NCBI GenBank assembly: GCA_019637075.1
Contig: JAHBWI010000003.1
Span: forward strand, 1-64,000
DNA length: 64,000 nucleotides
Source: Nitrospiraceae bacterium
GTDB lineage: Bacteria > Nitrospirota > Nitrospiria > Nitrospirales > Nitrospiraceae
Direction of reading: 5' to 3'
The notes under the pieces are model-generated. The model was not told where the DNA came from, ran no database searches, and saw only the letters and a program-made list of their open reading frames with translations. The position numbers were made by a program, and so were the translations under genes. Positions 1-64,000 of this stretch are shown one piece after another (the first letter of the stretch is position 1; every line of letters begins with the position of its first letter).

Positions 1-146
1 GGCGTCGCCACCTGACAGCGTGGACAAAACAGGAGGGAGGCCCTGAGAGAGTCGAACTGTCGCTGTCCTTGGTCGGCAGGCGGGCGGTTTCGATTGACTC
101 GTTGGCCCCCAAGTACGCCCGAAGGTCTTCGCTGTGACGGTAGCAT
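1..146 (-). CDS. Partial zinc-ribbon-like protein (runs off left edge)
   Basis: A reading frame begins with ATG at 146 on the minus strand and is still open at base 1, so only about the first 48 residues are visible. The visible C-terminal part contains a CPRC pair followed by QVATP, which looks like the first half of a small zinc ribbon. The second Cys pair would lie outside the window. It follows the two small genes downstream of nxrB on the same strand and could be the last member of that run. I see no convincing ribosome binding site before the ATG, so start and reality are uncertain. No function is assigned. Confidence 0.4.
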   Translation of the reverse strand, partial: MLPSQRRPSGVLGGQRVNRNRPPADQGQRQFDSLRASLLFCPRCQVAT

Positions 147-313
147 GGTCAATTTTATGGGTATGTGGATTTGGACCGTCAAGAGATCAAGCGGTCTGCG
201 TTGAGGGAGGTGCGCAACGACCCGACACGATCCAAGAATCGTGTACGAGCCGTCATGAAGTTATCTTGGCGTCGCCTCCTGAATGACTTCGGCATTTGCT
301 GCGTCTGCGCCGG

Positions 314-682
314 TCAAACTGTGGTCTTGGCAGATTCGATTTCTGTGGCGGTTATCAGACTAGAGAGGTAATCTGCTACGAAATTGAGCGCTTCCTCCCG
401 TCCATCTGCACGCCGTCCTTTTTCCCGACGCTGAACAGAGAGCTCGTGTTCGAGGTCCGATTTCACTTCTCCCAGGATTCTCTGCAGGGATGACGGGGTA
501 AGATTGGTATCCATATCTTCCAATTCCTGACAACGGTCCAAGACCCAATTGAGTCCTTCAATACGTCCCGCATAATGCTCCTGCTCGGCTGTATCGATCC
601 TGGCCATTGCGGTGGCGAAGGTTTGGGCCTCGTAGATTAAATTATAAAAACTGGTGACGCCTCGTTGTAACGATGGATTCAT
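314..682 (-). CDS. Small hypothetical protein downstream of nxrAB
   Basis: Soluble 122-residue protein with no signal peptide or membrane segment and predicted mostly helical from its composition (many Glu, Arg, Leu). The ATG at 682 has a strong AAAGGAG ribosome binding site four bases upstream, which supports it as a real gene. It lies on the same strand as nxrA and nxrB and about 70 bases after another small gene, so it may be cotranscribed with them or form a short operon of its own. I recognise no family. A role in maturation or regulation of nitrite oxidoreductase is possible from position only. Confidence 0.65.
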   Translation of the reverse strand: MNPSLQRGVTSFYNLIYEAQTFATAMARIDTAEQEHYAGRIEGLNWVLDRCQELEDMDTNLTPSSLQRILGEVKSDLEHELSVQRREKGRRADGREEALNFVADYLSSLITATEIESAKTTV

Positions 683-754
683 GTTGCTCCTTTTCCTAAT
701 GATGAAGCGTGATTATACATGAGATTGATGGACGGACAAGGAGTATTTTTTCGG

Positions 755-1084
755 CTACGTGAAGAGGAGGGAATGAAACTCGTTCATGAATCCATAGTAC
801 AGAGGCGCGAAATCTTTGAGACAATCTGGGCTCGTCTCTTTGAGGCGTTTAAAAAAGAAGACTTGTCCTCGAGGGTCCAGTTGTTCAAGGAGTTGGCTGA
901 GTTGGGCCATGGAGTAACTTCCAGATGGGACACTCAGAATATAATGAACGAGCCGTTCGACAAATTGCTGCTCCACATACTCGCTATCAAGGTAGCCGTC
1001 GGGGAGTTTACCTGAAGCGAGGAATTCATCGAATGGGATGGCTTGAGCAGCAAATGGGGTTGATTGCTGCGGCTGGGATGTCAC
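755..1084 (-). CDS. Small hypothetical protein directly after nxrB
   Basis: A 109-residue soluble protein starting with GTG at 1084; a GGGAG motif lies about 11 bases upstream. The first 20 residues are polar and proline/glutamine-rich. The rest looks helical and carries several aromatic residues (FFF, YY). It is the first gene after nxrB on the same strand, separated from it by about 200 bases that contain a G+C-rich hairpin, so it could be read through from nxrAB or transcribed separately. There is no Cys motif, signal peptide or membrane segment. Function unknown. The location next to the key energy-metabolism enzyme makes an accessory role plausible but unproven. Confidence 0.6.
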   Translation of the reverse strand: MTSQPQQSTPFAAQAIPFDEFLASGKLPDGYLDSEYVEQQFVERLVHYILSVPSGSYSMAQLSQLLEQLDPRGQVFFFKRLKETSPDCLKDFAPLYYGFMNEFHSLLFT

Positions 1085-1228
1085 GCTGAAAGTGCTCCCT
1101 CACTTACGGTGGTATGGTGTTCTTTCTAAGAACTGTACTGGAGGGGATGAGTCTCGTCAAGTGCGCAGAAGATGGAGAATGAACTGAGCCGAAAGACCGA
1201 TGTTCAAGAACAATCTGATTTTATTATA

Positions 1229-1259
1229 GGGGCGGATCTCCGTAAGGGGGACCCGCCCC
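1229..1259 (-). terminator. Hairpin after nxrB, possible attenuator or terminator
   Basis: An inverted repeat with arms GGGGCGG and CCGCCCC, extended by a few more pairs, sits about 25 bases beyond the nxrB stop codon. On the minus strand it is followed by TATAATAAAATC rather than a clean U-run. It may therefore act as a 3'-end stabiliser or partial terminator rather than a strong intrinsic terminator. Confidence 0.45.
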
Positions 1260-1284
1260 GCGAGCACTGTGCCTACGCTTTGGC

Positions 1285-2574
1285 TTAGAGCCAGGTCACG
1301 CGTTCCGCCGGTCTGATGTAGATCGGTTCCTCGACTTGTACACGAGCCACTTCTTTGCCCGATTTGTTGAAGCCCAACACCGTGTCGTTGTACATCTCGA
1401 ACCGCTTGCCATGAATTTGGGTTTCAAACACTTTCGGCCCCGGAATCACGTCATAGCGGAACACGATCTGTTGGCTTGCGCGCCACAGCTGGAGAACGGC
1501 CAGCAGTTCCCGGCTCGGGACCAAATACTTCTCAATGGCATTGTCCACACCGGGGCCGAACATCTGGCGGGCATAACCGCGCGGTGAATGCCGGGGCGGG
1601 ATGTAGAAGCCGTTGGGCTCGGTGCCCCATTGCGGATACAGCGGCAAGGCCACTTGCTCCACCCGGATCGCGTAGTAGAGGGGATGCCACCGATCTTCCG
1701 CCCAGAGCCCATCGTCCCCGATGCGCATGAGGCTCTGCATGCGGATCTTGCCGACGCAGGCCGCCATGCAGCGGGTTTCCATCGGCTCCCCCCCGGTCAA
1801 GGGATCTTTGCCCTCGATGCGCGGATAGCAGGCAATACATTTTTCACTGACCCGCGTGGTGCCGCGGTACATGGGTTTCTTATAGGGGCACTGTTCCACG
1901 CACTTCTTGTACCCTCGACACCGGTTCTGATCGATCAGCACAATGCCGTCTTCCGGCCGCTTGTAGATGGCCTTGCGGGGGCACGCCGCCAAGCAGCCGG
2001 GATAGGTGCAGTGATTACAGATGCGCTGGAGATAGAAGAAGAAGGTCTCATGTTCCGGCAGACTGCTTCCGGTCATCTTCCACGGTTCGTCGCGGGAGAA
2101 CCCGGTCTTATCGATCCCTTCGACCAACGCCCGCATCGAGGTGGCCGTGTCTTCATAGATATTCACGAACCGCCATTCCTGGTCGGTCGGAATATAGCCG
2201 ATCGCCGCCTGCCCCACCTTGGCGCCGGCGTCAAAGATGGTCATCCCTTCGAACACCCCGTAGGGGGCATGATGTTTCCGCCCGACGCGGACGTTCCACA
2301 CCTGGCCTCCCGGATTGACTTGTTCGATCAGCTGCGTAATTTTCACATCGTAGAACTGGGGATACCCGCCATACGGCTTGGTTTCCACATTGTTCCACCA
2401 CATGTACTCCTGGCCCTTGGAGAAGAGCCACGTGGACTTATCCGCCATGCTGCAGGTCTGACACGCCAGGCAGCGATTGATATTGAAGACGAAGGCAAAC
2501 TGCCACTTCGGATGTCGTTCCTCATAGGGGTACAACATCTTTCGTCCCAGTTGCCAGTTATAGACTTCAGGCAT
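1285..2574 (-). CDS. nxrB: Nitrite oxidoreductase beta subunit NxrB
   Basis: Electron-transfer subunit of the membrane-associated nitrite oxidoreductase; it carries electrons from the molybdenum subunit NxrA through Fe-S clusters. It has 429 residues, the usual Nitrospira NxrB length. Cysteine groups are visible at 35/38/41, 186/189/194/198 (CNHCTYPGCLAACP), 219/225/229 (CRGYKKCVEQCP), 246/249 and 269/273, as expected for several [4Fe-4S]/[3Fe-4S] clusters of the DMSO reductase type II beta family. It has no signal peptide, consistent with co-export alongside Tat-signal-bearing NxrA. A GGAGGAG ribosome binding site precedes the ATG. It lies 87 bases after nxrA and is cotranscribed with it. 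Confidence 0.97.
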   Translation of the reverse strand: MPEVYNWQLGRKMLYPYEERHPKWQFAFVFNINRCLACQTCSMADKSTWLFSKGQEYMWWNNVETKPYGGYPQFYDVKITQLIEQVNPGGQVWNVRVGRKHHAPYGVFEGMTIFDAGAKVGQAAIGYIPTDQEWRFVNIYEDTATSMRALVEGIDKTGFSRDEPWKMTGSSLPEHETFFFYLQRICNHCTYPGCLAACPRKAIYKRPEDGIVLIDQNRCRGYKKCVEQCPYKKPMYRGTTRVSEKCIACYPRIEGKDPLTGGEPMETRCMAACVGKIRMQSLMRIGDDGLWAEDRWHPLYYAIRVEQVALPLYPQWGTEPNGFYIPPRHSPRGYARQMFGPGVDNAIEKYLVPSRELLAVLQLWRASQQIVFRYDVIPGPKVFETQIHGKRFEMYNDTVLGFNKSGKEVARVQVEEPIYIRPAERVTWL

Positions 2575-2661
2575 AGTCTCCTCCGTAATTCATTAGTGGC
2601 CGTGCGCACAGCGGGTGGTGGTGTTCATGGTGCAACACCCTCCCTGCGACGTGCCATGCCG

Positions 2662-5600
2662 TTAGACTTTGATCTTGATGTGCTCGCCTTTGAGCCACTT
2701 GATCATGAACTCGTTTTCCTGACCCGGCGTGAAGCCCGTCCGGACCGGTTCCCACGGCCCACGCGCCCCGATGCCGCCGTCTTCCGCCTTGGTGATGCGG
2801 ATCAAGCATTCCTTCGGGACCGTGTTGATCGCGTGGTGGTCGACCTGATAGCCCCACTTGAACTTCCAGGCAATCGCGTGTTTGCCCGGCAGCGAGTCGG
2901 TTTGGTGCATCGGCATCAACCAGTTCCGGGTAAAGGACTGTTGGGCCCCATACCGGAAGTTGGACTGATAGCCGGTGTCCACCGCGATGGCGCGGCCGTC
3001 CGGTCGCGTCTCGTGGCCCTTCACCGACTTCGGCGTCGACACGTACGGGGCGTGCTTCGCCATCGTGACGTGGTACGGATACGCCGGGTTGTACTTGGCG
3101 CGGATCATCAAGCGCGCGACCTTGTAGTACGGATCCGAGGGCTTCCAGCCGCGGTACGGCCGGTCCACCGGGTTGCCGTCGACATACACGTAGTCGCCGT
3201 CGTTGATGCCGCGATCCTTCGCGGCCTGCGGGTTGATGTGGATCTGGTGCTCGCCGACGCCCGGCGTCCGCTTGTCCATGCGGTAGGGATCGCCGAAGTT
3301 CGACTCGTAAATCTGCACCCAGTCGTTCACCGACCACTGGCTGTGGACCCGGTGGCGGGTCTTCGGGGTGACGCAGTAGAACTGGTACCCTTTTTCCCAC
3401 AACGGGTTCGAGTGCCGCTTGATTTCCTGCCACGGCAGCTTGATGTTGCGCACCGTTTTGTCGTCATGGTGCTGCGCCGTGATCGGAATCCCGTAGTCGT
3501 CCGGGCGGACGTACGGGTTGCTCGTCATGATCGCGTTCGGCAGATACGGCGTGGCTTCCGGGCCCTCGCGGTGCACCACAAAGTTTTCGCCGTATTCGAT
3601 CGCTTCCGGCTCCGTCCGGTAGTTTTCATACCGGCCCGTGCGTGTCCACATGGGCTTCGACTCGTTGGTCTCTTCCCAGAACGGATGGCGCGGGTAGGTC
3701 CGGACCATGACCATCCAGCCCTTTTCGCTCTTCAGCATCACGTCGGCCGAGTAGCCGTAGAAGGTGCTGGAGGCGTCGAGCATGCGCTGAGCGTAGACGT
3801 CAACGCGGTTGGCATAGACCATCGCGAAGTAGTCCCGCATGCGCTTGTCGCCGGTCATATCCGACAACTTGGCCGCAACCCCGGCGAACGTGTCGAGGTC
3901 GTTGCGCGTGTCGTACAGCGGCCGGATGCCGCCTTTCCAGATCTGCACCCACGGATTGGACACCGTCACCGTCATTTCCGGATAGGTGAACTCCATCCAG
4001 GAGTTGCAGGCCATGGCCACGTCGTTATGGTTGACGTCGGACGTCATCTCGATGTCCTGGGTGACCAGCATCTCGATGTTCGGATCGACGTTCTTCACCA
4101 TGTCGTAGTGGTGCTTGGCGTTGTTGAGCACGTTCACGTTGACGACCCAGCGGACCTTGCTCGGCGTCGGCATGTGGGTTTTCCCGGTGAACACCTTGCG
4201 TCCATACTTGGGCGTATTGACGATCAAGGCCGTATCGCCGTGGTTCCAGTAGCCGACTTCTTCGCCGTAGTAGTACGACTTGGTCTTGATTTCCTTGCCG
4301 TGCGCGTTCGGATCCGTGGTGATGTTGAAGGGATCCTCGCCCGTGTGCACGGCCAACCCGGCGCCTGACCAGGGGGTCGCCGTCCAGGTTCCGGCCTTGT
4401 AGTTACCGGCCCAGGTATGCTGCCCGGTCCCGAACTTCCCGACGTTGCCCGTGATGATGAGGACCATCGCGGCCGCCCGGCCGTTCGAGGTCATATGGAA
4501 GTAGTGCGTCACACCTTCGCCGTTGTGGATCGCGGCGGGCTTGATCGTGCCCGAATCGCGCGCCCACCGGACCAACAGGTCCTTCGGCGTCCGGCAGATC
4601 TGATGCGCGGTATCCAGGTCGTAGTCCTGGAAGTGCACCAGGTACATCTGCCAGACCGGCATGGCGTCGACTTCCCGGCCATTGAGCAGCTTCACCCGGT
4701 AGGTCCCGGTCAGCGCCGCATCAATGCCGCTGTTCAAGTAGTGCCAGCCCACCTGCTCCCGATGGAGCGGGACGGCCTTCTGCTTGTTCAGGTCCCAGAC
4801 CATCATGCCGCCCAAGCGCTCGATCTGCTCGGGTTTCAACGACTGCATCCGGCCCGAGTAGCTCTTGGAGAAGTCCGGGAACTTGTAATCCGCCACCACA
4901 TCGCGCGGATCCAAGAACTGCAACGTGTCCGTACGGACCAACACGGGGGAGTCGGTGTATCCCTTCAAGAAGTCCGTGTCGTGCATGTTCTCGTCGACGA
5001 GGATCTTCATCGCACCGATGAAAATGGCCCCGTCGGATTCCGGCCGCAGCGGCATCCAGTAGTCCGCCCGATAGGCCGTCGGATTGTATTCGGGCGTGAT
5101 GACGACCACACGGGCGCCGCGCTCGATACACTCCATCTTCCAGTGCGCTTCCGGCATCTTGTTCTCGACGAAGTTCTTCCCCCAGCTGGTGTTCAGCTTA
5201 GAGAAGCGCATGTCGGCGAGGTCGACGTCGGACCCCTGCGCGCCCGACCACCAGGGATGGGAGGGGTTCTGGTCGCCGTGCCAGGTGTAGTTCGACCAGT
5301 AGCGGCCGCCCTGCGCCTGATCCGGGCTGACCTTGCGGATCCAGGTGTCCAACAGGGCATTGATGCCGCCGTTGACCCGGGTGTTCCCCATCTTGCCCAA
5401 GATGCCGAGCACCGGCATGCCCGCGCGATGCTTGAAGCACCGTGTGCCCGCGCCCTTCATCATCTCGATCATTTCCGGGGCGTAGCCCTGCTCGCGCAAC
5501 CGCCGCGCGCCGGCCTCGCCGCTGTACCGCGTCCCGATCAGGATCATACCCTTGGCGATATAGGTGAACGCCGTATCCCACGACACGCGCAGCATGTCGT

Positions 5601-6099
5601 CCAGATACCGGGCGTTGAACTTATACTTCTGCTTGGTTTCGGGCGTCAGCTCCGGGGAGCCGGCGTCCATCCATTCCTTCCAGCCCTTCCGCATCAACGG
5701 CCCCTTCAACCGATAGGGGCCGTACACGCGGCGATGGAAGGTGAACCCCTTCAAGCACATGCGCGGGTTGTGCGCGAACGTCCCGCGGTTGCCGTAGAGG
5801 TCTTCATAGGTCTGGTGGTCGTAGTTCTGCTCCACCCGCATGACCACGCCGTTCCGGACGAAGGCCCGGATGCGGCAGGCGTGCGTATCGTTCGGCGAGC
5901 AGCACCACGTGAACGACGAGTCATACCGATACTGGTCATGGTAGACACGCTCCCACGACCGGTCCGGGTACTCGCCCAACGGGTTCCCGACTTCGATGAC
6001 CGGCTGCAGCGCGGTCAGCGCCAGGACCTTGTCCGCCACGGCCACCGCCGCGACAGTCCCCGCCGAGACTTTCAAAAACTGCCGACGTGAAAGAAACAT
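2662..6099 (-). CDS. nxrA: Nitrite oxidoreductase alpha subunit NxrA
   Basis: Catalytic subunit oxidising nitrite to nitrate with a bis-molybdopterin guanine dinucleotide cofactor; about 1145 residues, DMSO reductase type II family. I chose the ATG at 6099 because GGAGG lies eight bases upstream. An in-frame GTG at 6108 overlaps that ribosome binding site. With this start the protein opens MFLSRRQFLK, a near-perfect twin-arginine motif (residues 4-10) followed by an alanine/valine-rich hydrophobic stretch, so export to the periplasmic side is expected. Cysteines near residues 66, 67, 75 and 115 fit the N-terminal Fe-S cluster region. The strand opposite carries long open frames that are shadows. 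nxrB follows directly. Confidence 0.97.
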   Translation of the reverse strand: MFLSRRQFLKVSAGTVAAVAVADKVLALTALQPVIEVGNPLGEYPDRSWERVYHDQYRYDSSFTWCCSPNDTHACRIRAFVRNGVVMRVEQNYDHQTYEDLYGNRGTFAHNPRMCLKGFTFHRRVYGPYRLKGPLMRKGWKEWMDAGSPELTPETKQKYKFNARYLDDMLRVSWDTAFTYIAKGMILIGTRYSGEAGARRLREQGYAPEMIEMMKGAGTRCFKHRAGMPVLGILGKMGNTRVNGGINALLDTWIRKVSPDQAQGGRYWSNYTWHGDQNPSHPWWSGAQGSDVDLADMRFSKLNTSWGKNFVENKMPEAHWKMECIERGARVVVITPEYNPTAYRADYWMPLRPESDGAIFIGAMKILVDENMHDTDFLKGYTDSPVLVRTDTLQFLDPRDVVADYKFPDFSKSYSGRMQSLKPEQIERLGGMMVWDLNKQKAVPLHREQVGWHYLNSGIDAALTGTYRVKLLNGREVDAMPVWQMYLVHFQDYDLDTAHQICRTPKDLLVRWARDSGTIKPAAIHNGEGVTHYFHMTSNGRAAAMVLIITGNVGKFGTGQHTWAGNYKAGTWTATPWSGAGLAVHTGEDPFNITTDPNAHGKEIKTKSYYYGEEVGYWNHGDTALIVNTPKYGRKVFTGKTHMPTPSKVRWVVNVNVLNNAKHHYDMVKNVDPNIEMLVTQDIEMTSDVNHNDVAMACNSWMEFTYPEMTVTVSNPWVQIWKGGIRPLYDTRNDLDTFAGVAAKLSDMTGDKRMRDYFAMVYANRVDVYAQRMLDASSTFYGYSADVMLKSEKGWMVMVRTYPRHPFWEETNESKPMWTRTGRYENYRTEPEAIEYGENFVVHREGPEATPYLPNAIMTSNPYVRPDDYGIPITAQHHDDKTVRNIKLPWQEIKRHSNPLWEKGYQFYCVTPKTRHRVHSQWSVNDWVQIYESNFGDPYRMDKRTPGVGEHQIHINPQAAKDRGINDGDYVYVDGNPVDRPYRGWKPSDPYYKVARLMIRAKYNPAYPYHVTMAKHAPYVSTPKSVKGHETRPDGRAIAVDTGYQSNFRYGAQQSFTRNWLMPMHQTDSLPGKHAIAWKFKWGYQVDHHAINTVPKECLIRITKAEDGGIGARGPWEPVRTGFTPGQENEFMIKWLKGEHIKIKV

Positions 6100-6121
6100 C
6101 GTGAACACCTCCTCAAGTTAC

Positions 6122-6136
6122 GGGCTTCAGAAGCCC
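6122..6136. promoter_or_regulatory. Palindrome upstream of nxrA
   Basis: A perfect inverted repeat GGGCTTC-A-GAAGCCC lies 23 bases upstream of the nxrA start, just before its ribosome binding site. It could be an operator or a leader-RNA hairpin controlling nxrA translation. No factor can be named from the sequence. Confidence 0.4.
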
Positions 6137-6169
6137 ATGTACCCTAACTGGCACAAACCACGAAAAAAC

Positions 6170-6268
6170 CTACCACCTCCCCTCTGTTTCGATGTCGCGC
6201 TCTTCCTCACTGAATTGCCCGAGGTACTTGTGCAAATAATTGATGATTATGAGGGCTCGAGCGTGCAT
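6170..6268 (-). CDS. Possible 32-residue leader peptide upstream of nxrA
   Basis: A short frame starts with ATG at 6268 and stops with TAG at 6170, on the nxrA strand and about 70 bases before nxrA. The peptide has a short hydrophobic patch (ALIII) and then a charged tail rich in Glu, Arg and Tyr (YLHKYLGQFSEEERD), more protein-like than random sequence. The ribosome binding site is weak (GTGGG). It may be a leader peptide, the end of a lost gene, or chance. Confidence 0.3.
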   Translation of the reverse strand: MHARALIIINYLHKYLGQFSEEERDIETEGRW

Positions 6269-6619
6269 AACCCACGGCTCTATAGGCAATAGTCAAACCA
6301 GACTGGTTGGGTGAGGATGAAAGTCAGGCTTGATTTGTAAGTGCAGGAAAGTATGGAGATAAAATGCTCTTTTCGGTTTGTGTGTTTAAGAGCTGGAAGG
6401 CCAACATTTGGGAAGTAAACGTAGCCATTGATTACATGTGGGCGGCACTGCGCTAGAAAGGTGTGTGATAACAATTAGTTGTCATTCATTTCGCGGTGTT
6501 ACCAAATGGTAGCGCATTGAGCGTGACAGAATGCGGCAGTTCCATCGTGGTAACAGTAAGGATCAGGAGAAAGATACGACTTACGGATGAACCTGTTGAA
6601 ATGGAAAGGGCAGTATGCC
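6269..6619. other. Intergenic region between nxrA and tRNA-Gly
   Basis: About 350 bases, A+T-richer than the surrounding genes, presumably holding the nxrA promoter. I found no convincing sigma-70 or sigma-54 pair on the nxrA strand, and no gene I would defend. Frames on the minus strand near the tRNA are artefacts. Confidence 0.4.
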
Positions 6620-6648
6620 TTGACAGAGCGCGGTGGCGTCGGTAGAAT
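6620..6648 (+). promoter_or_regulatory. Sigma-70 promoter of tRNA-Gly
   Basis: A consensus -35 box TTGACA (6620-6625) and a -10 box TAGAAT (6643-6648) are separated by exactly 17 bases. Transcription would begin around 6655, about 20 bases before the tRNA. Confidence 0.8.
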
Positions 6649-6673
6649 CCCGCCTCTTTTGTCGGTAGAGCGA

Positions 6674-6748
6674 GCGGGAATAGCTCAGTGGTAGAGCATC
6701 GCCTTGCCAAGGCGAGGGTCGCGGGTTCAAATCCCGTTTCCCGCTCCA
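6674..6748 (+). tRNA. tRNA-Gly (anticodon GCC)
   Basis: A complete cloverleaf. The acceptor arms GCGGGAA and TTCCCGC pair fully. The D arm contains AGCTCAGTGGTAGAGC, the anticodon loop TTGCCAA gives GCC, and the T arm contains GGGTTCAAATCCC. CCA is encoded at 6746-6748. A strong promoter lies immediately upstream. Confidence 0.97.
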
Positions 6749-6898
6749 AACCTACCTCCTATCTCTTGCAGTTTCTTTTCCTCTCTTCCCCAAACACGTG
6801 AGTGGCAATTGTGCACTCCCGTATTCGGATACGTATGCTGTGCATTTGTATCTAGGCTGCGGGGCCGTATCCTGGGCGCAGGGGGACATGTTTCCGGC

Positions 6899-7870
6899 AT
6901 GGCCATGACCGACCCCATTACGATTGTCCAGATTGAGCAGGCTGCGGCGAGATTGCAGGGCGTCGCGCATATGACTCCGGTCGTGGCCAATCGACGGCTG
7001 GATGAGGTCGCTCGAGCACGCGTTTTCCTGAAGTGCGAGAACTTCCAGCGGGTCGGAGCGTTTAAGTTTCGCGGAGCCTACAACGCCGTGTCGCGATTGG
7101 CCGCGAGTGGAGACTCCCGGCCTATCGTGACCATATCTTCGGGCAACCATGCGCAAGGCGTAGCGCTAGCGTGTCGATTGCAGGGGCGAGTTGCGCATGT
7201 GGTCATGCCCGCGCCGGTGAATGTCGCCAAACGTGCAGCGGTGCTGGGCTACGGCGCAGCGCTGTACGAAGCCCCCAATCGTCCCGAAGCCGAACGATTG
7301 GCTCGCGACTTGGTACTTCGGCACGACGCCGTTCTGGTGCATCCCTACAACGATCCGGACGTCATGGCCGGTCAAGGCACGGTGGCGCTGGAATTTCTCT
7401 CCCAGGTTCCGAATCTTGACGTATTGCTGGCCCCGGTGAGCGGTGGAGGGCTGATGTCAGGCCTCTGTGTGGCGGCTCATGCCAGAAAGGCGGATATTTG
7501 TCTCTATGCTTGCGAACCCGCCGGCGCGTTGGATGCCATGGTCTCCGTGCGGGAGAATCGCATTGTGCCAGTCGTACATCCGCATACCATTGCAGACGGA
7601 TTACGCGCGACGCTGGGTGACCTGGCACTGCCCATTCTACGCCAGCATCTGTCCGGATTCTTCGTGGTTCAGGAGCAGGAGATCATCGATGCGATGCGCT
7701 TCGTATTCGAGCGCATTAAGGTGGTTATCGAGCCGTCGAGTGCCGTGGCTATCGCTCCGCTGCTGCGCGCGGAAGGGTGCCTGAGAGATCGTACGGTAGG
7801 TGTAATTCTGACCGGTGGAAACGCGGATTTATCGGTGTTCTGGGACTCGCTCTCCGCTTCTTTGCACTAG
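6899..7870 (+). CDS. Threonine/serine dehydratase-like PLP enzyme
   Basis: Fold-type II pyridoxal-phosphate enzyme of the threonine dehydratase/serine racemase group, about 323 residues and without a C-terminal ACT regulatory domain. It would deaminate threonine or serine to 2-oxo acids, or racemise serine. The PLP lysine lies in [10 protein letters not shown] (about residue 50), the substrate loop is SSGNHAQG, and the glycine-rich phosphate-binding loop is SGGGL. I chose the ATG at 6899; the frame extends further upstream but only through the tRNA and non-coding sequence. The length fits the catabolic (TdcB-like) or racemase type better than the longer biosynthetic IlvA. The exact substrate cannot be read from sequence. 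Confidence 0.88.
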
Positions 7871-7875
7871 ACCGA

Positions 7876-10089
7876 TCACAACTTCGGTTCCGGCCTGATG
7901 GGGCGGGTCAATGCCTGGAGGGTCTGCAACAGCTGGCGTGCGGCATCCAGGTCTCCAGCGGTCATTGGTGTGAGGCCGAAGCGAGAGCGGGTATACAGCT
8001 GTGTAAGGGCTTCGGCGCTGGGGAGTGCTTCCGACCAGTGAATCTTGATCTCTCCTAGAAATTCCAGCGGTGTCGTTGCAGGAGCCTTCACTAAGCCCTG
8101 CCGGGAGCAACAGACCAGCAAATCTTGATAGATCACAACGGCCGTCTGCTGTGTCGACGTCAGCGCGTTCCTGCCAATGACTGGTCTTTCGCTACGCCGG
8201 CGGGTGAGGAAGAGGAGATATCCAATCCCTGCCAGCAGGATCGCAGCCATCAGCAGGGCCTGCGATCTGTTAACGTGCGAGACCTTGGCAAGTGAGCGGC
8301 CGAGAGTCTCGGTCACGGGCGCAAACATTGTGAAGAACGAATCGGCCAGCCGGGATCGCATGGCATCTCCGCTTTCCCGAAGGTTCTGTACCATCGCCAT
8401 TTGGTCGCTCGCGCTGTAGTGGACGAAAAGTCGATCCCACTTCAGACGGACCGAATCCAGAGCGCTTCGCGTCGCTTGCCACCAGCTGGATGGTGCCGGG
8501 GCCGGTGCTGATGGAGTGGGATCCATGGTGACCCAGCCTGATTGAGGAAAATACACTTCGACCCAGGCGTGGGCATCACGTTGTCGCACCGTATAGTAAC
8601 TTCCGAAGCCGTTCCATTCAGTGGCCAAGAAGCCTGTGACCAGCCGGGCTGGAATGCCCACTGATCGCAGGAGGACCACCATTGCCGTTGCATAATGCTC
8701 GCAGTACCCGGTCCTCCGATCGAATAGGAAATCCTCAAGTGGCCGTGCGGACTGCGTTGCGGGAATTTCCAAACTGTAGCGATAGCTCGTAAGCAGATGG
8801 GTTCGGATCAGACTTACCGCATGGGCGATGCTCGTTGCGGACTTGGTAATGCTATGGGCCAGATCGGACACTTGCGGGCTTGTCGGCGGTAACTGCAAAT
8901 AGTGCCGCTGAATGAATTCGGAATATAGGAAGGCGGTCGCCTTTTGATCGGCGGGGATAATGCTCCTCGGCATTGAGTAAACCGAGTACTGAAGGCGCGA
9001 GTTGCTGGGAAATGGCAAATAGAGTGCGCTCATCGGGTCTGACTGAACGGAGAGGAAGTCTCCGATCACAGTGACCGGCAACGGCGCGCCGAAAATGACC
9101 GGAGTGTCCAATGGTTCCAGCAAAATGTCTTGCCTAAGACGAGCAGTCGCTGGCGGAGGGGGCACGTTTGTTGTGGCCCGAACCGTGAATGTTCCTTGAG
9201 GGGATTCCATCAGTGTGCGGCGATGCAGCAGGCTATTGCTCCATGATTTTCCATTGTACTGATCGTACGCCACGCCGCGTAGGTACAACGATTCGGCTTT
9301 GCCTCTCCCCTCGATTCCTTCCGGCAGTTCAACACGCATGACTACGCTTGGGTCGTGTTTGACCGGGCCAATCATTCCCAAATCAACATGCTCGGTGAAG
9401 CCGGTTGTCCGCAGGCTGTCCCCCCGCCCTTTTTGAAAAAATCCGACACCGATTCTGGGAATCGCAAAGAAGAACATGAGGGTGAGGCAGAAGGCTCCGG
9501 CGGCCACGGCATTGGTCGTCCAAAAGAATCTCAAGCTAATCGGCCTGCTGTTCAAGGTGCGTGTTGCATGAACGAGGGGCTGACCGTCAGGCCCGACTTG
9601 CTCCTCTCGTTCCTTCGTGAGGTGGTAGAGCAGGAGTGTCCAGACGCCGCTCAAAAGATAGGCTATGAAGATCGGGGCATACCAGACATGTGACGTGAGT
9701 GCGGCGGAGGCAAGGATGGCCATGAGGCTGATGGCATAGAGGTGCTGAAAGTCACGACGATGTTCCAGGTTGAACAGCTTATTGATTAGGAGTGTGACCA
9801 GAAAATGAATGCCGGCCGGCAGCAACTCTTGTGAGATGAATATCAGATCCGCCCAAAACCCGGCAAATGCCAGCAGCAGAAAGATGTTCCAGGTTAAGGC
9901 GGAAAACCGTACCGTCGAGAGCCTCGCACCCACACCGGATGTCTTTATGAGGCGAACGAGGGCCACCGCGAACGCCGCGCTACCGAGAATAAGTAACCAA
10001 GTCGGCAGCAGCATCGCGAGTCCGAGACTGGCAAAACTGGTGCCGGCCAGCAGTATCGAACTGAGCCTGAACGCCCGATCAAGCGACAT
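7876..10089 (-). CDS. TgpA-type transglutaminase-like membrane protein
   Basis: Membrane protein of about 737 residues in the DUF3488/transglutaminase (TgpA) family. An N-terminal block of several membrane segments is followed by a periplasmic transglutaminase-core domain and one more membrane segment near the C terminus (LLMAAILLAGIGYLLFL). The catalytic triad is visible: Cys in GYCEHYA (about residue 460), His in RDAHAWVEV and Asp in MDPTP. I start at ATG 10089 (MSLDRAF), which overlaps the end of the upstream DUF58 gene by 11 bases. The frame is open further upstream, but only inside that gene. MoxR, DUF58 and TgpA commonly form an operon. The in vivo substrate is unknown. Confidence 0.88.
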   Translation of the reverse strand: MSLDRAFRLSSILLAGTSFASLGLAMLLPTWLLILGSAAFAVALVRLIKTSGVGARLSTVRFSALTWNIFLLLAFAGFWADLIFISQELLPAGIHFLVTLLINKLFNLEHRRDFQHLYAISLMAILASAALTSHVWYAPIFIAYLLSGVWTLLLYHLTKEREEQVGPDGQPLVHATRTLNSRPISLRFFWTTNAVAAGAFCLTLMFFFAIPRIGVGFFQKGRGDSLRTTGFTEHVDLGMIGPVKHDPSVVMRVELPEGIEGRGKAESLYLRGVAYDQYNGKSWSNSLLHRRTLMESPQGTFTVRATTNVPPPPATARLRQDILLEPLDTPVIFGAPLPVTVIGDFLSVQSDPMSALYLPFPSNSRLQYSVYSMPRSIIPADQKATAFLYSEFIQRHYLQLPPTSPQVSDLAHSITKSATSIAHAVSLIRTHLLTSYRYSLEIPATQSARPLEDFLFDRRTGYCEHYATAMVVLLRSVGIPARLVTGFLATEWNGFGSYYTVRQRDAHAWVEVYFPQSGWVTMDPTPSAPAPAPSSWWQATRSALDSVRLKWDRLFVHYSASDQMAMVQNLRESGDAMRSRLADSFFTMFAPVTETLGRSLAKVSHVNRSQALLMAAILLAGIGYLLFLTRRRSERPVIGRNALTSTQQTAVVIYQDLLVCCSRQGLVKAPATTPLEFLGEIKIHWSEALPSAEALTQLYTRSRFGLTPMTAGDLDAARQLLQTLQALTRPIRPEPKL

Positions 10090-11203
10090 CAAAAAGGTCC
10101 CGATAGGATTCCGGGTCAATGGTGATATCGATAGGGATACCGAGAGGCGAGGAACCGGCTGAGATCCACGGTCGGATGAGGACGGTGAATCCATCTCGGG
10201 AGTTTCTAAGGACTTGCGTCAAGGCGGTCTCTACATCATCCGCGTTTTCCGGATTAGAGCGCGTACACAGTGCCAATGTCTCTAGGATTCGAGTCGCATG
10301 TTCCTCTCCGGCTCCGAACGGGATGGATTCTGATCCCAGCACCAAGCGCAAATGATATCCCCGAGAATGGAGTAGCTGTACGATCGAGCCGGCAATGGAC
10401 AAGGCTCTCTCGAATCGGCTGTCATGCTCGGGCGGGGCTACCGGCGACATTGCCAGGGTTACCCACCTCTGATCTTCGGCCTCAGTCTCCTTGATCATGA
10501 GTTTGGACGTGCGTGCCGTGGTCATCCAATGTATCGCACGGGAATCATCGCCTGTACGGTACTCCCGAAGATTGTAGAGAGAAAGGCCTCGTCCTCGTTG
10601 GGCCAGGTGTTGATCCTGCCCGATCACGCCTAAGTCTTGGAGTAAGCTGGAGGGGAGTGGATACCGTGCGGGGCAGACAATGATAGAGGTCTCGGCTGGG
10701 TAATAACGCTTTTTCAAGAACAGGCCAAAGGGGAATGGTGTGATAACGCGAATCCCGTCGAGACGAGAGTATCCACGTTTCAGCAGCAGTAAAGGATACG
10801 AGATCAAGATAGTGGCTCGTGGTGCGATGTATTGGAGATGGGCGCCACGGTCGAGATCGATCCCCTCGGTGACGTCAACGAGACGAAGAGAAAAACTGGG
10901 TAGGCGGAGTTTGCAATTTTTTACCTCGAGTGTGATCGTCGTCGGTTCGTTGGCGAACAGGTACTCGGGAGCATGGCGGCCAAATTCCAATCGCCGGAGG
11001 CACTGCTCAGAAAGCAGGCCAGACATGACGATCAAGCTCAGCATCATGGCGAGCAACAGGTAGAAGAGATTGTTGCCGGTGTTCACGGCGGCTACACCGA
11101 CTGCTAGGGTAAACAGCAGGAAGCGGGTGCCTTCGGATGTCAATCGTATCGAGCGGCGTGGCGAGATTCGGCTGAAGATGGTCCTAGCGAAGGGCTGCGG
11201 CAT
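10079..11203 (-). CDS. DUF58 domain protein
   Basis: Membrane-anchored protein of about 374 residues. Two hydrophobic segments near the N terminus (FLLFTLAVGVAAV and LFYLLLAMMLSLIVM) precede a soluble region with the DUF58 signature REYRTGDDSRAIHW. DUF58 proteins resemble von Willebrand A-type domains and are encoded next to MoxR ATPases, which probably remodel them. Here the gene lies between moxR (33 bases upstream after its stop) and the transglutaminase gene, which it overlaps. I favour the ATG at 11203 (MPQPF); an in-frame start at 11224 is also possible. Confidence 0.88.
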   Translation of the reverse strand: MPQPFARTIFSRISPRRSIRLTSEGTRFLLFTLAVGVAAVNTGNNLFYLLLAMMLSLIVMSGLLSEQCLRRLEFGRHAPEYLFANEPTTITLEVKNCKLRLPSFSLRLVDVTEGIDLDRGAHLQYIAPRATILISYPLLLLKRGYSRLDGIRVITPFPFGLFLKKRYYPAETSIIVCPARYPLPSSLLQDLGVIGQDQHLAQRGRGLSLYNLREYRTGDDSRAIHWMTTARTSKLMIKETEAEDQRWVTLAMSPVAPPEHDSRFERALSIAGSIVQLLHSRGYHLRLVLGSESIPFGAGEEHATRILETLALCTRSNPENADDVETALTQVLRNSRDGFTVLIRPWISAGSSPLGIPIDITIDPESYRDLFDVA

Positions 11204-11257
11204 AGTCCAACGTGATGTCCTCAACCGAGGGGGGATGAGACAGCGCCCTATGCCGGT

Positions 11258-12199
11258 TTAGATAGGGACCGGTACAGCGGCCAAGAGATCCTGAATCACC
11301 CGTTCAGCTTGCTCGAAGCTGTTGGTACGCACACCCTGGGCACGGTTAAGCATGACGCGGTGAGATAGGACGGTTGGGGCCAGTTCCTTGATGTCCTCGG
11401 GGCAGCAATAGTCCCGGTCGCGTACGAGAGCAAGGGCTTTGGCCGCTTTACACAGTGCCAAGGTCCCGCGTGTGCTTACGCCCAGGGACAGCATCTCGTG
11501 CTGACGCGTGGCTTGCACGATGGCTAGTAGGTAGTCCAAGAGACTGTCTTCCATCCGAACCTTTTCCACCATCGCTTGCAGATCGAGCACATTCTGAGCG
11601 GTAAGCACGGCTTGAATTTCGTTGGCCGGGTGGAGTGACTGCGGACGGTCCAACACCTTCTTTTCCTCGTCCGGAGTCGGGTAGCCGATTCGGAGCCGCA
11701 TCAGAAACCGGTCGAGTTGCGATTCCGGCAAGGGAAAGGTGCCGTGATATTCCGCCGGATTCTGTGTGGCGATTACCATAAACGGTTGGGCGAGCGGATA
11801 GGTTTGGTTATCGACGGAAATCTGGGCCTCACTCATCGCCTCCAGCAAGCTGCTTTGGGTTTTTGGAGTGGTGCGGTTGATTTCGTCAGCCAACACGATG
11901 TTTGCGAACAGGGGCCCCGGCATGAACTCAAACGCCTGCTTCTGCCGATTGAAGATCGAGATTCCCACGATATCAGAGGGCAAAAGGTCGCTCGTGAATT
12001 GGATCCGTTTGAATGAGCAGTCGATTGATCGCGCAAGACTGTGTGCCAACGTGGTTTTCCCGACCCCCGGCACGTCTTCGATGAGCAAATGCCCTCTGGC
12101 GAGAAGGCAGACGACCGACATTTCGATGACGCGGGATTTACCCTTGATGACACGTGCAACGTTGTCGCGTAAGGCTTTGATAGATTGAGAGGAATTCAC
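11258..12199 (-). CDS. MoxR family AAA+ ATPase
   Basis: 313-residue AAA+ ATPase of the MoxR/RavA branch, thought to act as a chaperone-like remodeller of partner proteins with vWA-type or DUF58 domains. Walker A is GVGKTT (about residue 45), Walker B is VLADEINR, sensor 1 is ATQNP, and the family sequence FLMRLRIGYP follows. The length is typical. The start is GTG at 12199 with no strong ribosome binding site. It is the first of three genes moxR-DUF58-tgpA on the minus strand. Confidence 0.92.
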   Translation of the reverse strand: MNSSQSIKALRDNVARVIKGKSRVIEMSVVCLLARGHLLIEDVPGVGKTTLAHSLARSIDCSFKRIQFTSDLLPSDIVGISIFNRQKQAFEFMPGPLFANIVLADEINRTTPKTQSSLLEAMSEAQISVDNQTYPLAQPFMVIATQNPAEYHGTFPLPESQLDRFLMRLRIGYPTPDEEKKVLDRPQSLHPANEIQAVLTAQNVLDLQAMVEKVRMEDSLLDYLLAIVQATRQHEMLSLGVSTRGTLALCKAAKALALVRDRDYCCPEDIKELAPTVLSHRVMLNRAQGVRTNSFEQAERVIQDLLAAVPVPI

Positions 12200-12347
12200 G
12201 ATGGAGGTTCTTTGAGACAGGCACCGGGTTCAGGGCCCGGCCACGTATGAAGGAAGTCTAACAGAGGGGGTACGGACCGTCAATTTAACGAGAGTTTCCT
12301 GCACAACTAGGATCCATACTGCAGCTCCGGAGTCGGCGAACGAGGAT

Positions 12348-13676
12348 TTAATCACTGACGGGAGTGGATTCGGGCACAAGGGTGAGAAACCATGGCGAGG
12401 ACTCTTCCGCCATGTCACGGAATTTCTCCGCAGTGCTACTGGCCGGTATCAAATCAAATCGTGCTCCACGGCGGATTTCGACCATGCGAAATCGAAAGGG
12501 GCTTGTTGCCACTGCCTGAGTAGGGAGAACCCGAGGCATTTCACGGCGCAGGGGCGTCAGATCGGCGAGGCTGCACCGGTCGCCTTCTTTCAATTCTGAG
12601 AGGCGCTGGTATATCTCTCCAAACAGTGACGGAATTAGCTCTGGATTCAGTGCCACGTCCGGCGGCCGGACGTCAGGAGATTCGATCAGTTGGGACAGAA
12701 TCTCCCAAAAGACCTGAGAATCGACCGCCCCTAGGATGCAGAGCGCCCCTCGGTTCGCCATCAACTCAAGCAAAGCAAGCGGGCCTCGAATTTCAAACTT
12801 CCATGGTGGAAAGACGAGGCTCCGGCCGCCGTGCAGGACCTCGAGCGCGGCCTCCTTCTCATGGCGTATCTGCCTTGAGTGGCCTTTCGTCCTCCGCAGT
12901 TCTGTGTCAATGATGTCCGAGGATAAACGTGTGGGTTCGTAGGCAAACGTAGGCGTCGCCGGTGCCCAACAGGTCACGATTGCATACCTTGCAGCTAGCC
13001 GTTCGGTTTGATCCAGCGCCTGCAATGCAAACATATCTTGATTCCCATGGAACGAGAACTGGACGCTGGGATTTTCCCGAATTGTTCTGAGGCGAATCGG
13101 ATTGGCATGCAGCGGCCCACCCAATCGGGAGTCGGGGTTGAGGCGATCGAGGGAATGTAGAATCAATGTGCGATCGTGCTCGCGCAATGCCGGCACGTAT
13201 TGCTCTACCAATTGCTCGGCAAATGAGAGATCGCCAGCTCCGAGTTCCAAGAGGGATGCGGGCGTTGTCTCCAATAATAGGTCGAAGGGATTGTTGTGCG
13301 AGCGCACAAATGTTTCGACCGCTTGCGGTGTTATTTCCGGAGTCGGCCATTTGGGAGCTATCGCGCCACGAATGCCGAAGAGAACGCAAAGCGCGCGCAA
13401 TGCTTTTGATGGAGGAAGTCCCGTCAGTTCCTTGAGGGTTTCGCTCCTGCTTGAGGGCTGGCTCTGATGGTGGCGTTGCAGGGCGTCGAGCAGTTTGGGC
13501 TTGAGCGATTCCGAAATGGGTGAGGATTGGACGGCTCGAGTCAAGGCGTCGAGTGTTGCAGGGAGGGCGTCGGTGACGATTAGGCGTCGAGAAGATTCCC
13601 ACGCTGCTTCATTCGAAGAGCGGGCCGAGGATACTCGACGCCGAAACGTGGCCAAGTCTGCTGGGTCAGGCTCCAT
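12348..13676 (-). CDS. Hypothetical protein with methyltransferase-like motif
   Basis: 442 residues, soluble, no signal peptide. A segment reading LLELGAGDLSFAEQL (about residues 160-175) matches the glycine-rich motif I of class I SAM-dependent methyltransferases. Later sequence (HGNQDMFALQALDQ and AIVTCWAPATPTFAYEP) could be the equivalent of later strands, but I cannot place a known subfamily. I chose the ATG at 13676 because AGGA lies six bases upstream. It precedes the moxR operon on the same strand with a gap of about 150 bases. A methyltransferase role is inference from one motif. Confidence 0.7.
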   Translation of the reverse strand: MEPDPADLATFRRRVSSARSSNEAAWESSRRLIVTDALPATLDALTRAVQSSPISESLKPKLLDALQRHHQSQPSSRSETLKELTGLPPSKALRALCVLFGIRGAIAPKWPTPEITPQAVETFVRSHNNPFDLLLETTPASLLELGAGDLSFAEQLVEQYVPALREHDRTLILHSLDRLNPDSRLGGPLHANPIRLRTIRENPSVQFSFHGNQDMFALQALDQTERLAARYAIVTCWAPATPTFAYEPTRLSSDIIDTELRRTKGHSRQIRHEKEAALEVLHGGRSLVFPPWKFEIRGPLALLELMANRGALCILGAVDSQVFWEILSQLIESPDVRPPDVALNPELIPSLFGEIYQRLSELKEGDRCSLADLTPLRREMPRVLPTQAVATSPFRFRMVEIRRGARFDLIPASSTAEKFRDMAEESSPWFLTLVPESTPVSD

Positions 13677-13773
13677 GAATTCCTGCACGATCAAGTGCAG
13701 CCTAGCGGGGGGGTAGATATGGAGTCAAGGCGGTGTGGTTGCCCCTAGCTGGACCGTATGATAGGTACTGGCC

Positions 13774-14805
13774 ATGGGAATCAGTAACACCTCGCGCTCG
13801 GCTCTGATGTCTGGTTCGCGGAAGCTTGTCGGACTGACTGCTCTCCTGTTGGTCGATTTTTTGCTGCTTACCGGCTGTAATGGTGAGGTTCGTCCCATTG
13901 CGGCGCAATCCCTTCAGGCGGGCTCCGTGGCCTGGTCTGCGGGGCAGGTGATCGATACCAAGACTGGTACCGCGGTTCCAAGGTCAGAATGGGAGAAAGC
14001 GCTGGCCCAGTATGACGTCATCTACTTGGGGGAAGAGCATCACAATTCTCATCACATTGCGGCTGCGTTGGAGGTCTTGCAAGCGATGCTCGATCAGGGG
14101 CGTCAACCGACCTTGGCCATGGAAATGTTCGGTTGGGACGGCCAACCTGCCCTAGATGAGTACCTCCGCTCGACCGAGGCGTCCCGGGACCATTTCCTCG
14201 ATCGAGTTCTGTGGAAGCAGAACTGGGGTGGCCCCTTCGAGGACTATGAGCCCCTAGTACAGTTTGCCAAGGATCATCGACTGTCAGTGATCGCTCTCAA
14301 TCCGCCCAAGACCCTCATTCGGCAGGTTGTACAGTACGGAGTCACGCGCATGCGCGAGCGACCGGATTGGGGTCAGTGGGGCATGGCGAGCGAAACGATC
14401 GTGGATGATCCGGCTTATCGCGATCGGATTCTCTCCCAACTACAAGCTTGTCATGGGGGAGGCGCACCGGAAGGCTACCAAACCATGTATGAGGCTTCCA
14501 TGGTAAGGGACGAGGGTATGGCGAAGACCGTGGCGACGTTGGTACGGGCTTCTGAGTTCAAGGGACATCAGGCTCCTGGTCCCATCGTCAGTTACACCGG
14601 CGGTGGTCATATCCAGTATAAACTCCCCGTACCGAACCGAGTTCTGCGAAGAATCCCATCGGACCTCAAGCAAGTCACTGTGTACCTCTCGACATTTGAG
14701 CCAAACCGGGAGACTGAACTGAGGGATTCAATGAGGGAAGGTATTGCCGATTTCATTTGGCTCACACCTGCCGGTGCGCAAGGTTCCCCCAAGCGCTGTC
14801 GCTAA
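13774..14805 (+). CDS. ChaN-like haem-binding lipoprotein
   Basis: 343-residue lipoprotein with a hydrophobic signal and lipobox LLTGC (Cys at about residue 35), followed by a ChaN/DUF399 domain. The family signature is visible as DVIYLGEEHHNSHH near residue 85 and AMEMFGWDGQPALDEYL near 120. Characterised ChaN proteins bind haem at the outer membrane and are linked to iron uptake. A Nitrospira cell has a large haem demand, but the role here is inferred. The start may be ATG 13774 or the internal ATG 13807, which gives a shorter signal peptide. It is divergent from the methyltransferase-like gene. Confidence 0.83.
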   Translation: MGISNTSRSALMSGSRKLVGLTALLLVDFLLLTGCNGEVRPIAAQSLQAGSVAWSAGQVIDTKTGTAVPRSEWEKALAQYDVIYLGEEHHNSHHIAAALEVLQAMLDQGRQPTLAMEMFGWDGQPALDEYLRSTEASRDHFLDRVLWKQNWGGPFEDYEPLVQFAKDHRLSVIALNPPKTLIRQVVQYGVTRMRERPDWGQWGMASETIVDDPAYRDRILSQLQACHGGGAPEGYQTMYEASMVRDEGMAKTVATLVRASEFKGHQAPGPIVSYTGGGHIQYKLPVPNRVLRRIPSDLKQVTVYLSTFEPNRETELRDSMREGIADFIWLTPAGAQGSPKRCR

Positions 14806-14948
14806 ACAGCATTCACCACGCAATGCGCCTATGCTTTGATTCCCCCGGAGGAGAGGGGGTGTCTCCCCTCCCTGGCGGGATTGTGAAATCCCCACCTAGC
14901 CTCTAGATTTCTTTCAGTGGCTGCGGCTTGTAGGCTGGAGGTGCAACC

Positions 14949-15899
14949 TTGACACTAAAGCGGTCGCTGGTCAGACTACGAGACAAGCTTGGCAATGCCT
15001 CATTTCCCCCTACATACAGAACTGGTGGACATATGAGAGGAAAGATCGCCTGTTCAGCCGACCGTCTAAGTCTGTTGGATGCTTCCATGATCAGTTCGGT
15101 GGTAGAGCCGACTGCCTTCCAAATTGGAAGGCAGTACCATGCCGAACATAGGGTGCGCATTACTGACGCCTCCGATACGCAGGTAACCTCTGCAGTCATG
15201 GGAAATTCCGGCCTCTACGAACAGACGATTCGGCTTCATGAGGGATTCCTCGAAGCCAGGTGTTCATGCACGCTCTCGGAACAACCACTCTGTCGGCATG
15301 GTGTGGCATCTCTGCTCGAGTATCAGCAATTGCACAGGGCCCGTGCTGCGTCGAGGGTCAAACCCGTTGTCCCGCGCCCTGAATCTGAACGACGAGTACC
15401 CTCCTCGACGCCATCCAATGACGTCAAACTCAGTGAACTCACCCGATTCATGGAGTGGATGCAGCGCACGGTGCAGGCCATGGAACATGACCACCCTCTT
15501 CCGCCAGCTCCTGATTTCAATGGTAGCGAGGTCGCAGCTTGGGTTGAAGTGATTCGGAATATGGACGCCCGAAGACGGGAGAGCGAGGTTGCGCAGGTGG
15601 GGCTCGAGGCCGATCTCAGGAATCGAGATGCAGCTGTCGCTAGAATAACGCAACAATTGGAGGCTTCTGTCGAAGAGGCGAAGTCCTTACAGGCATCCTG
15701 TCGAGAACTGCAACACGAATTGGAAGTCCATAAGTCTACCATTACAAAGACAACCGGTCTCTCTCGACAGGTCGAACAGTTTGACGGGGAAATCAAAGCG
15801 ATTACCGGAATCCTGGCTGAGAAGTGTGCTCGGTTGGAGGCTCTGGCCGGTACGAGTCGGGAGGTGGCTGCAATGCTGAAGTTGTTCGATAAGGCATGA
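14949..15899 (+). CDS. SWIM zinc-finger/coiled-coil protein
   Basis: Up to 316 residues. A SWIM-type zinc-binding motif CSC-x8-C-x-H (CSCTLSEQPLCRH, about residues 99-112) is followed by a proline-rich linker, then a long heptad-like helical region (about residues 190-310) expected to form a coiled coil. SWIM domains bind DNA or proteins. I use a TTG start at 14949 because GGAGG lies seven bases upstream. An ATG at 15033 would begin the protein just before its conserved part and remains possible. It stands alone between ChaN and the small membrane protein. Exact role unknown. Confidence 0.75.
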   Translation: MTLKRSLVRLRDKLGNASFPPTYRTGGHMRGKIACSADRLSLLDASMISSVVEPTAFQIGRQYHAEHRVRITDASDTQVTSAVMGNSGLYEQTIRLHEGFLEARCSCTLSEQPLCRHGVASLLEYQQLHRARAASRVKPVVPRPESERRVPSSTPSNDVKLSELTRFMEWMQRTVQAMEHDHPLPPAPDFNGSEVAAWVEVIRNMDARRRESEVAQVGLEADLRNRDAAVARITQQLEASVEEAKSLQASCRELQHELEVHKSTITKTTGLSRQVEQFDGEIKAITGILAEKCARLEALAGTSREVAAMLKLFDKA

Positions 15900-15976
15900 G
15901 CCAGCGGATCATGAAGAGCGCGACTTCTTTCCCGCCCGTCACCCATTGCGATGGGTTTTTCAAGGTGAAAACCCTC

Positions 15977-16006
15977 TTGCACCCTTCAATCTCGATTCTG
16001 TAAGAT
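15977..16006 (+). promoter_or_regulatory. Promoter of the 58-residue membrane protein
   Basis: A -35 box TTGCAC (15977-15982) and a -10 box TAAGAT (16001-16006) are separated by 18 bases, about 40 bases before the start codon at 16049. Confidence 0.5.
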
Positions 16007-16048
16007 ACAGCCCTCTTTTTGGTTTCTTGCCTACAAGGGGGTAGATCC

Positions 16049-16225
16049 ATGAACAGGTTGGTCGCAGGAACGATCAGTGGGCTCGTGGCGTTGCAGTCAG
16101 CCGTTGCCTTTGCCAACGTCAGCGAAGGTCCGCCGGATTACAGCGGTATCACGGCCATGTACTATGTCCTGATCGGCTTGGTCTTGGCGTTCGGTGTCTA
16201 CGATACCTTCATCAAGAAGGGCTAA
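16049..16225 (+). CDS. Small single-span membrane protein
   Basis: 58 residues, starting at ATG 16049, which has AAGGGGG eight bases upstream. The N terminus is a typical signal sequence (MNRLVAGTISGLVALQSAVA) with a possible cleavage after AFA. A second hydrophobic segment (AMYYVLIGLVLAFGVY) ends in a short basic tail (KKG), so the mature product would be one membrane span with a small exported loop. It has a dedicated promoter and terminator, the layout of a short monocistronic gene. I do not recognise the family. It could be an accessory subunit of a membrane complex. Confidence 0.8.
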   Translation: MNRLVAGTISGLVALQSAVAFANVSEGPPDYSGITAMYYVLIGLVLAFGVYDTFIKKG

Positions 16226-16242
16226 CAGTAGACCGTAGATTC

Positions 16243-16298
16243 AAGCGTGAAATGGTGCCTGCCAGCGGGGGTTGGGCGCTGTTTCACGCTTTCTTTTT
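16243..16298 (+). terminator. Intrinsic terminator of small membrane protein gene
   Basis: The inverted repeat AAGCGTGAAA (16243-16252) and TTTCACGCTT (16282-16291) forms a ten-pair stem, followed by TTCTTTTT. It lies 18 bases after the stop codon and overlaps the end of the convergent esterase gene. Confidence 0.8.
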
Positions 16299-17063
16299 GG
16301 GTGATAAGTTGTCTGCCCCTTCGGAGCGATTCAGAAGGGGCCTCACCGTCTGCAGAACCGTCTCTGCAATAATGCGATGGCCCTCCGCTGTCGGGTGAAT
16401 GCCATCCGCCTGGTTCAACCCGCTCTTTCCTCCGACCCCCTCCAAGAAAAACGGAACGAATGGTAGGTGATGCCGAGAGGCGAGCTCCCGATAGATCGCC
16501 TCAAATTGTCTTGTGTATTCCTCTCCGTAGTTGGGCGGGAGCTTCATTCCCGCAAGGACGACTTGGACATGGGCTTCTTTCAGCTTTCGAATAATAGTAT
16601 CTAGATTTGATCGTGTCTCGGAGAGGCTCAGTCCCCGCAGGCCGTCATTCCCGCCCAGTTCCAGCACTACCAGTCTAGGTTTACTCTTCAGAATCCAGCC
16701 GACACGTCTGAGACCTCCTGCTGTTGTTTCACCGCTGACACCAGCATTCACCACTTCATAGTCGTATCCCAATGACGCGAGCTTACTTTCGAGTTGTGAA
16801 GGATACGCCTGATCCTGTGACACGCCGAATCCAGCCGTGAGACTATCACCGAACGCCACGATGCGAGGACGTGGGTCTCGCCTTTCAAGCTCTGTGGGGG
16901 ATGAAACGGCCTGCCCCGGAGCGTAAGTGGTCGCCATCTGCATGGCGAGTACTGTAGTCCATGATGAGATCATGAGAAGCGTTGCCGCCGGCAGCAAGGC
17001 GAAGGGGATGAGTGCATTCATGCGAGAGAGTCGACAGATCATGAAAAGCGACGAGTAGCCCAT
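16284..17063 (-). CDS. tesA: GDSL esterase/lysophospholipase (TesA-like)
   Basis: SGNH/GDSL hydrolase of about 259 residues, exported. All four family blocks are present: block I AFGDSLTAGFG with the catalytic Ser, block II with the Gly, block III GGNDGLRG, and block V DGIHPTAEGH with the catalytic Asp and His. A hydrophobic segment near residues 15-35 is a signal peptide or anchor. Several start codons are possible (17063, 17042, 17021). It is transcribed divergently from an ABC ATPase/permease pair, the same arrangement as tesA with ybbA-ybbP in enterobacteria. It likely hydrolyses thioesters or lysophospholipids. Confidence 0.88.
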   Translation of the reverse strand: MGYSSLFMICRLSRMNALIPFALLPAATLLMISSWTTVLAMQMATTYAPGQAVSSPTELERRDPRPRIVAFGDSLTAGFGVSQDQAYPSQLESKLASLGYDYEVVNAGVSGETTAGGLRRVGWILKSKPRLVVLELGGNDGLRGLSLSETRSNLDTIIRKLKEAHVQVVLAGMKLPPNYGEEYTRQFEAIYRELASRHHLPFVPFFLEGVGGKSGLNQADGIHPTAEGHRIIAETVLQTVRPLLNRSEGADNLSPKKKA

Positions 17064-17122
17064 TGCCCTACAGTATAATATGAACCAGTCTGTCGTCGTA
17101 GCCGACGGGACGGAAAGGATTC

Positions 17123-17827
17123 ATGATCGCTCTCCAGCATGTGGCCATGCAATTGATCGCCGCGGGCCAAACCGTCCCAATTCTACACGACATCACGTTC
17201 GAAATTTCCCAAAAGCAGACGGTGGCGATCGTAGGCCCATCCGGTAGCGGTAAGTCGACTCTGCTAGGACTCATCGCCGGCCTCGATCGGCCAACCTCTG
17301 GCAGCATTTTACTGGATGGAGTCGACATCACCGGTTTGCGGGAAGAAGCATTAGCACGGCTGAGGTTGGAAAAGGTTGGGTACATCTTTCAATCCTTCCA
17401 TCTCATTCCCACCATGACTGCGATTGAAAATGTGGCTGTGCCGTTGGAATTGGCCAAAGATGCTCGCGCGCGAGAACGAGCTGCAGAGTTGCTGGCCGCA
17501 GTCGGCTTAACGCATCGAATGCATCACTATCCGGTGCAGCTTTCGGGTGGTGAACAGCAACGTGTCGCCGTCGCGCGGGCCTTTGCTCGACGTCCACCCA
17601 TTCTCCTTGCCGATGAACCCACGGGCAACCTCGATTCCTCCACGGGGCAACAGGTCATGGACCTGATCATGACCTTGCATCGTGAAGCCGGGACTACGCT
17701 GGTTTTGGTTACTCACGACCGACAGGTTGCTGGCGCAATGGAGCGTGTGATTACTCTGAAAGACGGCAGGGTGGAATCCGATCACCAGAGCGGCTCGGAT
17801 CATCAGGGCTGGGAGCGTTTCGAATGA
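17123..17827 (+). CDS. ybbA: ABC transporter ATP-binding protein (YbbA/LolD type)
   Basis: 234-residue ABC ATPase of the MacB/LolD/YbbA branch, whose members power extraction or extrusion from the inner membrane rather than import. Walker A is GPSGSGKST, the Q-loop is in FQSFHLIPTM, the signature is LSGGEQQRVAVARA, Walker B is ILLADEPTGNLD and the H-loop is VTHD. The ATG has GAAAGGA upstream. It overlaps the following permease gene by four bases (ATGA), so the two are translationally coupled. Its placement opposite a tesA-like gene matches the ybbA-ybbP pair. Substrate unknown. Confidence 0.93.
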   Translation: MIALQHVAMQLIAAGQTVPILHDITFEISQKQTVAIVGPSGSGKSTLLGLIAGLDRPTSGSILLDGVDITGLREEALARLRLEKVGYIFQSFHLIPTMTAIENVAVPLELAKDARARERAAELLAAVGLTHRMHHYPVQLSGGEQQRVAVARAFARRPPILLADEPTGNLDSSTGQQVMDLIMTLHREAGTTLVLVTHDRQVAGAMERVITLKDGRVESDHQSGSDHQGWERFE

Positions 17828-20496
17828 TGCCCTTCTGGTTCGCAATGGCGTGGCGGGAATCACGCGCCGCGTGGCGCCATTTTGTCTTGTTTCTCGCCTG
17901 CATCGCCCTCGGCGTCGGTGCAGTTGCAGGCGTGGCACTCTTTTCCGCAGATGTCGAACGCGCCGTGCTCAAAGAGGCTCGCGGCCTGCTCGGCGGCGAC
18001 CTGGAGATTCGTCTGTCACGTCGACTCAGCGACAACGGATCATCGGTGCTTCGCGCAGTGACTGAACGCGGTGCCCTCCTCACGCACGTGAGCGAATTGG
18101 TCGCGATGGTGACGAAGCATTCTCCGGAGATAAAGGATGGCTCGCCAAGTCAACTGGTTGAACTGAAGGCCGTTGAGCCGGCGTATCCTCTGTATGGAAA
18201 GATTCGGCTGGAGCCTGACCGTCCCCTCCAAGACCTGCTGCGCCCTATTGCCGCGGGATGCGACCGACCCTGTTATGGAGCCCTTGTCCATGAATCCCTC
18301 TTGATCCGCCTCAACCTGGCAATTGGCGGAACGATGAAGATCGGGCAGGCCTCCTTTGTCGTTACTGGCGTGGTTCGAACGGAGCCAGATCGCATGGCCA
18401 ATATGTTCAGCCTCGGTCCCCGTGTTCTGATCTCCCAAGAGGCATTGCAAGCTACGGAGCTGATCAAGACCGGGAGTCGGGTGCGAGAACGCTATCTGCT
18501 CAAGATTCCCCCGCAGGGCGCCGTTCAGCCATTGTTGTACGAACTTCGCGGGAAGCTCGCCACGGAATCGGCGCGGGTGTCCTCGTATCGAGATGCCCAG
18601 CCGCAACTCAAACAGTTTCTCGACCAGTTGGCCCGTTACCTTGGATTGGTCGGGCTGACGGCTTTATTTGTTGGCGGGATTGGGGTTGCCATGTCGATCC
18701 AGGCGTTTCTTCGGGAAAAGTTCCATGCAATCGCGATCCTCAAGACGCTAGGAGCCGACAACCGAATTGTGATTCAGGCCTATTTGGCTCAGGCGGTGGG
18801 ATTGGGGTTGGCGGGAAGTCTCATCGGGTTGCTGCTCGGGATGGCCTTGCAACAAATGCTGCCTGGCGTGCTCGCGACGTTGCTGGCCAGCGATCTCCTC
18901 GGGCAGATCGAGTATGCCCCGGCGTTCTCTTCGTCGGCCATAGGTCCTCTGGTAAAGGGGGTTGGTCTGGGCGTGCTCACAACCCTCTTTTTCAGTCTGT
19001 GGCCGCTCCTGAGGGTACGGGAAGTGAAACCGGCGGCGATCTTTCGTCGAGAAGTGGAAGTTCCCCTCGCCGCTCATTTGCCCACACGGGTGTGGTTTGG
19101 ACGAAGGTGGTTCGAATCATTTAGGAGAGATCCGATTCCTGCCGGGACGGCTTTGATAATTGGTGCCGGCCTTGCAGCTCTGTCAATGTGGCAATCTGGA
19201 TCTTGGATGGTTGGGCTCTTGTTTATCGGCGGTCTTCTGATCGCCCTTACCGCTCTGGTGATGAGCGCGAGAAGTCTTTTGGCTGGCATTAGTCGGCTCC
19301 CTCCTCCGGACGCGCTGGTCCTGCGCCACGCCTTGGGGAATCTGCATCGCCCCGGTAGCCAGGCCCTTGGAGTCATGGTGTCGATCGGCGTCGGAGTGAT
19401 GGTCATCATGACTATTGGAGTCATCGAACATTCGCTTATTCACAACATCAGTGAACATCGTCCTGCCGATTCTCCAACGTTTTTCTTTATCGATATCCAG
19501 CCGGACCAAACGGATCGTTTCAGCGCCCTGGTGCACGAGCAGACCGGGAAACTCGCCCCCCATCTCACTCCGCTGGTTCGGGCGCGCGTCCGTGCTATCA
19601 ATGGTCAGGCTGTGAAGACCGAGGCCTCTAGTGAACAGGAGGAACAGGCATCACAGACTCGGGAGGACAAACGGAAGAATTGGTATCTCAGCCGCGAATA
19701 TGCGCTGACCTTTTTGGCTGAGCTTCCCAAAGATAACCAGATCATCCAAGGCGCCTGGTGGAAACCGGGCGAAGTAGCCTCGCGCCCCTTTGTCTCAGTG
19801 GAGGAGGAGGCGGCTCGGTATATGGGGCTCTCCGTTGGATCGATTATGGACCTTGATATTCAAGGCACGTCGGTGGAGGCCGAGGTAGCCAGTATTCGGA
19901 AAGTGGAGTGGGGGAACTTCTCCACCAATTTTTACATGATTCTATCTCCCGGATCGCTTGATGATGCGCCGATGACCTACGTCGGAACGGTCCGCGTATC
20001 GCCCGACGAGGAGGTCCCGCTCCAAACAAGGGTTGTCGCGACGCTGCCGAATGTGACGGCCATCAATATCGGCGATGTCATGGCGACATTCGCCCGGGTC
20101 CTTGAGCGGCTGGCATTGGCGATCCGAGCGGTCGCGCTGTTTTGCATCCTCGCCGGGGCACTGGTCATGGCAGCTGCCCTCACGGCTACTCGGTATCAGC
20201 GGTTGTATGAGGCTGTGGTGCTGAAGGCCTTGGGAGCCACCAGAGGGCTGATTGCGCAGGCATTTGCCGTCGAATATGCGTTGCTCGGCTGCGTGGCAGG
20301 GACCGTGGGCATTGTTCTGGCCAACGGACTCGCCTGGGCGACGTTACGCTACGTGCTCGACTTGCCATGGTCGCTCGTGCCCTCGCTATTGGCGATGGGT
20401 TTGGCCGGCACCATCTTGCTCACGATGGCCGTGGGATTTCTCAGCACCTATCGACTTCTGGGGCAGCGTCCACTGAGGGTCCTTCGACAGGAATAG
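17824..20496 (+). CDS. ybbP: FtsX-family ABC transporter permease (YbbP type)
   Basis: 890-residue permease with an N-terminal membrane segment, a large periplasmic domain, a central membrane block (from about residue 270), a second periplasmic region (about 530-750) and a C-terminal membrane block. This double FtsX/MacB layout and the length match YbbP. It is coupled to the ATPase by a four-base overlap. Characterised relatives act in lipoprotein or envelope-lipid handling; with the esterase next door a lipid-related role is reasonable but not shown. Confidence 0.9.
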   Translation: MMPFWFAMAWRESRAAWRHFVLFLACIALGVGAVAGVALFSADVERAVLKEARGLLGGDLEIRLSRRLSDNGSSVLRAVTERGALLTHVSELVAMVTKHSPEIKDGSPSQLVELKAVEPAYPLYGKIRLEPDRPLQDLLRPIAAGCDRPCYGALVHESLLIRLNLAIGGTMKIGQASFVVTGVVRTEPDRMANMFSLGPRVLISQEALQATELIKTGSRVRERYLLKIPPQGAVQPLLYELRGKLATESARVSSYRDAQPQLKQFLDQLARYLGLVGLTALFVGGIGVAMSIQAFLREKFHAIAILKTLGADNRIVIQAYLAQAVGLGLAGSLIGLLLGMALQQMLPGVLATLLASDLLGQIEYAPAFSSSAIGPLVKGVGLGVLTTLFFSLWPLLRVREVKPAAIFRREVEVPLAAHLPTRVWFGRRWFESFRRDPIPAGTALIIGAGLAALSMWQSGSWMVGLLFIGGLLIALTALVMSARSLLAGISRLPPPDALVLRHALGNLHRPGSQALGVMVSIGVGVMVIMTIGVIEHSLIHNISEHRPADSPTFFFIDIQPDQTDRFSALVHEQTGKLAPHLTPLVRARVRAINGQAVKTEASSEQEEQASQTREDKRKNWYLSREYALTFLAELPKDNQIIQGAWWKPGEVASRPFVSVEEEAARYMGLSVGSIMDLDIQGTSVEAEVASIRKVEWGNFSTNFYMILSPGSLDDAPMTYVGTVRVSPDEEVPLQTRVVATLPNVTAINIGDVMATFARVLERLALAIRAVALFCILAGALVMAAALTATRYQRLYEAVVLKALGATRGLIAQAFAVEYALLGCVAGTVGIVLANGLAWATLRYVLDLPWSLVPSLLAMGLAGTILLTMAVGFLSTYRLLGQRPLRVLRQE

Positions 20497-20515
20497 TCGT
20501 AGAACCGGACTGAAG

Positions 20516-21010
20516 CTAAGATGAGGGACTCGGTAGCTTAAGATTTACGATGTGACTGATCCGACGCTCTTCCTCCCGCAACAGCGCCACAAACCGTAAC
20601 CCCACCACGTCGTCCCTTCGTGACCTGACGATCGCCCCATCGATCGTGATGGGAAAGGTGTGGGGCGAGGGAAGGAATTCCAGCTGCAGGCGTGTACCAA
20701 TTGGAAATGATGTCGCGCTCCGGACTCTGCAACCCCGAATGGATAGATTTTCCACCGTGCCCTGAAAGGTTTCCCTGGAACGCGCGGGAAGTGTGGTCTG
20801 AAACCAAACGGGATAGCGTACCGGGATGCGCTGATAGTTTCGACGTGTGGCGGCAGTGCGCTGGCGCATGATCCGATGAAAACTGTGGCCACAGAGCTGG
20901 CATCGAAACGGCGTAAACAGAAAGAACCCGAGCAGGCGATCCGTAAACGAGCGTCGGGGAGCGGGCTGCACTTTGTTGGTTCGGCAGGAAGGGCAAGTGG
21001 GCATGGTCAT
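20516..21010 (-). CDS. PilZ domain protein with N-terminal zinc ribbon
   Basis: About 164 residues combining two parts. The N-terminal 45 residues hold two CxxC pairs (CPSC and CQLC), a zinc ribbon. The rest is a PilZ domain that should bind cyclic di-GMP: the RxxxR motif is in RRNYQRIPVR and the second motif NLSIRG matches [D/N]xSxxG. Both binding motifs are intact. I favour the start at 21010; a start at 21049 is possible. It converges with the permease gene. It could couple c-di-GMP to protein or nucleic-acid binding through the ribbon. Confidence 0.85.
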   Translation of the reverse strand: MTMPTCPSCRTNKVQPAPRRSFTDRLLGFFLFTPFRCQLCGHSFHRIMRQRTAATRRNYQRIPVRYPVWFQTTLPARSRETFQGTVENLSIRGCRVRSATSFPIGTRLQLEFLPSPHTFPITIDGAIVRSRRDDVVGLRFVALLREEERRISHIVNLKLPSPSS

Positions 21011-21147
21011 GTGACGAGCATTCCTGATGGCCTTGATAGAGGCCGTCACCTTAACGCTCGCTCGTCACTGCCGACAACCCCTCGAAGGGTGGGCGAGCCG
21101 TAAGAGGGAAGTGTGTGTGTGTGAATGATTCGAACGTGAGAAGCCGG

Positions 21148-22215
21148 CTATCCGGCGGAACTCAGTGGGGCCAACAGGAAGGAGCCGAGGGGACCGGCCA
21201 TCAACGGCGCCAACATGACCCCAAATTGAATGAGGTGTTCTTCCAGGGTGAGCCGAAGCCCGTTATCCTTGAGCCACTTTTGCCGATCGACGATCTTGGA
21301 TGCAAAGGCCGGGGTTCGAAGGAGGGTGTCCGCGCGGCGAGCCAGGTAGATTGCCCCAGGCAGATAGGTCACGACCAACATCAGCGTGAAGGTCGCTCCC
21401 CAGAACATCGTAATAGACAGTCCGGCTCCGAGCACCGCCTCTTGCGGACCCTTGTCCGGGATGAGCGCCGCGGGCCAACGTAACCAAGCTCCCATGTGCA
21501 GAATGCCGACGACCAGCAGGGATGAGCCGGAGTACAGGACTTCGTTCAGCTGCCGCATTTGCCCCGCCAAGTAATCAGGGTCCACCATGTCCTGACGAAG
21601 GGGGGGCGCCACGATACTGCAGGCGGCCAATACTGCGACTACCGGAGTGATCGCCGCCAGCACGTTGATGAATGACACCACCGCTTTGGCAAACAGTAGC
21701 AGCCCCGGGTCGATCATCCCGGACCCTTGTAGCGTGAGATACGTGAATCCGAAGACGGCGCGATACAGGACATGAGTCTCGTCCTGGATCGCGAGGAGCA
21801 GCATCCCGCTTCCGCAGAGAGCGACTCCCGTTACGAGCACAATTCGCAGTCGTCTGGCAGGATGTGCACGGATGATGATCAACGCACAAAGCACGGATAC
21901 ACAGAGGGGCACGATGATGTTGAGCAAGACAGTCGAGAGCCAAATGTACCGGGCCTTGATCTCCGTCAGCATGATGGTTTGGGGCGAGGGACGCGGCGGA
22001 GCTTTCTTCACTTGTCCCGGGTCGGAGGCTCCCTCAGCTGCCAGAGGCGGCTCGGCTTTGATCAGGCTATTGATGACGCGCTTGAAGTCGAGTGTGGTGA
22101 GGTTGGCGCTGGACTCGAAGAGGAACATGGCCAGCATAAGCACCAGAAAGCCTGGTACGGCGAGAAAGAGGTACCCGTGGTCGGCGAAAAACCGCGGTTT
22201 CGGCAGAGACGACAT
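21148..22215 (-). CDS. Hypothetical multi-span membrane protein
   Basis: 355 residues with about six hydrophobic segments: one near residues 15-33, a polar loop with a proline-rich stretch (60-80), then spans around 90-112, 122-142, 180-200, 230-250 and 270-290. No catalytic motif is recognisable. It lies between pepN and the PilZ gene on the same strand but with gaps on both sides of more than 100 bases, so it may be transcribed alone. Function unknown. Confidence 0.75.
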   Translation of the reverse strand: MSSLPKPRFFADHGYLFLAVPGFLVLMLAMFLFESSANLTTLDFKRVINSLIKAEPPLAAEGASDPGQVKKAPPRPSPQTIMLTEIKARYIWLSTVLLNIIVPLCVSVLCALIIIRAHPARRLRIVLVTGVALCGSGMLLLAIQDETHVLYRAVFGFTYLTLQGSGMIDPGLLLFAKAVVSFINVLAAITPVVAVLAACSIVAPPLRQDMVDPDYLAGQMRQLNEVLYSGSSLLVVGILHMGAWLRWPAALIPDKGPQEAVLGAGLSITMFWGATFTLMLVVTYLPGAIYLARRADTLLRTPAFASKIVDRQKWLKDNGLRLTLEEHLIQFGVMLAPLMAGPLGSFLLAPLSSAG

Positions 22216-22344
22216 GCGTGCGGGGCCCTCGGTCGGCGCAGGGACTACCTTATGGCTCGACGGTGCACGATAGTACCATAGTCCTTCCTTGGGAACGAGA
22301 GTCCCACAGCTCGGCTGATTCGGCTCTGCCGCAAGGAGATGGGG

Positions 22345-25107
22345 TTAGCTGGCGAAACGTGTCAGGTACTTGCGGATCGGCTGCCGGTCACGCTCGCGGA
22401 ACCGGACCGCAATGCGTAACTGCTCTAGGTACTGTTCGAGGGTCTTCCCGCCGAGTTCGATGTGTCGATCGGTGAAGAAGGCACGGACGTCATGTTCCAA
22501 TTCAGGAGTTGAAAGTCCGACGATCCCACCGCACATACGGCGAAGCCCGCTCTTGGGGAAGAGGCGATCCATCCGGTCCCAATTCGTCTTGACGAACGCC
22601 CAGGCACGCTCGCGGCTGTAGACGCTGAGCAGGAGGGCACTGACCATGAATGGAGCATCCTGCGTCCTGACCTCACCGCTCAAGGTGCTGGCAAGTGTAC
22701 GTTCCACGAGAACAGGCGAGCGAAACGCAGCCAGCGAAAAGAGATAGCGACGCTCCTCCTGAGGTGTGGCGGCCTTCCTGAAGCGCCGCAAGAACTCGTC
22801 GTAGCGTGCATCGTCGCCGGTGAAGGCCAGAATGGACACGAGTGCCGGCAGCACATTGGGGTCGACGGGGCTGCCCCCACGATCGGCTGATTCGAACAGG
22901 CGATGCGCTTGTGTTTGCATCTCCTGGTCGCGGCCCAACGTTCCCAGAGCACGGATCAGATCGCCTCGTAGTTCACGCACCAAGTCGCGCTCGCCAGGTT
23001 TCGGTTCCCATCCCAAATCCTGCCAGGCCGGGGTGAGGCGATCTCGGACGAGGGCTGCCAACAGGTCCCGTTCCTCTTCCTCGAGCATGCTGTTGATGGT
23101 GGAGAAGGATCCCAGCAACACCGCCCAGACATTGGGATCCTTTTCCTGCCGAAAATGTTTGGTTAGCTCGAGATAATCAGTCGGGGTTACCATCCCTGCG
23201 ACGGTGGCAGCCCAGGTGTCGTTCAGAAGGTTGAAGCGTTCGACGGCCGCCAGGGTGTGCAACCCGTTGCGTTGCAGTCGTTCGATCAGTTCCAGCGCAT
23301 AGCGAACTCGATAGAAGCCGTGTCCGCCCTCGTTCGCTAAAATGGACGTCCAGTGCTTGGGCAACTCAATGCGCGTCTGTCGATCGGTCAAGAGCAGGCG
23401 ACGGGTTTCCGTTCCTGTCTCGGTTGTAATCTTCAGTTGAACCGGTATCTGCCAGCGTTCCGCATCCTGTGAGGCTGGAGCGCCGCCGTCTTGAAGGTAG
23501 AGGAATCGCTGTTGGCTGATGGTGAGGTGCGAAGGCCCGTCCAGTTGCAGCGACACCATCGGGTAGCCGGGCGAAAAAATCCAGTTGTTCATGAGGCCAG
23601 GCACGTCCTGCTTGGCGGCCTGGCCGAGAGAGAGCCAGAGGTCGGTGGTTTCCGCATTCCCATAGGCATGGGTAGTAAGATAGTGGCGGACCCCGTCGCG
23701 GAAGACCGTCGGGCCGATGTGTTGTTCGAGCATGCGCAGGACCGACGCCCCTTTCTCGTACGTGAGTACGTCGAACATCGCTTCCGCATCTTTGGGCGCT
23801 CGAACCGGATATTCGATCGGTCTCGTACTCTGTAGCCCGTCGACGGACAAGGCCGCCGCGCGAGCCATACCGAATGCCGTCCATCGCTCCCATTCAGGTT
23901 TCCACGCATCGACGACGACCATCTCCATGAACGTCGCAAAGGCCTCGTTGAGCCAGAGGCCGTTCCACCAAGCCATTGTGACGAGATCGCCGAACCACAT
24001 ATGTGCGTTCTCATGGGCCACCACGTCGGCGACCCGTCCCTGTTCGGCGTGGGTGGCGGTGCGTCGGTCCAGCAGCAATGCGGTTTCCCGGAATGTGATC
24101 GCGCCGAGATTCTCCATTGCACCTGAGGCGAAATCGGGGATGGCGATGAGGTCGAGCTTATCTCCGGGGTAGGGGATTGCGTAGTAGTCGGCCAGAAAAT
24201 TGAGCGAATAGACGGCAATGTCGTGCCCAAAGGGCGTCAGATGCTGTTTGCCCGGGACGGACCAGAGGCGTACCGACGTATGTTTCGCCATGACCGGCGG
24301 AGTTGCCACGAGTTGTCCGACGATGAATGCCACTAAATAGGTGGACATCTTCATCGAGTCGGCGAAGCGAAACACCCGTTTGCCGTTTTCGATCCGGTCA
24401 TCCACGACGCGGGTGTTGGAAATTGCGATCAGCGCCTGGTCTACGGCAAGCGTGATGGCGAACACGGCCTTAAAATCCGGTTCATCCCAGCAGGGGAATG
24501 CCCGCCGCGCATCGGTCGCCTCGAACTGCGTCGCAGCCATGAGGTGGATGTTGCCCTGCTCGTCTTTGTATGAACTGCGATAGAAACCGCGGAGCTTGTC
24601 GTTTAACGTGCCACGAAATGACAGGGACAGCTTCCACACACCTGGTTGGATGGCGGAGGAAAAGGCAATGCGGCAACGTTGTTGGTCTTCTTCAAGAGTG
24701 ACTCGTCCGTCATGAGCCGATTGTCCGTCGGCCGCCAGCGCGGCAGAGATCACGGTTAGGTCAACAGTATTGAGCAAAATGTCGTTGGCTGGTTCGAGTA
24801 CGGTGAGTGTGATGATTTCATGCCCGCTGAACGAGTGCGATGCGAGGTCGGGCTCAAGACGAAGGTCATAGTGGGAAGGCACAATGTGCCGTGGCAGTCT
24901 GTAGGGGTCGTCAGCAGAGGGTGTTGTCATGATAGTGCGGGTTCGTCCGGAGATCGGATTTGATGGTGTTGTTTGTCCGTCGGCCTCGGAAGTTCGAATG
25001 AGCTTCCCATTGAGGAACGCGAGTCCGAACCACAGCAGGCCCTTGCCGATTGAGAATAGGAAGGCTCGGCGGAGTCTCATTTCACGGCCGCCGAGGTCCG
25101 CGGTCAC
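22345..25107 (-). CDS. pepN: M1 family aminopeptidase
   Basis: Zinc metallopeptidase removing N-terminal residues from peptides; about 860-920 residues. The substrate-recognition motif GAMENLG and the zinc site HENAH followed 18 residues later by the Glu in LNEAF are intact. A long helical C-terminal domain follows, as in ERAP-type enzymes. The widest frame starts with GTG at 25107, overlapping the rpiA stop by four bases. In-frame ATGs at 25080 and 24930 are alternatives. If 25107 or 25080 is used, the first 35 residues include a hydrophobic stretch (AFLFSIGKGLLWFGLAFL) that could be a membrane anchor; starting at 24930 gives a cytosolic protein. Last gene of the sugar operon. Confidence 0.92.
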   Translation of the reverse strand: MTADLGGREMRLRRAFLFSIGKGLLWFGLAFLNGKLIRTSEADGQTTPSNPISGRTRTIMTTPSADDPYRLPRHIVPSHYDLRLEPDLASHSFSGHEIITLTVLEPANDILLNTVDLTVISAALAADGQSAHDGRVTLEEDQQRCRIAFSSAIQPGVWKLSLSFRGTLNDKLRGFYRSSYKDEQGNIHLMAATQFEATDARRAFPCWDEPDFKAVFAITLAVDQALIAISNTRVVDDRIENGKRVFRFADSMKMSTYLVAFIVGQLVATPPVMAKHTSVRLWSVPGKQHLTPFGHDIAVYSLNFLADYYAIPYPGDKLDLIAIPDFASGAMENLGAITFRETALLLDRRTATHAEQGRVADVVAHENAHMWFGDLVTMAWWNGLWLNEAFATFMEMVVVDAWKPEWERWTAFGMARAAALSVDGLQSTRPIEYPVRAPKDAEAMFDVLTYEKGASVLRMLEQHIGPTVFRDGVRHYLTTHAYGNAETTDLWLSLGQAAKQDVPGLMNNWIFSPGYPMVSLQLDGPSHLTISQQRFLYLQDGGAPASQDAERWQIPVQLKITTETGTETRRLLLTDRQTRIELPKHWTSILANEGGHGFYRVRYALELIERLQRNGLHTLAAVERFNLLNDTWAATVAGMVTPTDYLELTKHFRQEKDPNVWAVLLGSFSTINSMLEEEERDLLAALVRDRLTPAWQDLGWEPKPGERDLVRELRGDLIRALGTLGRDQEMQTQAHRLFESADRGGSPVDPNVLPALVSILAFTGDDARYDEFLRRFRKAATPQEERRYLFSLAAFRSPVLVERTLASTLSGEVRTQDAPFMVSALLLSVYSRERAWAFVKTNWDRMDRLFPKSGLRRMCGGIVGLSTPELEHDVRAFFTDRHIELGGKTLEQYLEQLRIAVRFRERDRQPIRKYLTRFAS

Positions 25108-25808
25108 ATCCTTGTTGCCGATCGCGTTTCCACTCCCTTGGGGGTGCCGATGATCAATAGGCTCGTGCGTCCCACAAACAGACCCGTTTCAACAATGCCG
25201 GGAATTTGGTTGAGCGTCGCTTCCAAGGCGGTGGGGTCATCGATCTTGGGTAGATGCAGGTCCAAAATCACATGGCCGGCTTCGGTATGAAACACTTGGC
25301 CGTTGCGTTCCCGCAGGATAGTTTTCCCGCCGGAGAGCGATTCAATTTGCCTAGCCGTGCTACCCCAGCCAAACGGCACCACCTCGATGGGGAGGGGAAA
25401 CGAGCCGCCGAGGGATGAGACCAACTTCGTGTGGTCGACCATCACGATGAACTGTTTCGCGGCCGCCGCGACGATCTTCTCCTTAAGCAGCGCCCCTCCG
25501 CCGCCTTTCACCAAATTGAAGTGCGGGTCTACTTGATCCGCACCATCAATCGCCACGTCGATGCTCCAGGCGTTGTCGGATTCCAGAAGCGGGATCCCCT
25601 CGCGCGTCGCCAGGTCCGCCGTCTCTCGTGATGTGGCTACCCCGTGAATCTTCAAGCCGCTCCGTACCCGTTCACCGAGCGTCAGAATGAGATGTTTCGC
25701 GGTCGAACCCGTGCCCAAGCCGACGACCATGCCGTCACAGACATACTCCGACGCTTTCACGCCTGCGGCCCGCTTTTGCGTATCCAGATCCATGAGCGTA
25801 TTCATCAT
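25104..25808 (-). CDS. rpiA: Ribose-5-phosphate isomerase A
   Basis: Interconverts ribose 5-phosphate and ribulose 5-phosphate in the pentose phosphate pathway. At 234 residues it has the normal length. Signature segments are GLGTGSTA, DGADQVD and KGGGGALLKEK, the last carrying catalytic residues. Its start overlaps the glucokinase stop (ATGA) and its end overlaps the next gene, so it is internal to a coupled operon. The C-terminal tail (TRSATRM) is slightly unusual. Confidence 0.95.
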   Translation of the reverse strand: MMNTLMDLDTQKRAAGVKASEYVCDGMVVGLGTGSTAKHLILTLGERVRSGLKIHGVATSRETADLATREGIPLLESDNAWSIDVAIDGADQVDPHFNLVKGGGGALLKEKIVAAAAKQFIVMVDHTKLVSSLGGSFPLPIEVVPFGWGSTARQIESLSGGKTILRERNGQVFHTEAGHVILDLHLPKIDDPTALEATLNQIPGIVETGLFVGRTSLLIIGTPKGVETRSATRM

Positions 25809-26881
25809 TCTGCCGCTTGCCCCAGTTGGGCCGCGACCGAGGCTGCACCGAGGAGGCCGGCCTTGTCGTTCATCACAATTCTCACCGGGATTTGGCTCAT
25901 CAGGCGTTTGTAACGGCCCTTGTTGGTGAACCCCCGCATGAACGAACCATCCTGCAACTTCTTGAGCAACTTCGGCGCAATGCCGCCTGCGACATAGACG
26001 CCATCAAGCGTCAGGGCCTTGAGGGCTAAATTCCCCGCCTCCGCGCCATAGATCGTCGAAAACAAGTCGAGCGCCTGCTTCGCGATGTCTGCCTGTCCCT
26101 TTAGTCCGGCTTCGGCGATCTCCGCCGCGGGATTACCGACTTTAATCTTTTCCGCCAGCCACGTCGGCTCGTTCTTCTTCGTATCCCGGAGGTACTCGTA
26201 GATCGCATGCAAGCCGGGACCGGAGACGATGCGCTCATAGCTGACATGGAGATAGCTGCCGCGCAAATGGCGAAGTAATTCGATCTCGTTGTCGCTGTTC
26301 GGCGCAAAATCCGAATGCCCCCCTTCGGACGGCATGGGGCGGTATCGCGAGCCGTCCCAAAAGAGAATGGATTCCCCGAGTCCGGTTCCTGCAGCGATGA
26401 GCGCGAGGGCCTGCTTGGTTTTCGGAGGAGTTCCGGCATTCAGGACCACCAGTTCATCCGGCCGCAACAAAAGGATGCCGTGTGCCGTGGCCTCAAGGTC
26501 ATTCAACAGTCGCACATGAGGAATGTCGAATTTTTTGCCCAACGCGGCCCCGTCCACAACCCAGGGAAGATTGGTGGTCTGGCACCGGTTGTCGATCACC
26601 GGGCCGGCGACGCCAAAACTGGCGGCGCGGATCTTCAACGATTCAGGCGCGGCCGGCGCGCTCCGTTCCGCCTCGTGCTCCTCACCCGGCTCGGCCAACT
26701 CTTCGTCGGCCACCGGAGTGGGTGGTGTCGGGGGATGCAAAAATTCGTCGACGATTTCTTCCAGCGATTGGTAATCGCTGCTGTGAAAGCTGTCCATGCG
26801 CACGGGCTCGACCCGTTCGGTGGTCCAGTCGTACAACGCCAAGTTTGTCTTCGTGCCGCCGATATCGCCAGCTAAAATCAT
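25805..26881 (-). CDS. glk: Glucokinase with internal acidic/proline insertion
   Basis: 358-residue ATP-dependent glucokinase of the Glk family. The phosphate-binding motif is GDIGGTKTNLALYD at the N terminus, the active-site region is LLNDLEATAHG, and the glucose-binding loop is EGGHSDFAP. Compared with typical Glk (about 320 residues) it has an extra Pro/Glu-rich low-complexity segment around residues 50-82, probably a surface loop. Its ATG follows the pgl stop codon with no gap (TAAATG) and its stop overlaps rpiA. It phosphorylates glucose to feed pgi/pgl. Confidence 0.92.
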   Translation of the reverse strand: MILAGDIGGTKTNLALYDWTTERVEPVRMDSFHSSDYQSLEEIVDEFLHPPTPPTPVADEELAEPGEEHEAERSAPAAPESLKIRAASFGVAGPVIDNRCQTTNLPWVVDGAALGKKFDIPHVRLLNDLEATAHGILLLRPDELVVLNAGTPPKTKQALALIAAGTGLGESILFWDGSRYRPMPSEGGHSDFAPNSDNEIELLRHLRGSYLHVSYERIVSGPGLHAIYEYLRDTKKNEPTWLAEKIKVGNPAAEIAEAGLKGQADIAKQALDLFSTIYGAEAGNLALKALTLDGVYVAGGIAPKLLKKLQDGSFMRGFTNKGRYKRLMSQIPVRIVMNDKAGLLGAASVAAQLGQAAE

Positions 26882-27661
26882 TTAAGCCTCTTCGGATGAA
26901 AACTCGCGTTTCGAGGCGGTTAAGTCAGCCGCCGCGGATCGGTCCAGAAACCACAGCAGGCGGCCTTCATCAGGCTGCACTGCTGCTGCAGGGTAGGACG
27001 CGGCAGCGGTCGCTCCGCCCTCGAGAACCTTCCGGGCGACCGGCGCCTTGCTTGCTCCGGTGACGAGGAACAGTACCACACCGGCATGATTGATCACACC
27101 TGTTGTGAGGGTCAGTCGTTGCCTGGTGCCGGTCGGGGCCGAGCCGGGTGTCACCCAACGAGTCTTTTCTTGAGCCGCAGCAGTGCCGGGAAACAATGAA
27201 GCGGTGTGCCCATCCTCGCCCAGCCCCAATAAGATGAGATCGAAGCGAGGCCAGCGCTCATCCGCTTCCCCTACCAGTTGGCGCAAACGATACTCATAGG
27301 CTGTTGCTGCCGCGGAGGGATCGGCTTCTCCCTCCATCCGATGAATCTTCCCATGGGCGATGTTCAGCGGCGTAAAGAGGTAGTCGCGAGCCAATCCGAA
27401 ATTGCTGTCCGGGTGGGAGGGGGGAACGCAGCGCTCGTCGCCAAAGCAAAACTCCACTCGCGACCAGTCCAGGCGATTCCGGTGAGCAGGCCCACAGAGC
27501 GAGCTGTAGAGTGCTTTCGGGGTGGAGCCCCCGGACAACGCGACAAGAAACCGACCGCTTCGACGGATCGCTTGATCGCCCAGCCACAAGAAAAAGTCCG
27601 CGGCTTCGGTTGCCACGTCCGCCGGACTTTCGAATACGCGGACCTCGGGTGCGCGTGTCAT
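26882..27661 (-). CDS. pgl: 6-phosphogluconolactonase
   Basis: Hydrolyses 6-phosphogluconolactone in the oxidative pentose phosphate pathway; 259 residues from ATG 27661. Family blocks are LSGGSTPKALY, the WSRVEFCFGDERCVPP segment and the LLGLGEDGHTASLFPG segment, with the conserved His. The frame stays open upstream, but only inside pgi. The chosen ATG follows the pgi stop after one base (TGACATG), the expected tight coupling. Confidence 0.95.
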   Translation of the reverse strand: MTRAPEVRVFESPADVATEAADFFLWLGDQAIRRSGRFLVALSGGSTPKALYSSLCGPAHRNRLDWSRVEFCFGDERCVPPSHPDSNFGLARDYLFTPLNIAHGKIHRMEGEADPSAAATAYEYRLRQLVGEADERWPRFDLILLGLGEDGHTASLFPGTAAAQEKTRWVTPGSAPTGTRQRLTLTTGVINHAGVVLFLVTGASKAPVARKVLEGGATAAASYPAAAVQPDEGRLLWFLDRSAAADLTASKREFSSEEA

Positions 27662-27662
27662 G

Positions 27663-29369
27663 TCAGACCCGACGGGCCGCGGGACGGGTGGCTTGTGATT
27701 GTTGCTTAGCCTTGGCTCGGGGCGGTCGCCTTGTCGGTTGAAGCAGTCCGGCCAAGCGACTGATGGTTTGTGCGGCATTCTTGCCAAGCGGAATGCTGAT
27801 GGCCGGCCGTTCATGGGTTTCGAGCGACTGTAGGTCACCGATTGCCTGGGCTCGGGCAAGGGTTCCAAACGAATAAAACTTTCCAGGAACCGTGACATCC
27901 GGCTTCATCCCATCCACCAACTCTAGGAACAGTCCGCTGTGTGGGCCTCCTTTATGGAGCTGACCGGTCGAGTGGAGATATCGCGGACCGTACCCTGCCG
28001 TGGTGGCGAGGCGGTGTCGCTGGAGTACGGCTTTTCTGAGTTTCTTTATGGCCGCATCGACCCGAGGTGAAGGTGTGGTATAGGCCAGAATCGCGACATA
28101 GCCTGAGGGGTGAGCCTTGCTGAGGAGGGCAGGGATCGCGGACTTCGGCGGCTGGTTCCGAATGGGGGGCACTACGCCTGTGGATTCGATCTCCTTGAGG
28201 ACTCGTCCCGTGTTGTCTTTGCTTTCTTGGACGTTGGGCTGGTCGAATGGATGGATTCCCAGGATATGTCCGGCAATGGCCGTTGCAAATTCCCAGCGAA
28301 AGAATTCGCCACCCAGGTCATATCGATCGGCCAGGTCAAGGCAATGAACCGGCTGTCCCGCCCGCTGTAGTTTCGTCACGGCCTTGTCGAGTGCGGCGTT
28401 ACGGTCGCCCTTCAAACGCATAGCAACGAACATTCGATCTGTCCCATAGCTGGCCGGCGCCACAACGGGCTCTCCGGCGACGGGGATCAGCCCGGTGCCT
28501 TCTTTTCCCGTGCTCTCCGCCAGCAACTGCTCAACCCATAGACCAAACGATGCGAGCGACGGTGATGTGAGCAGAGTCACTTTGTCACGGCCGCCCTTGG
28601 CCAGCACGCCCATGACCGTTCCCAGGGCTGCGCCGGGATTGTCCCGTGTGGGAGCGGTGCGCCGGCAAGCCTCTCGCATCGCGGTGGCTCGCGCCAGGAG
28701 TTTGCCGACATCAAGCCCAAGAAGCGCGGCTGGTACCAGACCGAAGTACGAGAGGACCGAATACCGCCCACCGATGTCAGGAGGATTGGTAAAGGTACGC
28801 CAGAACTGTCGTTCACGAGCCAGTTGCTCCAGTCCCGTCCCAGGGTCCGTAATAGCAAGGAACTGGGAGCCGCCTCGATTGCCCTTGGTGCGCTGGATCA
28901 CGTCCCAAAAATGGGAGAATAGCGACATGACCTCGATCGTGCCGCCGGACTTGCTGGCGACGATGAACAGGGTCGAGGCCGGTTTGATGGCCTTCGTGAC
29001 CTGTCGAACCCAGCTTGGCACGGTGGAGTCCAGCACCCAAAGCCGCGGATATCCCTTGGTGCTGCCGAAGGTGCAGCGCAATACCTCCGGGCCAAGACTG
29101 CTCCCGCCCATTCCCAGCAGTACCACGTCGGTGGTCTTTGCGCGCCGGACGGCCTCCGAAAAAGTCCGCAGTTCAGCCAAGCCGTCTTGCATGGGATCCA
29201 AGACCGTCAGCCACCCGAGTCGGTTCTCGATCTCGGTCGGCTGTGGTTTCCAAAGAGTGTGGTCTTTCTCCCAGACACGGTCGATTGCGCGGGTCGCGGC
29301 CAGTTCGTCGAGCGTGCGACGAACCGTCGCCTCCTCCAGAATGGACGGACGTTGTGAGCGAGTCGCCAT
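27663..29369 (-). CDS. pgi: Glucose-6-phosphate isomerase (Tal-Pgi type)
   Basis: Interconverts glucose 6-phosphate and fructose 6-phosphate; about 568 residues. Sugar-phosphate isomerase signatures are visible: LLGMGGSSLGPEV, VASKSGGTIEVMS and GRYSVLSYFGLVPAALLG. Near the C terminus is HSTGQLHKGGP with a catalytic His. It resembles the isomerase half of bifunctional transaldolase-isomerases rather than the classical E. coli enzyme. ATG 29369 has GAAGAG at proper spacing; an ATG three codons earlier is too close to it. First gene of pgi-pgl-glk-rpiA-pepN. Confidence 0.93.
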   Translation of the reverse strand: MATRSQRPSILEEATVRRTLDELAATRAIDRVWEKDHTLWKPQPTEIENRLGWLTVLDPMQDGLAELRTFSEAVRRAKTTDVVLLGMGGSSLGPEVLRCTFGSTKGYPRLWVLDSTVPSWVRQVTKAIKPASTLFIVASKSGGTIEVMSLFSHFWDVIQRTKGNRGGSQFLAITDPGTGLEQLARERQFWRTFTNPPDIGGRYSVLSYFGLVPAALLGLDVGKLLARATAMREACRRTAPTRDNPGAALGTVMGVLAKGGRDKVTLLTSPSLASFGLWVEQLLAESTGKEGTGLIPVAGEPVVAPASYGTDRMFVAMRLKGDRNAALDKAVTKLQRAGQPVHCLDLADRYDLGGEFFRWEFATAIAGHILGIHPFDQPNVQESKDNTGRVLKEIESTGVVPPIRNQPPKSAIPALLSKAHPSGYVAILAYTTPSPRVDAAIKKLRKAVLQRHRLATTAGYGPRYLHSTGQLHKGGPHSGLFLELVDGMKPDVTVPGKFYSFGTLARAQAIGDLQSLETHERPAISIPLGKNAAQTISRLAGLLQPTRRPPRAKAKQQSQATRPAARRV

Positions 29370-29494
29370 GGCGTGCATTCTCTTCTGTGTTGAGGTAAAC
29401 AGATGGGCGTTGATCGAACTATCTTAGGAGCGGGGAGCGAAAAAGGCAACGTAGCGAGCGGCTGGAAGTGTCGGCTAAAAAGAGGATGTGCCTC

Positions 29495-30640
29495 TCAGGT
29501 CTCTTCTTCTTTGTCGTCGAGTTCGGCAAGGACCAGTGACACGGAGTTCTGTGAACCGAGCGCACCGACGATCGTGACGGGTGTGCCCACCGCGACGCGA
29601 TCGAAGAGGGTGGCCAATTGCGGATTGTCGAGTACGATACTTCCGTAAGGTTGATCGGTGATGCCTACGGCGATCCCGTGGATTTGAATCAGGCCGGGCA
29701 TCTGCTGGCTCTTGGGGATCAGCCCCGCCTGTTGTGCGGCCTCAAAGCGTCGACGATCCTCTGCATTGGGATAGTCGAGGATGAGCGAGCGAAAGTAGGG
29801 CGTCTGCCCGGCGCCTCGTTTGCGATGGATACGATAGCCGCCTTCAGGGGTCGCTCCATCACCATAGAATTGCTTCGCGCGGATCCCACGGGATCCCAAC
29901 CGAATCGGGTAGGTCAGCACCTGCTTCCCGTTCTTGTAGAGGGACAGGACACGGTCGGCTTTGCTGATCACGATCGCCTGTGCCTTATGGGACCGTGACC
30001 ACTCGATCGTCCGCTGGGCAGCTTCTTTCCAGGCCGTGATGAGCTCGTCATCCGCATAGCGGCCCAATTCATTCGTCAACAAGGCGGTTTGGGCGAGGAC
30101 GCCCTTTCCTGCCTCTTCCGATGCCTGAATCGATCGATCGAACTGCCCCTGTTCGAGGTAGAGTCGGGCTTGTCTGACGAGCAGTTCGGTCTGCATGGAC
30201 TGTTCGCCCAGGACCACCCGGCTGCCGATTTCCCCGACCCGGCTGTTAAGCAATCGCTGTCGTTGCTCAACGCGAGCCAGTTTTGCCTCGGCTGTCGTGC
30301 GCTTGGCCTGTACCCGTCTGCCGACCTCCTCGGCCAATTGGATACCCTCGACCTGAAGTTTCTCCAGGTCGGCCTCCAATCCATTTTCTTCCCACGGCCA
30401 ACGAACGATGTTTTCTTCCGACTGCACCCTGGTTTTCATCGCCATCCACTGCCGCATGAAATGGGCATAGTCTTCTGGCGCGATTTCGGATGCCTTCAGA
30501 TTTATTAGGTCACGATCGATGCCCTCAATCGCCTCGACCAACTCGTCGGGTACGGTTTCGACGCACCCTCCGAGCGAAACAAGCAGCAAGCTTAGCGCGG
30601 CTGCCTTGCCGACCTTGTATGAAAGAGTCCGTAGCATCAT
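29495..30640 (-). CDS. YkuD-fold lipoprotein lacking the catalytic Cys
   Basis: 381-residue lipoprotein: signal peptide with lipobox LGGC, a long helical middle region (about residues 30-225) and a C-terminal YkuD (L,D-transpeptidase) domain with AIVISKADRVLSLYKNG and the conserved His in IQIHG (His321). The catalytic stretch normally reading SHGCIR is PYGSIV here (Ser334). Catalytic Cys, adjacent His and following Arg are therefore all replaced, and ordinary transpeptidase activity is unlikely. It may bind peptidoglycan or act as a scaffold. Its start overlaps the stop of the preceding lipoprotein gene (ATGA), so the pair is coexpressed. Confidence 0.85.
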   Translation of the reverse strand: MMLRTLSYKVGKAAALSLLLVSLGGCVETVPDELVEAIEGIDRDLINLKASEIAPEDYAHFMRQWMAMKTRVQSEENIVRWPWEENGLEADLEKLQVEGIQLAEEVGRRVQAKRTTAEAKLARVEQRQRLLNSRVGEIGSRVVLGEQSMQTELLVRQARLYLEQGQFDRSIQASEEAGKGVLAQTALLTNELGRYADDELITAWKEAAQRTIEWSRSHKAQAIVISKADRVLSLYKNGKQVLTYPIRLGSRGIRAKQFYGDGATPEGGYRIHRKRGAGQTPYFRSLILDYPNAEDRRRFEAAQQAGLIPKSQQMPGLIQIHGIAVGITDQPYGSIVLDNPQLATLFDRVAVGTPVTIVGALGSQNSVSLVLAELDDKEEET

Positions 30641-31287
30641 CGGTGTATTCTAGCCCGAGGTCCTGCCTTTCGGCGAGTTTTCTCGGGGATTGCAGCAGTT
30701 GGACGCGCGGTTACCTGATGGATTTCCTCACTCAGTTCTTTGCCCTTGTCATAAATCGCCTTGGCCGACGCTTGGGCGGCCAGGAAATCATCGGCATCCA
30801 GCGCGTGCTGAATGTCCTTCAGAGACTTTTTGAGGCTGCTCACATCTTGTTTCAGATACTCGGGAAGCCGACGGTGCTCTGTTTCTGGGTACCGCGCGGC
30901 CAACTGTTGGACCGCCTTCACCGATTCATGTGCGACCGACTGGGCTTGAAGCGCTGCCGCCCGCGCCTCTACTGCGCGCTGTTCCGCCTGTGATAAGACG
31001 GTTCGAGCATCGGCTTCAAGTTGAGCCGCAAGCCCCTTGGTTAAGCGATAATCCCTCAGAAACCAAAACTTTGACTCCTGCTCAAGTAATTCCCGCCGCA
31101 GATTCGATCCGTGTCCCTGCAGTCGAGCCAGATCTTGCGGGGCATAGCGGGCGGCACCAGTCACTTGGACCTGGTTCACCAGCTCTTCGGCTGTGCTGAT
31201 TTGTGTCATGGGCGGCGCCTCACACCCGCCAAGCAGCAGCGCTAGGACCAGGGGCGTAGCTATTACGAGATGAGATTTCACCAACAT
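30637..31287 (-). CDS. Helical lipoprotein (DUF4398-like)
   Basis: 216 residues with a signal peptide ending in lipobox LLGGC (Cys about residue 22), then an almost entirely helical Ala/Gln/Glu-rich body and a basic tail (KTRRKAGPRARIHR). It resembles DUF4398-type lipoproteins, which often sit beside envelope proteins. Its stop overlaps the start of the YkuD-fold gene. The middle helical part resembles in style the helical region of that neighbour, so the two may pair through coiled coils. Confidence 0.78.
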   Translation of the reverse strand: MLVKSHLVIATPLVLALLLGGCEAPPMTQISTAEELVNQVQVTGAARYAPQDLARLQGHGSNLRRELLEQESKFWFLRDYRLTKGLAAQLEADARTVLSQAEQRAVEARAAALQAQSVAHESVKAVQQLAARYPETEHRRLPEYLKQDVSSLKKSLKDIQHALDADDFLAAQASAKAIYDKGKELSEEIHQVTARPTAAIPEKTRRKAGPRARIHR

Positions 31288-31666
31288 GGGATCGTTGTAT
31301 CACACTGATCGTCCAGGTACGTCTTCCCCTCCGGTGATCAATCCGTTTCCGGTCCGCGCGTCGATCTACTACTATTACAGCCAGCAAGATGTACTCTCCT
31401 CACTAGAGAGAGGAGTGAGCTATCGCAACGTCGATGCCAGGGATATACGTTCCGTTACCGTTCATAAAACCATGTATAAACAAGCACTTACTGGTCAATG
31501 ACGGTGAGGGAGACGCCAAGTCCTGTGGCACGTTTGCGACGGTCGGGCAAAAGCGCCTCAAAAATCCACATTCAGTTGCAGCATTCTGCCACGATGGCTG
31601 TCATTGAGTCGGGCATGAATTTCGTTTCGGCCCGGACGACGACTCGTCCCAATGGAGTTGGGTTGA
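31288..31666. other. Long intergenic region before rpmH
   Basis: About 380 bases with no gene I can support. It contains a small inverted repeat near 31398-31420 (CTCCTC and GAGGAG arms) and A+T-rich patches. In many bacteria this position next to rpmH would hold dnaA/oriC, but I see no DnaA-box cluster and dnaA is absent. Confidence 0.4.
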
Positions 31667-31695
31667 TTGACACCCCAGAACCTCGCCCCTATAAT
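31667..31695 (+). promoter_or_regulatory. Consensus sigma-70 promoter of rpmH
   Basis: A perfect -35 TTGACA (31667-31672) and a perfect -10 TATAAT (31690-31695) are separated by exactly 17 bases, about 45 bases before rpmH. This is the strongest promoter match in the window. Confidence 0.9.
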
Positions 31696-31740
31696 GCGTG
31701 TTCTTTTACCGATAGTCGGTCTCTCGAGAAGGAGTGCGCC

Positions 31741-31878
31741 ATGTCGTTTACATATCAGCAACCCTCGAACCTCAAGCGCAAACGGGAACATGGGTTCCGT
31801 AAGCGCATGAGCACGAAGAACGGTCGCAAAGTCCTGGCTCGTCGTCGGGCAAAGGGCCGTGCCCGTCTCACCATCTAA
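31741..31878 (+). CDS. rpmH: 50S ribosomal protein L34
   Basis: 45-residue, very basic ribosomal protein of the large subunit. The family core is [12 protein letters not shown] followed by [18 protein letters not shown]. The N terminus MSFTYQPS-like segment is slightly longer than the usual MKRTYQPS. ATG 31741 has AGAAGGAG upstream. It is preceded by a consensus promoter and followed by rnpA, the usual order. Confidence 0.97.
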
Positions 31879-32034
31879 GTCTTCCCGCACTCTGGGAATC
31901 TATACGTTTCCACTGGTCTCGGCCGGTTTGTCAGGGCCTAGGGTAGCGTGATGTGCCCGTGGCCCTGCGAGCCTCGCCACTCACCAGGCCCCGAGAGTCA
32001 GCTGAACGGCACTGTGTGAGACACGGGAACTGTC

Positions 32035-32400
32035 ATGGTGGGCGAACGTGATGCGGGTCCGCTCTTCCTGAAGGCGAGTCCGGAGATCCAACGCATCAAG
32101 AAGACGGGGCGTCGGGTATCGACCGGATGGTTCAATCTGTTGATCGATGTCGGCCAGGAGGGAACAACCCAACTGGCGATCGTGATCGGACGGCGATTCG
32201 GGACGGCCGTGCGACGCAATCGGGCCAAGCGTCGATTCCGTGAGTTAGCCCGGTCGGTAAAGGGTTGGGCCCCGGGGCATGTGTTTTTAGTGTTCCCAAA
32301 GCGGGAGTGTTTGGCAATCCCGTTTGCGGAGTTACGGCGAGTATGGAACAGTACGCTTCAGCGGCAGCGCCTCGCGCGATTCGACCCGCCCTCCTCGTGA
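32035..32400 (+). CDS. rnpA: Ribonuclease P protein component
   Basis: 121-residue basic protein subunit of RNase P, which matures tRNA 5' ends. The signature [12 protein letters not shown] lies in the middle, preceded by FNLLIDVG and [13 protein letters not shown]. It sits about 160 bases after rpmH and overlaps the start of yidD, consistent with the conserved rpmH-rnpA-yidD-yidC order. Confidence 0.95.
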
Positions 32401-32606
32401 GATGGCTTTTCATTGGGGTGATTGGGGCCTACCGCCTCTGTGTCTCCCCACTGCTCGCGCCCGCATGCCGGTTCCACCCCACCTGCTCCGCTTACGCCCA
32501 GCAGGCAATTGATCGGTATGGGGTCTGGCGGGGGTCAGTACTGGCTGCCCGGCGGCTCGTGAAGTGCCATCCATTCCATCCCGGCGGGGTCGATCCCGTG
32601 ATGTAG
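32343..32606 (+). CDS. yidD: Membrane protein insertion efficiency factor YidD
   Basis: Small membrane-associated protein helping YidC insertion. The family core is complete: a hydrophobic helix ([16 protein letters not shown]), [15 protein letters not shown] and [11 protein letters not shown]. From ATG 32343 it has 87 residues. A GTG at 32397, overlapping the rnpA stop as GTGA, would give 69 residues and is an equally good start by family length. The gene overlaps rnpA and is followed by yidC after 32 bases. Confidence 0.93.
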
Positions 32607-32638
32607 CGTCCAGCGGACCCCCTCACGCTCGAAGATCC

Positions 32639-34348
32639 ATGGAAAAACGCGTCATAGTCTTTCTTGTCATCTCGCTGGCTGTCATCGTCGGCTACGATTT
32701 CCTGCTGAAGGAAATGGGGCTTATGCCTGCGCCGCTCCAGACGCAGGAGACGCCATCGTCTGAAACAGCTCCATCTTCCAGGGAAACCACAACGGTAGCA
32801 TCCTCTGCCGCTCCCTCTTCGTCCGTTCCGCCCACAGCTGATCAATCTTCAAAGGCTGGATCGGTTTCTTCGGGGGCATCGGTAGCCGATGCTGGTTCTG
32901 CTGCGGCGAACGACGAGCAATTGGTCGAAGTGGAGACCGAGCTGTTCCGAGCCAAGTTCAGCAACAGAGGTGGAGTCCTGAAGTCGTGGGAATTGAAACG
33001 CTATACCACCACCGTTGCGGATGGCCAGAAGCCCGTACAGTTGGTGTATTCGGGGGGGAGGTTCAAGGGACCGCTGAGTCTGATCACCGGTGACCAAGCC
33101 CTGACCAATGATCTCAGTGCCGCGCTGTACCATGTCAGCCTTGACCAATCCCGAATTGACAGTGCGCATCCGGTTGGCCATTTGACGTTCCGCTACCGCG
33201 ATCTGCAGCGCCAGGTGACGGTCGAGAAGCAGCTGACCTTCCATCACGACACTTATGCGGTGGATGTGTCTGTTCGCACCGAAGGGCTTTCTACTCCGGT
33301 CGAGGTGTCGCTAGGCACCAATTTCGGTATCGTGGAGTGGGGAGAGGGCTTCATCGGACTCATGGGGCCGGCGTCGTCCGTTGACGACAAGGTCCTCAAG
33401 GAGATGCCTGAGACCGAGATCGAGCGGAAGGGTGACGTGAAGTGGTCGGCTATTCAAGACAAATATTTCCTGAGCGTGCTCATGCCCAAGCAGGCTGCAT
33501 CGGCGGTTGCCAAGAAGGAAGGCGACAAGCTCGCCTCGGCGGGCGTGCGGTTCAACGCTTCGGCTGGCGGTTCCGTCATGCAGATGCAACTCTATGCCGG
33601 GCCAAAGGAATATGACACTCTCAAGGTCTTCAATGTCGGCTTGGAGGATACGATTGATTTCGGCTGGTTTATCTTCGGCAGCTGGAGTCTCGTGAAGGGT
33701 GTCGCCAAGCCGATTTTTTACATCCTTCGTTTCTTGTACGACTTTACCCATAATTATGGCGTGACCATTATCCTGCTCACGGTCATGCTGAAGCTCATGT
33801 TTGCGCCTCTGCAGTACAAGAGCTACAAATCCATGAAACAAATGCAGATGATTCAGCCGAAGGTGTTGGCGCTCCAGAACAAGTTCAAGGACGACCGCGA
33901 TCGCCTCAACAAAGAGCTGATCAAGCTGTATAAGGATCACAAGGTCAACCCTGTCGGCGGCTGCTTGCCGATGGTATTGCAGATGCCGGTTTTCGTGGCG
34001 CTGTTCAATATTCTCTATATGACGATTGACTTGCGACAAGCACCGTTCCTGTTGTGGATCAAGGACCTGTCGGTTCAGGACCCGTACTATGTGCTTCCCA
34101 TCATCATGGGAGTCACCATGGTCATTCAGCAGAAGATCACTCCCACCACGATGGATCCTACCCAAGCGAAGATCATGCTCTTCATGCCGGTCTTCATGAC
34201 ATTCCTTTTCCTGAATTTTGCGGCAGGGCTTGTGCTCTACTGGCTCACCAACAACGTGCTGACGATCACGCAACAGGTCGTGACCGAACGCGTGTTCGCC
34301 AAGCATTGGAAAATGCCGGGGATTGAAGCCGATGGAACAGCGCGTTAG
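32639..34348 (+). CDS. yidC: Membrane protein insertase YidC
   Basis: 569-residue Oxa1/YidC-family insertase. An N-terminal membrane anchor (VIVFLVISLAVIVGYDF) precedes a Ser/Thr/Pro-rich linker (about residues 35-95), a large periplasmic beta domain (100-330) and the conserved C-terminal five-span core. The core includes YGVTIILLTVMLKLMFAPLQ with the functional Arg/Lys-facing groove region, VNPVGGCLPMVLQMPVF, and the last spans with FLFLNFAAGLVLYWL. I start at ATG 32639; upstream in-frame codons lie inside yidD. Confidence 0.95.
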   Translation: MEKRVIVFLVISLAVIVGYDFLLKEMGLMPAPLQTQETPSSETAPSSRETTTVASSAAPSSSVPPTADQSSKAGSVSSGASVADAGSAAANDEQLVEVETELFRAKFSNRGGVLKSWELKRYTTTVADGQKPVQLVYSGGRFKGPLSLITGDQALTNDLSAALYHVSLDQSRIDSAHPVGHLTFRYRDLQRQVTVEKQLTFHHDTYAVDVSVRTEGLSTPVEVSLGTNFGIVEWGEGFIGLMGPASSVDDKVLKEMPETEIERKGDVKWSAIQDKYFLSVLMPKQAASAVAKKEGDKLASAGVRFNASAGGSVMQMQLYAGPKEYDTLKVFNVGLEDTIDFGWFIFGSWSLVKGVAKPIFYILRFLYDFTHNYGVTIILLTVMLKLMFAPLQYKSYKSMKQMQMIQPKVLALQNKFKDDRDRLNKELIKLYKDHKVNPVGGCLPMVLQMPVFVALFNILYMTIDLRQAPFLLWIKDLSVQDPYYVLPIIMGVTMVIQQKITPTTMDPTQAKIMLFMPVFMTFLFLNFAAGLVLYWLTNNVLTITQQVVTERVFAKHWKMPGIEADGTAR

Positions 34349-34426
34349 CCGTCGGGTCGGTTCTCGGCGAAGACCCCATCCGTTTTCTCAGCGAAAAACT
34401 CCGGGCTCCCGGTAGAATGGTGCGTC

Positions 34427-35839
34427 ATGGCCGGCGCGCTGGACGATACCATTTGTGCCATCGCCACGCCTCCTGGTGAGGGAGGCATTGGGATTATTCG
34501 ACTGAGTGGACCTAGGGCGATCGACATCGCCTCTCGTTTGGTTCGATTGCGCTCAGCCGCTCCCTTGGAATCTGTGCCTTCGCGAGTGCTCTCCCTCGCT
34601 GAAGTGGGCGCACGAGTGACTGCAGTCTCTCCCGCGTCGGGCCATCCTCTTGATGAAGCTCTTGTGGCTGTCATGCGGAGGCCGCATTCCTATACGGGCG
34701 AAGACGTCGTCGAGTTGCAGTGCCACGGCGGTCCCGTGATTCTCGATCAGCTCTGCCGGTTATTGCTGGCTGAAGGCGCGCGGCTTGCGGAGCCGGGCGA
34801 ATTCACAAAGCGCGCGTTCCTCAATGGACGGCTGGATCTCGTGCAGGCCGAGGCGGTGCTCGATACCATTCGTGCCAAGACCGCTCGCAGTCTGTCGGTC
34901 GCACAAGCACAGCGCCGTGGCGATCTCTCTCGGGAGATCGCTCATGTTCGGGAGCAGCTCGTCATCGCGCTGGCCCATGTCGAGGCCGCGCTCGATTTTG
35001 TCGAGGAGGATATCGAATTTGTCCCGCACGACGAACTTGCTCGCATCCTTCAAATCATCATCGACCGCCTCTCGAAGCTCGTCGCGACTGAACAGGAGGG
35101 GCGTATTTGGCGTGAAGGGGCGGCAGTCGCGATCTTGGGCCGGCCGAATGTCGGCAAGTCCAGTTTGATGAATGCCCTGCTGCGGACGGATCGTGCCATC
35201 GTCACGCCGATTGCCGGTACCACGCGCGATGTGCTGGAGGAATCGCTCAGCCTGGCCGGTATTCCGATACGGCTTGTCGATACCGCGGGTATCCGTCCCA
35301 CGTATGACCCTGTCGAGGCAGAAGGCATCAGGCGCAGTCAGGTGGCGTGGGGATCTGCTGACTTGGCGTTGATTCTCGTGGATGGTTCCGAACCGCTGAC
35401 GGATGACGATCGTGCGCTGTTAGCCGAGCCCGCTGCAAAAGAGGCGGTGGTACTCGTGAATAAATGCGATCTTCCGATGCAGACTTCTGCGGAGGCCGTG
35501 CAGGCCATTTGTCCCACTCGGCGAGGGATCCTGGAAATTTCTGTTCAGGCCCGCACAGGGCTGGATGCCTTGCGCGAAACCATTCGTCGGCAGCTCACAC
35601 CGGCCGGACTCGAATCGCAGGAGTCCGTGCTGGTTACAAACCTTCGACAGGCTGCCGCGCTGGAACGAGCACTGCACGGCGCCCGACAGGCTGCTGAATC
35701 GCTCGGTGAACGCCGCGCCGGTGAATGTATTGCGATGGATCTTCGCATCGCCGCCGACGCGCTCGGTGAAGTCACCGGGGCCATCACCACCGACGATATC
35801 CTTGAGAGGATTTTCTCTGAATTCTGTATCGGTAAGTAG
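34427..35839 (+). CDS. mnmE: tRNA modification GTPase MnmE
   Basis: 470-residue GTPase that with MnmG installs the 5-carboxymethylaminomethyl group on U34 of certain tRNAs. The N-terminal formyl-THF-binding domain starts DDTICAIATPPGEGGIGIIR. The G domain carries GRPNVGKSS, a switch region IAGTTRD, DTAG and NKCD. The C terminus ends with the essential CIGK. mnmG follows after 12 bases. Confidence 0.97.
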   Translation: MAGALDDTICAIATPPGEGGIGIIRLSGPRAIDIASRLVRLRSAAPLESVPSRVLSLAEVGARVTAVSPASGHPLDEALVAVMRRPHSYTGEDVVELQCHGGPVILDQLCRLLLAEGARLAEPGEFTKRAFLNGRLDLVQAEAVLDTIRAKTARSLSVAQAQRRGDLSREIAHVREQLVIALAHVEAALDFVEEDIEFVPHDELARILQIIIDRLSKLVATEQEGRIWREGAAVAILGRPNVGKSSLMNALLRTDRAIVTPIAGTTRDVLEESLSLAGIPIRLVDTAGIRPTYDPVEAEGIRRSQVAWGSADLALILVDGSEPLTDDDRALLAEPAAKEAVVLVNKCDLPMQTSAEAVQAICPTRRGILEISVQARTGLDALRETIRRQLTPAGLESQESVLVTNLRQAAALERALHGARQAAESLGERRAGECIAMDLRIAADALGEVTGAITTDDILERIFSEFCIGK

Positions 35840-35851
35840 TGGGATCCACGT

Positions 35852-37720
35852 ATGAGTGAACGAGTTGATATTGTTGTGGTTGGCGGAGGGCATGCCGGTT
35901 GCGAGGCGGCCCTGGCTTCCGCCCGGCTTGGCATGCGCACACTTCTTTTGACGATGGACCTTGATCGGATCGCGCAAATGTCCTGCAATCCGGCCATGGG
36001 CGGCATCGCAAAGGGACATTTGATCAAAGAGATCGACGCCCTTGGCGGGGAAATGGCGAGAAATACGGATCAGGCGGGCATTCAGTTCCGCATGATCAAT
36101 ACGAGTAAGGGGCCTGCAGTCCGCGCCTTGCGTGCCCAGTGTGACAAGAGAATCTATCGCGAGGTCATGCAGCAGACTCTGCGGGCGCAGACCGGACTCT
36201 CATTGCGGCGGGGCACTGTTGACCGGATCCTGACTCGGCAAGGGGCCGTCGAGGCAGTGGTGACCGACGATGGAGCACGAATCGAGTCCGGGGCGGTTAT
36301 CCTGACATCTGGAACGTTTTTGAAGGGGCTGATCCATATTGGGCTGAACCACTTTCCCGCCGGCCGTGCCGGAGAGGCAGCGGCCGAGCATCTCTCTGAT
36401 TGTATGAGGGATTTTGGTTTTGAAGTGGGAAGGCTCAAGACGGGAACTCCCCCGCGGTTGCACCGGGGTTCGATCGATTTTGCAGCCATGGAACTGCAAC
36501 CAGGAGACGAGCCCCCGCCGCCTTTCTCCTATCGCACCGCCAGCATCCCATTGCCGCAGGTCCCTTGTCATCTCACGCATACGAATTCTCAAGTGCATGA
36601 TATTATTAGTGAAAATATCGACAGGTCGCCGCTTTACAGTGGAATCATCGAGTCTATCGGGCCGCGCTATTGCCCGTCGATTGAAGACAAGGTTGTGAGA
36701 TTTGCTGATAAACAGCGCCATCAGATTTTTGTGGAGCCGGAAGGGCTCGACTCCGATGAGTTCTACCCGAATGGCATTTCCACCAGTCTCCCGGTGGACG
36801 TCCAAGCTGCCATGCTCAAGCACATTAAGGGGCTGGAGCAGGCTCAGATCCTTAAACCCGGTTATGCGGTAGAGTACGATTTTTTCCCGCCCAGGCAACT
36901 TCACAACACCCTTGAGAGCAAACTCGTTTCCGGTCTCTACCATGCCGGTCAAATCAATGGAACGTCTGGTTATGAAGAAGCTGGTGCGCAAGGAATCATG
37001 GCTGGAATTAACGCCGCCTTGAAGATCAAGGGGGAGCCTCCACTCATTCTGGATCGAAGTCAGGCGTATATCGGGGTATTAATCGACGATTTGATCACAA
37101 AAGATGCTCGGGAACCGTATCGCATGTTCACTTCGAGGGCCGAGTATCGGTTGCTCCTCCGTCACGACAATGCCGACATTCGCCTCACGGAAATCGGCCA
37201 CCGTGTTGGCCTCGTACCAGATAGCACCTATCGAAAGTTCGAATCGAAGCAACGGTCGATCGAGGGGGAGGTTCAGCGACTTCGCGAATCAAGGGCGAGG
37301 GTGACTCAGGAAATCAGTGCAAGGCTCGATGAGCAGGGAATGCCTGGTATTGAGCCGACGCAGAGCCTCGCCTCTGTGCTGAGAAGGCAGGATATGTCGT
37401 ATGTGATGCTTTGCAGCCTGTTTGGGGGGATAGGCCTGGACGATTCCGATGTGATTGAGGCTATTGAGCTCGAAATCAAGTATGAAGGGTACATCAAGCG
37501 CCAATTGCAGCAGATTCGAAAGTCTGAGAGGCTTGAACACCTCTTAATTCCAGTTGATTTTGATTATGATCAGATTCAAGGCTTCTCCGGTGAGGTGAAG
37601 GAGAAGCTGAAACGCGTCAAGCCCGACTCGCTCGGCCAGGCATCGCGCATTTCCGGTGTGACTCCAGCCGCGATCTCGCTGCTGATGGTTGCCCTCGAAA
37701 AGCGAGTCAGAAGCCACTAA
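35852..37720 (+). CDS. mnmG: tRNA uridine-34 modification enzyme MnmG (GidA)
   Basis: 622-residue FAD-dependent partner of MnmE. The FAD-binding motif [12 protein letters not shown] is at the N terminus, followed by [15 protein letters not shown] and the GSFLKG-like [15 protein letters not shown] segment. The [16 protein letters not shown] block and C-terminal helical domain are present. The length is typical. It lies directly downstream of mnmE. Confidence 0.97.
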
Positions 37721-37818
37721 TTAATAGCTGGTTTCCGTACCTTTTCTGGATCCCTAAGAGTTCCTGCCTCGAAATCTCAATCCTGACGCTTGACCAACGC
37801 AAACTGTTCCAGTAGAGG

Positions 37819-37834
37819 TGTTCCACGTGGAACA
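37819..37834. other. parS: parS site 1 (ParB-binding centromere sequence)
   Basis: TGTTCCACGTGGAACA is a perfect 16-bp palindrome identical to a well-known form of bacterial parS. It overlaps the start region of rsmG and lies about 1.5 kb from parB, so it is very likely a ParB nucleation site marking the origin-proximal region. Confidence 0.92.
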
Positions 37835-38486
37835 TTCGAATCCTCGACATCTCTCTCAGGTCCTATCCCAAGCGGCAGAAGTGGCAGAAATTCCCATTCT
37901 GCCAGAGCAAGCCGAGCTGCTTGCTCGCTATATCAGCGAGCTAAAACGGTGGAATCAGTCAATCAACCTAACCGCAATCGAAAATGATGAAGAAATTGTG
38001 GTCAAGCACATTATCGACTCTCTGGCTGCAACGAAATGGTTGGACATTCCACTAATGGCGTCGGTCTTGGATATCGGTGCTGGAGCGGGATTCCCTGGTA
38101 TGCCGATCAAGTTGGTAAGGCCTGATCTCATCATGGATCTCCTTGAGCCGAACGAGAAGAAGGCCGCGTTCTTGAGATATATGATTGGAATGCTGAAACT
38201 GCGTGATGCTAACGTCATCTCAGCAAAGATTGAGGACTGCCTAGAGCGTCTCCCACGCGCAGGAACGTATCACTATATAGTTGTGCGAGCATTTAAGGTG
38301 GATTCCTGCGGAGAAGTGATTGCGAAATTAGTGAGGCCAGCCGGCTCCTTGGTGCTTTACCGAGCGGCGAAGGTGGAAGTGGATTTCAAGCTGAATAGGC
38401 TTGCATTGGTTCGCGAAGTCGAGTATGAGCTTCCATCCGGTTTCGGGCACCGTGTACTTTCTGTCTTTTCTCCGAGCTCCCGCTAA
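37827..38486 (+). CDS. rsmG: 16S rRNA (guanine-527-N7)-methyltransferase RsmG
   Basis: SAM-dependent methyltransferase (GidB) modifying G527 of 16S rRNA; about 219 residues. Motif I is VLDIGAGAGFPGMPIKL, preceded by INLTAIENDEEIVVKHIIDSL. I favour GTG 37827 because AGAGG lies eight bases before it. A GTG at 37818 (MFHVEH) sits directly on that site. The 5' end of the gene overlaps a perfect parS site, so the first codons are constrained by ParB binding. Between mnmG and parA, the usual order. Confidence 0.94.
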   Translation: MEHSNPRHLSQVLSQAAEVAEIPILPEQAELLARYISELKRWNQSINLTAIENDEEIVVKHIIDSLAATKWLDIPLMASVLDIGAGAGFPGMPIKLVRPDLIMDLLEPNEKKAAFLRYMIGMLKLRDANVISAKIEDCLERLPRAGTYHYIVVRAFKVDSCGEVIAKLVRPAGSLVLYRAAKVEVDFKLNRLALVREVEYELPSGFGHRVLSVFSPSSR

Positions 38487-38490
38487 TACC

Positions 38491-38506
38491 TGTTCCACGT
38501 GGAACA
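38491..38506. other. parS: parS site 2
   Basis: A second copy of TGTTCCACGTGGAACA, identical to site 1 over all 16 bases, lies five bases after the rsmG stop and 55 bases before parA. Confidence 0.92.
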
Positions 38507-38561
38507 ATAGAATCTCGGTGAATTCTTGATTCTCCTCCTCGAATACAACGGTGGTGTCTGA

Positions 38562-39338
38562 ATGGCGAAAATCATCGCTGTCGCAAATCAGAAGGGTGGG
38601 GTCGGTAAGACCACGACGTCAGTGAACCTTGCCGCTGCTCTCGCAGTCGAAGGTGGTTCCGTTTTGCTTGTGGATCTCGATCCTCAGGGCAACGCAACAA
38701 GTGGACTTGGAATTGATCCAAGGTCCTTGACGCAGACAGTGTATAACTCATTGATAAATAACGATAAAATTGCTGATGTCTCGGTGGAGTCCGGCATTAA
38801 GGGGTTACAGATCCTCCCTGCGAACCCTCATCTGGCCGGCGCCGAAGTGGAACTGGTTTCCATCGAAGGCAGGGAAACTCGACTCCGAGATGCCTTGTCG
38901 CTCGTCAGCGAACGGTACGACACCATTATCATCGACTGTCCACCAGCGCTCGGCCTGCTCACGATCAACGCCATGGTAGCGGCAGGTTCGGTCCTCATTC
39001 CAGTGCAGTGCGAGTATTACGCGATGGAGGGACTTGGGCGACTCATGGAAAGCATCCAGCGCATGCGGCAGTCACTAAATCCAGATCTGGAAATCGAAGG
39101 CATTGTCCTCACCATGTACGATGCTAGAAATTCGCTGGCCCGCCAGGTTGTCGAGCAGATCCGTGGACATTTTGCCGAGAAGGTCTACCAAACCATGATC
39201 CCCCGCAATGTCACGCTGGCCGAAGCTCCGAGCTATGGGCGCCCGGTTATGCTGTACAACATGGCGTCGGCGGGGGCCCAGGCCTATCTTTCACTAGCCA
39301 AGGAGTTTGTGGTCCATGGAGAAAAAAGCCCTCGGTAG
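38562..39338 (+). CDS. parA: Chromosome partitioning ATPase ParA (Soj)
   Basis: 258-residue deviant-Walker ATPase that moves ParB-parS complexes during chromosome segregation. The N-terminal motif KGGVGKTTTSVNLA, the DLDPQGNATSGLG segment and the IIIDCPPALGLLTINA Walker B are present. The length is that of chromosomal Soj-type ParA. parS sites lie on its upstream side and parB overlaps its 3' end. Confidence 0.96.
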   Translation: MAKIIAVANQKGGVGKTTTSVNLAAALAVEGGSVLLVDLDPQGNATSGLGIDPRSLTQTVYNSLINNDKIADVSVESGIKGLQILPANPHLAGAEVELVSIEGRETRLRDALSLVSERYDTIIIDCPPALGLLTINAMVAAGSVLIPVQCEYYAMEGLGRLMESIQRMRQSLNPDLEIEGIVLTMYDARNSLARQVVEQIRGHFAEKVYQTMIPRNVTLAEAPSYGRPVMLYNMASAGAQAYLSLAKEFVVHGEKSPR

Positions 39339-40164
39339 GGGACTCGACGCGCTGCTTCCCACCGCAAAAACCACAGCCGACCCAGAGCGGGGCGACACTC
39401 AGGAACTGCGGCTCGAAGCGATTGTCCCCAATCGGTTTCAGCCTCGCCAATCTTTCTCTGAGGTCGAGTTGGCTGAACTGACTGCATCAATCAAGCAAAG
39501 CGGTGTGCTCCAGCCCATTCTTGTGCGTCGCAAGGGGGATGGGATTTTTGAGTTGATCGCGGGCGAACGCCGGTTGCGGGCTGCGAAGCTGGCAGGGCTG
39601 GAGAAGATTCCGGCGCTGATCCGCAATGTCTCGGATCAGGAGTCCATGATCCTGGCGTTGGTGGAAAACCTCCAGCGCGACGATCTCAATCCCATGGAAA
39701 CTGCACGGGCCTACCAGCGGATGCTGAGCGAGTTCAGCATGACTCAGGAGGCGATTGCCCAGAAAGTCGGGCGCGAGCGCTCGTCGGTAGCAAACATGTT
39801 GCGCTTGATGATGCTGCCGAGCGAAGTACAGGAGATGGTGGAATCCGAGCGGTTGTCCACGGGGCACGCCAAAGTGATTCTGGGGCTGACGACGCCTGAG
39901 GCGCAAGTACAGTTGGCCAAAGAGATTGTACGCGACGAGTTGTCCGTACGGCAGGCGGAGACTTTGGTGCAAACCCACGCTAAAGCAAGGACGCCGGCGA
40001 GTCGACCGGTACGCGTGCCCTTGCGGAGTGATTTGGAGGAGCGTCTGCAGAAGCGCCTCGGCACGCGGGTGGATGTGCGGAAAGGGCGACGCGGCGGGAA
40101 AATCGTCATCCATTATTTCTCGCCCGAAGAATTGGACGGGATCGTCGAACAGCTTCTTGGGTGA
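39316..40164 (+). CDS. parB: Chromosome partitioning protein ParB (Spo0J)
   Basis: 282-residue CTP-dependent parS-binding clamp protein. The N terminus ALGRGLDALLP is typical of chromosomal ParB and interacts with ParA. The CTPase motifs are GERRLRAAKLAG and the ENLQRDDLNPMETA segment; a helix-turn-helix (TQEAIAQKVGRERSSVANMLRL) and a C-terminal dimerisation region follow. ATG 39316 overlaps the end of parA by 23 bases. Two perfect parS sites nearby give it a target. Confidence 0.96.
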   Translation: MEKKALGRGLDALLPTAKTTADPERGDTQELRLEAIVPNRFQPRQSFSEVELAELTASIKQSGVLQPILVRRKGDGIFELIAGERRLRAAKLAGLEKIPALIRNVSDQESMILALVENLQRDDLNPMETARAYQRMLSEFSMTQEAIAQKVGRERSSVANMLRLMMLPSEVQEMVESERLSTGHAKVILGLTTPEAQVQLAKEIVRDELSVRQAETLVQTHAKARTPASRPVRVPLRSDLEERLQKRLGTRVDVRKGRRGGKIVIHYFSPEELDGIVEQLLG

Positions 40165-40337
40165 CCCTACATTTTGGGGGGACGATTTTCCTGCGGGGGC
40201 GGACTACAATGCTGGCCTTCGTTGGGCGGTACGGCTCTTTTCCCCTTCCCGCGCACATTTCATATTGTGGTCATCGCGCGATTGCCTCATTATAGGGTCT
40301 CTTTTTACGGACCAGTTTTACCGCAGGAGGAACAGCT

Positions 40338-40814
40338 ATGTGGACGAAAGACAAAGGGGACATGAAGCGACAGGGTGGACAAGTGGATGGAGTCGAAGGA
40401 GAGTCTCAAGATTCGACGCCGCCCCGGGAAGGAAACGAAGAGATTAATGCCTTCGTGGGAAAGGGCGTTAGCTTCAAGGGCGTGATCTCCTACAACGGCA
40501 CCGTTCGGATCGACGGCACGCTGGACGGCGAAATTCACACGGAGGGTGTGCTGTTGGTGGGCGAGGAGGCGGTCCTGACCGCGAAGATCACCGCGGGTAC
40601 CGTGGTCTGCAAGGGCAAGATCACCGGCGATATCAGCGCGCGTGAGAAGGTGAAACTGCGGGCCCCGGCCGTGGTAAACGCAGGCGTGAAGGCTCCGCTT
40701 CTTTCCATGGAAGAGGGCGTGGTCTTCAACGGGACCCTGGAAATGAGCCAGCCGACGGCACGCGAACCACAAGGTTCCGGCAGAACGCAGGGCGTGAAGT
40801 TGGTCTCGAGCTAG
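40338..40814 (+). CDS. Bactofilin A (first of tandem pair)
   Basis: 158-residue bactofilin (polymer-forming cytoskeletal protein). A disordered N-terminal tail of about 38 residues precedes the beta-helical core, recognised by FVGKGVSFKGVISYNGTVRI followed by repeats of hydrophobic/glycine pattern (DGEIHTEG, ITAGTVVCKGKITGDISA). A short disordered tail ends it. AGGAGG lies eight bases before the ATG. It lies 170 bases after parB. In other bacteria bactofilins scaffold ParABS or cell-wall enzymes, so a link with the adjacent par genes is plausible. Confidence 0.93.
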   Translation: MWTKDKGDMKRQGGQVDGVEGESQDSTPPREGNEEINAFVGKGVSFKGVISYNGTVRIDGTLDGEIHTEGVLLVGEEAVLTAKITAGTVVCKGKITGDISAREKVKLRAPAVVNAGVKAPLLSMEEGVVFNGTLEMSQPTAREPQGSGRTQGVKLVSS

Positions 40815-40834
40815 CCAGACGCCACCGAATCACG

Positions 40835-40858
40835 GGGGGGCAGCCGAAGCTGTCCCCC
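40835..40858 (+). terminator. Strong hairpin between the bactofilin genes
   Basis: GGGGGGCAGC and GCTGTCCCCC form a ten-pair stem (one G-U) closed by a CGAA tetraloop, 20 bases after the first bactofilin stop. There is no U-run after it, so it may be a mRNA-stabilising or attenuating hairpin rather than a full terminator. Confidence 0.5.
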
Positions 40859-40946
40859 TCCGCAACAGCAGGGACGTCAACGGAAGACGCCATTCAGCCC
40901 GCGCCCCGGCCGGTCACATTCGTTGGGAGTGCGAAGGAGGGATCCG

Positions 40947-41402
40947 ATGTGGGGCGAAACAAAAAAACCAGCCGTCGCAGAAGACGATAAGTTTACGTTT
41001 CTCGGAAAGGGAACCAGCTTCAAGGGGATCGTCACGTTCGACGGCACCGTACGAATCGATGGACGTGTCGAGGGGGAAGTTCATACGACCGGAGCGGTAG
41101 TTGTTGGAGAGAGCGCAATCATCAAGGGAATCATCGCCGCCGGGTCTGTAGTCGTGAGCGGCCGGGTCAAGGGAACTGTGACCGCCCGCGAGAAAGTGGA
41201 AATTCAAAAGACCGGCGTCTTGATCGGTGATATCCAGAGCCCGGCGATTGCGATCGAAGACGGTGCCCATTTCCACGGCATGAGCAACATGGGTGCGGAA
41301 AAGTGGGCGGAAGACGACGCCGCTGGGACCAAGCCGGCGCAAGACCCTGGCGTCCATGACTTGGTGGCTCATCGCGGGAAGGTCAAGACTCAGGATTCCT
41401 AA
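40947..41402 (+). CDS. Bactofilin B (second of tandem pair)
   Basis: About 151 residues from ATG 40947, which has GGAGGG six bases upstream. The bactofilin core starts FLGKGTSFKGIVTFDGTVRI and runs through repeats such as EGEVHTTGAVVVG and GRVKGTVTAREKVEI. The two tandem proteins are clearly paralogous but differ in both tails; this one has a longer acidic/polar C terminus with a basic end. They may copolymerise or form separate filaments. Confidence 0.93.
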   Translation: MWGETKKPAVAEDDKFTFLGKGTSFKGIVTFDGTVRIDGRVEGEVHTTGAVVVGESAIIKGIIAAGSVVVSGRVKGTVTAREKVEIQKTGVLIGDIQSPAIAIEDGAHFHGMSNMGAEKWAEDDAAGTKPAQDPGVHDLVAHRGKVKTQDS

Positions 41403-41440
41403 CTAGCCGTTCTTCCCCTGCCTCTGTTACCATATCGGGC

Positions 41441-42520
41441 ATGACACGCAAAACAGTGCTGCTGGGCATGAGCGGCGGAGTAGACAGCTCCGTCGCGGCC
41501 TCGCTGCTCGTTCGTCAGGGTTTCGCCGTACATGGTGTTACGCTCCAAGTGTGGGAGCCTGAAGACGAAGCGACCACCTCCAAGCGATGGGAGGAGCGAG
41601 GCTGCTGTAAAATCGGCCTCGCCAAGTTTGTCGCGCAGCGGCTCGACATCCCCTACGAGGTGATCGACACCCGGGAGGAGTTCCGCCATGGCGTGATCGA
41701 TGACTTCTTGCAGGGATATGCATCCGGCACGACACCCAACCCCTGCGTGCGTTGTAATGAACGAGTCAAGTTACGCCACCTCTACGAGCTCGCCGAACGG
41801 CGAGGAATCGACTACGTTGCGACCGGTCACTATGCGCGGGTGGTTCAGCAGGATCGCGCGTGGCACTTGCTTCGCGCGATCGATTCCCGCAAGGACCAGA
41901 GTTATTTCTTGTATCGCATGCAGGCGTCCTGGCTACCGAGGCTGCTTTTTCCTGTCGGGGGCATGAATAAAAGCGACGTGTGGAAGGAAGCGGAGTCTCT
42001 GGGCCTTCCGGTTGATGAACTTAAGGAGAGCCAGGAAATCTGTTTCGTGAGTCAGGGAGACTACCGGACGTTCATCGAACAGGAAATGCCGGAAACCAAG
42101 CGGCCTGGGGCCTTCGTCAATGTTCGAGGGGAAGTCCTCGGCCAGCACGAGGGAATTGCTTTCTATACTCCAGGTCAGCGGCGAGGGCTGGGCGTTGCGA
42201 CAGGGCAGCGACTGTATGTCCAGAAAGTCCTGCCGGAGTCTGGGCAGGTGGTTCTCGGTTCAGAGGATGACCTGACGCAGAGCGCATGCGAGCTGCGCGA
42301 GCTCAATCTCCTCGAGCCGACTCTGGCCCAAGCTTCGAGTCATGCCAATGTGAAAATTCGCTATGCGACGCCGGCTACCCAGGCGACGATCGTTCCGATG
42401 GGCGATGGGCGGCTTCGAGTGAACTTCGTGAAACCGCAACGGGCATTGAGTCCCGGCCAATCGGCGGTCCTCTATGACGGAGAGCGTGTGCTCGGTGGCG
42501 GCATTATTCAACGTGTTTGA
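41441..42520 (+). CDS. mnmA: tRNA-specific 2-thiouridylase MnmA
   Basis: 359-residue ATP-dependent enzyme adding sulfur to U34 of tRNA Lys, Glu and Gln. The P-loop-like MSGGVDSSVAA, the NPCVRCNERVK segment with the first catalytic Cys, ATGHYARV, and KDQSYFLYRM are present. The second catalytic Cys is in ESQEICFVSQGDYRTF. It acts on the same nucleoside as MnmE/MnmG encoded 4-7 kb upstream. Confidence 0.96.
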   Translation: MTRKTVLLGMSGGVDSSVAASLLVRQGFAVHGVTLQVWEPEDEATTSKRWEERGCCKIGLAKFVAQRLDIPYEVIDTREEFRHGVIDDFLQGYASGTTPNPCVRCNERVKLRHLYELAERRGIDYVATGHYARVVQQDRAWHLLRAIDSRKDQSYFLYRMQASWLPRLLFPVGGMNKSDVWKEAESLGLPVDELKESQEICFVSQGDYRTFIEQEMPETKRPGAFVNVRGEVLGQHEGIAFYTPGQRRGLGVATGQRLYVQKVLPESGQVVLGSEDDLTQSACELRELNLLEPTLAQASSHANVKIRYATPATQATIVPMGDGRLRVNFVKPQRALSPGQSAVLYDGERVLGGGIIQRV

Positions 42521-42658
42521 GCATTCCGGGCCTCCATCCTGTTTCACATAACACCTGAAAAGAGCCGAGCAGGGGAGAGCGTCCAGCGAGAGCCTTCGGA
42601 AGTCGCGCGCTGCACGAACAACGAAGACGCCTCCATCACTCAATTACTTTCTCCCACC

Positions 42659-42687
42659 TTGACAGTACCCGCGTCCGGATGCTAACT
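42659..42687 (+). promoter_or_regulatory. Probable promoter of the F1 ATP synthase operon
   Basis: TTGACA (42659-42664) is followed after 17 bases by CTAACT (42682-42687) with an extended TG one base before, about 70 bases upstream of atpH. The -10 match is moderate. Confidence 0.45.
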
Positions 42688-42759
42688 TGGCGCGCTTTTT
42701 GTCGTGCCCACCGCACGCAAGCTTCCCGTTTACTCAAAACACGGTAACGGACAGTCATT

Positions 42760-43299
42760 GTGATTAAGATAGCCGTCGCACGTCGATACGCCAAAGCCCT
42801 GTTCGATCTTTTGGATCGGCAAAACATTGAACCAGCTCGCCTTGCCTTACACGGACTTGGGGATGCTTATAGTGGTTCGGCTGAATTGCGCCACGCCATC
42901 GCATCACCCGCGTTCCCCGAAGAAAGCAAGCTGAGCATCCTCACGGCCATGGCCGAGCGTTTGGGTTGCCCGCCAGTGGGCAAGACCTTCCTCGACCAGT
43001 TGGTGAAGAAAAACCGTGTCGGATTCCTTCCCGAGATCGCGGATGCCTTCTCGAAGCTGGTAGACGAATCCAAAGGCACGGAACAAGTGGTCGTGTCCTC
43101 GGCCAGCGCCCTGCCGGCATCCGAACAGGAACGGATCAAGGCCCGGCTGCGGGACATGTTGAAGCGAGAAGTGGACGTCACCTTTCAGTCTGAGTCTTCC
43201 CATGTGGCCGGCCTGCACATTCGGTTGGGTAGCACCGTTGTGGACAGCACGGTCCGGGGACGATTGACCGCTATGCAGCAGTTGTTGACGAAGGAGTAG
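42760..43299 (+). CDS. atpH: ATP synthase delta subunit
   Basis: 179-residue subunit linking F1 to the peripheral stalk. The N terminus [15 protein letters not shown] is the family start. The C-terminal half contains [21 protein letters not shown] and ends with [21 protein letters not shown], the conserved terminal block. The start codon is GTG at 42760. atpA follows after two bases. No atpB, atpE or atpF precedes it. Confidence 0.95.
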
Positions 43300-43301
43300 C
43301 C

Positions 43302-44819
43302 ATGCAGATCAAGGCAGAAGAAATCAGCTCTATCATTAAAGAGAAGATCAAGGGCTTCGACAAGCAAGTCGACGTCAGCCAGACCGGCTCGGTCATCCAG
43401 GTCGGAGACGGTATTGCCAAGATCTATGGCCTCGACGGTGCTATGGCCGGAGAAATGTTGGAGTTCCCGGGCGGCCTCTACGGTATCGCTCTCAACCTCG
43501 AGGAAGACAACGTCGGCGCCGTGTTGATGGGCGACGATGTCGGCATCAAGGAAGGTGACCCCGTCAAGCGGACCGGCCGCATTGCAGAAATTCCAGTGGG
43601 TGAAGCCCTGGTGGGACGGGTGGTGAACGCGATCGGTCAGCCGATCGACGGCAAAGGGCCGATCACCTCGCCACATTCTTCGCGTATCGAAGTCGTCGCC
43701 CCCGGCGTCAACACTCGTCAATCGGTTCGTGAACCTTTGCAGACGGGAATCAAAGCGATCGACGCAATGATTCCAATCGGCCGCGGTCAGCGCGAGTTGA
43801 TCATCGGCGACCGTCAAACCGGTAAGACCGCCATTGCCATCGATACCATCATCAATCAAAAGGGCCTCGGCGTGTTTTGTATTTATGTCGCCATCGGCCA
43901 GAAACGGTCGACGGTGGCGCGGGTGGTCAAGACCTTGGAAGAGAACCATGCGATGGAATACAGCATGGTCGTGTCCGCGACCGCCAGCGACGCGGCTCCG
44001 ATGCAGTTCTTAGCTCCGTTCGCCGGTGCCGCGATCGGCGAATACTTCCGCGACAACGGCAAGCATGCTCTGATCGTGTACGACGACTTGTCCAAGCACG
44101 CGGTGGCCTATCGCCAGTTGTCGCTGCTGTTGCGCCGTCCTCCCGGACGCGAAGCATATCCCGGTGACGTGTTCTATCTGCACTCTCGCTTGTTGGAGCG
44201 TGCCGCAAAACTCAGCGACAAGCTCGGCGGAGGGAGTCTCACGGCGCTTCCCATTATCGAAACGCAAGCCGGCGACGTGTCGGCGTACATTCCGACCAAC
44301 GTCATTTCCATCACCGACGGACAGATCTATCTCGGCAGCGACCTCTTCTATTCCGGCATCCGTCCGGCGATCAACGTCGGGTTGTCGGTGTCGCGCGTCG
44401 GTGGTTCAGCCCAGATCAAGACCATGAAACAGGTGGCCGGTACTCTTCGGCTCGATTTGGCTCAGTATCGTGAAATGGCGGCATTCGCGCAGTTCGGCAG
44501 CGAACTCGACAAGGCGACCCAAATGCAGCTCGCCCGCGGCGTTCGCATGGTGGAGCTCCTGAAACAGGGGCAGTATAAGCCGATGCCGGTAGCCGACCAG
44601 GTGTTATCGATTTACGCCGGGGTCAACGGATTTCTGGACGATGTGCCGGTCGATAAGGTGCAGCAGTTCGAGTCCGACTTCCTGCATTACATCGCGCAGA
44701 ACCATCAGGATGTCCGCAAGGAGATCACGACGATCGGCAAGATCGACGATAAGGTGGGCGGCAAGCTCAAGGACATTCTGAAGACCTTCAAGCAAAAAAT
44801 GGGGTACGGCGCCAAGTAG
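43302..44819 (+). CDS. atpA: ATP synthase alpha subunit
   Basis: 505-residue non-catalytic nucleotide-binding subunit of F1. The P-loop GDRQTGKTA, the N-terminal [20 protein letters not shown] crown domain and the conserved [10 protein letters not shown] and [17 protein letters not shown] segments are intact. It ends KQKMGYGAK. The length is typical. Confidence 0.98.
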
Positions 44820-44884
44820 CCATCTGCGTGCAGCGATCGGCTCCAAGCTGAGCGCTGACTACCGACTGCTGAAAGCTCAGACAC

Positions 44885-45769
44885 ATGCCAAGCCTACAAA
44901 GTCTTCGCCGCAAGATTTCGGCGTTCAAGAACACTCAGAAGATCACCAAGGCCATGAAAATGGTTGCGGCTGCCAAGCTGAAGCGATCGCAAGATCGTAT
45001 TCTTGCGGCGCGACCCTATGCCCACAAGATGCGCGGCGTCCTGAGTAATCTGAGTCAGCGCGTCAATCGGTCGGCGCACCCGTTGTTGCAAAAGCGGGAA
45101 GGCAAAAAAGTCGAAGTCCTCGTGGTGACCAGCGACCGCGGGCTCTGCGGCGGCTTCAACGGCAATATCATCCGCAAGAGCGCCGAATTTGTGCGCCAAT
45201 GTGAATCGCGCGGCTTGCAGGTCACGCTGAGCATCGTCGGGCGTAAAGGTCGGGACTACTTCCGCCGCCGGACCTGGCCAATCCGACAAGAATGGACCGG
45301 AGTCTTTGACAAGCTCAGCTTCGAACATGCCATCGATATCGGTGGGGATCTGACCGACAATTTCGTCAAAGGTACGTTTGACGAGCTGTACGTGGTCTAC
45401 AACGAGTTCAAGTCGGCGATCCAACAGCGGGTGATCGTGGAGAAGCTGTTCCCGATCGATGCAGCCGCCGAGTTCGGGGCCGAGCCGACTGTGGGAGAAT
45501 CCTCTCTTGGCGGCAGCTACCTCTACGAGCCAGACGAGGCCGAGTTGCTCAACGTATTGGTGCCGAAGCATTTCCAAGTACAGGCCTTCCGGATTCTGTT
45601 GGAATCCGCAGCGGCCGAGCATGGAGCGCGGATGGCCGCCATGGACGGAGCCACGCGGAACGCAGGCCAGCTGATCAAGAAAGTGACGCTCTATTACAAC
45701 AAGACGCGTCAGGCCGCCATCACCAAGGAACTGATGGACATCGTGGGCGGCGCGGAAGCATTGAAATAG
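44885..45769 (+). CDS. atpG: ATP synthase gamma subunit
   Basis: 294-residue central rotor stalk. The N-terminal helix SLQSLRRKISAFKNTQKITK and the C-terminal helix RNAGQLIKKVTLYYNKTRQA are the family ends. The central VTSDRGLCGGFNGNI block is present. It lies 65 bases after atpA. Confidence 0.97.
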   Translation: MPSLQSLRRKISAFKNTQKITKAMKMVAAAKLKRSQDRILAARPYAHKMRGVLSNLSQRVNRSAHPLLQKREGKKVEVLVVTSDRGLCGGFNGNIIRKSAEFVRQCESRGLQVTLSIVGRKGRDYFRRRTWPIRQEWTGVFDKLSFEHAIDIGGDLTDNFVKGTFDELYVVYNEFKSAIQQRVIVEKLFPIDAAAEFGAEPTVGESSLGGSYLYEPDEAELLNVLVPKHFQVQAFRILLESAAAEHGARMAAMDGATRNAGQLIKKVTLYYNKTRQAAITKELMDIVGGAEALK

Positions 45770-45782
45770 TTACGAGTTATGA

Positions 45783-47303
<1,521 letters not shown>

Positions 47304-47407
47304 AAGGCAACTGCTCTTGTGCGAGTGGACCGCGCGCGGTAGGTGCCCGGTCGATGCCTGCCCATCAGGGCATTCCGGACCTTTCGATGCGAGGATAGGA
47401 AAAGGAA

Positions 47408-47830
47408 ATGGCGGGAAAGATTCTATTAGAGGTGGTGACACCGGAGCGACTGCTCCTCAGCCAAGAGGTTGAGGAAGTGATCGCGCCTGGCAGCGAAGGC
47501 GAATTCGGTGTGCTACCCGGACACTGTCACTTCCTTTCGACTTTACGTATCGGTGAGCTGCGCTATAAGACACAAGAGACCTGGCACTATATGTCGGTGC
47601 TCTGGGGATACGCGGAAGTGACGCCGTCGAAGGTCACCGTCATGGCCGAAATTGCCGAAAAGGCTGAGGACATCGACGTCGACCGGGCGCAGCAGGCAGT
47701 CGAGAAAGCTGAACAGCGTCTTCAGGCCGGTGGTCTGCCTTCAGAGGTCAAGGAAGCACAGATCAGTTTGGAGAAGGCACGGCTCCGTAAGAAGATTGCC
47801 GAACGTGCGCGCAAAGCCGGCCACGCCTAG
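47408..47830 (+). CDS. atpC: ATP synthase epsilon subunit
   Basis: 140-residue inhibitory and coupling subunit. The beta-sandwich N-terminal domain starts LLEVVTPERLLLSQEVEEV and includes EGEFGVLPGHC. The C-terminal two-helix domain is Ala/Glu/Arg-rich and complete, so ATP-hydrolysis control by this tail is possible. Last F1 gene of the operon. Confidence 0.96.
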   Translation: MAGKILLEVVTPERLLLSQEVEEVIAPGSEGEFGVLPGHCHFLSTLRIGELRYKTQETWHYMSVLWGYAEVTPSKVTVMAEIAEKAEDIDVDRAQQAVEKAEQRLQAGGLPSEVKEAQISLEKARLRKKIAERARKAGHA

Positions 47831-47878
47831 CCGGATCCTCAGCCTGTTCCTTGACCTCAATCGGTGGCTCCGTCTGCC

Positions 47879-48832
47879 ATGCCCACCTCCAAGCCGCTCA
47901 GGCTTCCCTTTTCCGATTTAAGACAGCCTCCCCGTGCCTCTATATCAACCCTGGCGGTGCGAACCGTCTTGGCTCTCTCTTGGGTTATTCTGTCGCTCCT
48001 CGGCTGCGCAGGCCCCGTCATTCAGGGCAGGATCATCGAGCAGGGCCCTCATGACATTATTCGTCTGGATCGGGAGCAATCTGACTCCCAGTCCGGCGCT
48101 CGCTTCGACCATCCGAGTCTCTGGACCCCCGAGGATATGAGTGCCATCCTCGCGCGACTTCTGCTTGAGGATCGTGTGGGGTTCATGGATAGCCCGAAGC
48201 CGCCACGGCCAGTCTTTTCCCCCGAAGATATCCGGCGTCTGTCGCCCCTCTTCAGTGCGGCCCTCTCACAGGCTACGCCGTCGGAATGGGTTTCCTTTGT
48301 TATCAAGGAGGAGCCGGCCGGCGGACAAATCATGCTCACGTCGGGGGGCCTGTTCCTCACCGGCGGCCGCCTGCACATCGTCCTTGCCAACCATCGAGCG
48401 GCCACTTCTGTAGCCTCTGAATCTCTGGCGAAGGTCGAAGCCCATCCCTTCTACGCCCTGCGGGGACCAGGGGGAGCGCTGGGATTTGAATCGACACGCT
48501 TCATCCTTGGCCGAGAGTCGAACTGGTCGGCAGGTCATCGAGCCTCTGCGAGCGAATTGATCCTCGACCATCGGGGGTTTCTCGCGCTGCTTCGTCAGCC
48601 GGGAATGCTCCCAAGGGATCCGCTAAGCCACGTATCATCAGGAGAAAAGACCGAGACCGGAGGCGAGGGTTCGGCGCGGGATACCGCCGCAAGCGCTTCG
48701 GGCCAAGAGGCAGGCATTGCCGAACTCAGGCAGGAACTTCAGCAATTGAGGCAACGCGTGGTTGAGCAGGACAGAGAGATTCAGCGACTAAAGGGGCTGG
48801 TGCCCAGCAGTCCATCTGGGATAAAGCCCTGA
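47879..48832 (+). CDS. Hypothetical lipoprotein after atpC
   Basis: About 317 residues. A hydrophobic signal (TVLALSWVILSLLGC) ends in a lipobox with Cys near residue 43, preceded by an unusually long basic/polar N-region, so the true start may be later than ATG 47879. The mature part has a globular region with many Gly and Ser. The C-terminal 45 residues form a clear coiled coil (ELRQELQQLRQRVVEQDREI). It follows atpC on the same strand after about 50 bases and may be read from the ATP synthase operon. No family recognised. Confidence 0.7.
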   Translation: MPTSKPLRLPFSDLRQPPRASISTLAVRTVLALSWVILSLLGCAGPVIQGRIIEQGPHDIIRLDREQSDSQSGARFDHPSLWTPEDMSAILARLLLEDRVGFMDSPKPPRPVFSPEDIRRLSPLFSAALSQATPSEWVSFVIKEEPAGGQIMLTSGGLFLTGGRLHIVLANHRAATSVASESLAKVEAHPFYALRGPGGALGFESTRFILGRESNWSAGHRASASELILDHRGFLALLRQPGMLPRDPLSHVSSGEKTETGGEGSARDTAASASGQEAGIAELRQELQQLRQRVVEQDREIQRLKGLVPSSPSGIKP

Positions 48833-48879
48833 CGGGGGACGGGTAAGGCGTCTTCCCGGCGGGGGCGCCTATCTGTGCG

Positions 48880-49368
48880 CTACAACGAGAATCCTGAGAT
48901 ATGTTGGTCGAGATGACCTCGCTGAAACAGGAAATACGGGAATCGGCCGAAGGTCAGATGACAGCCGACCAGGTAGCGATCATGAGTCGTCCAGAGCGGC
49001 AGCTTTTTCGCCCAACGAATTTCAAATAGGGTGACCGCATGCCGGCGGGTCAATGCGGGATTGTGAAGCTCCAGCAGCTGGCGAATCTGCGGCTTCTGGT
49101 CTAACAGTAGCAAGATCCCTTCTGCGCTGACATTGAGCGAGAACGCCTGACCGTGGGACACCGCAGTGTCTGCCCCCTGGCGGTCGATCAATTCGTAGGC
49201 ACAAGGCCCCCGCACGGCAAATCGCTCATCGATCCGACGCTCATCGGTTTCCGAAGGCATGGACCGATCGTCCGAGGCATGGCCAAAGGAGGGAGCTTCA
49301 GGGAAGGAGTGTGCCATGATGTGCCCCTTGAGCTGACTGAGGATTCTGTGGATAAAATCGGCGGACAT
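48880..49368 (-). CDS. PilZ-like domain protein
   Basis: 162 residues, cytoplasmic. The motif ERRIDERFAVRG provides RxxxR, and FSLNVSAEGILL supplies the [D/N]xSxxG motif, so cyclic di-GMP binding is likely. The end of the domain reads LVGCHLTFGRFPYFLF. GGAG lies eight bases before the ATG at 49368. It is convergent with the lipoprotein gene. It is a single-domain receptor and so may act by protein-protein contact. Confidence 0.8.
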   Translation of the reverse strand: MSADFIHRILSQLKGHIMAHSFPEAPSFGHASDDRSMPSETDERRIDERFAVRGPCAYELIDRQGADTAVSHGQAFSLNVSAEGILLLLDQKPQIRQLLELHNPALTRRHAVTLFEIRWAKKLPLWTTHDRYLVGCHLTFGRFPYFLFQRGHLDQHISGFSL

Positions 49369-49660
49369 GATTTCGCTCCATGGAGATCGATTTGTGTCAT
49401 GCGAGAGGCACTAAGAAAAAGCAATTCGGATGCCTGTAGGATTTCGGAGCGGTCTCTCTCTAAGAGTTTGATTTTTAGTGTGGGAGATTTTATCGATTCG
49501 CATCGACTCGCGCAGTTGTGCAGAGCTGTTGTGTGAAATAGGCAGCACATATCACATAAATGGACAACGGGGTTCGCTGCATGATTTCAGTGATGGAGGG
49601 AAGTCAGAAATTGTGCACATGTTGATGACTTGTGGACGAACTGTGTGTGTGATGTGTATG
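49369..49660. other. Intergenic region between PilZ gene and rluD
   Basis: Divergent promoter region of about 290 bases. It is A+T-richer than its surroundings and contains short TG-rich repeats. I see no gene and no clear -10/-35 pair in either direction. Confidence 0.4.
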
Positions 49661-49683
49661 TCTGTCGTGCGGAGCACGACAGA
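49661..49683 (+). promoter_or_regulatory. Hairpin in the rluD leader
   Basis: TCTGTCGTGC and GCACGACAGA form a perfect ten-pair stem with a GGA loop, followed by GTGTTTT, about 75 bases before the rluD start. It looks like a terminator-like or attenuator hairpin in the 5' leader. Confidence 0.55.
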
Positions 49684-49755
49684 GTGTTTTGGGCCGCACC
49701 ATGTGGCAGCCGAGTGTCGGTAGTACCACAATATCTGGTCCGTAATATTTCGAAT

Positions 49756-50784
49756 ATGACGGGAACTACGCCGGAAGAACTCATTGTAACGGGAGGAGAG
49801 AACTCGAAGCGGCTGGACGTGTTCTTGGCGAACCGAGATGCGACGTTTTCTCGGACCGCCCTCCAACGCTTGATTGAGGACGGGCACGTTCTCATCAATG
49901 GGCTGCAGGTGAAGCCCAGTTACAAAATCCGACCGGGGGACCGCATTACCCTCGATGTGCCGAGACCACAACCGTTGGACCTGCGACCGGAGGCTATCGA
50001 CTTTGAGCCGCTCTACGAGGACGCGGACCTGTTGGTCCTGAACAAACCGGCCGGTTTGGTGGTGCATCCGGCGCCGGGCAACTGGACCGGGACCCTAGTC
50101 AACGCGCTGCTCCACCACTTTTCGCAATCAGGTGAAACGGCCTCGAGCGTGGGAGGAAAGGAACGACCGGGCCTCGTGCATCGATTGGATAAGGAAACGT
50201 CCGGCATCATGGTGATTGCCAAGACGGACCAGGCTCATCGTGCACTGGCCGTTCAATTCAAGCAGCACACGATTGCCCGCGTGTATGAAGCGTTGGTGTG
50301 GGGAGTACCGAAGCAAGGACAGGGCCTTATCGACCTCGCCATCGGACGGGATTCAAAAGAACGAAAGAAGTTTTCGGCACGGACGGCCAAGCCGAAGGCC
50401 TCGGTGACGGAGTATCATATCGAGCGGCGCTATGGAAAGGCGGCGGCTCATGTTCGTCTGTTACCAAGAACGGGGCGTACGCACCAGTTGCGGGTCCACC
50501 TGACGTCCTTGGGGCATCCGATCCTCGGAGACCGGACCTACGGTGGACAAAAGGTTATGGCCATTGGAGACGGGACGGTGCCGCGAGTCATGCTCCACGC
50601 GAGGACCCTGGGTTTCGTGCATCCGACGACGGGCGAACCCCACCGATTTGACGTGCCGTGTCCGGAGGATATGCAACGGGTGCAGCGAGAGTTGGAGCGC
50701 CTCACCGAATTGGGCCAGACGAAACGGTCTGTGAGCGGCAAGGCCTCTGGAGCGGAACGGTTCACTGAAGGCGGAAAAGGATAG
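49756..50784 (+). CDS. rluD: Ribosomal large subunit pseudouridine synthase (RluD family)
   Basis: About 342 residues from ATG 49756. An N-terminal S4 RNA-binding domain (SRTALQRLIEDGHVLINGLQ) precedes the catalytic domain with the active-site Asp in GLVHRLDKETSGIMV. The later blocks RTGRTHQLRVHLTSLGHPI and MLHARTLGF are present. Members isomerise uridines in 23S rRNA helix 69 or nearby; the exact sites here are not known. A Ser/Gly-rich tail of about 25 residues extends beyond the usual end. Confidence 0.92.
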   Translation: MTGTTPEELIVTGGENSKRLDVFLANRDATFSRTALQRLIEDGHVLINGLQVKPSYKIRPGDRITLDVPRPQPLDLRPEAIDFEPLYEDADLLVLNKPAGLVVHPAPGNWTGTLVNALLHHFSQSGETASSVGGKERPGLVHRLDKETSGIMVIAKTDQAHRALAVQFKQHTIARVYEALVWGVPKQGQGLIDLAIGRDSKERKKFSARTAKPKASVTEYHIERRYGKAAAHVRLLPRTGRTHQLRVHLTSLGHPILGDRTYGGQKVMAIGDGTVPRVMLHARTLGFVHPTTGEPHRFDVPCPEDMQRVQRELERLTELGQTKRSVSGKASGAERFTEGGKG

Positions 50785-50787
50785 ATC

Positions 50788-51210
50788 ATGGAGACAAGCG
50801 CGGTTCTGGATGCATTGGGCGGGCTGATTTCGGCACTCAAGCAGTATGCGGCCAAGTTGCCGCCCGTCGTCCACCTGGCGGCCGTCCCCACCGGCATTAA
50901 GCCCAAGCCCGAGGCTGTGGAAGTCTTCGAGCAGACGTTGTCGAGATTCCGGGAACTGAGCGGGCGGACGGTCTTCAAGAAGCTGCAAGACCTGTTGATC
51001 GAATCGCTGGAAGCGTTCGAAGTCGGCAATCTCCTGGGGTCGGTTCAGCCCTTGCTTGCCGTGCTCGACCAGGTCGATCGAATGCAGCGGGATAAGGAAA
51101 TCAAGGTCACTGCGGTCGATGAAATGCGAATTGGAGAATACCGCACCGCTTTGCACAAGATCCTGCCCGGTAGCCAGCCCGAGCTAGAGGGCGCAGGGCG
51201 GGGCATGTAG
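50788..51210 (+). CDS. Hypothetical helical protein after rluD
   Basis: 140 residues, soluble, predicted all-helical (long Leu/Glu/Lys pattern, residues 40-120). GGAAAAGGA precedes the ATG. Only three bases separate it from the rluD stop, so the two are cotranscribed. I recognise no domain. Confidence 0.72.
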   Translation: METSAVLDALGGLISALKQYAAKLPPVVHLAAVPTGIKPKPEAVEVFEQTLSRFRELSGRTVFKKLQDLLIESLEAFEVGNLLGSVQPLLAVLDQVDRMQRDKEIKVTAVDEMRIGEYRTALHKILPGSQPELEGAGRGM

Positions 51211-51270
51211 GCCAGAGCCGTGACTGCCGAATGACGGCGGCTCATCAGTCAGCCACAGTACCGATCCGCG

Positions 51271-51450
51271 TCAATGTCCCATCTTCGGTCCCGCGGCATT
51301 GGCGCCGCGAGAAACCAGACGGAATCGAACGGTCGAGCCGCAGTGAGGACACTTGGCTCGGACGGTCTCTTCATCGATGAAATCGTAATGCTCTTCCTTA
51401 AGCCACATCAATTGAAAGCATTTTGGACAGCTTCGGACTTGCGTTCCCAT
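51271..51450 (-). CDS. Small zinc-ribbon protein (59 residues)
   Basis: A 59-residue frame on the minus strand starts with ATG at 51450 and ends with TGA at 51271. It has two CxxC pairs, CPKC (residues 8-11) and CPHC (34-37), spaced as in zinc-ribbon proteins of the MJ0042 or rubredoxin-like style. Between them is an acidic segment (EEHYDFIDEE), and the tail is basic (RFRLVSRG). GGGGAAGG precedes the start. It is short enough to be missed by usual length cut-offs. Function unknown; it may bind nucleic acid or protein. Confidence 0.75.
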   Translation of the reverse strand: MGTQVRSCPKCFQLMWLKEEHYDFIDEETVRAKCPHCGSTVRFRLVSRGANAAGPKMGH

Positions 51451-51511
51451 TACCTTCCCCTTACACTACGGTTGGCCACGGACCCTCACGGAGGGGTTAA
51501 TTTAGTATAAG

Positions 51512-51952
51512 ATGGCTCCTGCTCTCAAGACCGCTCATCGCCCCATTGCCTTTTCCGATCGGACCGATTTTGACATCGCCCAACTGATCCAACTCTATCG
51601 CCAGGCTCCCTGGGCCAAGGACCGCGCGGCCGAGCAGGCACGGGAGATGCTCGAGAAGACTGATGTGGTCATTTCTGCCTGGGACGGGGACCGGCTCGTG
51701 GGATTTGGGCGCGTCCTGACCGACTACGTCTACCGGGCCTCAATCTGGGACGTGATCGTCGACAAGAATTACCAGGGACGCAAGATCGGGACGGAGATCG
51801 TTCAACGTATCCTCAACCATCCGCAACTCGAGAAGGTCGAATTGTTCTGGCTCTGCACGAGGATGCCGGGCTTCTATCAGCGCTTGGGTTTCAGTGCCAA
51901 GGAACAGACCGGCATGGTCTGGTCACGGAAACAATCGGGCCGCACCGAATAA
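51512..51952 (+). CDS. GNAT family N-acetyltransferase
   Basis: 146-residue single-domain acetyltransferase. The acetyl-CoA binding motif is VIVDKNYQGRKIGTEIV (R/QxxGxG/A type), followed by the C-terminal LGF element in GFYQRLGFSA. Substrate unknown: it could be an antibiotic, polyamine, protein N terminus or metabolite. It is divergent from the zinc-ribbon gene and convergent with the metal transporter operon. Confidence 0.88.
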   Translation: MAPALKTAHRPIAFSDRTDFDIAQLIQLYRQAPWAKDRAAEQAREMLEKTDVVISAWDGDRLVGFGRVLTDYVYRASIWDVIVDKNYQGRKIGTEIVQRILNHPQLEKVELFWLCTRMPGFYQRLGFSAKEQTGMVWSRKQSGRTE

Positions 51953-52045
51953 TTCGCCCGTCCTGCCCACTCCCCCGAGCGTTCTCAACTTCTTCACATC
52001 ACCGCGTCCGCATTCCGTGCTGTCGAGTGCGGAAGAGGAAGGAAT

Positions 52046-52867
52046 CTAGCCCTGTTGGATCCGGTGGAGGCGTTTGGAGGAAAAGAGAATCGACAGGAAG
52101 AAAAGCGTCGTCGCCAGCAACACGATCGAAGGGCCGGAGGGCAGATCGAACGCGTAGGAACACAACACGCCGCCGACGGCGCAGGCGATTCCGATCAAGA
52201 CGGAGTAGATGGTCATCTGCGTGAGGCTGTGGGTGAGCTGGTAGGCCGTGGAGGCCGGGATCAATATCATGGCGAACACCAGGATGGCGCCTACTGTCTT
52301 GAGCGAGATCACCACCGTCAGCGCAACAAGCGAGAGCAGCAGGTAGAAAATCTGTCTGGCCGGGATACCCGAGGCTGCGGCCATTTCCTGGTCGAAGGCG
52401 ATGAAGTAGAGTTCCTTCGAAAACAGCACGATCACGCCCAAGACTACGACGCTCAACCCGCCGATCACGAGCAGTTCTTCCGGCGTCACCGACAGCACGC
52501 TTCCGAACAGGTAGCCGTACACCTCGGGGTTGTAAGTCTTCATCAATCCGAGAAATAGAATTCCAAGGGCCATGGTTGCGGTGTAGAGGATGCCGACGGA
52601 AACGTCGAGTTTCATGCGGCCTTTTTCTTCGACCCACCCGGAAATCCAGACGGTGGCGAGACCGAACACGATGGCGAGGCTGATGGGCGGCACCTCCAGC
52701 AAATACGCGAGCGTCACGCCGGCAAATGCGGCATGGGCAGTTCCGGCTCCGACGAAGGCCAGTCCGCGCAGCACGACAAACACCCCGATCAGCGAGCAGG
52801 CGGAACCTACCAATGCCGCAGCGAGCAGCGACCGTTGCATGAAATCGTAACTCAACAGCTCGATCAT
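52046..52867 (-). CDS. znuB: Metal ABC transporter permease (ZnuB type)
   Basis: 273-residue integral membrane subunit of a zinc or manganese importer, with about eight hydrophobic spans. Family sequences are the N-terminal YDFMQRSLLAAALVGSACSL block, FVGAGTAHAAFAGV and VGAILVFAMILIPASTAY. It is the last gene of a znuA-znuC-znuB operon on the minus strand. Confidence 0.93.
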   Translation of the reverse strand: MIELLSYDFMQRSLLAAALVGSACSLIGVFVVLRGLAFVGAGTAHAAFAGVTLAYLLEVPPISLAIVFGLATVWISGWVEEKGRMKLDVSVGILYTATMALGILFLGLMKTYNPEVYGYLFGSVLSVTPEELLVIGGLSVVVLGVIVLFSKELYFIAFDQEMAAASGIPARQIFYLLLSLVALTVVISLKTVGAILVFAMILIPASTAYQLTHSLTQMTIYSVLIGIACAVGGVLCSYAFDLPSGPSIVLLATTLFFLSILFSSKRLHRIQQG

Positions 52868-52921
52868 GTGTTAGCGTGCAGGAAAGATCATGTGGTGACG
52901 GTTCATGCGATGCGGCTTGCT

Positions 52922-53704
52922 TCAATGATGGTGGTGATAGTCCTCGACGAGGATAAAATCTTTATCCGTGATGACCAGTTCTTTGCCGTATACCTGGCTC
53001 AAAATCTCCGGCTTCAGCACGTCTTGCGGAGGGCCGGCGGCGAACAGTCTGGTTTTCAGCAGCACCAGCCGATCCACGCGTGAGCGGATCATGTTGATGT
53101 CGTGGGTGATCATCAGAATCGTGAGCTTCAGGGTCCTATGGAGCGTTTGAATCAAATCAACGACGCCATGCTGCGCGGTGAGATCGAGGCCGGTCGTCGG
53201 CTCGTCGAGGAGCAGGATGCGCGGTTGCTGCGCCAGCGCCCGGGCGATAAAGACTCGTTGCTGTTGACCTCCGGACAAGGCCCCCAGCGCCGAATCGCGA
53301 TGGTGGTCCATGCCGACGTGAGCCAGTGCTTCCAATGCGATGGCACGATCCTGCGAAGACGGACGGCGGAAGAGTCCCAGCGCACCGTAACGGCCCATCA
53401 TGACCGCTTCCAGTACCGTGACAGGAAAGTTGCGGTCGAGCATGCCTTTTTGCGGGAGATACCCGATAAGCGCGCGGTGGTGGCAACGCAACTCCTCACA
53501 GGCGCAGTCCAGAACGCGAAGGGAGCCGCTTAACGGCGCCATCAGACCCAACACTGCGCGGCACAGGGTCGTCTTGCCCGACCCGTTGGGGCCGATGACG
53601 CCGACGAATTCCGACTCGGGGATCGTCAGCGTGAGGTCCTCGAGAGCGACCACCCCCGGAAAGCCGAAGGTGGCATGGTCGAACCGGATAATGGGATGGG
53701 TCAT
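52922..53704 (-). CDS. znuC: Metal ABC transporter ATPase (ZnuC type) with His tail
   Basis: About 260 residues from ATG 53704; an upstream TTG at 53779 would extend it over the znuA stop. Walker A is GPNGSGKTT, the signature is LSGGQQQRVFIARA, and Walker B is ILLLDEPTTGLD. The C terminus ends in four consecutive histidines preceded by a DEDY-like acidic stretch (LVEDYHHHH), which could bind metal ions. It powers uptake through the ZnuB-like permease encoded 54 bases downstream. Confidence 0.92.
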   Translation of the reverse strand: MTHPIIRFDHATFGFPGVVALEDLTLTIPESEFVGVIGPNGSGKTTLCRAVLGLMAPLSGSLRVLDCACEELRCHHRALIGYLPQKGMLDRNFPVTVLEAVMMGRYGALGLFRRPSSQDRAIALEALAHVGMDHHRDSALGALSGGQQQRVFIARALAQQPRILLLDEPTTGLDLTAQHGVVDLIQTLHRTLKLTILMITHDINMIRSRVDRLVLLKTRLFAAGPPQDVLKPEILSQVYGKELVITDKDFILVEDYHHHH

Positions 53705-53765
53705 AGGCGCCGGCGTCCGTTGCGGTTCGCCGGAGTAGGTTGGTGTCTGGACTTTCGAATCACAC

Positions 53766-54692
53766 TCATGTCCGTTCAAGAGCTTCGGCTAATTGGACCA
53801 CATTATAGCGAAGCATGTCGAGATACGTCTCGGTCCCTGGTAGCCCTCCAGGAAGGGTGGTGAGAATCACGACGCGGGCGCCTGTTTCCCGCGCCAGGAG
53901 TTGGGGAACCTTCTGGTTCAGCTGGGATTCCGACACCACCACCGTCACATGGTCGCGCTTCATCGTCGCGATCAATGAGGAAAGGTGGCGCGGGGATGGT
54001 TCTCCCCCCGGTTGGATCAGGATCGTGCCGGCCACCTGGATGTCGTATCGCTTGGCGAAATACGGCCAGGCTGGGTGGTGGACGATGATCCGGCGGTGCG
54101 GGACGCGGCGCATGCGCTCCATCGTTTCCTGCTGCACCTGCTTCAAGTCCCGAAGATAACTGTCGGTGCGGGTGCGATACTCCGATGAATGGTCGGGATC
54201 AGCCGCGATCAACGCTTCGGCGATGGACCGCACCATGGCGGTGGCGGATTCAGGGTCCAGCCACATGTGAGGATTCCCGGAGCCCCCGTGGCCGTGGTGC
54301 CCGTCCTCATGGGCGTCCTGGTGATCGGGAATCAGCTCGATGCCTCGAGACGTGGTGACGACTTTCAGCCCGGCGTTTCCGGCGTTCTTGACGAGCGACG
54401 CGACCCATACCTCAAGCCCTGCGCCCACCTCAAATAAGAGCCTGGCCTTTCGGACTGCGACGAGGTCGCTTGGTTTGGGTGCGTAGGTGTGTTCGTTCTC
54501 ATAGCCCGTCATCAACGACAAGACCTGCACGTTCGGGCCCCCGACCTGTTGGACCCAGTCCTTCAAGACGGGGAGTGTGACGACGACGTTGAGAGGAGTC
54601 GAAGCTGAAGCCGGTTGCGGTGGGAATGCCTGAATCAAAACCATGGTGCAGGCGGCCCACAATATGTAGGAAAAGAGCCCGGTACGAAACAT
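53766..54692 (-). CDS. znuA: Zinc/manganese ABC transporter substrate-binding protein
   Basis: About 308 residues from ATG 54692. A signal peptide (FSYILWAACTMVLIQAF) precedes the cluster 9 metal-binding protein fold. The family opening is VVVTLPVLKDWVQQVGG. A His/Asp/Gly-rich loop (HQDAHEDGHHGHGG) followed by NPHMWLDPES supplies metal-binding histidines and is typical of zinc-type ZnuA. A perfect palindrome lies 24 bases upstream of the start. First gene of the znuACB-like operon. Confidence 0.93.
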   Translation of the reverse strand: MFRTGLFSYILWAACTMVLIQAFPPQPASASTPLNVVVTLPVLKDWVQQVGGPNVQVLSLMTGYENEHTYAPKPSDLVAVRKARLLFEVGAGLEVWVASLVKNAGNAGLKVVTTSRGIELIPDHQDAHEDGHHGHGGSGNPHMWLDPESATAMVRSIAEALIAADPDHSSEYRTRTDSYLRDLKQVQQETMERMRRVPHRRIIVHHPAWPYFAKRYDIQVAGTILIQPGGEPSPRHLSSLIATMKRDHVTVVVSESQLNQKVPQLLARETGARVVILTTLPGGLPGTETYLDMLRYNVVQLAEALERT

Positions 54693-54715
54693 CGCGGGAC
54701 CGTACCATTCAACTT

Positions 54716-54728
54716 TTGACAATGTCAA
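54716..54728. promoter_or_regulatory. Palindrome between znuA and anmK
   Basis: TTGACA-A-TGTCAA is a perfect inverted repeat with six-base arms, located 24 bases before the znuA start in a divergent intergenic region. It could be an operator for a metal-sensing repressor. Its left arm also matches a -35 box, so a promoter role is an alternative. Confidence 0.4.
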
Positions 54729-54850
54729 CGAGGACACGGATGCGCAACGTCGGTGTGAGACGAAGGCATCTGCGCTTGACCCTCTGTCACGATTCGATTA
54801 GCGTAGCGCACGCGAGGTGTCTGGACGATGCTTCTGTGTGGAGACCTGTC

Positions 54851-56029
54851 ATGAAGATCGTTGGGCTCATGTCCGGTACGTCGGCTGACGGGATCGATGC
54901 CGCGCTGGTACGAATAACGGGTGGACCGGATCGGCCCCGCGTCCGCCCGCTCGGGTTTGTGTCCATCCCCTATGCTCGTGGACTGCAACAGAGAATCCTC
55001 TCCCTCTCGGCCAAGGGCCAGGTGGCGGAGATCTGCCATATGAACGCCTTGCTGGGGGAGCTTTTTGCAAAAGCGGCGCTTCGAGTCATCGCGAAATCCG
55101 GCTACAAACCGTCCGAGATCGATCTGATCGGCTCGCACGGTCAGACCATTCACCATTTGCCGAAAGGCATTCGCGAGCCCGGCGTCGGTCTGGTGCGATC
55201 GACCCTGCAAATCGCGGAGGCCACGGTGATCGCGGAGCGGACGGGAATCCCCACGATGGCGAATTTCCGCGCGCGGGACCTGGCGGTCGGTGGGGAAGGC
55301 GCTCCTCTGGTGCCCTATGCCCACGCGGTGCTCTTCGGTCATCGGAACAAGGGGCGCCTTGTGGTCAATATCGGGGGGATCAGCAATGTGACGTACATTC
55401 CGCCAGGTGCCGATGTGGACGGAATCTCTGCGTTCGACACGGGACCTGGAAATATGGTGATGGACGCGTTGGTTCAGGAAGCGAGCCGAGGCACGCAGTC
55501 CTACGACGCCGGGGGCCGTCGTGCTCGGCGGGGCACAGTCGATCGGCGGCTGCTTGCGGAACTCATGACTCATCCGTACCTAGGGCGGCGTCCGCCTAAG
55601 TCGACGGGACGAGAAGACTTCGGCGCCAGTTTTGTCCGAGGATTTGAGAGGCGCGCGTGGAAGATCGGGCTCTCGATGGATGATCAGTTGGCCACATGCG
55701 CCGCATGGACGGCGGAGGCGATCGGAACGGCACGCCGATGGATCAAGGGGCCGATCGATGAAGTCATCGTCGGGGGCGGGGGGGTCCACAATCGTGCGGT
55801 AATGAGCGATCTGGCGCGAGTCTTTGAGGGGATTCCCGTGAAGAGTTTCGACGACCTCGGCTGGGACAGCAAGGCATTTGAGGCCACGGCCTTCGCGCTC
55901 CTGGCCCATCAAACGGCTCATGGGCGTTGCACCAGTGTAATGCAGGTCACCGGCGCGCGTTCGCCGGTCTTGCTCGGGATGTTGGCTCCCGGCGCAACCA
56001 GGCGGCGTCGTCCCTGGATTCACGGCTAG
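54851..56029 (+). CDS. anmK: Anhydro-N-acetylmuramic acid kinase
   Basis: About 392 residues. It phosphorylates 1,6-anhydro-MurNAc with ring opening, recycling peptidoglycan fragments made by lytic transglycosylases. The ATP-binding motif GLMSGTSADGIDAALV is at the N terminus. GSHGQTIHHLP and FDTGPGNMVMDALVQEAS are family blocks. ATG 54851 begins MKIVGLMSG, the usual start. Lytic transglycosylase and other envelope genes lie nearby. Confidence 0.94.
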   Translation: MKIVGLMSGTSADGIDAALVRITGGPDRPRVRPLGFVSIPYARGLQQRILSLSAKGQVAEICHMNALLGELFAKAALRVIAKSGYKPSEIDLIGSHGQTIHHLPKGIREPGVGLVRSTLQIAEATVIAERTGIPTMANFRARDLAVGGEGAPLVPYAHAVLFGHRNKGRLVVNIGGISNVTYIPPGADVDGISAFDTGPGNMVMDALVQEASRGTQSYDAGGRRARRGTVDRRLLAELMTHPYLGRRPPKSTGREDFGASFVRGFERRAWKIGLSMDDQLATCAAWTAEAIGTARRWIKGPIDEVIVGGGGVHNRAVMSDLARVFEGIPVKSFDDLGWDSKAFEATAFALLAHQTAHGRCTSVMQVTGARSPVLLGMLAPGATRRRRPWIHG

Positions 56030-56043
56030 GAGACGGACTGAGC

Positions 56044-56562
56044 ATGGATTCCATCATTCCCCTGATCGGTGCCGGAACGGCGGTGTTTTTGGCGGCGTTG
56101 GCGTGGGAGAGTTTCGGTCGACGGCCGGCTGCGACCACGGCGGTGTCCCCGCTCCCCGCTGGAGTGACGTTCGCAGCGAAACCGATTCTCACCGACCGTG
56201 AAGTACAGCTCTACAATATGCTGCGGCTTGCAGTCGAGGACCGGTACCTGCTGTTTACGCAGATTCCGCTTTGGTGCCTCTTGGACCTGAAGTTGCCGCC
56301 CGGCACTCCGAGGAATGATCTGCTGCGCGAGCTGGCGCTGACACGCGCGACCTTCGTGTTGGTGCATCCCGGCAATCGCTTGGTTGAGAAGGTGGTTCAG
56401 GTGGAGCGGGAGAGCCATGAGGAGCAGCCGGAAGGGGCACGAGATGCGATCTTCCGATCAGCCTTGCAGGCCGCGGGAGTGCAACTCGTGCGACTTCGCG
56501 AGGGCGATGCCTATACGGTACCCGGACTAGTCACTGCGCTCGACCTTGCCGACCCGGAGTAG
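56044..56562 (+). CDS. DUF2726-like membrane-anchored protein
   Basis: 172 residues. One N-terminal membrane span (IPLIGAGTAVFLAALAW) precedes a DUF2726-like domain with the opening LTDREVQLYNMLRLAVEDR and a strand reading FVLVHPGNRLVEKVVQVE. The domain resembles a restriction-nuclease-like fold in relatives, but I see no intact catalytic PD...ExK set. It lies 14 bases after anmK. Function unknown. Confidence 0.72.
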   Translation: MDSIIPLIGAGTAVFLAALAWESFGRRPAATTAVSPLPAGVTFAAKPILTDREVQLYNMLRLAVEDRYLLFTQIPLWCLLDLKLPPGTPRNDLLRELALTRATFVLVHPGNRLVEKVVQVERESHEEQPEGARDAIFRSALQAAGVQLVRLREGDAYTVPGLVTALDLADPE

Positions 56563-56583
56563 TTGCGGGGCTTTTTACTCCGG
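56554..56583. terminator. Bidirectional inverted repeat over two stop codons
   Basis: CCGGAGTA (56554-56561) and TACTCCGG (56576-56583) are perfect inverted repeats. They enclose the stop codons of two convergent genes and a CTTTT stretch. This could terminate transcription in both directions. Confidence 0.5.
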
Positions 56584-57096
56584 CGCACCCGCGTCACCCT
56601 TGGCTGACGCTGCGTCGAGGGCTTTGCGAGCGACCTCAGCTTCCGCGCTGTCCGGATACTGATCCGCCACGCGCTCGAACATAAGGCTGGCCTTCTCGCG
56701 GTTACCCTGTCTGGCGTAAATCTGTCCGATCTTCAGTGTCGAGGCTGCGTGCTTCTGGCTCAGCGGATAGTAGGAAATGACGTTGTAGAAGGATCCCAAG
56801 GCGTCTTTGTATCGCCCGGTGCGGTACTGGCATTCGCCGATCCAATATTGCGCGTTGGCGGCCAGCGCCGATTGCCCGTGGATTTCAAGGAACAGCTTGA
56901 ATCCCTCCAAGGCCGCGTCATAGTCCTTATGGCGAAATTCTTCCATGACGCGATCGTACAGGCGGCGAGATGAGTCCGCGACCTGGGTTTGGGCGGCGAA
57001 TCCCATGGAAACCGGAGCGAGACTCCCGAGGATCAGGAGCGATAGGAATGCCTGGGTTAGAAGGCGATTGCGGGACGTTGATCTTAGCCAGTTCAT
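56575..57096 (-). CDS. Exported TPR protein (YbgF/CpoB-like)
   Basis: About 173 residues with a signal peptide (FLSLLILGSLAPVSMGFAA) and three to four TPR units. These include LYDRVMEEFRHKDYDAALEGF, a unit with ANAQYWIGECQYRTGRYKDAL and one with KIGQIYARQGNREKASLMFE. This matches the C-terminal part of YbgF/CpoB, a Tol-Pal-linked coordinator of outer-membrane constriction and wall synthesis, but the N-terminal coiled coil of that family is missing. GGGGTGG precedes the ATG. Tol-Pal genes are not in the window. Confidence 0.82.
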   Translation of the reverse strand: MNWLRSTSRNRLLTQAFLSLLILGSLAPVSMGFAAQTQVADSSRRLYDRVMEEFRHKDYDAALEGFKLFLEIHGQSALAANAQYWIGECQYRTGRYKDALGSFYNVISYYPLSQKHAASTLKIGQIYARQGNREKASLMFERVADQYPDSAEAEVARKALDAASAKGDAGAPE

Positions 57097-57412
57097 GGAG
57101 CCACCCCTTTGACGTTGTTCGTGCAGGTACTCTCGCAAGGGCAATACCAGGCGGCATATGGAAGAATCGCACCAGAGTGGGAGATAGCATTCAAATTGGC
57201 GACCTATTCTGCAGTTAGCGATTCGTACGGGATCTAGGCCGGGCGAGCAGCGTCGAGTGGACAGAGGCGCAAATCAGACAGGTTTGTACGAAAAGTGTTC
57301 CTGCCGTGGTGAGCCTGAGGTTAGCTTGACAAAATCGCGTTGTTCAATTGATGGTTGTTGTCGCTCTTCGGCGCGAAACCCTGACTGCTGACTTTCCCAG
57401 GGGACAAGCCGC

Positions 57413-58246
57413 ATGGAACGTTCGCCGGACCACCCTTCATTCCGTGCCATGAGAGAGCCGCTTCTCGAGCCACCGTCCAATCCAAAAGGCGGGCGCACTC
57501 TGGTGGTCGACGCGAAGGATCCGCACGCCTATCTCCTGCCGAGCGAGGCGCTGAAGGACGCAACGGAGGCTGACCAGGTGTTCGTGCGTCCCGGTGTCTA
57601 TGAGGACAAGGTGTTCGTGGCTGATCAGCCGGTACGGTTGATCGGAGCCGGGCGTGACCATGTGCAGGTCTTCTGCCGCCGGAGCGGACCGTTGTATCTC
57701 CAGCGGGTGCCTTCGGGACTCATCAGCGGCATCACGTTTCGGTATGTGGGCAGCGACCAACATTCGGCAATGAATCTTCTGGATTCGCAATGCATCGTGA
57801 CGGAATGCCGGGCGATGGAGGGGCTGCTCTCAGGAGTGGTGATCTATGGACCCGAGGCACGCGGGACCTTCATCGATAATGAGGTGTGCTACAACCGGGA
57901 ATCCGGGATCTTTGTCTTTGCCGGCGCACAGCCGCGCGTTGCGCAGAATGCGTGTTTCGGCAACCACCACTTCGGCATGGCGGTCCGCGATCCGGGGAGT
58001 CACCCCGAGTTCGTTCGCAACCACTGTCTCGACAATATGCTGAGTGGCATGTTGCTGTTCCATCATGCGGAAGCGCTGCTACTGAACAACGTCTGCCGGA
58101 ACAATCAACATTGGGGCATAGTGATGACCCCGGAGTGCCGTCCCACCCCGCCAAGAGAAGATCTCGCCGGTGCGAACGAATTGACCCCGAATCCTCGTGG
58201 CCCGATCATTGTGACCGAGCAGCCTCTGGTCGACATCGGGCGCTAG
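57413..58246 (+). CDS. Right-handed beta-helix repeat protein
   Basis: 277 residues with repeated Asn/Gly/hydrophobic rungs of a parallel beta-helix (PbH1/NosD-like). Examples are FIDNEVCYNRESGIFVFAGA, VAQNACFGNHHFGMAV and LLNNVCRNNQHWGIV. An opening segment (RPGVYEDKVFVADQPVRLIG) is typical of such folds. No signal peptide is evident, so it is probably cytoplasmic, unlike secreted pectate-lyase-type proteins. Function unknown. Confidence 0.82.
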   Translation: MERSPDHPSFRAMREPLLEPPSNPKGGRTLVVDAKDPHAYLLPSEALKDATEADQVFVRPGVYEDKVFVADQPVRLIGAGRDHVQVFCRRSGPLYLQRVPSGLISGITFRYVGSDQHSAMNLLDSQCIVTECRAMEGLLSGVVIYGPEARGTFIDNEVCYNRESGIFVFAGAQPRVAQNACFGNHHFGMAVRDPGSHPEFVRNHCLDNMLSGMLLFHHAEALLLNNVCRNNQHWGIVMTPECRPTPPREDLAGANELTPNPRGPIIVTEQPLVDIGR

Positions 58247-58444
58247 CAGGGTGTTGCAGAAGTCCGCCAGCAGCGTTCTCGCATCGCTCAGAGGCTCAAC
58301 GTACGGGCAGAATACGATTTCTTCGCTCGCCGCGGCCTTGCGACGGCCTTTTTGACCACCCTGCGAGCGTTTCTGATTGTCTCTGCGATCTCAAGCAGGG
58401 TTGAGTTTCGAGCTGTCGAAATTGTTTTTCAACAACCTGCTAAG
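58244..58444. repeat. MITE-like non-coding element with terminal inverted repeats
   Basis: About 200 bases with imperfect terminal inverted repeats: the left end TAGCAGGGTGTTGCAGAA and the reverse complement of the right end TTAGCAGGTTGTTGAAAA match over most positions. The inside is non-coding, with a G+C-rich segment containing a GCCGCGGCCTTGCGACGGC-like imperfect palindrome. The left end provides the stop codon of the beta-helix gene. It resembles the REP/MITE style of elements found between genes in Nitrospira, but copies elsewhere were not checked. Confidence 0.5.
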
Positions 58445-58535
58445 GCTCATGATGCAGCATGAAACCCTAGGCAGGCCAAAGCGGAGGTCGGTAGGCTGAG
58501 AGTGTACGACCCAATCAGGGAAAGGAGGGGATAAG

Positions 58536-59465
58536 CTAGTGTTGCGCACCCGCGATGCTGTGGAACTGGAAGCCGCTTCCTCCCCGCTGCTTGGCCCCAT
58601 ACATGGCGGCATCCGCGTGCTTGAGCAATCCATCGATGTTCTGGTCGTCCAGCGGGTAGAGCGTAATGCCGATGCTGACTCCGATCGACACGCGATGGGG
58701 CCCGAGTTCGAAGGGGGTCGACAAGGAATCGACGATCCGCTTTGCGACCACCGTCACATCCGATTCTCCCGACACACCTTCCAGGATTGCCGTGAACTCA
58801 TCGCCGCCCATGCGAGCGACCGTGTCGACCTCGCGCACACAAGTCTTCAGGCGTTCCGATACCATCGTGAGCAGCTGATCTCCGACGTCGTGCCCCAGCG
58901 TGTCATTGACAGCTTTGAACCGATCGAGGTCCAGCAGGAGGATGGCCAGTGGCTGATCCTTGCGTTTGCTGCGGGCCATAGCATGGATCAGACGGTCTCG
59001 GAACAGGGTGCGGTTGACCAAGCCGGTCAGTTGGTCGTATTGAGCCAGATAGGTCAATCGCTCTTGCGCGCGTTTGCGTTCAATGGCGTAAAGAATCGAT
59101 CGGGCGAGCACATCGCCACCGCCCTGGCCCTTCACTAAGTAGTCCTGCGCCCCACGCTGAACGGCCTGCAAGGCGAGCGGATGATCGTCGTGGCCGCTCA
59201 GCACGACGACCGGAACGCCTGGTCCCGTCGCCAACACCTGCGTCACGGTGCCGAGACCATGCGTGTCGGGCAACGACAGGTCGAGGAGGACGACGTCGAA
59301 GCGGTCACGTCCCAGCAGCGCCAAACCTTCGGCGAGGACCGGTGCGTGGGTGACCGCAAAGTGGTCGGCCGCCCACTCCTCCAACAAATCTTGGGTCAAT
59401 TGCGCATCGACGGGATTGTCTTCCACGAGCAGGACTTTGATCGTGGGGCGCGAAGGCTGCGTCAT
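58536..59465 (-). CDS. Response regulator-diguanylate cyclase (REC-GGDEF)
   Basis: About 309 residues. A CheY-like receiver domain (IKVLLVEDNPVDAQLT, phospho-acceptor Asp in VVLLDLSLPD, conserved Lys in DYLVKGQ) is followed by a GGDEF domain with DQLTGLVNRTLF and active site RMGGDEFTAIL. The inhibitory site RxxD (REVD) lies five residues before GGDEF, so product feedback is expected. It makes cyclic di-GMP from two GTP; two PilZ receptor proteins are encoded in this window. Its sensor kinase is not visible nearby. An ATG earlier at 59543 is possible but less likely. Confidence 0.93.
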   Translation of the reverse strand: MTQPSRPTIKVLLVEDNPVDAQLTQDLLEEWAADHFAVTHAPVLAEGLALLGRDRFDVVLLDLSLPDTHGLGTVTQVLATGPGVPVVVLSGHDDHPLALQAVQRGAQDYLVKGQGGGDVLARSILYAIERKRAQERLTYLAQYDQLTGLVNRTLFRDRLIHAMARSKRKDQPLAILLLDLDRFKAVNDTLGHDVGDQLLTMVSERLKTCVREVDTVARMGGDEFTAILEGVSGESDVTVVAKRIVDSLSTPFELGPHRVSIGVSIGITLYPLDDQNIDGLLKHADAAMYGAKQRGGSGFQFHSIAGAQH

Positions 59466-59619
59466 CGTACCTCGGTTCAATTCATTGCATCGAAGGCACA
59501 GCAGGGCCTTGGCCAGGAGTATAGCGGAATTGGGGACGCTCACAAAGAAATTGACCTAAATCCTGAAAGGCACGAGGGGAGTCGTCGAATGGGGGAGGGG
59601 ATGCAGCCCGGGTCGGAGG

Positions 59620-59820
59620 CTAATTCACAGGCTTTTCCGCAATGTACTCCATATACTTCCAGAGTTGTTTGGCCTCCTCTTCGCTGAGGACGACGGGGGT
59701 ATTGTTGGCGGCTCCGCTGAAATAGACCTTCACGGTCGTGCTGTCGCCCCACACCTGGCACTCGCAATGGGTCACCGCGTCCAGGTTCAATGCACGATTC
59801 CCAACCCTCACGTAATGCAC
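59620..59820 (-). CDS. Small conserved protein, 66 residues
   Basis: Starts with GTG at 59820, preceded by AAGGAGG six bases upstream, a strong ribosome binding site. The product MHYVRVGNRALNLDAVTHCE looks like a compact beta-rich domain. It continues VYFSGAANNTPVVLSEEEAK and ends in a short helix. Such small proteins with an opening strand VRVGNxxLNLDxV resemble single-domain DNA- or protein-binding modules, but I cannot name a family. Confidence 0.75.
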   Translation of the reverse strand: MHYVRVGNRALNLDAVTHCECQVWGDSTTVKVYFSGAANNTPVVLSEEEAKQLWKYMEYIAEKPVN

Positions 59821-60217
59821 GGGGCGCCTCCTTGAGAAGAATCCGGCCTGCAGGTGTCTCGGTATGATTCTAGCAGCTCGCCCTCAGAGGTAAAGGAATA
59901 GTCACGTTCTTCTCCCTGTCTTCTGCGTGCCACTGCCGTCGCTCTGTTTGGGAGTTGCCCTGCCAACCACCTCATGGAACAACGGCCACAAACCGGCAGG
60001 GCGACAATCTGCGGCTGTTGATTGTCGAAAAGCGGCTGAGCTCAGAGAGCCCCCACGAAGGTGGGGGAGGATTCGGAATTGCAAGTGCTCGACCTCTCAG
60101 GCATTGCGCAATCTTGTTCACCAATGGGCATGGCATGGATTCTGCGCTAAGAGCCCATGCCGAATGCAACCCGAAAGCGCAGCATAAGACCAAGCCAACC
60201 AGTTGTGTGGAGGCCTT
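59821..60217. other. Intergenic leader of the lytic transglycosylase gene
   Basis: About 400 bases without a supportable gene. It carries two neat hairpins listed separately. Neither resembles a riboswitch I can name. Confidence 0.4.
60002..60067 (+). promoter_or_regulatory. Two hairpins in the leader of the transglycosylase gene
   Basis: CGACAATC (60002-60009) pairs with GATTGTCG (60020-60027) around a ten-base loop. CCCCCAC (60050-60056) pairs with GTGGGGG (60061-60067) around a GAAG loop. Both stems are perfect and only 22 bases apart, suggesting a structured 5' leader or small RNA. Confidence 0.4.
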
Positions 60218-60220
60218 ATG

Positions 60221-61000
60221 ATGACTGTTCGAGCGGGACAAGGATCTCATGAAATCGACCCTATGCGAGAAGTGGAGGGCCACGCGGATCAAGGTCGGAC
60301 TGACCGCCAACCAGTTGTGTGGGCCGCGCCGTTGGCAATGTTGGGGATGATGGCTCTTGCCGACCCGGCTCAGGCCGGGAACGAGATCTACGAATCCCTT
60401 GGGCCCGGCGGGACATTGGAAATGACGAATGTCCCGGTAGACGATCGTTTTGAACCGGCTATGCCAAAGGTCCGCCGATTGCGCGCCCGAGCCTCTGCCG
60501 AGGAGGTGGAATTGGCGGTAGAACGCCATGCGTGGCAATTCAAGCTGCATCCCGCACTACTCTTGGCGGTAATTAAGGCCGAATCCGATTTCAATCCGAC
60601 CGTAATTTCACCGTCGGGAGCCATTGGGTTGATGCAGTTGATTCCGGAGACCGCGATCCGGCACGGCGTGCGGAATCTTTACGACACCGACGACAACATT
60701 CGTGGCGGGGCACGGCACCTGCGCTACTTACTCGACCGATTCAACGGGAACGTGCGGTTGGCTGTCGCGGCCTACAATGCGGGGGAGCGGCGGGTGGAAC
60801 GCTATCATGCGATTCCTCCCTACCGGGAGACCCGCGACTATGTTAGGAAAGTCATGATCTACTACAAGAGTTTCCGGGGGCATTATCAAGCTAATCCCGG
60901 CCGTGCTGTCGTGCTGGCGATTCAGCACCAACCGCTTCAGCTGCAATCGCTCGTCATGGCCGATGTATCCCGTCCCAACCGAGGGGCCGTAGGAAAGTAA
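60221..61000 (+). CDS. Soluble lytic transglycosylase (SLT domain)
   Basis: About 259 residues. The N-terminal region has a hydrophobic segment (WAAPLAMLGMMALADPAQA) that serves as a signal peptide, and a short DUF4124-like part (NEIYESLGPGGTLEMTNVP). The catalytic SLT domain carries the active-site Glu in VIKAESDFNP, GLMQLIPET and AAYNAGERRV. It cleaves the glycan strand of peptidoglycan to 1,6-anhydro-MurNAc ends, the substrate type for AnmK encoded upstream. I chose ATG 60221, seven bases after GGAGG. Confidence 0.92.
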   Translation: MTVRAGQGSHEIDPMREVEGHADQGRTDRQPVVWAAPLAMLGMMALADPAQAGNEIYESLGPGGTLEMTNVPVDDRFEPAMPKVRRLRARASAEEVELAVERHAWQFKLHPALLLAVIKAESDFNPTVISPSGAIGLMQLIPETAIRHGVRNLYDTDDNIRGGARHLRYLLDRFNGNVRLAVAAYNAGERRVERYHAIPPYRETRDYVRKVMIYYKSFRGHYQANPGRAVVLAIQHQPLQLQSLVMADVSRPNRGAVGK

Positions 61001-61250
61001 GGAGAATTCACCCAATCTCCGGGGAGAATGGGAACGGGAGGATTCTGCAAAAGCGTTTGAAGCGACGCTACGACAATCTCGTGCATCGGGTCTGTGCGCA
61101 GGGCACGGCATCACGGCGCGGGGCGCTGCCAATGCTAAGGAAAATCTTTTTAGTTGTTGCGATCCTCGGCTCAAATGGAAAGATAAGGTCTACGAGCGAC
61201 TCATGCCGCCATTCGTCACGGCGGGGGCTTGGCATGCGTGCGTATTTTAG
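61001..61250. other. Unclear sequence before the MEDS pseudogene
   Basis: About 250 bases. A frame ending in TAG at 61248-61250 has a somewhat protein-like composition (for example NLFSCCDPRLKWKDKVYERL). An overlapping frame starting at 61057 is also open, so I cannot decide whether either is coding. It may be further decayed sequence of the neighbouring pseudogene region. Confidence 0.3.
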
Positions 61251-61760
61251 GATGGAATCCTATTAAGCCATGCACAGAATCTGAGACCTCAGTGTTTGGT
61301 GTACGAAGGCTCCTGTGCCGTGCATCTTCCGGCGCTGACCGCCATGATTCGCCGACAACTCGACAACAACTATCTGTATCTAAATATCCTCGCATGGTGA
61401 TCGGCATACCCTCTTATCTCTACGCCGCGGGCGTAAACGTGCAGAGAGAAGCGAGGGGGGAGCCTCGTTCTTTCCTCCGAGCAGGCGCATCTCACCAACG
61501 GCGACTTTGATATCGATCGCATGTTGAAACTTCCGCGAGATGCCGTGAAGCAGGCATTGGCCGACGGCTATGCCGGCCTGTGGGCGACGGTGGACTCGAG
61601 CCGGGAGTATGGTCCGCAGCAGGACTTTTCAAGACTTCTTGAAAATCAACGACGGCTTGAAGAGGTCTTGCAGGAGCAGCCCGCACTTCGTGCGCTGTGC
61701 CAGTATCATGCGGATACGTTGAGGCGCGAGGTGTCAGCACGGCCTGATGACGCACAGTAG
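61251..61760 (+). pseudogene. Frameshifted MEDS (DcmR-type sensory) domain gene
   Basis: The protein can be read across three pieces: HLPALTAMIRRQLDNNYLYL in one frame, MVIGIPSYLYAAGVNVQRE in another, and SLVLSSEQAHLTNGDFDIDR, GYAGLWATVDSSREYG and LCQYHADTLRREV back in the first. Together they match MEDS domains, sensory modules named from methanogens, methylotrophs and DcmR. The first break is one missing base near 61386; the second is one extra G in the run 61455-61460. They cancel each other. The start is also missing, because a stop lies at 61248. It is probably a dying gene, though sequencing error at the G-run cannot be excluded. Confidence 0.7.
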
Positions 61761-61939
61761 ATATTTGTCATGAGCGCCCCTCTCAAGAAAATCCTCGCTA
61801 CGTCCCCGCCGGCTAGCTTAGGATTTTCAGGCCAGCGTCCCGAAAGCTCGACGTGGCGCCTGCGGCACCCGCAGTTAGGCTCCCCGTTTTTCACCCCTTC
61901 TGAGTTCCAATTTCCGGAACGCCGCCTTCCCATTCCTGA

Positions 61940-62155
61940 TGTGCCAGCAGCAGTCGATATTTAGACCGTGTAGGAGCTTGGACGGAGCAAGACCATTTTG
62001 ACGGTGATGTGCGGTACGCCCACCATCATTCGGAGAGTTTGCGTGCTCGCGTGGAGATCTTGGATCGTATTCTCGTGGAAGTGAGCACAGTTTTAGCACA
62101 GTCGCCTACTCATGCGACTCCGCGGCCTGGGAGTGAATCGGTTCTAAGTGGTTGA
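61940..62155 (+). pseudogene. Possible gene remnant before the initiator tRNA
   Basis: A frame of 71 residues with no good start codon but a protein-like sequence (YLDRVGAWTEQDHFDGDVRY, then SLRARVEILDRILVEV). It follows a stop at 61937-61939 and may be the 3' end of a gene whose 5' end has been lost. No family recognised. Confidence 0.3.
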
Positions 62156-62173
62156 GGAAGAAGGGGAGAAGGT

Positions 62174-62250
<77 letters not shown>

Positions 62251-62255
62251 GTCGG

Positions 62256-62285
62256 ATACTAGCAGGCACATGAAACGAGAGTCAA
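62256..62285 (-). promoter_or_regulatory. Promoter of initiator tRNA
   Basis: On the minus strand TTGACT (62280-62285) and TAGTAT (62256-62261) are 18 bases apart, immediately before the tRNA. Transcription would start within or just upstream of the mature 5' end, so the leader is very short. Confidence 0.6.
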
Positions 62286-62336
62286 GGAAGCCGATGGCCC
62301 ATTGAATTCGGCGGAGCGGAATGCTAAAGCCTCCGC

Positions 62337-63287
62337 ATGCGAATCGTTTTCATGGGCACACCTGAGTTCGCCGTTCCGTCCCTTGAGGCGCTGCTTGCCT
62401 CACCACATCAGGTGGTCGGCGTCGTCACACAGCCCGACCGTCCCAAGGGGCGCGGGCAGGACGTTGTCGATTCACCCATCAAGCAGATCTGTCTCAGAGA
62501 GCACATCCCGTTTCTCCAGCCGACGAAAATGAAAGACCCCGCATTTCTGGAGGCGTTGCGCGCGTGGCAGCCGGACATCATTACGGTGACCGCGTTCGGT
62601 CGCATTTTGCCTCCGGCGGTGTTGAACCTTCCGCCCAATGGCTGTGTGAACGTTCATGGATCGTTGCTCCCGAAATACCGGGGAGCCGGTCCGGTTCAAT
62701 GGGCCATCATTCGCGGCGAGCAGGAAACCGGGATCACAACCATGCTTATGGACGAAGGCATGGATACCGGTGCGATGTTGTTGCAGGAGGCCATCCCTAT
62801 CGAACCGGATGACACAGCCGGGACATTAGCCCCCAGGCTGGCGAAGATCGGCGGACGGCTATTGGTTGAAACCTTGCGGCAATTGGAAGCCGGCACGTTG
62901 ATACCGCGGCAGCAGGACCATGCCCAGGCTACAATGGCGCCGATCTTGAAAAAAGAAGACGGCGCGGTGGATTGGACCTTAAGCGCCGTTGACATCGGCA
63001 ATCGCATTCGAGGACTTTCTCCATGGCCTGGGGCCTATACGGATTGCAACGGCGAGCGATGGAGCCTGTGGCGCGTGGCCGTTCGGTCGGAGGCGGCCGG
63101 TGGGCCGCCCGGCACAGTCACGGGTGTGACCAAAGAGGCGGTCGATGTCGCGACCGGTGGGGGAACCATTCGCTTGGTGGAGATTCAGCCGGCGAATAGT
63201 CGCCGCATGACGATGGCCCAATACCTGGCAGGCCATCGTCTTGTGCTCGGCACGATCCTCGGCAATGCGCTCAAACCGAAAGGCTAG
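62337..63287 (+). CDS. fmt: Methionyl-tRNA formyltransferase
   Basis: 316-residue enzyme that formylates Met on initiator tRNA using 10-formyl-THF. The N-terminal MRIVFMGTPEFAVPSLEALL, the catalytic NVHGSLLPKYRGAGPVQWAI with the Asn-His pair, and the C-terminal oligonucleotide-binding domain (KKEDGAVDWTLSAVDIGNRI) are complete. It lies 87 bases from, and divergent to, the gene for the initiator tRNA it modifies. rsmB follows, as in many bacteria. Confidence 0.97.
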   Translation: MRIVFMGTPEFAVPSLEALLASPHQVVGVVTQPDRPKGRGQDVVDSPIKQICLREHIPFLQPTKMKDPAFLEALRAWQPDIITVTAFGRILPPAVLNLPPNGCVNVHGSLLPKYRGAGPVQWAIIRGEQETGITTMLMDEGMDTGAMLLQEAIPIEPDDTAGTLAPRLAKIGGRLLVETLRQLEAGTLIPRQQDHAQATMAPILKKEDGAVDWTLSAVDIGNRIRGLSPWPGAYTDCNGERWSLWRVAVRSEAAGGPPGTVTGVTKEAVDVATGGGTIRLVEIQPANSRRMTMAQYLAGHRLVLGTILGNALKPKG

Positions 63288-63356
63288 TCGACCGGCTCGA
63301 GCAATGGTGCCCATTCCAGTCCTATCGATCAGATATCAGACGTTCAATTCCCTCCT

Positions 63357-64000
63357 ATGACTGCCGACCAAGCTCCTGGGCGCCCATCCCGACAGAATCC
63401 TTCAGGACGGTCATCCGCATTTCGGCTGCTCCTTTCCGCGGAGAAGGGGGGGGAGCTCGTCGACGACGCGTTCGACCGCACGGCAGCGCGAGATCAGCTT
63501 GATGCCCGGGAGCGAAGCCTCATGGTGGAACTGGTTCGAGGGGTCTTTCGCCACCGCGGGACATTGGATTGGCGGTTGGGACTGGTCGCAGACCGGCCGA
63601 TTAGGAAACTGCCGCTCGTTGTGCAAACGGCGTTGCGTCTCGGCGCCTATCAGATTCTCCATCTCGACAAGATCCCCGAATCGGCGGCCGTGAACGAATC
63701 GGTCCGTCTTGTGAAGATGCAAGCCAAGCGAGTCGGGAGGGACTGGAGTGGATTTGTGAATGCCGTGTTACGGGCGTTGATCAGGACGCCGGCTGTATCA
63801 TGGCCGTCAGCCGATCAGGACCCTGTTGCTGCCTGGTCCGTACGCTATTCCTGTCCTGCTTGGGTGGTCGAGCGGTGGATATCGCACGGGGGGCGAGAGC
63901 GGGCGGAGGCACTCTGTCGTGCGAGTGTGGAGAGTCCGCCGCTGACGCTCCGAGCCAATACATTGCGCTGCACGAGGCAGGCGCTGCTCGATCGGCTGGC
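63357..64000 (+). CDS. rsmB: 16S rRNA (cytosine-967-C5)-methyltransferase RsmB, partial
   Basis: The frame starts at ATG 63357 and is still open at the window end, giving 214 visible residues. The N-terminal NusB-like RNA-binding domain is recognisable by DDAFDRTAARDQLDARERSL, then ELVRGVFRHRGTLDW and RLGAYQILHLDKIPESAAVN. The start of the linker to the methyltransferase domain (PAWVVERWISHGG, then LTLRANTLR) follows. The catalytic domain lies beyond the window. It follows fmt after 69 bases; the fmt-rsmB order is common. Confidence 0.93.
   Translation, partial: MTADQAPGRPSRQNPSGRSSAFRLLLSAEKGGELVDDAFDRTAARDQLDARERSLMVELVRGVFRHRGTLDWRLGLVADRPIRKLPLVVQTALRLGAYQILHLDKIPESAAVNESVRLVKMQAKRVGRDWSGFVNAVLRALIRTPAVSWPSADQDPVAAWSVRYSCPAWVVERWISHGGRERAEALCRASVESPPLTLRANTLRCTRQALLDRL

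Follow-up and report, generated by a model that had tools for sequence, protein, structure and literature searches.

The gene studied here, which we call A, lies on the minus strand (29495..30640) of a 64,000-nucleotide stretch of DNA from a Nitrospiraceae bacterium, referred to throughout as the window. It starts with ATG and encodes a protein of 381 amino acids, which a sequence-only reading had described as a YkuD lipoprotein with serine, encoded by AGT, at the position of the catalytic cysteine; our analysis confirms that description. Residues 1–26 form a signal peptide and lipobox (LGG-C26; 30563..30640, minus strand), with C26 kept across the family, the features of a bacterial lipoprotein. 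A helical domain of residues 27–218 follows (29987..30562, minus strand), which belongs to no Pfam family, all of its weak Pfam matches being below cut-off, and which is predicted with a pLDDT mostly above 90. F61, W65 and W83 of this domain are invariant in the family alignment. The YkuD domain spans residues 221–357 of the 381 (29570..29980, minus strand), where it matches PF03734 with an E value of 9.1e-15 and a score of 55.9 bits (curated cut-off 23.4). The predicted structure of A (pLDDT 85.6) superimposes on YkuD of Bacillus subtilis (1y7m/4a1i) with a Z score of 15.4 and an rmsd of 2.5–2.6 over 107–109 residues, so that profile and structure both place the window protein in the YkuD superfamily as a fold.

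The YkuD motif of the window protein is ITDQPYGSIVLDN. Ser334 is encoded by AGT (29639..29641, minus strand; the plus strand reads act), and sequence, codon and an alignment of 117 relatives all place it at the position of the catalytic cysteine. The window protein lacks the cysteine that L,D-transpeptidases require, and its PYGSIV segment also lacks the histidine and arginine of the SHGC-R motif. Two other residues of the domain are invariant, Lys256 (29873..29875, minus strand) and His321 of an IHG element (29678..29680, minus strand; 113 of 113 aligned sequences). Upstream, and overlapping A by ATGA, is the gene for a coiled-coil lipoprotein, P (30637..31287, minus strand). Downstream only a short junction separates A from the gene pgi (29379..29494, minus strand).

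To see whether the loss of cysteine is a property of this genome or of its relatives, we compared A across the taxonomic family. A orthologues were found in 158 of 175 genomes, as a rule once per genome, and the named records among the carriers are Nitrospira and relatives. The catalytic column could be read in 149 genomes, after removal of the duplicate loci of G016 and G171, and holds cysteine in 118, serine in 29 and glycine in two. The genus of the window and that of Ca. Nitrospira defluvii (g18) together form a single clade in the tree (support 100/100), in which 28 members have serine and one, G062, has glycine (PYGGIV, codon GGC); all read QP[YF]G[SG]I. Close relatives that retained the cysteine would have pointed to a local mutation, an explanation that we rule out since the cysteine is absent clade-wide: it is gone in all 28 readable species of the nearest genus and kept only in more distant genera. 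A sequencing or assembly error is likewise ruled out, because the other 28 clade genomes carry serine or glycine (serine in 27 further species of the sister genus) and both AGC and AGT codons occur; either is one base from a cysteine codon (AGY from TGY). Two further lineages have lost the cysteine separately, giving three independent losses in the family. One is G188, a single draft genome that reads TLGS, with AGT where its sister has TGT, and the other is G020, which reads TGG.

The sequence-only reading had counted cysteine, histidine and arginine as all lost, and of these only the first stands. In the family, cysteine-type proteins carry [TS]LGC, as in TLGC[VI]M, and none has the histidine or arginine of SHGCIR, so two of the three apparent losses are ancestral and only the loss of cysteine is an event; a second active-site histidine, His321, is kept. 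As these relatives lack both residues, and DpaA-type hydrolases lack the arginine, we reject their absence as a sign of inactivation.

The nearest solved relative by sequence is DpaA (YafK/LdtF) of Escherichia coli, a peptidoglycan-mDAP protein amidase (8IKR; E value 2.8e-5 with the window protein and 3.5e-7 with the profile), followed by Csd6 of Helicobacter pylori and Pgp2 of Campylobacter jejuni. DpaA/YafK (NF040599) is also the only NCBIfam match of A, at 22.8 bits against an equivalog cut-off of 365, and sequence searches find DpaA; that 8ikr is absent among the 50 structural matches listed carries no weight as evidence. A shares with DpaA an invariant lysine, K256 aligning with Lys83 of DpaA (Lys107 of Csd6), for which docking gave a contact to mDAP (PMC10653827), and the lack of an arginine after the catalytic position, DpaA having Ala145 instead (PMC10653827). 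The DpaA-type motif is SXGChA (PMC10434034); its alanine position is Met in 81 and Gln in three of 84 cysteine-type relatives. The window protein differs from DpaA in its missing cysteine, its additional helical N-terminal domain and its lipobox. In the L,D-carboxypeptidases Csd6 and Pgp2 a TxGC motif, also without histidine and arginine, aligns with the TLGC of the A family, and the structural match has Z scores of 12.7–12.9. They carry more than 80 residues after the YkuD domain, whereas A ends just past it and has no such extra domain, and the window protein again lacks the cysteine. Motif, lysine and nearest relatives suggest that the cysteine form of A is probably a hydrolase that works like DpaA or like an L,D-carboxypeptidase.

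YkuD domains without the cysteine were known before. The second YkuD domain of LdtPae1 from Pseudomonas aeruginosa reads QLGKIR, has no catalytic cysteine and is of unknown function (PMC10434034). That domain is in tandem with an active one and fused to it, while A is a free-standing lipoprotein, conserved throughout a clade and with live orthologues. In the openly licensed literature we found no other free-standing, clade-wide and constrained YkuD lipoprotein that lacks the cysteine, has cysteine orthologues and comes with a traced loss of a partner, and this form appears to be new within the literature searched; there, Nitrospira and YkuD occurred together only in connection with polymorphic toxins.

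Synteny in cysteine-type genomes gives the gene order P – A – B – C – pgi, which is the ancestral locus. B encodes a canonical YkuD protein closest to LdtE/ErfK-type L,D-transpeptidase models. It shares the fold of A, which it adjoins, and differs in having the full THGC[IV]RL motif; most B proteins also lack a lipobox. B was found in 118 of the 175 genomes. In cysteine-type relatives B and C lie where the window has only the A–pgi junction; a search of the window genome for B found none, and its locus retains P but has neither B nor C. A search of the locus in the N. defluvii genus found none of P, B and C, and pgi directly follows A. The earlier proposal that A is coupled to a second lipoprotein holds for the window, where the genes overlap; since P was not found at the sister-genus locus, it is not an obligate partner.

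P of the window is a diverged orthologue of the lysine-tailed P of relatives (34–44% identity by tblastn) and has no KKK tail. In genomes with B the P orthologues have a lysine-rich tail, 43 of 59 distinct ones ending in lysine, and their last ten residues hold on average 4.8 Lys/Arg and almost no acidic residue. The tail (loci L169–L231) recalls the C-terminus of Lpp. Comparing the profiles of P and A gave a probability of 91, a value to be read with the caution that long helices can match by composition. C, conserved directly downstream of B (L130, L135, L169–L231), encodes a protein of about 215 amino acids with a signal peptide and no Pfam match. We discarded the idea that it is a second dead YkuD protein, as a profile probability near 100 fell to 38 over 45 columns once ten misfiled B entries were removed; as a weak lead, its N-terminal half is faintly B-like (hhalign probability 38) and it may be a YkuD protein that has degenerated. 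That P, A, B and C may act as one module is suggested by their order, by their joint erosion and by the lysine tail.

The main result beyond the earlier description is that A has lost its cysteine in association with the disappearance of B, the L,D-transpeptidase gene downstream. Wherever B is intact and the catalytic column of A can be read, the cysteine is there (113 of 113 genomes), and all three losses of cysteine sit in lineages without B. Among the genomes that lack B, 31 have serine or glycine (the 29 of the clade, G188 and G020) and three still have cysteine (G171, G190 and G016). In G111 A runs off the contig edge. G179 (L142) keeps the cysteine and has lost about 27 residues including the invariant lysine and GDGATPEG, a deletion that appears to be another route of inactivation in a B-less genome. 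Five (G170, G172, G175, G176 and G184) retain just the N-terminal part of A before stops or a lost frame, and the rest have no A. G178 has a remnant of B with stops, and its A is still of the cysteine type. In the tree of genus g10, cysteine-bearing genomes without B stand beside the serine one, so that here the loss of B preceded that of cysteine; in the clade of the window both losses share one long stem branch, on which their order is not separable. Truncated and stop-containing remnants in g10 indicate that P, B, C and A erode jointly (L129, L138, L142–L147, L172, L173, L189, L228), the module as a whole having been lost recently.

Within the serine clade A is strongly constrained. By Nei–Gojobori counts over pairs with dS of 0.15–1.2, which are not independent and give direction and rough size only, dN/dS is 0.054 for A, 0.072 for its N-terminal domain and 0.034 for its YkuD domain in the serine clade, against 0.117, 0.128 and 0.095 in the cysteine relatives. 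Relative to the neighboring pgi as control, the value for A is 0.79 in the serine clade vs 0.95 in the cysteine relatives. Fixed differences between the groups are Q259Y, I314M, G315P, E319Q (27 of 29), T331P, L332Y/F, C334S and M336V/L, most of them at or near the pocket in sequence, while K256, T280, R284, H321, G322 and G333 do not vary among the 113 aligned sequences (29 of the serine clade and 84 with cysteine). Such joint changes around an invariant core argue for a single rebuilding of the pocket, which has been maintained since. Position 259 aligns with Gln86 of DpaA (PMC10653827) and E319 is invariant in the cysteine relatives; with Tyr and Gln at these two positions, the pocket may now hold a different ligand or have ceased to bind one. 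A shows in part what is expected of a pseudoenzyme, in that the catalytic residue is gone and the gene is under purifying selection. The suggestion of a pseudoenzyme made from the window alone gains support from the absence of cysteine in a clade of 29 species, from this selection and from a pocket that was remodeled and then frozen.

The explanation that we favor, with moderate confidence, is that A is a conserved pseudoenzyme that serves as a non-covalent tether between outer membrane and peptidoglycan and descends from a hydrolase of the DpaA/Csd6 type; its inactivity, ligand binding and tether role are what we infer from the observations above. The ancestor of A would have been a cysteine-dependent YkuD-fold lipoprotein hydrolase of that type, encoded beside B and P, in a module in which B would attach P to peptidoglycan and A would release it. 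In the ancestor of the window and N. defluvii genera B would have been lost, the cysteine replaced by serine (and later by glycine in one species) and the pocket rebuilt. Without B the cutting activity of A would be worthless and the cysteine free to go. A would have been retained for a non-catalytic job, with its lipid in the outer membrane, its helical domain spanning the periplasm and its dead YkuD pocket holding stem peptides of peptidoglycan. We propose that its retention is due to the combination of a lipid anchor, a helical spacer and a fold that binds peptides, which together would form such a tether without a covalent bond. A is probably a peptidoglycan-binding lipoprotein of the outer membrane, the location being read from the lipobox. 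It is physically reasonable for a YkuD domain to be dead and still bind, as the C354S form of LdtMt2 formed no product (PMC11410929) and crystal entry 8pxy, of the same mutant, bears a title that describes a complex with natural substrate.

Alternatively A could be a pseudoenzyme of a regulatory kind, one that is itself no tether and whose binding would activate or inhibit a different peptidoglycan enzyme in the periplasm. The conserved, remodeled surface round the dead site would suit such a role, and the helical domain could serve as a binding arm. However, the serine-form A is the only YkuD match in two complete, single-contig genomes, G029 (Ca. N. defluvii, FP929003.1) and G080, so that YkuD enzymes drop out as the general partner. 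A single further YkuD gene is present in the window genome (C2:669658-670098), with an intact SHGCVGL motif, which answers the earlier question of whether a second YkuD gene is present; CBS-domain-like and pentapeptide-repeat-like ORFs lie near it (L001). P, the linked candidate, was not found at the sister-genus locus, and the analysis turned up no other candidate; we regard a regulatory role as rather unlikely.

A serine-based variant, also raised from the window alone, would have Ser334 replace the cysteine as nucleophile, with A still hydrolyzing or transferring peptide bonds. The serine is conserved in 28 of 29 clade members, His321 is retained, and a Legionella YafK protein shows serine-dependent turnover of beta-lactams (PMC13400389). 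The serine of that protein lies elsewhere than the cysteine position, however (PMC13400389), and serine is a mere one base away from cysteine. The glycine of G062 and the inactivity of LdtMt2 C354S (PMC11410929) speak against a serine nucleophile, and E319, invariant in the cysteine relatives, is Gln in 27 of 29; we consider such an enzyme highly improbable. Similarly improbable is that A is a relaxed remnant, either because its YkuD domain no longer matters and selection keeps just the helical lipoprotein part, or because the gene as a whole is on its way to loss. In a related genus, B-less copies of A have indeed shrunk to an N-terminal remnant or vanished. In the serine clade, however, the ORF is full length in 29 of 29 genomes, and dN/dS is lower for the YkuD domain than for the N-terminal one (0.034 vs 0.072).

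If A is indeed a tether, the window genus and Nitrospira of lineage I might have swapped a covalent cycle of lipoprotein attachment to peptidoglycan, encoded in one locus with P as substrate, B attaching it and A detaching it, for a single non-covalent tether, the dead A, which would have given up its chemistry once B was gone but not its hold on peptidoglycan; we put this scenario forward tentatively. In another family of the order, G057 carries a pair of diverged A homologues in a span of about 9 kb, both with cysteine (TSGC and TNGC; L104, L105). When histidine or arginine is missing from a YkuD motif, this alone does not mark the enzyme as dead. A offers a natural experiment in the origin of a pseudoenzyme, as it can be traced in four states: with cysteine and partner, with cysteine and without partner, decaying, and conserved without cysteine. 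For Nitrospira the analysis predicts that most members have a linked P-A-B-C module for wall anchoring, and the pairing of Ca. N. defluvii, whose sole YkuD match is the serine form, and N. moscoviensis (NZ_CP011801.1, G094), with the cysteine form and P, B and C, makes the question of function directly testable.
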